Positions 1-35,976 of a stretch of DNA of 35,976 nucleotides are shown here, one piece after another. Origin of the DNA: Bacteroidota bacterium. Its GTDB lineage: Bacteria > Bacteroidota > Rhodothermia > Rhodothermales > Salinibacteraceae. Each line of letters opens with the position of its first letter. Position 1 is the stretch's first letter. The position numbers and the translations under genes were made by a program. The stretch lies in NCBI GenBank assembly GCA_009908945.1, contig JAAAOI010000031.1, forward strand, positions 1-35,976. Direction: 5' to 3'. The notes beneath the pieces were generated by a model that was not told the DNA's origin, did not search any database, and saw only the letters and a program-made list of their open reading frames with translations.

Positions 1-349
1 AGCGTTGGGGCGAGGGAGCATAGGTACAAAAGCGAAAAACGAATAGAAGATAGGGAAGCAGTGCGCAACACTACACCGCAGGCACGCGGCTTCCCCCATG
101 GCGCCCCTCCTACAGCAGATGCGTTACCCAGTTCGCACGTCCTGTGGTGCTTCATCGGGTCGTCACGCGGCTCCATCGTGAGGCCTTGGTGACACCCCGC
201 GCCGTGCGGTTGGCCTTGCCTCGTATGCGGGCGCTCGTTTCGGGCCGCCTGCCTTTCACAAACCCTTCACCGGACGCTGGTTGCATGTTCTATCGCAGGG
301 GGCGTTGTTATGTTTGCAATTTATATTCAGTCTAAGTAAGGATAAGGTC
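1..349. other. Left-edge non-coding stretch, no gene recognised
   Basis: I see no convincing gene here. A 63-codon frame at 144-335 has arginine-rich, low-information content and overlaps the real gene's leader, so I do not call it. The last 50 bases before the gene at 350 are much more AT-rich than the rest, as expected for a promoter and leader. A purine-rich stretch (AAGGATAAGG, 339-348) directly precedes the ATG; it is purine-rich but lies very close to the start. Confidence 0.5.
309..339 (+). promoter_or_regulatory. Possible promoter/operator ahead of the metal uptake locus
   Basis: TATGTTTG at 309-316 matches the Bacteroidota -7 element TAnnTTTG. No well-spaced -33 TTG is present; the nearest, at 281-283, is 25 bases away, which is long. 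Immediately downstream, 321-339 starts with TTA and ends with TAA and is a partial inverted repeat (5 of 9 pairs). It loosely resembles the 19-bp boxes of DtxR/IdeR-type metal regulators. The location before a P19-type gene fits metal control, but the sequence match alone is weak. Confidence 0.22.
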
Positions 350-970
350 ATGCATCTCATTCCCCATCTCCCGGGTACGGGCTCACCCGGCAACTGCCCC
401 TCGGGTGCGTTTAAGGTATTAGCCGCGTTGTTGAGTGCCTTTTCACTGGTGCTCGCTGGCGCGCCCGCGCAGGCTCAGGAGATGGTGATTGGAGAGGACG
501 TGATCGCTCCCGGCATTCACCTCGTGTTTGAAGCGGCCCCCAAAGACGATGTGACGCCGTACGACCAGAACCTGGCTGAAGAGAAGACCGATATCCACTT
601 GGAGGTGTTGGCCACGTGGGCGGAAGCCCCATCGGTGGCGGTACCGGAGGGAGTGGTGCGTGGGGGATTCGTGGGATATCTTCACTTCTTCGCAACGGTC
701 ACTAACGAGGCCACTGGGGCCGCGCAGACGCTTGCGCTCATCCCGCACATCACGCTTGGCGACGCCATGCACTACGCCCGCAACGTGTCACTGCCCGGCG
801 AAACGACCGATTCATATACCGTCACGTTTGACGTGCGCCCGCCGGACGAGACGGAGTTGGCCTTTCACAAAAGCTGGCGCGATGCGCACGGTGCACCGTT
901 AGTTGAGGCGCAGTCTTTCACGTTCGAAGGGCTCGATTTTGAGAAGATGGCAGCAGCCACGCGCCGGTAG
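350..970 (+). CDS. Periplasmic iron/copper-binding protein, P19/Tp34-like (Iron_transport family)
   Basis: This 206-residue protein has a long n-region and hydrophobic segment (about residues 21-40) ending in A-Q-A, so a signal peptide is cleaved near residue 43. The mature part resembles the P19/Tp34/FetP family, dimeric periplasmic proteins that bind iron and copper for uptake. Family landmarks are an H-x-E pair (H83, E85), a GGFVGYL stretch (105-111), the MHYARNVSLPG block (H141) and a histidine in the last third (H173). These correspond to the family's copper ligands. The usual methionine ligand appears to be replaced by H133. I chose the ATG at 350 over an upstream in-frame ATG at 281 because it follows a purine-rich leader and begins the signal peptide. 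It lies 10 bases before the TonB receptor, so the two are probably co-transcribed. Confidence 0.8.
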   Translation: MHLIPHLPGTGSPGNCPSGAFKVLAALLSAFSLVLAGAPAQAQEMVIGEDVIAPGIHLVFEAAPKDDVTPYDQNLAEEKTDIHLEVLATWAEAPSVAVPEGVVRGGFVGYLHFFATVTNEATGAAQTLALIPHITLGDAMHYARNVSLPGETTDSYTVTFDVRPPDETELAFHKSWRDAHGAPLVEAQSFTFEGLDFEKMAAATRR

Positions 971-980
971 TAGGTGAGTC

Positions 981-3545
981 GTGCCGTCTGTGTACCCTGA
1001 CGTACCTTTGCCCATGCCCCGACCGCCAGCGTTTCCCACGAAGCCAAGCCCCGCTGCACGCCTGGTTGCCTGTGTGTTTGTCCTGCTCTGCGCCCTTGGC
1101 GCTGTCGGAGGAGGCGCTGGGCAGGATGTGACCGCACAGACGTCTGTACTTTCCGGGAGCGTCGTAGATGAAGAAGAGCGTGCCTTGCCCGGAGCAAACG
1201 TGGTGGTGCAGAACGAAGACGGCACGAAGGGGACATCGACCGACACGGACGGCCGCTTCGAGATCGGTAGGCTTGCGCCCGGTCCGGCCCGGGTAACGGC
1301 GCAGTTCGTCGGGTATCAGGCAGCGGAGAAAACCATCATGCTGGAAGCCGGCCGAACGCACACCATCCGCTTTGCGCTCGAGCCGGCGGTGGTAGAGATC
1401 GAGGAGGTCGTCGTCACCGCTCAAACCCGCCGCCAGCGCCTCTCGGAAGTCCCCATTGCCGTGACGGCCCTCACGGCGGCGGATCTGGAAGAGAGCCGGG
1501 TGTCGAGTGTTGAGGATTACGCAGCGCTTACCCCCAACCTGACCTTCGCCAGCACTGGGCGGCGCTCCGAGTCCGATATCACCATCCGGGGCGTGAGCAA
1601 CCTTGGAGGCCAAAGCAACGCCTACGGCGTGTATGTGGATGGCCTCAACGTAACGCCGTCATCCTCAGACATCGCGATCAACCCAGCGCTTCTCGACATA
1701 GCGCGCATCGAAATACTGCGCGGGCCACAGGGTACACACTTCGGGCGAAACGCTATCGCTGGAGCGGTGAACATTACCACGGCAAAGCCTCACCACCAGG
1801 TAGCCGCCACGATAGAGGGTGGCGTAGAGCGGTTCGGCACTCAGCAGGGAAGCGCTATGGTGAACCTACCCCTGGCTGACGGGCTCGCGCTCCGCACCAC
1901 TGGGTTTTATGAGCAGTCCGACGGATTCATCGACGACATCGGCTTGGCGAACAACACGAACAGCCACGAGGCGTGGGGCCTCCGGAGCAAGCTGCGATAC
2001 CAACCACTCCAACGGCTGATCATCGATGCCTCGGTATCGCACAACACCTTCGACCAGGGCTACCGCACGATGGTGCCTTCTGCAGCGGTTAACCCAGCGC
2101 TCGAATCGATTCTGGAGGCCCTTGGCGAGCCGGGTGGCGTTCGGGAAGGCCAGGGGGTTTTTCCCGCAAACAACGCACGCATCAGCACCGACGCTGCGTT
2201 CCGGTCGCGTCTGTCCACAACGACTCTAACGGGGCGGGTAGCGTATCACTTCGATGCGTTTTCAGTCATCGCGCAGAGCGGCTGGATCGAGAGCTCGTCA
2301 GCGACATTGGGCGAGGAGGACAACACCGCACGAGACATCATCACGGGTGATGTGGAGGAGACCCTGACGGCCCTGAGCCAGGAGGTGCGGGTACAGTCGC
2401 GTCGAGACGACGCAGCGACTTGGCTTGTAGGTGCCACCTATACTGACGATGAAACGCAGTTTTTCATCAACCGCTTCTTCGGGCGCGACTTTCCGCTGGC
2501 CCCCTTCCTGTCGGCGGCACCGCCCTTCCGCTTCGACCAGACGCGAACACGCCGCACGACCGAATCTGTTGGCTTATTCGGAGAGGTGGAGCGGAAGCTC
2601 TGGAATGAGCGGCTCAACGTACTATTGGGCCTTCGCTACACATACGACGACGTGCGCAGCGAAACTGACGGGGAGACGTTTGCGCTCTCCACCAATCCCG
2701 ACAACCCGGCGTTTCCGGGGGCGTTCGTCGAGCGGGAAAACAGCGGATCGGTGTCCTTTCAGGACGTCTCCCCACGCCTTGCCCTTACCTACCGCCTGAC
2801 GGAATCAACCAACGTGTTTGCCGCGATAGCCCGGGGCTACAAGGCGGGCGGCTTCAAGGAAAATCAGGTGCAGGGCGATCCCACATTCGACGAGGAAACT
2901 CTTTGGAACTACGAGCTGGGACTGAAAAGCAACGGCTGGAACCGAAGGCTGCGGCTCGATGCGAGCCTCTTCTACATGGACTGGTCGGATTTGCAGGTCA
3001 ACTCAGTTGACGTTTCGACCGGCACCCCCATCTTCGAGACGCAGAACGCGGCCGAAGCCAGCAGCTTTGGCGCGGAGCTGGAGGCCCGGGCGATACCGGT
3101 TAACGGGATTGAGGTGGGGGGCAGCCTGGGCCTACTCGACGCAACCTTCGATTCGTTTCCTGCAGCCAATGTGGAGGGAGCAGAACGCGATCTTTCGGGA
3201 GGCCCGCTACCCCGTGCCCCCGAGTGGACAGCCAGCGGGTTTTTGCGATACGACCATTCGTTCAGTGAACGGCTCCGCGGCTTTATTCGGGGGGCTGTTG
3301 CCTACACGGGCGAGCGGTACGAGGACATTGCCGCGCGGGCGCCATTTCGCGTGCCAGGTCATGCCGTGGTCGATCTGTCGCTCGGTCTTCAGACCGACCG
3401 TGCTCGCGTGCGAGTCTATGCGGAAAACGCGTTCGCCAACGAGTACTTCGTCGGTATTCGTGCGTCCTCGCTATCGCTCAGTGGCCTTCAAGTATCGCCG
3501 CGCCCTCGCCTCTTTGGGGCTGAACTGGCGGTCACTCTTTTTTAA
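981..3545 (+). CDS. TonB-dependent outer-membrane receptor with CarboxypepD_reg-like N-terminal domain
   Basis: This 854-residue outer-membrane receptor imports a ligand (probably a ferric siderophore or other metal complex) using TonB energy. A signal peptide covers roughly residues 25-48. A CarboxypepD_reg-like beta-sandwich follows (about 55-140, with GSVVDEEERALPGANV and a GTSTDTDGRF turn), as is common in Bacteroidota. The TonB box region and plug come next (VEIEEVVVTAQ, then IRGVSN, YVDGL, IEILRGPQGTHFGRNAIAGAVNI). The remainder is a 22-strand-type barrel ending in the expected terminal phenylalanine. The plug resembles that of siderophore receptors more than SusC, and no SusD partner is present. 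Translation may start at GTG 981 (preceded by TAGGTGAG) or at ATG 1014, which still precedes the signal peptide. The substrate cannot be read from the sequence; iron is inferred from the P19 and PepSY neighbours. Confidence 0.9.
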   Translation: MPSVYPDVPLPMPRPPAFPTKPSPAARLVACVFVLLCALGAVGGGAGQDVTAQTSVLSGSVVDEEERALPGANVVVQNEDGTKGTSTDTDGRFEIGRLAPGPARVTAQFVGYQAAEKTIMLEAGRTHTIRFALEPAVVEIEEVVVTAQTRRQRLSEVPIAVTALTAADLEESRVSSVEDYAALTPNLTFASTGRRSESDITIRGVSNLGGQSNAYGVYVDGLNVTPSSSDIAINPALLDIARIEILRGPQGTHFGRNAIAGAVNITTAKPHHQVAATIEGGVERFGTQQGSAMVNLPLADGLALRTTGFYEQSDGFIDDIGLANNTNSHEAWGLRSKLRYQPLQRLIIDASVSHNTFDQGYRTMVPSAAVNPALESILEALGEPGGVREGQGVFPANNARISTDAAFRSRLSTTTLTGRVAYHFDAFSVIAQSGWIESSSATLGEEDNTARDIITGDVEETLTALSQEVRVQSRRDDAATWLVGATYTDDETQFFINRFFGRDFPLAPFLSAAPPFRFDQTRTRRTTESVGLFGEVERKLWNERLNVLLGLRYTYDDVRSETDGETFALSTNPDNPAFPGAFVERENSGSVSFQDVSPRLALTYRLTESTNVFAAIARGYKAGGFKENQVQGDPTFDEETLWNYELGLKSNGWNRRLRLDASLFYMDWSDLQVNSVDVSTGTPIFETQNAAEASSFGAELEARAIPVNGIEVGGSLGLLDATFDSFPAANVEGAERDLSGGPLPRAPEWTASGFLRYDHSFSERLRGFIRGAVAYTGERYEDIAARAPFRVPGHAVVDLSLGLQTDRARVRVYAENAFANEYFVGIRASSLSLSGLQVSPRPRLFGAELAVTLF

Positions 3546-3602
3546 CCCCCGCCTGGAGCAGCACCACCGGATCTCTTTTTTCATAGCTCATCCCCCAAGT
3601 CA

Positions 3603-4388
3603 ATGAATTTTCGCCTCGTACGTACGGTGCATCTTGCGCTTTTGCTGAGTCTCTTTTTGGCGGTGGGCCTCGTGCTGACCGCATGCGACAGCACGGGAAG
3701 CAACGACGAACCTGTCACCGCCCAGCTTCGCTTCATGCACGCCTCGGCAGATGCCGGAGATCTCACGGTTCTGGCCGGTGGTGAGGAGGTGATTACCGGC
3801 GTCACCTTCAACCGGCGCCCTAACGTCAATCCCACTGTGACGAGGCCACTGGACGTGCCCATTGCGGGGGGCATCGAGATCAGAAATGATGCGGGAGACC
3901 TTCTGGCTACGATTGACGGGTCACAATTTGAAGCGGGAGAGCCGTTCCTCGTCATCGTGGCAGGAGGCATCGCAGCTGGCGAGGAAACAGGGCGCGATAC
4001 GCCACAGGTGTTCGTTATTCGCGACGACCTGCCCGAGGTCGCAAGCGACGAGGTTGGACTCCGGCTCGTGCATGCGGCAGCAGGGGCCCCTGCTATCGAT
4101 GTGTTCTGGGTTGCACCGGGCGAAGAACCGGCCGAAGAAAACCAACTGGCCGCCGCCGTTCCTTTTTCGGAAACCCTGCCTACATCTCCACGCGGCAGCT
4201 TCGATGTGCGCACCGTGCCTGCCGAGGGGCGCATCCTGACGGTGCCGACGGCAGCGGGCCCGCTGCAGCTTCCTGTAGGTACGGAAGGAGGGGGCGCCCT
4301 GTCGCCCGGCCGCATCATCACGGCCGTTGCCATTGATACCGAGCCAGGAGCTGGCTTCCCGGTCGCAGCCTTAATATTAGTCGATTAG
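3603..4388 (+). CDS. DUF4397 domain lipoprotein
   Basis: This 261-residue lipoprotein has a hydrophobic signal and a lipobox L-T-A-C with the lipidated cysteine at residue 28, followed by Asp. The mature part contains two related halves. The first begins LRFMHASADAGDLTV and the second LRLVHAAAGAPAIDVFW; both are typical openings of DUF4397, a beta-rich extracytoplasmic domain of unknown function. The gene lies 57 bases after the receptor and 74 bases before the PepSY gene on the same strand, so it may form part of the uptake operon. A role as a surface accessory to the receptor is only inference from position. Confidence 0.8.
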   Translation: MNFRLVRTVHLALLLSLFLAVGLVLTACDSTGSNDEPVTAQLRFMHASADAGDLTVLAGGEEVITGVTFNRRPNVNPTVTRPLDVPIAGGIEIRNDAGDLLATIDGSQFEAGEPFLVIVAGGIAAGEETGRDTPQVFVIRDDLPEVASDEVGLRLVHAAAGAPAIDVFWVAPGEEPAEENQLAAAVPFSETLPTSPRGSFDVRTVPAEGRILTVPTAAGPLQLPVGTEGGGALSPGRIITAVAIDTEPGAGFPVAALILVD

Positions 4389-4462
4389 GGGGGCTTCCGT
4401 TGCCAATCGTCCCCGCACGCCTTTGGGCTGCGGCGCGGCCGCGGGCTACGTCCTGCGCACAG

Positions 4463-6286
4463 ATGAACCGACTACGCGACCCCATGAACTGGCCTGGTAA
4501 CTGGCGCAAAACACTCTTTCGCCTGCATGGCTGGATTGGGCTCAACTTCGGCTTGCTGCTTTTCGTGATCTGCCTGTCGGGCACTGTCGCGACGCTGTCG
4601 TACGAGATTGACAGCTGGATCAATCCTGCGCAACAGGTAGAGCCGCAAGATGCGCCCATCGACTGGACCGCCATGCACGAAACCGTGGCCGAGGCCTTTC
4701 CTGACGGGCAAAACCTGGGAATCTATGCACCGGGGTCGGCCTACGTGTCTATGCAGAGTAATACAGCCGCCGTAGCGTACGTGGCGGTGCCTACCGGCGA
4801 GACGCGCAAGGTTTACCTGAATCCGTATACCGGTGAGCTACAGGGCGATACCAGCTTCTTCAACACGCAGCGCTTCTTCCGCACCTTCCATCGCCGGCTG
4901 TTTGATGGGGACCGTGGCCTTGTGCTCGTTACGCTGATGGGGCTGCCACTCTTGATCTCAGCCCTTGCCGGGTGGTTCTTTTACAAAGGCTGGATCAAGC
5001 AAATGCTCACGCTCCGGTGGAACCGAGGGCCGCGCCTCCGGTGGTCGGATCTGCACAAGGGCGCGGGCATCTGGGGGTTGCTCTTTACGCTGCTCATCGC
5101 GCTGACCAGCGTGTTCTACTTTGTGGAGGTCGGATTTCTGGCAGCCGATGAGTACGACACGCTGCTGCCCGAGCCGCTGCCGCACGTCGAGGAGGCTACG
5201 CTGCCGGCGTTTGGTCCGCAGCCGGACCTCTTGCCCGTCGGTGCGTACGTGCGCGCTGCCAAGGACGCGCTCCCCGGCCTCACGGTGCACTCCGTGCGCA
5301 TGCCTCGCTCCCCGAGCGAGGCTGTGTATGTGGACGGTCAGGCAGGCAACATCCTCACGCGCGATCGCGCCGACAAGGTGCATGTGCACCCGTTCACTGG
5401 CGAGGTGCTGGGCGTACAACAGACCAGCGACCTTGGCGCGGCGCCCTTCATCACGGACGCCGCCGACCCCCTACACTTTGGCTACTTCGGCGGGTTTTGG
5501 ACTAAAGTGCTGTGGTGCGTGCTTGGGCTGATGCTGTCGTTCTCTATTTTATCGGGCACCTACCTGTGGGTCGTGCGCTCGCAGCCGCGCTCGCGTCGCC
5601 CCGGAGGGGCAGGGGGAGACCGGCCGGCCGCGCTCGCCGATGTGGAGGGCTTCGGCCCTGTGCCCATGCTCCGTGGGGCAATCGGGGCTACGGCTATCAC
5701 GCTGGCCTACTTTGTGGTCGTCAGCATTGGCACCGTCGCCGGCATACAAGACCGCGCGCCGCAACGCGGCCCCGAAACGGAAGTTGCCACGCTCAATCCG
5801 GGACCGTTTCAGGTGGACATGCGGTGCCAAGCGCCCTGTCGGGCAGCCGAAGAAGCCACCCTCACGGCCCGGTTTCGTGGCACCGGCCTACCCAACCTGC
5901 GCACGGTTGCGGTGGTGAACACAGACGGCACCACCATCCGCTTGACGGGCGCTGCCCGCGCGCCGTCTGCTGCGATTTCTGCTGCCCCGGGCGATAGCCT
6001 GCACCTCCACCTGACAACCCATGCCGGTGAGACGTACATTGCTCCGTTCACCGCGCCTGCTGCTCCGGAAGCCGCCCTGCCCGTGCCCTCCTGGCCTGAC
6101 ACCCCGAGCGAGGTATGGTGGGTGATAGGTGCGTTCATAGGGGCTACGATAGGCTGCATCCTGGCATGGCTGTGGATGGTGTGGCGCGCTTTTCAAGCCG
6201 AGCGCCAGAAACAGATCGCGAAGGCGCAGCGCCAGGATGCCGGCCTTCCCGAAGGCGCCACGCTGCCGCCGGGCATGGCATCGTGA
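4463..6286 (+). CDS. PepSY-associated transmembrane protein (iron-regulated PiuB-like) with extra periplasmic domain
   Basis: This 607-residue inner-membrane protein of the PepSY-TM family is often found beside TonB receptors and is thought to act as a ferric-siderophore reductase. Membrane helices lie at about 24-46, 153-174, 202-224, 345-371, 404-428 and 550-575. Between helices 1-2 and 3-4 are periplasmic PepSY-type segments with the repeated V-x-x-x-P-x-T-G-E pattern (117-125 and 307-314). Histidines beside the helices (H22 in RLHGWIGL, H143 in FHRRLF, H198 in DLHKGAG, H338 in DPLHFGYFGG) match the positions thought to hold haem in such proteins. Residues 430-545 form an extra periplasmic domain with two cysteines (C455, C459) that I do not recognise. 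I prefer ATG 4463; ATG 4484 is also possible, and an upstream TTG at 4400 adds no signal-like sequence. Confidence 0.82.
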   Translation: MNRLRDPMNWPGNWRKTLFRLHGWIGLNFGLLLFVICLSGTVATLSYEIDSWINPAQQVEPQDAPIDWTAMHETVAEAFPDGQNLGIYAPGSAYVSMQSNTAAVAYVAVPTGETRKVYLNPYTGELQGDTSFFNTQRFFRTFHRRLFDGDRGLVLVTLMGLPLLISALAGWFFYKGWIKQMLTLRWNRGPRLRWSDLHKGAGIWGLLFTLLIALTSVFYFVEVGFLAADEYDTLLPEPLPHVEEATLPAFGPQPDLLPVGAYVRAAKDALPGLTVHSVRMPRSPSEAVYVDGQAGNILTRDRADKVHVHPFTGEVLGVQQTSDLGAAPFITDAADPLHFGYFGGFWTKVLWCVLGLMLSFSILSGTYLWVVRSQPRSRRPGGAGGDRPAALADVEGFGPVPMLRGAIGATAITLAYFVVVSIGTVAGIQDRAPQRGPETEVATLNPGPFQVDMRCQAPCRAAEEATLTARFRGTGLPNLRTVAVVNTDGTTIRLTGAARAPSAAISAAPGDSLHLHLTTHAGETYIAPFTAPAAPEAALPVPSWPDTPSEVWWVIGAFIGATIGCILAWLWMVWRAFQAERQKQIAKAQRQDAGLPEGATLPPGMAS

Positions 6287-6647
6287 GAGAACCTGACACG
6301 CCTTTATTCCCTCAATCCTCCATGCCGCGTAACCCCAACGGTCTTGCATCGCACTGCCGTGCCTGCTTCACGCACCAGTGTGGATTCCCTGTGCTGTATG
6401 GAGCCCCCACCCGTATGTGGGCACCGCACATGTGATGCGAGCGCTGCTATTTTGGGTGCCCAAGCGCTCAGCCGCCTGGCCGAGCGCACCGTGCCGGCAC
6501 ACCGTGCAAGAGCGCCGTTCTTCCGAGGGTAAGACATCGGCCCCGGTGGCCGTTAATCCGAAGAAGCGGGGGGCTGAAAACCCACGGTTGTGGACGCAAC
6601 GGTGTACGTCGCGCCTAATGTGCATAATCCAATATGCTGTGCTTTCC
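6287..6647. other. Intergenic stretch of 361 bases, nothing certain
   Basis: The frame of the downstream hydrolase stays open back to an ATG at 6378, but the 90 residues it would add are rich in Trp, Cys and Arg and would push the signal peptide to the inside. I therefore treat this as intergenic. I saw no clear terminator for the PepSY gene and no well-formed promoter. Confidence 0.45.
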
Positions 6648-8228
6648 ATGTTCAGACAGAAAACGCTTCTGCCTGCCGCGCGCTCGGGTTTGAGCGGGAC
6701 CCTCGTTTTGCTCCTGTTGGCCCTGCTGGGAGCCCACAGACCCGCCACAGCCATCCCGCTTTCCAAGCACGCGATAACGACCGCAGCAGGTGAACGCCAC
6801 GTTGACCGCGGCACGATTGCCGTGCCCTGGTTCCATGAGCGTCCCGGCAATGGCACCTTTGAACTACCCATTCTGCGCCTACGCACTGCGGCAGCAGAAC
6901 CGAGTCCTCCCGTGTTTTTACTCGCAGGGGGGCCTGGCAATACCTACCTTGATGATCTAACGAATGAGGCCAGCTTCAATAGCTGGCTCGACGCGATGCT
7001 CGAGCAAAGTGATGTGGTGCTTGTCGAGCAACGCGGGTCTGACACCTCAGGTACGCCGCTCACGTGCACGGTTCAAGCGCAACTGGCGCTCAGCGAACCG
7101 CTCCATGAGGAACGGTACACCGCGCTCATTGCGGATTCGATCGTGGAGTGCCAGGAGCGCTTTGCTGCCAAAGACGTCCCCCTCGCGGCCTTCGACATTT
7201 TGCAGATGGACGCGGACATTGACCATGTGGCAGACGCTCTTGGATACGAAACGATCAATCTGATGGGCGGCAGCTTTGGCTCACAGCTTGGCCTCACCGT
7301 CATGCGCGAACACCCCGAGCGAGTCCACCGCGCTGTTTTCTACGGCGTGGAAGGGCCTAACCACACGCTCGACGACCCGGCCCTAATTGCCGGTCATCTG
7401 CAGCGGGTAGCTGATGCCGTAGCGTCGTCCTGGCAAATGCGTTTGCTGCTTGGCGACTTCAAACAGGCTCTTGAGACCCGGCTTGCCCAGCTCAACCGAG
7501 AACCCATACGCTCGGACGTTGACGGCTTTGGCGCTGTTGCCTTCGGCGCATATGATCTCAAAGTCATGTTGTGGTCGAGCGACGGGTTGAAGGGGTACCG
7601 CGACGGCATTCGCACGGCGGCTCGCCTGATGGCTGCCCTTAAAATCGGGCGCCACTCCGAGGTCCTAACGGCACGCGCCCAGCTGGTCGACCGCGTGCGA
7701 ACGGGAGGCCTCTCCTTAAATCTCATGTCTTTTCTGGTGGATTGTGGGTCAGCCGGTACAGACGTACCGGCCAACGACGAGGCTTTCATTTTCGGATCAG
7801 AAATCGTGGATGCAGACCTGCGGGCAACGTGCGCGGCACTCAACGTACCCACGCTGCCGCCGCGTAAGCGTGCGATACCGCAAGGCAAACACCCGGTGCT
7901 GCTGCTCGCGTCCACCCTGGACGGGTTTACCCCGCCAACATATGCCCGCGACGTGGCTGCCGACCTGCCCCAGTCACACCTCGTCGAGGTCGTCCGCGGT
8001 GATCACGATGGCTGGCAGGCGCTGGCGTCAGTTCCCTCGGGGCGCGAAAAGACCATCCGGTTCCTTGCAGGGGACATCGAAGCACATATTTTTCCGAAGC
8101 GCGTCGTCTGGCCTCAACTCAATATTGAACTCCTACCATCGGAATGGCTTGTTGGCGGCCTCACGGTCGCCATAGTAGGCCTGGCGGGAGCATTCTTATA
8201 TCTGCGGCGAACCTACCGGAGCCGCTAA
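6648..8228 (+). CDS. Exported alpha/beta hydrolase, TAP-like/prolyl-aminopeptidase type, membrane-anchored
   Basis: This 526-residue protein is an alpha/beta hydrolase related to the tripeptidyl/prolyl aminopeptidases (peptidase S33 and TAP-like family). The oxyanion-hole motif GGPG is at 94-97. The nucleophile elbow G-G-S-F-G places Ser at 209, followed by acid D425 (STLDGFTPP) and histidine H453 (GDHDGW). The cap region lies between about 230 and 400 and holds two cysteines (C366, C395). A signal peptide or anchor covers residues 17-36, and a C-terminal hydrophobic helix (about 500-518) is followed by a positive tail (RRTYRSR). The enzyme is therefore probably displayed outside the cytoplasm and anchored at its C-terminus. 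ATG 6648 is chosen because it directly precedes the signal segment. The peptide substrate cannot be told from the sequence. Confidence 0.82.
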   Translation: MFRQKTLLPAARSGLSGTLVLLLLALLGAHRPATAIPLSKHAITTAAGERHVDRGTIAVPWFHERPGNGTFELPILRLRTAAAEPSPPVFLLAGGPGNTYLDDLTNEASFNSWLDAMLEQSDVVLVEQRGSDTSGTPLTCTVQAQLALSEPLHEERYTALIADSIVECQERFAAKDVPLAAFDILQMDADIDHVADALGYETINLMGGSFGSQLGLTVMREHPERVHRAVFYGVEGPNHTLDDPALIAGHLQRVADAVASSWQMRLLLGDFKQALETRLAQLNREPIRSDVDGFGAVAFGAYDLKVMLWSSDGLKGYRDGIRTAARLMAALKIGRHSEVLTARAQLVDRVRTGGLSLNLMSFLVDCGSAGTDVPANDEAFIFGSEIVDADLRATCAALNVPTLPPRKRAIPQGKHPVLLLASTLDGFTPPTYARDVAADLPQSHLVEVVRGDHDGWQALASVPSGREKTIRFLAGDIEAHIFPKRVVWPQLNIELLPSEWLVGGLTVAIVGLAGAFLYLRRTYRSR

Positions 8229-8420
8229 TTGATGCTTTTCTTACAGCAGGCACGGCTTTCGGCGCGACCTTGTAGCCTCACTGTGGCAGGCGGCTAAAAG
8301 CGGCGGAAGCCCGCCTTGCCCCTTCGGAGGAGCGACCCAAAGGCACAGACGAGCATCCAAGGCCGACGACGCAGGGGAGCAAACGTAACGGGAACTGGCA
8401 GGGGGGAGATATCCAGTAGA

Positions 8421-8443
8421 ACGCCAGGATTTATCCCTGGCGT
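8421..8443. repeat. Hairpin with one bulged C
   Basis: ACGCCAGGAT (8421-8430) pairs with the sequence at 8433-8443 through ten base pairs, leaving a two-base TT loop and a single unpaired C. A near-perfect stem with one bulged base is typical of the subterminal hairpins recognised by IS200/IS605-type TnpA and of REP elements. No such transposase is nearby, so this is only a structural resemblance. It is not followed by a T-run and so is not a standard terminator. Confidence 0.5.
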
Positions 8444-8790
8444 ACAGGAGCATATGGGTCGGTTACGGAAAGAGGCCGCTTGACTACGCGTTGTGGAGCT
8501 CAAGCTCTTCTGTGGCGAGTGCCCTTCTCCGGTCTGAAGTCCTGGGCTTTCCGGTGTTAAGAGGCTTACCCCCAAGCCGTCAGACTTGAAGCCTAACAGA
8601 ATACACTTGCATACAACGGCACGGCGACTCGGTCACGCACAAGACGTTCGGGCGGTGGGGGTAACCGGGCTAACTATTCGGGCGCAATATTTCGCGAGAG
8701 CTCCATGAGAAGCCTGTAAGCCAACAGTTTGATGAGCATGAGAGGTGCGCACGGAAGACCGCAGATGACCATTTCCGGAGCAGAGGTGCG

Positions 8791-8816
8791 ATACCACATG
8801 AAGGCTCCTGTGGTAT
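8791..8816. repeat. Eight-base inverted repeat upstream of the AAA+ gene
   Basis: ATACCACA (8791-8798) and TGTGGTAT (8809-8816) are perfect inverted copies around a 10-base loop. The sequence TGTGGTATG occurs again at 8945-8953, where it overlaps the ATG of the AAA+ gene. The 5' arm could therefore pair alternatively with the start region of the messenger RNA. This could be regulation of the downstream gene or chance. Confidence 0.4.
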
Positions 8817-8951
8817 GCGGTGCTTGTCGTTACCGCGATGGTATCCCACAGAGGTAACAGCCCCTTCAACTCCCGAGCGGCCCCGCGTAGGAACCGCGCC
8901 ATAGAGGCTGCGTGCCTACCACCTACTTTCTCTTCACGAGCAGCGTGTGGT

Positions 8952-10493
<1,542 letters not shown>

Positions 10494-10641
10494 ACGACCG
10501 GCAACTGGCCCGCAACCGTGATGTACGGGACACGATGATCACACCGTAGCCTGTAACAGCCCGTGGGACCGCCACACAGAATGGATGCGCGCGGGAGTCA
10601 TCCCAGCGTTTCATTCCTTCTGAATTTTAGACGGCAATCCC

Positions 10642-11160
10642 ATGGCTACCACCACAACGAACGGCAAAGCAACCGATGTTCGTCAGCAAGCCAAGCAGGC
10701 CTTTGGCTTTGTGCCCAACCTGATAGATGAGATGGCGACCCACAACCCGGCGGTCGCCGCAACCTACCTGGCATCCAACGGGGCCGTTGAAGCAGAGGGC
10801 CTCCTGTCGCCGGCTGAGCAGCAGGTGGTCATTCTGACGATCTCGGGCTACAACGACTGCCACTACTGCACTAAGGCGCATGCCGCCGCCGGTAAGGGCG
10901 CCGGGCTGGACGACGGCACCATCCGCACTCTCGTGGAGGGCGGCTTGCCTACCGACGACCGGCAGCGGGCGCTTGCGCGCGCGACGAAGCGTGTGCTGGG
11001 CAAGCGCGGCTGGCTTGGCGATGCTGACCTGAGCGCCCTCGAAACCGAAGGCGTATCCCGGGGCGAGCTCTACGAGATCATCACGCTCATTGGCATCAAA
11101 ACGATGAGCAACTACATCAACCACATCGCCCACACCGAGGTCGATCCTCAGTTTAGTTGA
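10642..11160 (+). CDS. AhpD/carboxymuconolactone decarboxylase-family protein
   Basis: This 172-residue cytoplasmic protein has the alkylhydroperoxidase D signature: an E-x-x-V-V-x-L-T segment (59-66) followed by the redox pair in NDCHYCTKAH (C73, C76, H80). Such proteins form helical oligomers that use the cysteine pair to reduce peroxides or disulfide carriers. An upstream block (FGFVPNLIDEMATHNP, 21-36) is typical of the peroxidase-related subfamily. It is a single-gene unit: 148 bases separate it from the AAA+ gene and a strong terminator follows. No AhpC partner is present in the window. Confidence 0.85.
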   Translation: MATTTTNGKATDVRQQAKQAFGFVPNLIDEMATHNPAVAATYLASNGAVEAEGLLSPAEQQVVILTISGYNDCHYCTKAHAAAGKGAGLDDGTIRTLVEGGLPTDDRQRALARATKRVLGKRGWLGDADLSALETEGVSRGELYEIITLIGIKTMSNYINHIAHTEVDPQFS

Positions 11161-11197
11161 TGTGGGGCCCTGTACAGGACCACCAAGTAGTACCTTC

Positions 11198-11229
11198 AAC
11201 GCGTCAGTGGGCTTTCCTGCTGGCGCGTT
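11198..11229 (+). terminator. Rho-independent terminator after the AhpD-family gene
   Basis: AACGCGTCAG (11198-11207) pairs with CTGGCGCGTT (11220-11229). The stem extends through two wobble and two G-C pairs to a CTTT loop, giving about 14 base pairs. The 3' arm runs directly into TTCTGTC, a short T-rich tail. It lies 38 bases after the stop codon. Confidence 0.6.
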
Positions 11230-11442
11230 TTCTGTCTGCGCTGCTGTGCCGGCGTCGCTGTGTCGGCGCCGCTGATAGGGGAAGCAGGCGGCGCACGTGT
11301 ATCATGCGTGATTGACGGTCATACACCGACCGTTACCTCGTGCTATCCGTGTAGCATCTGTACGGGCAAGCGGAACCGCACGGCTCTCGCTGGGACGAGA
11401 CACTGCAGACTTCACTATTTCCTACGCAGAACCCTTCCTGTT

Positions 11443-11991
11443 ATGTTATATCGCATCGGCACCGTATCGCTGGCGCTCGCTGCAGCCCTTCTGCTGTTCA
11501 CGGCATGTGATAGCGTAATAGACGATCCCCCCGCCATTGAAGACGTCCAGCTTGCGGTAAATACCCTCGCCCCTGAGGACTCCACCGACCAGATCGACGC
11601 GGACAACTTTGCGCAGGGCACGCATAGCTTCCTGACGAACCGTAGCTTCGACGTGATCCGGGATGAAGCGGCCTTTGCCGAGCTCTGGGAGGACCTCTTT
11701 AGCCATCGCACCGAGGTCCCGGAGCGCCCGGAAATCAATTTTGACGAGACGCACGTGGTGTTTGCGTCCCTCGGCCAACGTCTGACCGGCGGGTACGCGG
11801 TGGCCATTACGGAGGCCCGGTATATGCCAGACCAGAACGAGATCATGGTGGAGGTTACGGAGCGCGTCCCTGCCGAAGACTGTGCGGCCATCCAAATCCT
11901 TACGTTCCCCTACACCGTAGCGACCGTCGATGCGGTGGAAGGCGCGTCGTATGCCTTCGATGTAGCGGACCCACAGCCGCAAGATTGTTAA
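11443..11991 (+). CDS. PrcB-like C-terminal domain lipoprotein, copy 1
   Basis: This 182-residue lipoprotein has a hydrophobic signal and a lipobox ending F-T-A-C at about residue 24, followed by Asp. The mature protein carries two recognisable blocks: a middle segment with FAELWEDLFSHR and NFDETHVVFASLGQRLTGGY, and a C-terminal segment with a single cysteine before QILTFPYTVA. This combination resembles the PrcB_C domain, first described in PrcB, a lipoprotein needed for the Treponema dentilisin protease complex. A serine-protease partner is not visible here. ATG 11443 is preferred over an ORF opening at 11260 because it starts the signal peptide. The next gene is a diverged copy. Confidence 0.75.
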   Translation: MLYRIGTVSLALAAALLLFTACDSVIDDPPAIEDVQLAVNTLAPEDSTDQIDADNFAQGTHSFLTNRSFDVIRDEAAFAELWEDLFSHRTEVPERPEINFDETHVVFASLGQRLTGGYAVAITEARYMPDQNEIMVEVTERVPAEDCAAIQILTFPYTVATVDAVEGASYAFDVADPQPQDC

Positions 11992-12032
11992 CAACAGCCG
12001 TCTAACGCAGCAGCACCCTCCCCGTAGCAGCG

Positions 12033-12063
12033 AGCCGTCTCCCGTAGGCACCGGGGGGCGGCT
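12033..12063 (+). terminator. Strong GC hairpin, probable terminator after lipoprotein copy 1
   Basis: AGCCGTCTCCCG (12033-12044) pairs with CGGGGGGCGGCT (12052-12063) through 12 base pairs, two of them wobbles, with a seven-base loop. It is followed only by TTCGCTA, so the T-tract is poor. Location 42 bases after the stop codon supports transcription ending or messenger stabilisation. Confidence 0.5.
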
Positions 12064-12169
12064 TTCGCTATGCAGGGCGGCAGCAGGCGGCAAGGGCGGA
12101 GAAAACACCGCCCTCTCGCCGCTGTATTACCGCTGATGATGTTTGCCCCTCCACCGTTCCCCTGCTGCC

Positions 12170-12685
12170 ATGCGCGCTGCTGCTTTGCTTGCCCTGTGCC
12201 TCGTGCTGGCCCCGGCGTGTGAAGGCGAGGGGACATCACCAGATGAAACGCCCACATCCCTGACCGCTGAGGTTCTGATGGACGACGAGCTGTCGATTGA
12301 AGCCATTGACGCAGGCGCCATGGGCGCGGTGGCGGAGGAGCGCCGGGATGTCATCACCGATGCGGGCGCGCTGGAGGCGCGCTGGAACGCGCTCTACAGC
12401 CACCGGAGCGAGGTGCCAGCGCCGCCGTCCATCAATTTTGACGAGCGCGTGGTCGCGTTTGCCAGCCTGGGGCAGCGCCCAACCGGTGGCTACCGCGTGG
12501 AGCTTGCGCGCGCTGTTCATAACGAAGACCGCGGCGTTGTAGAGCTGACGGTACGCGAAGTCACCCCCGGCCCGTCGTGCATGGTGCAGCAGGTGCTTAC
12601 CTTTCCGTACCTGCTGGCTGCCGTAGAGGCCGTAGACGCCCCGTACGAATTTGTGGAAGGCGCACCGCGTGTAGCCGACTGTTGA
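12170..12685 (+). CDS. PrcB-like C-terminal domain lipoprotein, copy 2
   Basis: This 171-residue lipoprotein has a lipobox L-A-P-A-C, with the cysteine at residue 17, and an acidic linker. It shares with the preceding gene the blocks LEARWNALYSHR, SINFDERVVAFASLGQRPTGGY and a cysteine before QVLTFPYLLA, in the same order. The two are therefore tandem paralogues that have diverged considerably. The ATG at 12170 begins the signal peptide; an upstream TTG at 12143 adds nothing. It ends 39 bases from the stop of the convergent lplA gene. Function is unknown; an accessory or inhibitory role toward a secreted protease is inferred from the PrcB name-giver only. Confidence 0.72.
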   Translation: MRAAALLALCLVLAPACEGEGTSPDETPTSLTAEVLMDDELSIEAIDAGAMGAVAEERRDVITDAGALEARWNALYSHRSEVPAPPSINFDERVVAFASLGQRPTGGYRVELARAVHNEDRGVVELTVREVTPGPSCMVQQVLTFPYLLAAVEAVDAPYEFVEGAPRVADC

Positions 12686-12723
12686 AGTTGAACTGTTGCA
12701 TGGGCCGCGAGGCCACCCTGTGG

Positions 12724-13734
12724 CTATACGTCGGCCTCGTCACGGGCGTAGAGCAGCTGGAGAAAGTCCTGCTGCGAGAGTCCGCCAAAGTACGAGGGCA
12801 CGTCCGTGTCGTCGAGGGCTGCCGTGAGGGCGTCCAGCCGGTAGGGAGCCCCCTGGAGCTGCTCCTCAAGCACCGCCACGTCGGCATGCCCCAAGAAGTC
12901 GCCAAAGATGGTAATCTCCTGAATCCGCCCGTCAGAGATGTTCAGCCGGATGTCTACCTCGCCAATGTCAAAGCGCCGGGCGCGCTGCACGTCGAAGTCA
13001 GGCGAGGCGCCGTAATTCCACGCCCAGGTGCGATACTTCGCCTCGGCCAGTTCCTCGGCCGCGGCCCAGTCGGCAGCGGTGGGCTCGTACACCGTTACGT
13101 CTTGCGCGGCCTTAAACGACGCCAGCAGATGCGCCCGCAGGTCGTCCACCGTCAGGCCTTCGTCTTCCAGAAACGCCACGATGTTGGCGACGCGGCTCCG
13201 TACCGACTTATGGCCCTTCGACTCAATCTTGCCCTGCTTGACGTCCAGCGCGTGTTGCACCTCGCCGAGGTTGCTATCGAACAGGAGCGTGCCGTGGCTG
13301 AACATGCGCGCACCCGTGGAATATTGCGCATTGCCCGACACCTTACGGCCGTCCACTACGATGTCGTTCCGACCACGCAGCTCGGCCGGCACGCCCAGCG
13401 TGTTGAGCGCCTCAATCACCGGGCGTGTAAAGTGCCGAAAGTTGTTGAGGCGCTCCATCGCATAGTCTGTGATGAAGCTGAAGTTGAGGTTGCCATGGTC
13501 ATGGTATACGGCTCCGCCCCCCGAGATGCGGCGCACTACGTGGATATCGTTAGCCTCTACGTAGGCGGCGTTGATCTCCTCCAGGGTGTTTTGGTTGCGC
13601 CCGATGATGATAGATGGCTCGTTCACATAGAACACCACGTAGTCCTCCTCTGCGGGAAAGGATCGCAGCACGTGCTCCTCCATCGCGAGGTTTAGGGTGG
13701 GGTCGGTCGTGGGGGCGGTGTCGATGTAGCGCAT
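12724..13734 (-). CDS. lplA: Lipoate-protein ligase A
   Basis: This 336-residue enzyme activates free lipoate with ATP and transfers it to the E2 subunits of 2-oxoacid dehydrogenases and to GcvH. The large catalytic domain has the signature RRISGGGAVYHDHGNLNF (68-85) and the lipoyl-AMP lysine K131 in GRKVSGNAQ. A C-terminal accessory domain (about 250-336) makes the length match the full-size Escherichia coli type, not split ligases. The ATG at 13734 gives the expected MRYI start. It is transcribed toward the PrcB-like genes and away from the chemoreceptor, with a 233-base shared upstream region at 13735-13967 in which I see no clear promoter. Confidence 0.93.
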   Translation of the reverse strand: MRYIDTAPTTDPTLNLAMEEHVLRSFPAEEDYVVFYVNEPSIIIGRNQNTLEEINAAYVEANDIHVVRRISGGGAVYHDHGNLNFSFITDYAMERLNNFRHFTRPVIEALNTLGVPAELRGRNDIVVDGRKVSGNAQYSTGARMFSHGTLLFDSNLGEVQHALDVKQGKIESKGHKSVRSRVANIVAFLEDEGLTVDDLRAHLLASFKAAQDVTVYEPTAADWAAAEELAEAKYRTWAWNYGASPDFDVQRARRFDIGEVDIRLNISDGRIQEITIFGDFLGHADVAVLEEQLQGAPYRLDALTAALDDTDVPSYFGGLSQQDFLQLLYARDEADV

Positions 13735-13967
13735 GAGTCGGGAGTGGGGTCTCTAATAACGAACTACTGTGCGTACAAACGACCGCGCGGGGGGTGGGTG
13801 CCGGCCCTGATGTGTGAACCTGGTAATCCAGCACGTCCCTTCTTGAAGAGGACGGCCACGGCACGGGCGCCGGGGCGGAACGTATGTGCGGCGATTAAGC
13901 CTGGAAAGAAGATGTACGATAACGACAGGGTAGCCGCTCTTCACTGCTCAGTTGTTATCCACCCGTC

Positions 13968-16199
13968 ATGATTCCTCGCATCCTTCAAAGCAGCCTCACG
14001 GCTAAGTTTTTGATCCCCGTATCCCTGTTCGTCCTGCTGGTGATAACCGCCGCCGCGTTTGGGGCGCGGTATTTCTTTTTTGAGGACGAGCGGAGCGACG
14101 CCCGCGAGATCGCGCAGCTTCGCGCGGAGAATATCGCCGAGGATCTGGAATCCACGAATGCCCTGTACCTAACCCGGGTGTCCACGGCCATGGACCTGCT
14201 CTGGAGTGAGGCCGAAGCGCTCGGTACGCCTTCGATTGCCGGGGCGACGTCGCTGCAGAACACCACAGTGCCGGACCTCCGCCTCGGCGATAACCCGCAG
14301 ACCGGGGCGTACGAGCTGGTGGACAACATCACGGCGCTGGCCGGGGGGACCGCCACCCTGTTTGCGCGCCAGGGCGACACGTTCATTCGGGTGAGCACCA
14401 ACGTGCAGCGGGACGACGGCTCCCGTGCGGTAACAACGGTACTCAACCCGGAAGGCCGCGCCTACGCGGCCATCATGCAGGGCGAGGCCTACTACGGGCT
14501 GGTCGAGATTTTAGGGCAGCCGTACCTTACCGGGTACGAGCCCATGCGGAACGCCAACGACGACATCGTGGGCATCTGGTACGTGGGCTATCCGCTTTCC
14601 GAGCTCGATAAAATCGCAGCCGATATTGCGGGGACGCGCATCCTGCAAGAAGGCTTCGTGGCGGTGGTGAATAAGGACGGGGAAGTCGTCTTCCAGACTG
14701 AAGGGGTGGACCCCGAGCTCATCCAGGCAGCCTACAGCCCATCAGGGGCGGACGGCTTTCGTACGCATGCCGTCCCGTTTGAGGCGTGGGGCTATACGAC
14801 GATAGGGGCCGTCGCGGAGGCCGACGTGGCCGCCGCCGTGAACACGATCTTTTGGACCATCCTGGGCTTTGCGCTCCTGCTTACGTTCATGATTTGTGGC
14901 GTCCTTGCGCTGATGCTCCGCAAGCTGATTGCCGGGCCGGTGGGGCGGGTGGCGCGCGCGGCGAAGCAGGCCGCGGGCGGCGACTATGACGTGGCCGTGG
15001 CGTACGCGGCCGACGATGAGGTCGGCACGCTGGCCACCGCCTTCAACCAGATGACGGCCGCCGCCCAGCAGGCCCTGGGGCAGGCCGAAGCGGCGCAATC
15101 CAACGCCGAGGCAGCCTCCCGGGAGGCCGACGCGGCCCAGCGCGAGGCCGAGGCGCAGCGCGAGGAACTGGCCACCGGCGTCGAACACATGCTGGCCGAG
15201 ATGAACCACTTTGCCGATGGCGACCTCACGGTTACGCTCCCGGAGGATCGAACGGACGCCCTCGGGAAGCTCTACGCCGGCTTCAACCGCGCCGTGGGGA
15301 ACGTCAACGCCATGATGCAGCGCGTGGCCGAAGCCGCACAGGCGACCTCGGCCGCCTCGCGCCAGATCGGCACCACCAGCGAGACGATGGCCGCCGGCAC
15401 GCAGGAGCAGGCGGCCCAGGCCGACGAGGTCGCGGCGGCCGTAGAGGAGATGTCGCATACGATTCTGGAGAATGCCGACGCCGCCTCCCAGACCGAAGAG
15501 GCCGCGGCCAACAGCCGCGCCGCCGCCACGGAGGGCCAGGAGGTGGTCAACCAGACCGTAGACAAGATCAGCCAGGTGGCCGAGCTGGTGGCCTCCTCCG
15601 CCGCGGAGGTCGAGCAGCTGGGCAAGGCCAGCCAGGAGATCAACGAGATCATCCAGGTCATCGACGAGATTGCCGACCAGACCAACCTGCTGGCGCTCAA
15701 CGCCGCCATCGAAGCCGCGCGGGCCGGCGAGCACGGCCGCGGCTTTGCGGTGGTGGCCGATGAGGTGCGCAAGCTGGCCGAGCGGACCATCGGGGCCACG
15801 GCCGAGGTGACCGGCATGGTGCAGCGCATTCAGCAGCAGACCAACGAGACGGCCGAGGCCATCCGGAAGGGCCGGGCCGAGGTGAACGAAGGGCGCACGC
15901 TGGCCGGCGAGGCGGGCACGGCGCTGGCCAAGGTGGTGCGCGAGGCGGAGGTGGCCGCCGACCGCATCGCGCAGATCGCAAGCGCTACGCAGGAGCAGAG
16001 CGTAACGAGCGAGCAGATCTCCCGCAGCGTGGAGGGCATCTCGACGGTTACGAACGAAGCCGCTGAAAACGTCGGGCAGATTGCGCAGGCCACGGAAGAT
16101 CTGAACCACATGACGGCCGAGCTTACCGACCTCATCAGCCAGTTCCGCCTGACGGCCGGGCCGCAGCCGCGGGCCGGCGCGGCTGCCGTCACCGCCTGA
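13968..16199 (+). CDS. Methyl-accepting chemotaxis protein with periplasmic Cache domain
   Basis: This 743-residue transmembrane chemoreceptor has a first helix at about residues 13-32, then a periplasmic domain of about 250 residues of the Cache_3/single-Cache type, including [19 protein letters not shown] and [22 protein letters not shown] second helix is near 287-312, followed by a HAMP domain (about 313-365). A long alanine/glutamate-rich linker (about 366-410) with a [11 protein letters not shown] pattern leads to the signalling hairpin, whose tip [20 protein letters not shown] and following [16 protein letters not shown] are canonical. It ends in a Pro/Ala tail without an obvious CheR-docking pentapeptide. 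The ligand, likely a small metabolite as for other Cache domains, is unknown. No other che genes are nearby. Confidence 0.92.
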
Positions 16200-16341
16200 G
16201 CGCCTGATGCAGACGCTGGGGACGCCGGCCTGTAGCCTTGCGGGGCCACCCCCACCCCACCGCAGCGGTATTAGAGGCCCGGTGCGTCAAACCCGGCATC
16301 ACGGCAGCGCTCCGGAGCCACTCACGCCACGCAGCACGAGG

Positions 16342-16653
16342 CTATGAGCGACGAAGCAGGCGCTGCGTTTGCACCCGGTACCAGCGCAGAAACCGGGCAG
16401 AGGGGGTGGAGCAGTTTTCGACATAGGGTGGACACACAAACGCAGCGCGCAACCACCAGGCGCCCCAGAGCAGCAGCACCAGGGGCGGGAAGAGCCCCAG
16501 GGCCAGCACCCCAACGGACTTGGTCCAAATAGAGCGGTCGCTGGTAACCAGCCGGGCGATGCCAGGGGGCCAAAACAGAAATACGACGAAACCCAGGATT
16601 AAGGCTGCAAAGGTGCCGCCGGCCCCGATGCTGGCGTGAAGGGCATTGAGCAT
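16342..16653 (-). CDS. Small two-helix membrane protein, unknown function
   Basis: This 103-residue protein has two clear hydrophobic helices, about residues 11-34 (ending WPPGIA) and 45-68 (VLALGLFPPLVLLLWGAWWL), and a short positively charged C-terminus with two cysteines (C74, C81). The start MLNALHASIGAGG fits a membrane protein. I do not recognise a family. Its own promoter and terminator are not obvious. The opposite-strand frames here are low complexity, which supports the minus-strand reading. Confidence 0.6.
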   Translation of the reverse strand: MLNALHASIGAGGTFAALILGFVVFLFWPPGIARLVTSDRSIWTKSVGVLALGLFPPLVLLLWGAWWLRAAFVCPPYVENCSTPSARFLRWYRVQTQRLLRRS

Positions 16654-16802
16654 GGGCCTGAGAGAATGTACAAAAGATACCGGTACCGCGCTGTAGTACG
16701 TACGTGCCTTACCTACAGTATCGGTTACACCCGGCCCCGTTCAACCCCTCACGAGGGATTCCAGCATCTTTGCAGGTGTGCATCACATCCGTAACAGCGG
16801 TG

Positions 16803-17603
16803 CTACAGCCCTTCCTGAAGTACGGTCACGGCCGTCCCCGTTCCGGTACCGGTAGGCAGTGAGGTTTCACTCTTCACGATGTAGTGGGGCGCTTCCCGCC
16901 GAGCGAAGAGGACCGTTTCGTTGCCCGCGCCCGCGGCCGGGGCCATGCGCATGCGCCAGGTCTCGAACGTGCCCGCGGGGACGTCCGTGGTGGTAGCCTC
17001 TTCCACCGTAAGCTGCATGGTGGTGACGGCCTGCCGCTGCGGATCGAAGAAGCGGAGCGACGCATCGAAGCCCGGGGCGAGGTCCAGTGTGGCGATGGTC
17101 AGCTCCAGCGCAGCGCCGTAGCCAAAGACCGGTCCCTCTAATGGCTCGTCGATGCGGATCTGCTGCCCCCCGGCATCAAGGCGGCCGGCCACCCGGGTGC
17201 GGCTGTAGCGGAGTTCCAGTGTGCCCTGTGCGGCGGCGCTGTAGAGGCGGTGGGGAAGCAGCGTCTCGCGGTCCACTTCAAACGTGTCCACCGAGGCGCC
17301 CATCATCGTCTCCGTCTCATTCACCACGCGCCACAGCGCCTGCCCTTCTTCGCTCTCGGCTTCGGTGAGGGTGTGGGTCAGGGTGAGGTCCATCCCACCG
17401 CGGGCCGACTCAATCGTGGCCGTGTACTGCAAGGTGAGCGGGCTGAGCAGCGTGCCGTCAGCTGCCGGCAGCGCCGGCTTCGCCTCTTGCGCATGGGCCA
17501 CCGGGGCCAGGCCTACCAAAACGGCCGTCAAGAGCAAGCAGTAGCAGGCTCGGATGGGCACGGCCTGAGGGACGAGACGGGAGAGAGGCATTCGGTAGGG
17601 CAT
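16803..17603 (-). CDS. Exported beta-rich protein, DUF3108-like
   Basis: The predicted 266-residue protein begins with a signal peptide (hydrophobic run CYCLLLTAVLVGLAPVAHA, cleaved before QEAKP). The mature part is made of alternating beta-strands with the phrases VVNETETMMGASVDTFEVDRETLLPHR (given here only as landmarks around residues 105-135) and TTDVPAGTFETWRMRM. This is the pattern of DUF3108 and LolA-like periplasmic proteins in which a substrate group binds a beta-sheet cradle. ATG 17603 or 17591 are both reasonable; the open frame back to 17687 adds sequence ahead of the signal. It is transcribed alone, toward the small membrane protein, and is divergent from nuoH with 228 bases between. 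Confidence 0.68.
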   Translation of the reverse strand: MPYRMPLSRLVPQAVPIRACYCLLLTAVLVGLAPVAHAQEAKPALPAADGTLLSPLTLQYTATIESARGGMDLTLTHTLTEAESEEGQALWRVVNETETMMGASVDTFEVDRETLLPHRLYSAAAQGTLELRYSRTRVAGRLDAGGQQIRIDEPLEGPVFGYGAALELTIATLDLAPGFDASLRFFDPQRQAVTTMQLTVEEATTTDVPAGTFETWRMRMAPAAGAGNETVLFARREAPHYIVKSETSLPTGTGTGTAVTVLQEGL

Positions 17604-17831
17604 GACGTGGTGAAACGGTAGCGGCGAAGGGGACAGAAGCCGGCCCGAGCAGTTAGGACGACAGGTGTTAAAAAACCGGTAATACAAGAGCAGAAACAGT
17701 TTCCGTGCGGGGTTGTGCCGCCAAGGGGTTGCGAAGAACGCAGGGAGCAGCGTACCTTAGGGGGCTGTGCATGCGGTTGTCGGATACCGAAGCACCCCGC
17801 TGTTGTCTCTGTACGCGAATGAGCGCATTCT

Positions 17832-18851
17832 ATGGATCTGGGTCTTGTTTGGACGGCCATCTTTGGCTTCCTCGTCATCAACGGCATGCTCACGGCAGCC
17901 GCCCTGCTGGTCTATGCTGAACGGCGGGTGTCCGGCCTCATGCAAAATCGCCCCGGGCCCAACCGGGTGGGGCCGGCCGGGCTGCTGACCCCGTTTGCGG
18001 ACGTGGCAAAGTTTCTCTTCAAAGAAGACATCGTGCCGGCCGCGGCCACGCGCTTCATCCACTCGCTTGCGCCGGTGCTCATGGTCGTCATCGCGATGAC
18101 GGTGCCGGCGGTGATACCGTTTGCCCGGGGCGTCGTGATTGCCGACATCAGCGTGAGCGTGCTCGTGGTGCTGGCGCTCACGTCCGTCAGCGTGTACGGC
18201 ATCACCCTGGCCGGATGGAGCTCCAACAACAAGTACTCACTGCTGGGAGGGCTGCGCTCGTCTGCGCAGATGATCTCGTACGAGCTGTCGATGGGGCTGG
18301 CCGTTGTCTCTGTGGTGCTGATGGCCAGCTCCCTCAGCCTCATCGAGATCGTGGAGGCGCAAAACACGGCCTGGTACATCTTCCTCAATCCGCTGGGCGG
18401 CATCATCTTTATCATCACCGCCTTCGCAGAGACCAACCGGGCGCCGTTCGATCTGCCGGAGGCCGAGCAGGAGTTGGTGGGGGGCTACCACACCGAGTAC
18501 AGCGGAATGAAGTTTGGGATGTTCTTTTTGGCCGAGTACGTGAACTGGTTTGTGGCTTCGTTCATCATTGTGACGCTCTTCTTTGGCGGGTACCTCCTGC
18601 CGTTTGAGTCCACCATCCTGTCGCTCATCCCGGCCCTTGAGGGCACCACCTTGCTGGGGCTGCTGCAGTTTGCGAGTCTGATGCTGAAGGTCGCCTTCTT
18701 CGGCTTCGTGTTTATCTGGGTGCGCTGGACGCTCCCGCGCTTCAAGTACGACCAGCTCATGACGCTCGGGTGGAAGTACGTGCTGCCGATCGCGCTTGTC
18801 AACGTGGTGCTGGTGGCCCTGGGCATGGCCGCCCTCTACGCCCTGTCATAA
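17832..18851 (+). CDS. nuoH: NADH-quinone oxidoreductase subunit H
   Basis: This 339-residue membrane subunit of respiratory complex I sits at the junction of the peripheral and membrane arms and helps form the quinone cavity. About eight membrane helices are visible. Family signatures are AERRVSGLMQNRPGPNRVGP (29-48) with the following LLTPFADVAKFLFKED, and AETNRAPFDLPEAEQELVGG (199-218) with YHTEYSGMKF. Length and motifs are normal, so it looks functional. In many bacteria nuoH is inside a nuo operon; here the neighbours are rpe downstream (40 bases) and an unrelated secreted protein upstream. The remaining subunits must lie elsewhere, as reported for related Rhodothermota where nuo genes are split. 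Confidence 0.95.
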   Translation: MDLGLVWTAIFGFLVINGMLTAAALLVYAERRVSGLMQNRPGPNRVGPAGLLTPFADVAKFLFKEDIVPAAATRFIHSLAPVLMVVIAMTVPAVIPFARGVVIADISVSVLVVLALTSVSVYGITLAGWSSNNKYSLLGGLRSSAQMISYELSMGLAVVSVVLMASSLSLIEIVEAQNTAWYIFLNPLGGIIFIITAFAETNRAPFDLPEAEQELVGGYHTEYSGMKFGMFFLAEYVNWFVASFIIVTLFFGGYLLPFESTILSLIPALEGTTLLGLLQFASLMLKVAFFGFVFIWVRWTLPRFKYDQLMTLGWKYVLPIALVNVVLVALGMAALYALS

Positions 18852-18891
18852 TCTACGGTCTCCGTTTTTCCGGTATCAACCTTTGCATGCC

Positions 18892-19566
18892 ATGCTGTTG
18901 GCCCCCTCGATTCTGTCTGCTGATTTCGCTCGTCTGGAAGCTCATGCGGGGGAGGCGCTGGAGGCCGGGGCCGACTGGCTCCACATTGATGTGATGGACG
19001 GGCACTTCGTCCCTAACATCACGATTGGGCCGCTGGTGGTGCGGGCGTTGCGGCCTCTGGCCGACGCCACGGGCACGACGCTGGATGTGCACCTGATGAT
19101 TGACGCCCCCAGCCGGTACGTCGCCGATTTTGCCTCGGCCGGGGCCGATGTGCTGACGGTTCACGCGGAGGCCTGTACGCATCTGCATCGGACCATCGCG
19201 CAGATCAAAGAGCACGGCATGCGGGCCGGCGTGGCGCTCAACCCGGCTACGCCGTTGGACGTTCTGGAGTACGTGCTCGGTGAGGTCGACCTCGTGCTTA
19301 TCATGTCGGTCAACCCTGGCTTTTCGGGGCAGTCGTATATCCCGGCCAGCACGCTAAAACTGCGGCAAACGAAGCGCCTGCTCAACGGCATCGGCTCCAC
19401 CGCGCTGCTTGAGGTGGACGGCGGCGTGAAGCCCACCAACGTGGGGGAAGCTGTACACGCTGGAGCAGACGTGGTGGTGGCCGGCAGTGCCGTGTTTGGT
19501 GGCGAGGCGTCGGTCGCGGAGAACGTACAGCGCTTTCGGCAGGCGGTACCGGCAGCGGAGGCGTAG
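18892..19566 (+). CDS. rpe: Ribulose-phosphate 3-epimerase
   Basis: This 224-residue TIM-barrel enzyme interconverts ribulose 5-phosphate and xylulose 5-phosphate in the pentose-phosphate pathway. It starts with the usual LLAPSILSADF block. Metal and catalytic residues are in HIDVMDGHFVPN (H31, D33) and DVHLMI (H67); the C-terminal part has SVNPGFSGQ and EVDGGVK, with the phosphate-binding VAGSAVFG near the end. ATG 18892 is the family-typical start; the open frame extends 32 codons into nuoH but without likeness. Forty bases separate it from nuoH, so it may be co-transcribed. The length is standard. Confidence 0.96.
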   Translation: MLLAPSILSADFARLEAHAGEALEAGADWLHIDVMDGHFVPNITIGPLVVRALRPLADATGTTLDVHLMIDAPSRYVADFASAGADVLTVHAEACTHLHRTIAQIKEHGMRAGVALNPATPLDVLEYVLGEVDLVLIMSVNPGFSGQSYIPASTLKLRQTKRLLNGIGSTALLEVDGGVKPTNVGEAVHAGADVVVAGSAVFGGEASVAENVQRFRQAVPAAEA

Positions 19567-19617
19567 GGTCGTTGGCGCCAACACGGTGTCCTTTCATTCT
19601 TCTGGGGTAGGTCCTCC

Positions 19618-20502
19618 GTGAGCGATCGCATCTTCGGACACATCCCGGGCTATCCACCGGGGAGCTCCTTCGCGTCACGTCAGGCACTCCACGACGCCGG
19701 CGTGCATGGGCCGCTCCGGGCAGGGATCGCAGGATCGCAGGCGGAAGGAGCGGAGTCGGTTGTGCTCTCTGGAGGGTACGAAGACGACGCGGATTACGGG
19801 GCGGTCATCCTTTACACGGGGCAGGGCGGCCGCGACCCCGAGACGGGCGAGCAGGTGGCGCATCAGCTGCTCAACCGGGGCAACTTGGCACTGGCGACCA
19901 GCAAATTGCGAGGGTTACCGGTACGGGTTATTCGTGGAAAGGGCGCTTCCCCGTACGCGCCGGCGGAGGGGTATCGGTACGATGGGCTGTACGTGGTGGA
20001 TGCCTACTGGAAGCAGCGCGGGGCAGCGGGCTTCGTTGTTTGGCGGTACCGCCTGCTACGCGCCGACCGGCTTCTCGACGGCATGACCGTAGCAGAGGCA
20101 TACAGTCCGTACAGTGAATCGCGCGTGCCCACATCGCTGCTCCGCATCGTGCGCGATACGGCGATGGCACGCGAGTTGAAGACCCAGTACGACTATAGGT
20201 GTCAAGTCTGCGGCACGCGCCTCACCACACCGGCGGGCTCCTACGCCGAGGCTGCACACATTCGTCCGCTTGGGCGGCCTCACAACGGGCCTGACACATT
20301 TGATAACCTGCTGTGCTTGTGTCCCAATCACCATGTGCTGTTCGACCACGGAGCGTTTAGCCTGACGGATGATCTGTCGTTCATCACCTCAGGCGAGCTA
20401 TGCCTCCCGGAACCGTCCCTGCTCCGGCTTGCAGACCACCGCCCAGCGACGGAGCACCTGGCCTACCATCGGGTGCACCTATTTCACGGAAACGGATCGT
20501 AG
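19618..20502 (+). CDS. SRA-HNH modified-DNA restriction endonuclease
   Basis: This 294-residue protein joins an N-terminal SRA (YDG) domain to a C-terminal HNH nuclease. The SRA part (about 3-145) shows FGHIPGYPPG, SGGYEDDADYGAVILYTGQGG (landmarks at residues 51-71), GNLALA and YDGLYVV; such domains flip and recognise 5-methyl- or hydroxymethylcytosine. The HNH part (about 185-245) shows CQVCG (C195, C198), H214 in AAHIRPL, N230 and CLCPNHH (C233, C235, H238, H239), the zinc-supported beta-beta-alpha-metal fold. Enzymes of this type cut DNA bearing modified cytosines and act alone as type IV-like restriction. Start is GTG 19618. It lies 51 bases after rpe on the same strand and has no methyltransferase neighbour, as expected for a modification-dependent nuclease. 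Confidence 0.88.
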   Translation: MSDRIFGHIPGYPPGSSFASRQALHDAGVHGPLRAGIAGSQAEGAESVVLSGGYEDDADYGAVILYTGQGGRDPETGEQVAHQLLNRGNLALATSKLRGLPVRVIRGKGASPYAPAEGYRYDGLYVVDAYWKQRGAAGFVVWRYRLLRADRLLDGMTVAEAYSPYSESRVPTSLLRIVRDTAMARELKTQYDYRCQVCGTRLTTPAGSYAEAAHIRPLGRPHNGPDTFDNLLCLCPNHHVLFDHGAFSLTDDLSFITSGELCLPEPSLLRLADHRPATEHLAYHRVHLFHGNGS

Positions 20503-20685
20503 ATTAGCCGGCTACGGAAATGCTCAGCGCATGTCTTCTGCCGCGCTACGTCGTCGTGGCAGCTCGTACGGAGCACGCACGTGTAGTGCAGGGCCCGACT
20601 GACCCCGCCCCGAATCATTGCTGCTTGGTTAAGGGTACCGGAGCCTATCCCTGTAGCGCTCCCGTCATCTTTCTCTTGCCTCCTG

Positions 20686-22818
20686 ATGCAGACGCTGGTC
20701 GGCGAAACGATCGAAGGCTACCGCTTCGTAGAGGAGCTGGGGCGCGGGGGCATGGGGACGGTCTACCGGGCGGTGGATCAAGCGCTCGACAAGGCCGTGG
20801 CCATCAAGGTGGTGAACCCCGATAGGGCGACCCAGGGCACCTTTCGCGAACGCTTCCGGACGGAGGCGCGGGCGCTGGCCAAGCTGGATAGCCCCACCAT
20901 CGTGCGGGTGCTGGCGTTTCGCGAAACGTCCCATGGGATGTTTCTGGTGATGGAGTACGTGGAGGGCCGCACCCTGCGCTCGGTGCTCGACGCGACGGAC
21001 ACGCTGCCGCTTGCGTGGACGTTGAAGGTGTTTCCGCAGGTCGTGGAGGCCGTCCGGCAGGCGCACGAGCGGTCCATCCTCCATCGCGACTTGAAGCCCG
21101 GCAACGTCCTGCTGTCTGACGACGGGCAGGTGAAGGTCGGAGATTTTGGCCTGGCCAAGATGCAGGCCGCCGATCCGCACCTCACCTCCACCTACGCCAC
21201 AGCAGGCACGGTCTGCTACATGGCGCCCGAACAAATTCAGGGCTTGCGGCACACCACAGCCCAGAGCGATCTCTTCTCGCTGGGGGTGATACTGTACGAG
21301 ATGGTCGCTGGCCGGCTACCCTTCGACGTCCACACCGGCACCTATGCCATTCAGCGGGCTATCGTGGAGGAGCCGTTCCCGTCGGTGCAGGTGCATCGGC
21401 CCGATGCGCCCGATGCGCTGGCCGCCTTAATTGCGGACCTTACGGCAAAAGACCCGGAGCAGAGGCCGGCGTCCGCAGCGGTTGTACAGCAGCGCCTTAC
21501 AGCGGAGGTCGCCGCACCGTCGGCCACACGGACGCCCCTGCCCGAAATTCCTACGGTGGCGCCCGATACTTCCTTCGACCGTTCGGCATGGCTGCGCATC
21601 GGAGGGGGCGTGGCGGCTGTCGTGCTCCTCTTTGCGCTAACGCTGGGCGGCGTCTGGTACGCCCTGAACGGAGCGGCGCCCCCCGGAGATGGCGAAGCGC
21701 CGGCCTCCCGTCCCACCGCTTCCGCGCCCGCGCCGCTCCCCGCGGAGGAGGGTCCTGCAAATGCCGTCACACTCACGGTAACCACCACCCCACCCGGGGC
21801 CACCCTGCGCGTGGATGGTGACTCCATGGGGGTGACGCCAGTGGAGCTCCAACGCCCGCCGGCCGATCAGGTACAATTGCACGCCGCTCACCCCCTGCAT
21901 ACCGCATCGCTGGATACCACGATTGCCCTGGGGGCCAGCCGCTCGGTGCAGCTGAGGTTCGCCGGGCTGGACGCGGTCGCCGAGGCCGTGCCTGCTGAAG
22001 AAGGCGGTGACGACACGCCGACGGCCACCGAAGATGCGGTCGACGAGGGCACCCCGGATCCCGCCGGCGATCGGGGGGGGCAAGACGCAACGGCTACGGC
22101 ACCTGAGGAAACGGCAGAGCGTAGCACGGAGGCGCCTGCGGAGGAGGAGGCCGCCCCTGCAGCGCCGCCGGTGGGTGCGCTGCGGGTGATCTCCACGCCC
22201 GACAGCGCGACGGTGTGGCGGGAGGGGGCCGCCGTAGGGACTACGCCGTACGTGGCGAGTGCTCTACCGGCAGGGCCGCAGGTGCTAACCCTGCGCCTCG
22301 CGGGGTACCAAGACGAGGCGGTGGAGGCGCGTGTCGTGCCGGAGGAAGAAACCACCGTGCGCGTATCGCTGGAGCCCCGCCCGGCCCGGGTGTCTCTGCA
22401 GGTGCTCCCCTTCGGCGACGTGCTCATTGACGGCGACGTGCAAGTCGAGGCAACAGATGTCGCGCATCAGGACACCCTGCCGCCCGGCACCTATGCGATA
22501 GTAGCCCGCTACCGCGACCTGCAGTGGGCGCGCACCATACGCCTCGAACCGGCGCAAGAATGGAGCAAGGTCGTGGATTTTACAGCGCGGCACACCGTGG
22601 CGATCATCGCCCGCTCTACCACCGGCGAGCGGATTGCCAATGCGGAGGTCCTCATCGACGGCCAGCGCCAAGGCTACACGCCCCAGCAGATGCAGCTGCG
22701 TACGGGCACGCATACCCTGACGGTGCGTAGGCAGGGCTACCAGACCATCGAAACCACCATCGTCGTCGACGATACGCTACCCGACGCCCTGACGATGGAA
22801 CTCACGCCTGCACCGTAA
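20686..22818 (+). CDS. Transmembrane Ser/Thr protein kinase with extracytoplasmic PEGA repeats
   Basis: This 710-residue type II-like membrane kinase has a complete catalytic domain (about 12-270): glycine loop GRGGMG (19-24), lysine K41 in VAIK, HRDLKPGN (133-140), DFG (153-155) and APE (180-182). A single helix spans about 305-326. The outside part has PEGA-type repeats at about 362-425, 498-564 and 637-706, recognisable by S/T-x-P-x-G/S-A-x-V/L...G-x-x-P and TLxxxGY; a fourth, degenerate one is near 568-635. They are joined by a long Ala/Pro/Glu-rich linker (431-497). PEGA domains are thought to bind cell-envelope or surface ligands. ATG 20686 begins the kinase fold directly. It lies 46 bases before the next gene on the same strand. 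Confidence 0.9.
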   Translation: MQTLVGETIEGYRFVEELGRGGMGTVYRAVDQALDKAVAIKVVNPDRATQGTFRERFRTEARALAKLDSPTIVRVLAFRETSHGMFLVMEYVEGRTLRSVLDATDTLPLAWTLKVFPQVVEAVRQAHERSILHRDLKPGNVLLSDDGQVKVGDFGLAKMQAADPHLTSTYATAGTVCYMAPEQIQGLRHTTAQSDLFSLGVILYEMVAGRLPFDVHTGTYAIQRAIVEEPFPSVQVHRPDAPDALAALIADLTAKDPEQRPASAAVVQQRLTAEVAAPSATRTPLPEIPTVAPDTSFDRSAWLRIGGGVAAVVLLFALTLGGVWYALNGAAPPGDGEAPASRPTASAPAPLPAEEGPANAVTLTVTTTPPGATLRVDGDSMGVTPVELQRPPADQVQLHAAHPLHTASLDTTIALGASRSVQLRFAGLDAVAEAVPAEEGGDDTPTATEDAVDEGTPDPAGDRGGQDATATAPEETAERSTEAPAEEEAAPAAPPVGALRVISTPDSATVWREGAAVGTTPYVASALPAGPQVLTLRLAGYQDEAVEARVVPEEETTVRVSLEPRPARVSLQVLPFGDVLIDGDVQVEATDVAHQDTLPPGTYAIVARYRDLQWARTIRLEPAQEWSKVVDFTARHTVAIIARSTTGERIANAEVLIDGQRQGYTPQQMQLRTGTHTLTVRRQGYQTIETTIVVDDTLPDALTMELTPAP

Positions 22819-22847
22819 GCCGGCGCTCTCATTTCCTTCCCACCGCC

Positions 22848-22865
22848 ATGCCTCCTGGCTCCTGA
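22848..22865 (+). CDS. Possible five-codon upstream reading frame (coupling leader)
   Basis: An ATG at 22848 opens a frame of MPPGS and ends at a TGA (22863-22865) whose last A is the first base of the ATG of the next gene, giving a TGATG overlap. This is the arrangement used for translational coupling by reinitiation. No ribosome-binding site is apparent ahead of it, so whether it is translated is uncertain. Confidence 0.25.
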   Translation: MPPGS

Positions 22866-23428
22866 TGCGCTCTTTCGCTCCCTTGGTAGTGGTGATGGTG
22901 GCTGCATGGCTGGGGCTTATGGCGGCGGCCCCTGCGCTCGCGGTTGCGCAGGAAGCGGAAGCCGCCTGTGCGCAGGAGTTTGAACGGGCGGAGGAAGCCT
23001 ACTTCAGCGCTGAGTTTGAGCGGGCGATCGGGCTCCTGACCACCTGCCTGGACGAGGTCGCCTTATCGCCCGATGAGCGCCTGCAGTTTCTGCGGGTGTT
23101 GGCCTTCGCCTATCTGGGCACCGAGGCGATGGCCGATGCGCGCATGGCCGTCGAGCACTTGCTGGACGTCGACCCGGCGTACACACCGGATCCCGCCACC
23201 GACCGCCCCGACTTCGTGACCCTTGTAGAGGAGGTAAAGGCTACCCGCGAGGACCCCGCCGCCGCGTCGGAAGGCCGGTCGGTCTGGCGCTGGGTGGCGG
23301 GCAGCGCCCTCACCGTGGCCGCCGGCATCGGCGCAGCCGTGTTGCTGGGCGGCGGAAATGGCGGACCAGGGAATGGCAATGGCGGCGGCGATGACGGACT
23401 CCCCACGCCACCTCTTCCTGGAAATTAG
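22865..23428 (+). CDS. Exported TPR-like protein with C-terminal membrane helix
   Basis: This 187-residue protein has an N-terminal signal (about 1-28, ending ALAVAQ). Next come tetratricopeptide-like helices (about 35-115, with FERAEEAYFSAEFERAIGLL and LQFLRVLAFAYLGTEAMADAR) that end in YTPDPATDRPDFVTLVEEV. A second hydrophobic helix (about 139-158) follows, and then a Gly/Asn-rich tail. The TPR solenoid would sit outside the cytoplasm, with the membrane helix at its C-terminus. It follows the PEGA kinase by 46 bases and precedes the T9SS surface protein by 12, so the three form a probable operon. I do not recognise a named family; interaction with the kinase PEGA repeats is a position-based guess. 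Confidence 0.7.
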   Translation: MRSFAPLVVVMVAAWLGLMAAAPALAVAQEAEAACAQEFERAEEAYFSAEFERAIGLLTTCLDEVALSPDERLQFLRVLAFAYLGTEAMADARMAVEHLLDVDPAYTPDPATDRPDFVTLVEEVKATREDPAAASEGRSVWRWVAGSALTVAAGIGAAVLLGGGNGGPGNGNGGGDDGLPTPPLPGN

Positions 23429-23440
23429 CCCCGCGCGCTC

Positions 23441-25537
23441 ATGAAACGACCGATACGTCGCCGCCCCACAGCACGCGGCCCTGTGGTGGGCTGGAGCGTG
23501 CTGGCCCTGCTCGTGCTACTGTCGCACCCCGCATGGGCGCAGGATGCCCCTACCAACGTCCAAGCAACCCCGGCCAATGCCGCGGTAACGATCACATGGA
23601 CGGCCCCAACGGTGGATAGCGACGAGACCATTGAAGGCTACAACGTGTACCGCGCTACCGAGTGGTTTCCTGACGGCGCCCCCGAGGAATCCATCGCTTC
23701 ATCTATCACCTCAACACCAGTCACCGCCACGACCCTTACGGATGAAACGGTCGGCAATGGCACCACCTATTTCTATCGGGTCACTGCGCTTATTAGCGAA
23801 GGCGGCGATGCGGCTGAAGAAGGCGACCTGTCGGTGGGAGCCAGTGGCATCGACTTTGCTACCCCGTCTACGCCCCCGACCATTGAAGTCGTCGAGCCCC
23901 AGCCGGCCACCCGCCCAGCCCCAGAGCCTGAAGGTGAGACTGTGCGCGTGGAGGCCGAGATTCGCACGCCCCTAACGGTTGGCGTCGCCACGCTGCATTA
24001 CCGGCAAGGCGGCGAAGCTGGGTTTACCGTGCAGACGATGGGTGGAAACGAGCCAGACTTTCAAGCGGAGATCACGTCTGGCCGCGTTGGCCCTCGCGGG
24101 GTGGAGTACTTTATCACTGCGGCGGATACCGCTGGCGTGGCGGCACGCTTTCCGGCCGAGGGTTTTGTGTCGCTGCCGGTGGAAACGTCAGGCCTCACCA
24201 CGAGCCAGGGGGGCGGCACGGCGCAGTCGGCGTTTCGGATGATTACCCTGCCGCTGGAGCTACAGGGCACGACCGTGGGCGACCTGCTGGTGGACGACCT
24301 CGGCGCGCCCGACCCCGACGCGTGGCGCCTGTTCGGTATCAGTCCACGCGGCCTCTTTGCCGACGATGGCGGCTACGTGGAGATCGACGATCCGGCTGCG
24401 CCCATCAACCCCACCGATGCGTTCTGGCTGATCTCTGCTGCGCCCGTCACGCTCGCCACGGGACCGGGCGCATCCGTACGCACCGATGAGCCGATTACGC
24501 TGCCTCTGCAGGCAGGATGGAACCTGATCGGGCACCCGTATGCGTTTGCTGTACCCCGCGCTAATCTGACGGTCGAGAATACCTCTGCCGATTTAAATGA
24601 CGTGCTGCGGTTTACCGGCGAGTTTGAGCCGGTAGCGGGCTCAGCCGTGCTGCGGCCGTTTGAAGGCTACCTCATCCGGCTCACCGACGGCGGCACCGGC
24701 ACGCTGGTCATCGACCCGGACCGGTCGTCCCCCGCGGACGCCACGCCGCCACGGGCGTCGACGGGCGCCGACGCCGCACTGGACTGGGAGGTCCGCATTG
24801 CCGCCCGCCATGAGGGTGCGCGTGACAGCTTCAACAGCGCCGCCGTGGCCTCGGGAGCGGCTGACGGGTACGACGCGCTCGACCGGTTCAACCCGCCGCC
24901 CATCGGGGACTACGTGACGGTGTACTTCCCGCGCGACCACTGGGGCGCCTACGCGGGGCCGTACCGGCGGGACGTGCGCCCGGCGGGGGCCTCGCTCTAC
25001 GACTGGCCGTTCGAGGTGCGGACGGCGGAGCCCCGGGCTGTTGAACTCACCCTCGGACCGTTCGATGAGGTGCCCGCGGACTTCGAGGTATGGCTGATCG
25101 ATGAGGCGGAGGACACCGTGCACAACGTGCGGGAGGAGGCGGCCTACCCGTTTGCCTCTGCCGGGGCGGATACTCCGCGCGCGTTCCGCTTGCTGGCGGG
25201 CACGCCGCAGGAGGTTGCTGCCATGCTGGAGGCGACGGTGGAGCAGCCCCAAGAAGTCACGCTGCAGACGCCCTACCCGAACCCGGCTACCGTGGGTGAC
25301 CCGATCACCGTAGCGTATGGCGTGCCCGCCCCGGGCGCGGTCAGGCTTGAGGTGTTCGACGTGCTGGGGCGCCGGGTGGCGACGCTTCGGCAAGCAGATG
25401 CGGCCCGCGCCGGGTACCACACGGTGGTCTGGGACGGCCGCGGGGCTACAGGCCAGCGGCTGGCCAGCGGCACCTACCTCGTGCGCCTGACGGCCGGCCC
25501 TACGATGCGTACGGCGCCGGTGGTCCTCTTGCCCTGA
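23441..25537 (+). CDS. Surface/secreted fibronectin-III protein with type IX secretion sorting domain
   Basis: This 698-residue protein has a signal peptide (about 1-34, ending AWAQ). A fibronectin-III fold follows at about 36-135 (PTNVQATPANAAVTITWTAP, then TIEGYNVYR and TYFYRVTA), then an acidic region of beta-rich sequence with repeated landmarks GWNLIGHPY (near 358) and WRLFGISPRG (near 290). Residues about 608-698 form a T9SS type A sorting domain: YPNPATVGD, VRLEVFDVLGRRVATL, WDGRG and ASGTYLVRL. The protein is therefore exported across the outer membrane and kept at the surface or released. Function beyond adhesion or scaffolding is not known. It ends the kinase-TPR group; a minus-strand gene follows convergently with a terminator between. 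Confidence 0.82.
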   Translation: MKRPIRRRPTARGPVVGWSVLALLVLLSHPAWAQDAPTNVQATPANAAVTITWTAPTVDSDETIEGYNVYRATEWFPDGAPEESIASSITSTPVTATTLTDETVGNGTTYFYRVTALISEGGDAAEEGDLSVGASGIDFATPSTPPTIEVVEPQPATRPAPEPEGETVRVEAEIRTPLTVGVATLHYRQGGEAGFTVQTMGGNEPDFQAEITSGRVGPRGVEYFITAADTAGVAARFPAEGFVSLPVETSGLTTSQGGGTAQSAFRMITLPLELQGTTVGDLLVDDLGAPDPDAWRLFGISPRGLFADDGGYVEIDDPAAPINPTDAFWLISAAPVTLATGPGASVRTDEPITLPLQAGWNLIGHPYAFAVPRANLTVENTSADLNDVLRFTGEFEPVAGSAVLRPFEGYLIRLTDGGTGTLVIDPDRSSPADATPPRASTGADAALDWEVRIAARHEGARDSFNSAAVASGAADGYDALDRFNPPPIGDYVTVYFPRDHWGAYAGPYRRDVRPAGASLYDWPFEVRTAEPRAVELTLGPFDEVPADFEVWLIDEAEDTVHNVREEAAYPFASAGADTPRAFRLLAGTPQEVAAMLEATVEQPQEVTLQTPYPNPATVGDPITVAYGVPAPGAVRLEVFDVLGRRVATLRQADAARAGYHTVVWDGRGATGQRLASGTYLVRLTAGPTMRTAPVVLLP

Positions 25538-25586
25538 GAGCTGAACCAGAAGGTGAGCCTGCCGCCAGGCGCACGCCAACAAAAAA

Positions 25587-25605
25587 GGCCTCCGGTGGGG
25601 AGGCC
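25587..25605 (-). terminator. Rho-independent terminator for the DUF4382/DUF5666 lipoprotein gene
   Basis: Read on the minus strand, GGCCTCC and GGAGGCC pair through seven bases around a five-base loop and run directly into six T residues (complement of the A-run 25581-25586). It lies about 40 bases after the stop codon of the minus-strand lipoprotein gene. The run of A on the other side makes it a poor terminator for the plus strand. Confidence 0.8.
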
Positions 25606-25646
25606 CTGGGTGACCGCTCAGCGGTCGGTTCATACGGAGCAAGGAG

Positions 25647-26861
25647 TTACTCGAGCTCAATCTCTTCAGCGATCAGGATGCCGTCGCGGTTGCGGTAGCC
25701 TTCCACTTCTACGCGATCGCCCACTTGCAAGTCGGCCAGCGTCAGGTCGCGGTCGTCGTCTTCGATCTCCGTCTCGCTCGTTACGGTAAACGTGATGCCA
25801 CTTACCGTAAGCTCCGGAGCACTAATCGAGTCAATGAACCCCTTGACCTCCACTTCATTGGCGTCGTCGTCATCGTCTTCCCGCTCAATTTCGTACGCGA
25901 TGAGGTCGCCGTTTCGGTCGCGGTAGCCCTCCACCTCAACGACGTCTCCTTCCTGCAGGTCGGAAAAGGACAGCGGACGGTCATCTTCGCCTTCGACCTC
26001 GGTCCGATCCGTCACCAAGAAGGTGAAGCCGTTCACCGTGAGGCTGTTGCTCCCGAGTGCCTCAATGCGCCCGTCCATGTCTACTTCGTTGGCTTCATCG
26101 CCTTCCGCTACAATAGAGCGCTTGATGTTGTCCTCGACAAGGTCCTCAAACCGGCCGTCTTCATTGCCTTCTTCCGGGTCGATGAGCGTGCCGTCGCTTG
26201 TGCGAAACCACGAGTCGATGTCTACGACGAACTCCACACGCTTTGGAGCAGCGCCGGTTACCTCAAGCGAGGGCCGGAATTCGAGCTCTTGCTCTTCGTC
26301 TAAGTCGCTGAGGTAGACGAACGAGCGCTCTGGGCCGTCATCTGGCGTCCAGGTGCCTTCCACTCGGATGCTGAAGCCCTCGGGGAAGCCGGTCTCATCA
26401 AGCAAGGCGGCCTCGTCGTCATCGTCGCGCTCCAGCTGCTCCACTTCAAACTTGACTTCCTTCCACAAACCCTCTGGCACGGAAGCCTCAACAACAACTG
26501 CGGGAGGACCGCCATCAAGCGGAAGGTCAACCAACAGCGGGCCCTGCTCGATATCGCTACGGCCAGAGGCGTCCCGGTCGTCGCGTTCAAACTCGATTTC
26601 GCCAATGGCAATCTCCACCCGGTCCAGGGTGAGGGTGCTGCCGGAGGCGTCGCTCAGCGCAAGGGCGCCTCCCATGGTGCGGCCCATCAAAGCGGACGGC
26701 CCCACTGAGGCCGCCGTCGTAAACGACAGGGTAACGGGGGCCTCATTATCGCCTACGGTCGGGTTGTTGGCATCGAGCGTACTGCTGTCGCAGGCCGTCA
26801 TCAGGACGCCAACGGCAAGGGAAAGTAGCAGGGCTATGGCGCTACGAATGGAGGTCTTCAT
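25647..26861 (-). CDS. DUF4382 plus DUF5666 acidic lipoprotein
   Basis: This 404-residue lipoprotein has a lipobox M-T-A-C with the cysteine at residue 24, followed by Asp. The first part (about 40-255) resembles DUF4382, with TLDRVEIAIGEIEFE, LPLDGGPPAVVVEASVPEG and RVEFVVDIDSWF. The rest holds two DUF5666 repeats (about 265-330 and 336-404). Each is built as a short beta unit that ends V-E-V-E-G-Y-R-x-R-x-G followed by I-A-x-E-I-E. It is strikingly acidic throughout. ATG 26861 starts the signal peptide; the open frame back to 26984 lacks signal-like sequence and covers the probable promoter. It is divergent from the histidine-kinase gene. Function of either domain is unknown; DUF5666 repeats are often found in extracytoplasmic proteins. 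Confidence 0.82.
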   Translation of the reverse strand: MKTSIRSAIALLLSLAVGVLMTACDSSTLDANNPTVGDNEAPVTLSFTTAASVGPSALMGRTMGGALALSDASGSTLTLDRVEIAIGEIEFERDDRDASGRSDIEQGPLLVDLPLDGGPPAVVVEASVPEGLWKEVKFEVEQLERDDDDEAALLDETGFPEGFSIRVEGTWTPDDGPERSFVYLSDLDEEQELEFRPSLEVTGAAPKRVEFVVDIDSWFRTSDGTLIDPEEGNEDGRFEDLVEDNIKRSIVAEGDEANEVDMDGRIEALGSNSLTVNGFTFLVTDRTEVEGEDDRPLSFSDLQEGDVVEVEGYRDRNGDLIAYEIEREDDDDDANEVEVKGFIDSISAPELTVSGITFTVTSETEIEDDDRDLTLADLQVGDRVEVEGYRNRDGILIAEEIELE

Positions 26862-27161
26862 GGCTCGTCTTGTCGGATGAGTGAATATACTGCCAGACGG
26901 CTGTGGCTCGCCTGTTTGCTTCTCACCCTGTATCAAATCCAACAACTGTGCCAGTCCATTTTTGAAAGATGCAACATTAGCCATAACAATAGTTTACGCG
27001 AAATAGTCTGTATGGCAACCGAGTGGTCATCCTGGCGATGAAACAGCCCGGTGTGTCGCAGTCTGTTTCATGACACAACCAATGAGACACGGTACGTGTT
27101 GATAGCCTTGCATCGGCGTACGCGTGCGCCCCGTTATCCCCCACGACCCGGCTTGTCTTCT
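26862..27161. promoter_or_regulatory. Divergent upstream region between the lipoprotein and the histidine kinase
   Basis: This 300-base region serves both divergent genes. I see no strong sigma70 pair; TTGAAA at about 26964 with TAACAA 16 bases later points toward the kinase but is weak. On the minus strand a near-consensus sigma54 sequence lies at 26938-26953. The kinase is preceded by an open frame of 37 codons (27051-27161) with no likeness, so it is treated as leader. Confidence 0.4.
26938..26953 (-). promoter_or_regulatory. Sigma54-like promoter sequence, -12 element imperfect
   Basis: Read on the minus strand the sequence is TGGCACAGTTGTTGGA. It matches the sigma54 consensus TGGCACRNNNNTTGCA with intact -24 GG and correct spacing, but the invariant -12 GC is GG. 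It would start transcription about 65 bases before the ATG of the acidic lipoprotein. The neighbouring regulator at 28499 is a sigma54 activator, which makes the site worth noting, but the changed -12 base may kill it. Confidence 0.28.
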
Positions 27162-28499
27162 ATGTCTCTTCGGTACGCTCTGCTCTGGGGCTTCAGTGCC
27201 GCCGCCGTGCTGGTGCTGTTTGTTGGCGGTGTAGGCCTGTTTACGGTTTATCAGCTGGGGCAGGCCACGACGCCGGGCGCGGGGGAGGCCGCCCTGTTGG
27301 TACAACGGGCGCTGTGGATTATGGCAGGGCTGACGACCGTCGGCTTGCTGTTGGTTGGCGGGGTGGCCTGGTGGACGGACGCTCGGCTGTCGGGGCCACT
27401 CCATGCGCTGCGGGATGCGGTGAAGCGCCTCCGCGACGAAGGGGGAGAGGCCGCGCTTCCAACGGACGGCCCGCGGGAAGTGGCGCAGGTGGCCCAGCGC
27501 GTGAACGACCTGATGGGCGTGATGAAGCGCGACACGGTGCCGCGTTCCTACCTCAACAACCTGCTGGACTCGATGGGCGAGATGCTCTTTGCCCTGGACG
27601 ACGACGGACACATCCGGCGCATCAACCGGGCCGCTGCGGACGTGGTAGGGCCTCCGTCGACCATGCAGGGGCGGCCCTTCCAAGCGCTGCTTGTAGAGGG
27701 GGCGCTCCCTCCGGTAGCAGACGGGCATCCGCAGGGCGAAGCCACGATCCGCGCGCAGGACGGTACAGCCGTGCCTGTGCTCTATTCGCTGTCGGTAGTC
27801 AAAAACCCGACCGGCGATGCGCAGGGGCTGGTCTGCGTTGCGCAAGACATCAGCGACCTGAAGGAGGCCGAGCAGGAACTGCGCGCCTCGCTGGAAGAAA
27901 AAGAGGTGCTCCTCCGCGAGATCCATCACCGGGTGAAGAACAACCTGCAGGTCATCTCCAGCCTGCTGCATCTGCAGAGCCGCAACGTGGCGGATGCCAC
28001 CGCCCAGCAGCTCTTCACGGACAGCCAGTCGCGCATCCGCTCCATGGCGCTCATCCACGAACAACTGTACCAGTCGGAGGACCTCGCCCAGCTCAACGTC
28101 GAAGGGTACCTGCAGCAGCTTACGGATCACCTCTTCCAAACGTACAACATGCGCGGCGCTTCCGTAACGCTTGCCATTGAGGCCGACGACGCGTCGCTCG
28201 CTATGGACCAGGCTATTCCCTGCGGCCTCATCGTGAATGAACTGGTGTCCAACGCTCTGGAGCACGCGTTCCCCGATGACCGTGGCGGGAGGGTGCGTGT
28301 TGCCCTGACGCGCACCGACGGCGCGGCTCGCCTTGTAGTCGAAGACGATGGCGTGGGCGCGCCGGACCCGGCGGCGATCGAGACCAGCCATACGTTGGGC
28401 CTCAAGCTCGTCCGCGGTCTGGTGCAGCAGCTGGGCGGCGCCCTCACGGTAGCCGCGCCTGCCGGCCTTCGTTTTACGATCACCTTTCCCCACGCTTGA
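27162..28499 (+). CDS. Membrane sensor histidine kinase, PAS and HisKA_2
   Basis: This 445-residue membrane kinase has two helices (about 5-31 and 50-71) with a very short periplasmic loop between them. A HAMP-like linker (about 72-125) and a PAS domain (about 130-235) with VAQDISDL at its end follow. The kinase core begins with [21 protein letters not shown] (landmarks at 252-271), the HisKA_2 dimerisation type, with the probable phospho-accepting H256. The ATP lid has the N box [16 protein letters not shown] (355-370), the G1 motif DDGVGAP and the G2 motif [10 protein letters not shown]. The short loop suggests sensing inside the membrane or by the PAS domain. ATG 27162 begins the first helix. 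Its stop overlaps the ATG of the regulator, so both are made together. Confidence 0.9.
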
Positions 28500-30205
28500 T
28501 GCCTCACCCCCCCGCCGACACGCCCCGTGTCCTCATCGTTGAAGACGAGGTAATCGTGGCTATGGAGCTACAGGACCGCCTCGAACACCTGGGCTACGCC
28601 GTGACCGACACCCTGACCACCGGCGAGGCCGCCCTGAAGCAGGTGCCTGAGCAAGCCCCCGACCTCATCCTCATGGACATCCGGCTGGATGGCGCCATGG
28701 ACGGCATCGAGACGGCCGAGGCTATCCGCGCCGTGCAGGACATCCCCGTGATCTTCCTGACGGCCTACAGCGACGACCGCACGCTGGAGCGGGCCAAAGC
28801 GGCCGCGCCCTTTGGCTACATCGTGAAGCCGTTCGAGGAGCGGGAGCTATACGCCGCTGTGGAGGTAGCGCGCAACATCCACCGGCTGGAGCGCCAGCTG
28901 CAGGAGCAGCGGGATGACCTGCTGCAGATCCTGGACGGGCTCCGCCAGGGCACAGCCATGACCGACCCCGAGGGCTGCATCACGTTCTGCAGCCGGGCCG
29001 CAGGGCGCATGCTGGGCCTCCCGCCGGACGCGATGCAGGGCATGCCCTGGGCAGAGGCGTTTCCGCTGGCTGACGCCACGCTGGCGGCGCTCCGCGAGGC
29101 CACCACGCTGGCCCCGGAGGAGCGCACGGCCATCCCCGCCGAAGTGGACGGCACCGACGGCCGGCACTACCGCATGGAAATCGACGTACAAGACGACCCG
29201 CGCGACCCCGCGCGCCACATCTTCGTGCTGTACGACGTCACCGCGGTGCATGACCTCCGCCGGATGCTGGACGAGGGGGCGTCCTACCGGGGGATAATCG
29301 GCACGAGCGACGCGATGCAGGAGGTTTTCCGGCAGATCGAACAGGTGGCGCAGGTGAACAGCACAGCGCTTATCCACGGCGAGACGGGCACGGGCAAGGA
29401 GCTGGCCGCCCGAGCGATCCATAACGCCAGCGCCCGGGCCGACGGGCCGTTTGTCGCGGTCAACTGTGCAGCGCTGAACCAGGAGCTGGCCGGAAGCCAG
29501 CTGTTTGGCCACACCAAAGGCGCCTTTACCGGGGCCACGTCCGACCGCCCAGGCTTCTTCGAAACGGCCGAAGGCGGGACGCTCTTTCTGGATGAGATCG
29601 GCGACATTCCGCTGGAGGTGCAGCGCCAACTGCTGCGCGTCCTGGAGGAGGAAGAGATTGCCCGCGTAGGCGAGACGAAGACGCGGCCGGTGGACGTGCG
29701 CATCCTGGCCGCCACGCACCGCGACCTGCGCGCTGAGGTGGAGGCCGGGCGCTTTCGGGAGGACATGCTCTACCGCATTCGCATCGCGCGGGTGGAGCTG
29801 CCGCCGTTGCGCCAGCGCCGGGCCGACATCCCCCTGCTCGTCCGCGCCCTCCTGCAGGATGCGCGGGCGCGCCTCGGGAAGGAAGCCGACGGCATCCATC
29901 CCGACGCCATGCGGCAGCTCATCAGCTACGACTGGCCCGGCAACGTGCGGGAGCTCCGCAACGCCATCGAGTACGCCCTCATCCGCGCCCGCCATGCCGT
30001 GCTGCAGATGGACGACCTCCCGCCGGAAATCGCCGCGGCGGAGGACGCAGCCGCAACGCCTGCCTCGGAGTGGCCCGATGACGAGGAGGGCCGCATCCGG
30101 GCGGCGCTGGCGCACACCGATGGCAACCGCACCGAAGCCGCCGAGCTGCTGGGCATGAGCCGCGCCACGCTGTACCGCCGCCTGGATACGTATGGGATTG
30201 GCTGA
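28499..30205 (+). CDS. Sigma54-dependent response regulator with REC, PAS, AAA+ and Fis-type HTH
   Basis: This 568-residue regulator starts with a receiver domain (about 9-125) with acidic pocket VEDE (14-17), phosphorylation site D60 in [10 protein letters not shown], and K110 in IVKPFEE. A PAS domain (about 140-250) is inserted before the sigma54 module (about 265-490): GETGTGKE (294-301), GAFTGA (341-346) and [10 protein letters not shown] Fis-type helix-turn-helix (about 525-568) has [20 protein letters not shown]. It would activate sigma54 promoters when phosphorylated by the kinase to which it is coupled. The ATG at 28499 shares its A with the kinase TGA; an upstream TTG codon is less likely. 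The PAS domain between REC and AAA+ is an uncommon arrangement. Confidence 0.93.
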
Positions 30206-30235
30206 GCGGCTGCGGCTGCGAGGCTATGGCAGCGG

Positions 30236-31522
30236 CTATGGCGCCACCCGCACGTCAATCCACACCGGGAAGTGGTCGCTGACGGACACGCCGTCGGCGG
30301 TGGCAGCTGGCCGGTAGAGGCCGGAGCCCACAACGGTAAGGCCAGTCGAAGGCACCACATAGTCTATGCGGCGACCCCACTCCGCCGTATCTGTAGCGTC
30401 GAGGTCGGGGTAGCGGGCCTGGCCAGTGGCTGAGGCCGTGGGGGCGACGTCGCCCTGCACCCTTGGGTGATCCAGCCATTGCTGAATCGCCCCCTCAATG
30501 GAAGAGCCCCCGTCCGGGTCAGCGTTCTGATCCCCCATCAGCACAAACCGAGCATCGGCGTGGAGACCGCCGGCGCGCGTGGAGTCGTCATAGAGATAAT
30601 CGGCGTTGTCCAGGTAATCGGCCCAGAGGCGGATCTCGTCGTGGTTGCGGCGGACGTTGCGTTCTTCCGGGCCATCAAACGCGGGCGGAGTGGGGTGGCT
30701 GGCCAGGATGTGCAGCGTATCGCCTGCGGAGTGTACGACGGGCACATCCCAGTGGCTCTTCGACGAGAGGCGCATCTCCTGCCAGGCTTCCGCGCTGTAC
30801 CAGGGCTCGTCTGTCTCCGGGTCGACCGGTTGAAGCGCCTCTGGCATATCCGACCAGCGAAAGAGCCGGAAGGTGCGCACGGCGTCCTCCGCAATCGTGA
30901 GGTCGGGGCGGACGAGCAGGCCCATCGCATACTGGCCGGGAAAGACGCCAAAGCCCCAGGCATCTTCGCCATAGGCCCGGCCAGCGTCGGTTTGCGGCGT
31001 CGGGCTGCCGTCTTGCGGTGAGGCCTGGGGGGGCGGGTAGGTGGTGACCGCCTCGCCGTCGCGGTTCAGGTCGAAGCCGCTGGCCACGCCCGTGTTGGTG
31101 GGCGCCATGAACGCGGTGTAGGAGAGCGGCTCCAGCGTATCGGCCTGGGCCACTGCCAGGAAGTTCTCAGCAAACCGCCGGGCGTTCTGGCCGGGCGTGT
31201 CGTGGTTCTCCATCCACGGCCCGTCCGCGAAATCGTAGGTGATTTCGTTGATGAGCAAGACGTCCGGCCGCAGGTGCTGGATGACGGCGGCCGCCTGCCG
31301 GATGCGCGGATGGTCGGGATTGCGGAGGTCCACCGTCCGCATATCCTCGATGTTGTACGTCATGATGCGCAGCGTGTCCGCTGCGGCGTCTGATGTGGCG
31401 TCCGAGGAACGGCTGTTCTCCGGGGTGCAGCCCAGCAGGCCGCCCATGAGTAGGGTGAGGCTGCAGAGGAGCAGCGCAGGTCGATAGCAAGACACGAGGG
31501 CAGGGCGTACGGGCATCAGCAC
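30236..31522 (-). CDS. Endonuclease/exonuclease/phosphatase-fold lipoprotein
   Basis: This 428-residue protein has a lipobox L-L-G-C with the cysteine at residue 32, followed by Thr-Pro. It then has an EEP fold: MTYNIEDM (Asn near residue 56), the acidic INEITYDF (Glu near 96), SHPTPPAFDG (His near 275), LMGDQNADPDGG (Asp/Asn near 334-336) and SDHFPVWIDVR at the end. These are the metal and catalytic residues of DNase I/sphingomyelinase/phosphodiesterase-type enzymes. It is extracytoplasmic, so the substrate could be extracellular DNA or a lipid or sugar phosphate; I cannot say which. It lies 98 bases after the dnaJ-type gene on the same strand. Confidence 0.85.
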   Translation of the reverse strand: MLMPVRPALVSCYRPALLLCSLTLLMGGLLGCTPENSRSSDATSDAAADTLRIMTYNIEDMRTVDLRNPDHPRIRQAAAVIQHLRPDVLLINEITYDFADGPWMENHDTPGQNARRFAENFLAVAQADTLEPLSYTAFMAPTNTGVASGFDLNRDGEAVTTYPPPQASPQDGSPTPQTDAGRAYGEDAWGFGVFPGQYAMGLLVRPDLTIAEDAVRTFRLFRWSDMPEALQPVDPETDEPWYSAEAWQEMRLSSKSHWDVPVVHSAGDTLHILASHPTPPAFDGPEERNVRRNHDEIRLWADYLDNADYLYDDSTRAGGLHADARFVLMGDQNADPDGGSSIEGAIQQWLDHPRVQGDVAPTASATGQARYPDLDATDTAEWGRRIDYVVPSTGLTVVGSGLYRPAATADGVSVSDHFPVWIDVRVAP

Positions 31523-31620
31523 GAGGGAGAAGGGAAGAGGCGACGGGGCACGGGCGAGGCTACGCCTCAGCGGTATGCTCTATGGGCGGCCTCTTGTTCC
31601 GGGCCCTGCCGCCTGATGTG

Positions 31621-32622
31621 CTATCGCAACCCGGCTTCCTCGGCGGCTTCTTCCAGGATGCGTTGCTGCTCGGCCGTAAGGTTGTCGGGCATTTTGACGT
31701 CGACCTCCGCAAAGAGGTCGCCGGTGCCTTTATTCGTTGCCACGCCCTGCCCCTTCAACCGCAGCTTCTTGCCCGGCTGCGTGCCTGCGGGAATGTTCAG
31801 CTTGATGCGCTTGCCGTAGGCCGTGGTGAGGCTTTTGGAGGCGCCCAGCATGGCATCGAAGGCGTCGACCGTGACGGTGGTGTAGAGGTCATCGCCATCG
31901 CGGCGGAAGCGGGGGTGCGGCTTCACGTCGAACGTCACGTACAGGTCGCCGCGCTCGCCCGTGGGGCCGGCCTGCCCGCGGCCACGCAGGCGAATCTTGA
32001 AGCCCGACCGCACGCCCTTCGGAATCTTGAGGCGCACGGTGTCGCCGTCGGGCAAGGTGACGGTGGTCTTGCCGCCTTCGAGCGCCTGTTGAAACGTCAG
32101 GTCCATGGTGGTTTCAACGTCGCGCCCGCCGCGGCGGCTGCGCCTGCGGGAGCGCCCTCCCTGGCGCTGTTGCCCGGCACTGCTGCCACGCTGCCCACCA
32201 AAGAACTGGCTAAAGAGGTCGCCGAAGCTCCCGCCGCCGCCCGCGCTGCCGCCCGTGCCAAAGGCGCTACCGAGGTCGTCGTCCATGTCGAGCCGGACGT
32301 ACGTACCATCGGAGGTGCGGTAGTAGCGTTGCCCCTGGCCGCTCTCGAAGCCTTGGCTGCCGAAGCCCGGCCCGCCTGCTCCCCGCTGCCCGCCGCCGAA
32401 CGGGTTCTTACGGGCCTGATCATATTCGCGGCGCTTGTCCTTGTCGGACAGCACCCCGTAGGCCTCCTGCACGTCCTTGAAGCGATCCTCCGCTTCCGGG
32501 TCGTCTGGGTTGCGGTCGGGGTGGTAGCGCTGGGCAAGCTTGCGGTACGCCTTCTTGATTTCCTTCGCGCTCGCGTCCTCCGCTACCCCAAGTACGTCGT
32601 AGTAATCTTTCACAGCAGGCAT
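31621..32622 (-). CDS. DnaJ-type co-chaperone, CbpA class
   Basis: This 333-residue class II J protein stimulates DnaK ATP hydrolysis. The J domain is residues 5-70 with the invariant HPD at 34-36 (QRYHPDRNP). A Gly/Ser/Gln/Phe-rich linker (about 75-165) follows, without the four CxxCxGxG zinc modules of DnaJ. The two C-terminal peptide-binding barrels (about 170-320) show [31 protein letters not shown] and [17 protein letters not shown]. The length and layout fit CbpA. It is divergent from accC with 168 bases between the starts. No grpE or dnaK is in the window. Residues [12 protein letters not shown] near 156-167 add a positive patch. Confidence 0.93.
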
Positions 32623-32638
32623 GGTCTATCGCAAAAGG

Positions 32639-32666
32639 TTGAGTTCCAGCGCACAATCCGTATATT
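32639..32666 (+). promoter_or_regulatory. Probable sigma70-type promoter for accC
   Basis: TTGAGT (32639-32644) and TATATT (32661-32666) are separated by 16 bases and match the -35/-10 consensus at 4 of 6 and 5 of 6 positions respectively. They lie in the only AT-rich stretch of the dnaJ-accC divergent region and would give a leader of about 120 bases to accC. No Shine-Dalgarno sequence precedes accC. Confidence 0.38.
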
Positions 32667-32790
32667 AGTAGCGTGCAACCGGGTGCAGGAACGCCGAAGC
32701 GCCAGCGGGCCCCGTCAACACGACAGACGGCAGGCCCGCACCGGTTGGCGGGACGGCTACTATGTTCAGTAAACAAAAATCACACATACC

Positions 32791-34329
32791 ATGCCATCTT
32801 CACAATCAGCAGGTGATGTGCAGCCGATCCGCAAGGTGCTTGTGGCCAACCGGGGCGAGATTGCGCTGCGGGTGATGCGCACCTGCCAGGAGCAAGGGAT
32901 TGCCACGGTAGCGGTTTACAGTGCCCCCGACCGCACCGCGCCGCACGTCCGCATGGCCGACGAGGCCTACCTGCTGGGGCCGGCGCCGTCGTCGGAGTCG
33001 TATCTGAAGCAGGATACCCTCCTTGAGGTCGCCGCCGCCGCAGGTGCAGATGCCGTCCATCCCGGCTATGGCTTTCTCTCGGAGAATGCGGCCTTTGCCC
33101 AAGCCTGTGCCGACGCGGGGATCACGTTTATCGGGCCCCCGCCCGAGGCCATCCGCGCTATGGGCGACAAAACGGCAGCCCGCGCCATGATGAAGGAAGC
33201 CGGCGTGCCGATGCCGCCGGGGACGCCGGACGCCATTGCCGATGCTGATGAAGCGGCGGCGGCCGCTGAAGAGATTGGCTACCCGGTGCTCATCAAAGCA
33301 GCCGCCGGTGGGGGCGGGAAGGGCATGCGCATCGTACGGGAGGCGGCCCATTTGCGGCGAGCCCTGGAGATGGCGCAGAGCGAGGCGGTATCCGCCTTTG
33401 GCGATGGCCGTGTGTTTGTGGAGAAGTACATCGACGAGCCCCGGCATGTGGAAATCCAGATCCTGGCCGATACGCACGGGCACACCGTGCACCTGTTCGA
33501 GCGCGAGTGCTCCATTCAGCGGCGGCACCAGAAAGTAGTCGAAGAAGCGCCGTCCCCCATCGTGACGCCCGAGCTGCGGGAGCGCATGGGGCAGGCCGCG
33601 GTGGATGCTGCAGCCGCGTGTGGATACGTGAATGCCGGCACGGTCGAGTTTCTGGTGGATGCCGACCGTAACTTCTACTTTATGGAGATGAACACCCGCC
33701 TCCAGGTGGAGCACCCGGTGACGGAGTGGATCACGGGGGTAGACCTGGTCGCGGAGCAGTTGCGCGTGGCCGAGGGGCAGCCGCTCGCGTTTGCGCAGGA
33801 GGACCTCAGCATTCACGGGCACGCCATTGAGTGCCGGATCTATGCCGAAGACCCGGCCAGCGGCTTCTTGCCGGACCCCGGGCCGCTGCATCGCCATGCC
33901 CCTCCCTCGGGCCCCGGTGTGCGGGTGGATGCCGGCGTAGAGGAAGGCGGCGACGTGCTTATCCACTACGACCCCATGATCTCCAAGCTGACGACCTGGG
34001 GGGCCACCCGCGCCGTGGCCGTCCAGCGCATGGACCGCGCGCTGGCCGAGTACGCCATCGCCGGTGTGCAGACGACCATCCCCTTTTGCCGCTTCGTGAT
34101 GCAGCACGAAGGCTTTCGGAAAGGCCAGATGTCCACGCACTTCGTGGATCAGGAGTTTACTCCAGCGGCGCTCACGCCCACCGACGCTGCGCTGCGCCGG
34201 GCTGTGGCCGCCGCCGCTGTGCTGGCCCATACCCATCAACAGCAGACAGCGGAACCCCTAACTCCGGTCAATGGTAAAGAATTGACACAGCTCACCAATT
34301 GGAAAGCTCGCCGCCGTGCCTATCGGTAA
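32791..34329 (+). CDS. accC: Biotin carboxylase subunit of an acyl-CoA carboxylase
   Basis: This 512-residue ATP-grasp enzyme carboxylates biotin on a carrier protein. The N-terminal domain begins KVLVANRGEIALRVMRT and includes DAVHPGYGFLSEN. The ATP-grasp domain has KAAAGGGGKGMR, EKYIDEPRHVEIQ and RECSIQRRHQKVVEEAPS; the catalytic block FMEMNTRLQVEHPVTE is intact. Standard bacterial AccC has about 450 residues. Here a 10-residue N-terminal and a roughly 50-residue C-terminal extension (ending WKARRRAYR) are present, as in subunits of propionyl- or acetyl-CoA carboxylases of the mitochondrial type, but no biotin carrier domain is attached. The carrier (accB) and transferase genes are not adjacent. 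Which acyl-CoA is used cannot be decided here. Confidence 0.88.
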   Translation: MPSSQSAGDVQPIRKVLVANRGEIALRVMRTCQEQGIATVAVYSAPDRTAPHVRMADEAYLLGPAPSSESYLKQDTLLEVAAAAGADAVHPGYGFLSENAAFAQACADAGITFIGPPPEAIRAMGDKTAARAMMKEAGVPMPPGTPDAIADADEAAAAAEEIGYPVLIKAAAGGGGKGMRIVREAAHLRRALEMAQSEAVSAFGDGRVFVEKYIDEPRHVEIQILADTHGHTVHLFERECSIQRRHQKVVEEAPSPIVTPELRERMGQAAVDAAAACGYVNAGTVEFLVDADRNFYFMEMNTRLQVEHPVTEWITGVDLVAEQLRVAEGQPLAFAQEDLSIHGHAIECRIYAEDPASGFLPDPGPLHRHAPPSGPGVRVDAGVEEGGDVLIHYDPMISKLTTWGATRAVAVQRMDRALAEYAIAGVQTTIPFCRFVMQHEGFRKGQMSTHFVDQEFTPAALTPTDAALRRAVAAAAVLAHTHQQQTAEPLTPVNGKELTQLTNWKARRRAYR

Positions 34330-34464
34330 TTTTTGTATGTCCATCATCGTTCGTTGTCCGCGCGCGGTGGCATGCTTTACAGGAGCTGATGTATGTTCAC
34401 CCGTAGCCTCACAGGCTTACCCCACCGCCCTGTCAGGCGTCTACTAACGTTACCCCTTCCATCA

Positions 34465-35097
34465 ATGGCAACAAGAACCGTGGCTAAACAAAAGAAAGAG
34501 ACGCATCACATTGCGCGCATCGACATCCAGCCGGATGAGGAGCACCCCAATCGCTCACCTACGCACGGATGGCTCGTGCGCGTCCGGCGGCAGGGGCAGC
34601 GCGTAGGCAAGTTTTTCTCTGATAAGAAGCACGGCGGCAAAGAAAACGCGCTGTACGAGCACGCAATCCCGTACCGCGACAAGCTGATCGAAGAGATGCC
34701 AGAGCCGGACGACCCCGTCCGCCGCTCGGCTGAGGCCCGCAGCAAAAGCGGCGTCATCGGGCTGCACCTCTCCTCGAAGGACATTGGCAACGGCACCCGC
34801 AAGCCGTACATTCAGCTCAGCTGGACGAGCGAAGACGGCCGGCGCCGTAGTACGTCGTTTTCTGTGGAGAAATGGGGCCTGAAGCGGGCCGTATGGAACG
34901 GCTGCCTCCGCCTCCACAAGGAACGCGAACGCATGGGCGTGGAAGACCGCGAGCAGGATCCAGAGAAGATGTTTGAGGTGGCCTACCCCAACATCCTGGA
35001 GCGCTACCGCGAGGACTATGAGCAGGACCCGCCTCCGCCGCGCCGCCCTGCTGAACTCGACCGCAAGATGCCGGACATGGAGTTCGACGTGGAGTAA
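34465..35097 (+). CDS. Small protein with two AP2-like DNA-binding repeats
   Basis: This 210-residue protein contains two similar units, about 32-76 and 95-155. Each runs through two or three beta-strands and then a helix. The first has GWLVRVRRQGQRVGKFFSD and the helix ENALYEHAIPYRDKLIEE; the second has KPYIQLSWTSEDGRRRSTSFSV and KRAVWNGCLRLHKER. The strand-strand-strand-helix shape and the Arg/Lys-rich strands resemble the AP2/integrase-N-like DNA-binding fold, which is common in phage and homing-nuclease proteins. The tail is Pro/Glu-rich and acidic. ATG 34465 follows a short leader; the frame opens at 34393 without likeness. There is no nuclease or recombinase domain. Function is unknown; DNA binding is inferred from the fold. 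Confidence 0.55.
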   Translation: MATRTVAKQKKETHHIARIDIQPDEEHPNRSPTHGWLVRVRRQGQRVGKFFSDKKHGGKENALYEHAIPYRDKLIEEMPEPDDPVRRSAEARSKSGVIGLHLSSKDIGNGTRKPYIQLSWTSEDGRRRSTSFSVEKWGLKRAVWNGCLRLHKERERMGVEDREQDPEKMFEVAYPNILERYREDYEQDPPPPRRPAELDRKMPDMEFDVE

Positions 35098-35146
35098 ACG
35101 CGCGTACTCCTGCATTGGGGTCCCGCGTGCGTACCGAAAAACCTTG

Positions 35147-35173
35147 GCCTGCGTAGCCTACTGCTGCGCAGGC
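35147..35173. terminator. Hairpin between convergent genes, probable terminator
   Basis: GCCTGCG (35147-35153) pairs perfectly with CGCAGGC (35167-35173) around a 13-base loop. On the minus strand it is followed by CAAGGTTTTTC, with a T-run a few bases away; on the plus strand by TTTCGT. It stands between the ends of two convergent genes, so it may stop both. Confidence 0.4.
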
Positions 35174-35299
35174 TTTCGTATGGCGGTGCCCAGCGGATGC
35201 GGATGAGCTCTGGGTTCCCGTATGGCCTCGGCGCCTATCGCGTACCCGCCAAGCGTGTGGTCGGGCCTGTGCGGCAAGGGCGGTGTCGCCCGCCCCCCG

Positions 35300-35976
35300 C
35301 TACTCTACCCGTGCATTGTTGGGCGCCGCGGTGGGTAGCAGCGTAAAGCTTTCGCCGACATCCAGCAGGCGGAGGCGGTCGGCTACCCCTGCATTCGTGG
35401 CGGCCGCGCGTACCTTCTGTGGGGGCTCGTGTAGCGGCTCATCGGCCAGGTCGAAGGTGCCCCAGTGGATGGGCAGCATGTAGTCTGCGTCCAGATCAAG
35501 GAGGGCCTGTACGGCTTCCGCGGGTTGCATGTGGACGGGCGCCATGATGGACCGCGGGAGGTACGCCCCGATGGGGAGGGCTGCAATGTGTGGCGCTTCC
35601 AGGTGCTCGCGGATGGTGTGGAAGTGGGTATTGTAAGCCGTGTCGCCCCCAAAGAAAAAGCGGGTTTGTGTCGTGGTCAGGTACCAACTGGCCCAGAGCG
35701 TTGCGTTGCGGCGGCCCACCCCGCGGCCGGTGAAGTGCTGGGCTGGCGTGCAGTGCAGCTGATAGCCCTCGGCCGCGATGTACTGCCCCCAGTCGAGCTC
35801 CGTAACCGGATCGAGGCCCCAGCCGCGCAGAATCCCGCCCACACCGAGGGGAGCCAGCACCTCCGGCTGAAACGCCTGCTGAAGAGCTTCGAGGGTGGGG
35901 CGGTCGCAGTGGTCGTAATGATCGTGCGAGAGCACCACAAGGTCGACGCCTGGCAGGTCGGCTACGGACAGCGGAG
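35300..35976 (-). CDS. Metallo-beta-lactamase-fold hydrolase, 5' end outside the window
   Basis: The part seen (225 codons to the window edge) is the C-terminal two-thirds or more of a metallo-hydrolase. The metal-binding motif H-D-H-Y-D-H is present near the start of the visible part, preceded by VDLVVLS. A second ligand is in TPAQHFTGRG, a third in FFGGDTAYN (Asp) and a last in MLPIHWGTFDLADEP. The pattern, including W-A-S-W-Y and HMQPAEAVQ, is that of the N-acyl-phosphatidylethanolamine phospholipase D / UlaG-like group. Such bacterial members cleave phosphodiester or lactone bonds; the substrate is not known. The frame is open through the last base, so it begins beyond 35976. Confidence 0.88.
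   Translation of the reverse strand, partial: PLSVADLPGVDLVVLSHDHYDHCDRPTLEALQQAFQPEVLAPLGVGGILRGWGLDPVTELDWGQYIAAEGYQLHCTPAQHFTGRGVGRRNATLWASWYLTTTQTRFFFGGDTAYNTHFHTIREHLEAPHIAALPIGAYLPRSIMAPVHMQPAEAVQALLDLDADYMLPIHWGTFDLADEPLHEPPQKVRAAATNAGVADRLRLLDVGESFTLLPTAAPNNARVE

Follow-up and report, generated by a model that had tools for sequence, protein, structure and literature searches.

Organization of the locus

The window, here the whole 35,976-nucleotide stretch of the Bacteroidota contig that was analysed, contains a three-gene group on the forward strand, as the earlier note had described. Gene 1 (20686..22818, 710 aa) is assigned by Pfam and motifs as a Hanks-type Ser/Thr kinase with one transmembrane (TM) segment and a predicted periplasmic PEGA region. 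Gene 2 (22865..23428, 187 aa) follows after 46 bases and codes for a predicted exported TPR protein (alignment A1, AlphaFold, Foldseek), while gene 3 (23441..25537, 698 aa), after a further 12 bases, codes for a predicted secreted all-beta protein with an N-terminal FN3-like domain and a C-terminal T9SS type A sorting domain.

Downstream lie three companions of the trio, syntenic with it within the window's family. The first, on the reverse strand, is an exported protein with DUF4382/DUF5666 domains (25647..26984, start may be 26861; Pfam). It is followed, on the forward strand, by a PAS/HisKA_2 histidine kinase (27051..28499, start may be 27162) and a response regulator of receiver-PAS-sigma54 AAA+-Fis architecture (28496..30205), both assigned by domain scan and synteny. 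Domain searches gave no match to PP2C anywhere in the window and none to FHA among the scanned neighbours of the trio. Directly upstream of the kinase, outside the conserved block, a gene with SRA (SAD/SRA) and HNH_2 endonuclease-like domains is found (19618-20502), probably a modification-dependent nuclease.

The PEGA kinase

The kinase domain (about 20719-21492, forward strand; Pfam Pkinase, E 3.7e-56) is followed by the single TM segment (about 21610-21666, residues 309-327) and by the PEGA region (21766..22773; Pfam PEGA, E 5.6e-26), which bears out the kinase with a PEGA ectodomain read earlier from the bare sequence. The "three or four" PEGA repeats counted there comprise three recognized by Pfam (21766-21888, 22174-22380 and 22636-22773) and a degenerate fourth unit (~22393-22620), visible only with a profile seeded from that unit. 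The catalytic motifs GRGGMG, VAIK, HRDLKP, DFGL and APE are all intact, and the Pkinase fold thus carries the Gly loop, VAIK lysine, HRD, DFG and APE elements of the Hanks type; judged on these motifs, the enzyme is active-looking. The best NCBIfam match of the kinase is the PASTA kinase model (NF033483), but membership in that family was rejected, as the score of 286 bits is below the cut-off of 450, the match is confined to the kinase region, and the repeats are PEGA and not PASTA. A sequence search of the PEGA region against the PDB returned no match.

The exported TPR protein

Gene 2 agrees with the short exported TPR protein with its own helix that had been proposed. On the forward strand, a signal peptide with an AQ cleavage motif (about 22865-22951) precedes the predicted TPR core, which contains Cys35 and Cys61 (about 22952-23251), and a hydrophobic C-terminal segment (about 23294-23350, residues ~144-162). 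The tail is Gly/Pro-rich, with a PLPxPP-like motif at its end. Both cysteines are invariant across the 29 sequences of alignment A1. The Pfam scan gave no TPR match for this protein; the assignment comes from the AlphaFold model (pLDDT about 93-98 over residues 30-129), with Foldseek neighbours that are almost exclusively TPR folds (best E 0.017, probability 1.00), and from the TPR-family profile, which matches consensus TPR chains at E 2.1e-06. The predicted structure has the helix-turn-helix architecture of TPR proteins. Identity with the TssQ family of T6SS-associated lipoproteins (NF038027) was rejected, the match being weak (22.1 bits, cut-off 65).

The location of the C-terminal helix is less clear. 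Positive charge is greater before than after it in 22 of 26 TPR proteins, the reverse of what the positive-inside rule predicts for a stop-transfer helix in the inner membrane with a periplasmic TPR domain. An inner-membrane seat is in doubt because of these flank charges and because the TPR domain occurs elsewhere fused to an outer-membrane (OM) barrel, to a CsgG-like domain, or to a T9SS protein.

The T9SS-sorted protein

The gene 3 protein begins with an N-terminal hydrophobic segment (signal peptide) and ends with the type A sorting domain (about 25274-25498, forward strand), recognized by TIGR04183 with 25.5 bits for the full protein and 29.2 bits for the tail scanned alone (cut-off 23). 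The genome encodes the translocon protein SprA (SprA_N, E 3.1e-70) and contains 19 TIGR04183 places, gene 3 included; no PorU equivalog was found in it above the cut-off, that search matching only sorting-domain tails. With sorting domain, signal peptide and SprA present, the type IX secreted protein announced by the earlier note is upheld. Its fibronectin label stands in part: FN3 is not significant in Pfam, whereas the all-beta model matches FNIII tandems. As the Foldseek matches, to many Ig/FN3 chains, are of low coverage, the protein is assigned to a domain class only, and its body is modeled as FN3/Ig-like all-beta.

Conservation and co-occurrence

Relatives were searched with the TPR protein alone as the query, and matches were found in 40 genomes among 80 relatives. 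Nearly all TPR places were read; genes were called by dynamic programming on codon usage and then labelled with purpose-made profiles. A PEGA and/or kinase gene is located within three genes of the TPR gene in 69 of 84 loci (PEGA in 66, kinase in 55), a gene with a T9SS tail within four genes in 44, and both together in 39, spread over 10 families. The partner tails that were sampled match TIGR04183 in 37 of 38 cases. A second, independent search used the PEGA region as query and listed 50 places, counted as 49 (one gene counted once). Of these, 35 fall no more than 3 kb from a TPR place, where 0.21 would be expected at random. A closer TPR alignment search gave six named loci, Salinibacter altiplanensis AN15 among them. 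The co-occurrence among relatives is thus strongly positive. Genes standing apart, or a TPR protein among unrelated neighbours, would have pointed to chance; this is mostly not what is seen.

The six-gene block (kinase, TPR protein, T9SS protein, DUF4382/DUF5666 protein, histidine kinase and sigma-54 regulator) is kept, though rearranged, in 7 relatives, while the genes flanking it change and are mostly not kept. Synteny alone is what close relatives are expected to show, and the three genes could be accidental neighbours held together by short evolutionary time. This is highly improbable, since the block persists where its flanks are mostly lost, sets of the same composition recur as paralogues within one genome and outside the order, and PEGA places near TPR are far above the random expectation. 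Outside the order, kinase-PEGA, TPR and T9SS tail stand together at 9 of the 20 loci read (GC 0.34 to 0.53). Two incomplete 1.8-Mb genomes (L098, L099) carry a PEGA kinase adjoining two genes of the histidine kinase/sigma-54 regulator type, without the TPR and T9SS genes (the domains of the pair were checked in L098).

Among 62 kinase-TPR pairs, a T9SS-tail gene is found near 42 and none nearby in 20. The order is kinase-TPR-T9SS in 23, kinase-T9SS-TPR in 9 and T9SS-kinase-TPR in 3; in 6 others the TPR and T9SS genes face a convergent kinase. The kinase is convergent in the genus of Salinibacter altiplanensis (G016), yet the six-gene block holds together there while its flanks change. The 20 pairs without a T9SS gene, together with some PEGA kinases without a TPR neighbour, show that the surface protein is not obligatory. 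These pairs, and others in which a kinase-less PEGA protein accompanies the TPR gene, would suit a general envelope-stress pair made of the TPR protein and the PEGA kinase, the T9SS protein being a frequent but functionally separate neighbour. We consider this unlikely, as the T9SS-tail gene accompanies 42 of the pairs, is retained when the order is shuffled, and its distances co-vary with those of both partners. The pairwise distance matrices of kinase domain, TPR domain and T9SS tail correlate with r of 0.75, 0.67 and 0.68 (permutation maxima ~0.16), a correlation to which common paralogue groups and the descent of the species contribute in part.

The TPR family occurs in 39 of 296 genomes of a phylum sample. 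SprA is encoded in all 39 and in 228 of the 296 overall (raw counts, with kinship ignored), which is consistent with a link to T9SS. TPR homologues without PEGA or kinase neighbours exist as well (L091, L092, L107, L110-L114 and others), so the family has other uses too.

Additional sets and variants

Two more sets are present in the window's own genome. The second (L043, G000:C245:1-7186) consists of a kinase-less PEGA membrane protein, a TPR protein and a large secreted protein whose gene is truncated where the contig ends. The third (L044, G000:C186:1-11028) consists of an SLT-like protein, PP2C, a PEGA kinase whose frame seems broken near 3392, and two TPR-CsgG-like proteins.

Taking the window type as variant A, five further arrangements can be distinguished. 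Variant B, to which the second set belongs (examples are L043 and its relatives L046, L058, L060, L089 and L115), combines a kinase-less PEGA membrane protein and a TPR protein with large secreted proteins, several of which have an S74 chaperone tail. In variant C (L056, L061, L082), the kinase-PEGA protein is accompanied by a TPR domain that forms one protein with an outer-membrane barrel; L056 and L082 also have PP2C. Variant D, seen in several families and with some parts absent from some loci, comprises FHA or FHA-TM-SLT, PP2C, kinase-PEGA, a TPR-CsgG-like protein, a second CsgG-like protein and an often giant T9SS protein. Variant E (family f3 and outside the order) is formed by a GAF-sigma54 activator, kinase-PEGA, a T9SS protein (Kelch-like by eye in L146) and TPR. 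Finally, a STAND-type ATPase with WD40 replaces the kinase in variant F; large WD40 ATPases adjoin the TPR family instead of a kinase in L080 (AAA_35), L187 (nSTAND1) and L188-L191 (the Pfam scan covered L080 and L187 only). What persists across the variants is the pairing of PEGA with TPR, to which a kinase is usually added and, often, a T9SS passenger that differs between sets.

Fused proteins also occur at these loci. A single ORF at L071:4689-6842, a natural fusion, combines a signal peptide with TPR, the hydrophobic segment and a T9SS sorting domain. FHA and lytic transglycosylase domains are combined in one protein beside PP2C and a PEGA kinase at L142:11871-13526, with a TM segment between them, and at L186:12846-14333; such a protein is possibly a phospho-controlled peptidoglycan enzyme. 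At L192:2726-5014, FHA domains are fused to a pyridine-nucleotide oxidoreductase, again beside PP2C and a PEGA kinase.

Proposed mechanism

The sequence signals of each protein predict a cytoplasmic kinase domain, a periplasmic location for the PEGA region and the TPR protein, and a surface location for the T9SS protein. We propose that the trio exemplifies a conserved phospho-signalling module that spans the envelope and works outside-in through a TPR adaptor to the PEGA kinase (probability roughly 0.45). The T9SS-exported FN3/Ig-like protein would sit at the cell surface, and its state or export would be read by the small exported TPR adaptor, either periplasmic or membrane-held. The latter would engage the periplasmic PEGA repeats and alter the dimerisation or activity of the single-pass Hanks kinase, which would phosphorylate cytoplasmic targets and so change gene expression or remodel the envelope. 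Candidate targets at other loci are the adjacent FHA proteins, the FHA-TM-lytic transglycosylases and the GAF-sigma54 activators, with the PP2C phosphatase resetting the system; for the window, the strongest candidate for an output is the neighbouring pair of histidine kinase and sigma-54 response regulator. The TPR-PEGA contact, the direction of signalling, the substrates and the signal itself are what we infer.

The earlier note had suggested an inside-out sensing or assembly system that ties phosphorylation to a surface protein. The tie is the natural reading of the locus, but the direction is not the one favoured by the neighbourhoods: the additional partners are mainly cytoplasmic kinase outputs (PP2C, FHA, sigma-54 activators), which argues for outside-in signalling, and PorA of P. 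gingivalis, a surface CTD protein that relays a signal inward (PMC7712824), gives a precedent for such a relay by a T9SS CTD protein. In the opposite direction, the kinase would, via PEGA and TPR, license its partner T9SS protein to be exported, attached or positioned, with the TPR protein as a cargo-specific secretion adaptor, much as PpkA and Fha license T6SS assembly. That each T9SS passenger has a kinase/TPR set of its own encoded next to it is in line with such control, as are the TPR-T9SS fusion in L071, the FHA-SLT transglycosylase neighbours (possibly an envelope-facing output) and the requirement of T9SS export for PorE, a periplasmic TPR/CRD protein (PMC5053529). On the other hand, the sigma-54 activators next to the sets of several clades suit a transcriptional output, and the 19 sorting-domain places in the genome stand against few kinase/TPR sets. 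Inside-out or assembly control, the main rival of the outside-in reading, is regarded as somewhat unlikely.

The outside-in reading may, more tentatively, be extended to a phylum-wide surface-to-cytoplasm phospho-relay, each set pairing one T9SS surface sensor with its own TPR adaptor and PEGA Hanks kinase, and some variants using a STAND ATPase or a PEGA protein that lacks the kinase. Several insulated surface sensors would then operate in one genome, giving the T9SS an equivalent of the threonine-phosphorylation pathway of the T6SS.

Comparison with known systems

To our knowledge, sensing of the T9SS-decorated surface in Bacteroidota is known mainly from PorA-PorXY. The literature searched (with subscription journals mostly outside its coverage) contains no description of PEGA kinases with T9SS proteins or of T9SS with Ser/Thr kinases, nor of a partner or function of Hanks kinases with a PEGA ectodomain. 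The components are of known kinds and their combination appears undescribed. A gene trio kept across many distant Bacteroidota points to an undescribed line of signalling between the cell surface and the interior. The kinase/TPR/T9SS unit, with its swappable passengers and its PP2C, FHA and sigma-54 partners, offers concrete genes for tests of kinase-to-surface signalling, and it is present in cultured organisms such as Salinibacter.

The proposed module may be likened to PorA-PorXY-SigP, where a surface T9SS CTD protein is tied to a pathway acting on cytoplasmic transcription (PMC7712824). PorXY is a two-component system feeding the ECF factor SigP, whereas the trio has a PEGA Hanks kinase and a TPR protein; the surface protein is FimH-like in the PorA system and FN3/Ig-like in the trio; and the histidine kinase/response regulator pair of the window is of the HisKA_2 and sigma-54 type.

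With the T6SS system PpkA/PppA/Fha and TagQRST (PMC10482370) the trio shares a membrane Hanks kinase, periplasmic and OM partners and the link to a secretion system. PP2C and FHA are also shared with this threonine phosphorylation pathway in many relatives' loci, but they are not found beside the window trio, which in addition differs in its T9SS substrates, PEGA repeats and TPR partner. Membership in that pathway was rejected, as PP2C and Fha are missing beside the trio and the partner system is T9SS. The PASTA Hanks kinases (PknB/Stk1) are similar in having a cytoplasmic kinase, one TM segment and repeated small extracytoplasmic domains; here, the PASTA repeats are replaced by PEGA, and the profile match is limited to the kinase domain. 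PorE (PG1058) likewise links a periplasmic TPR and a carboxypeptidase regulatory domain-like (CRD) fold to T9SS (PMC5053529). It is one OM lipoprotein, with a beta-propeller and OmpA_C, whereas in the trio TPR and PEGA belong to separate proteins, the PEGA protein being a kinase.
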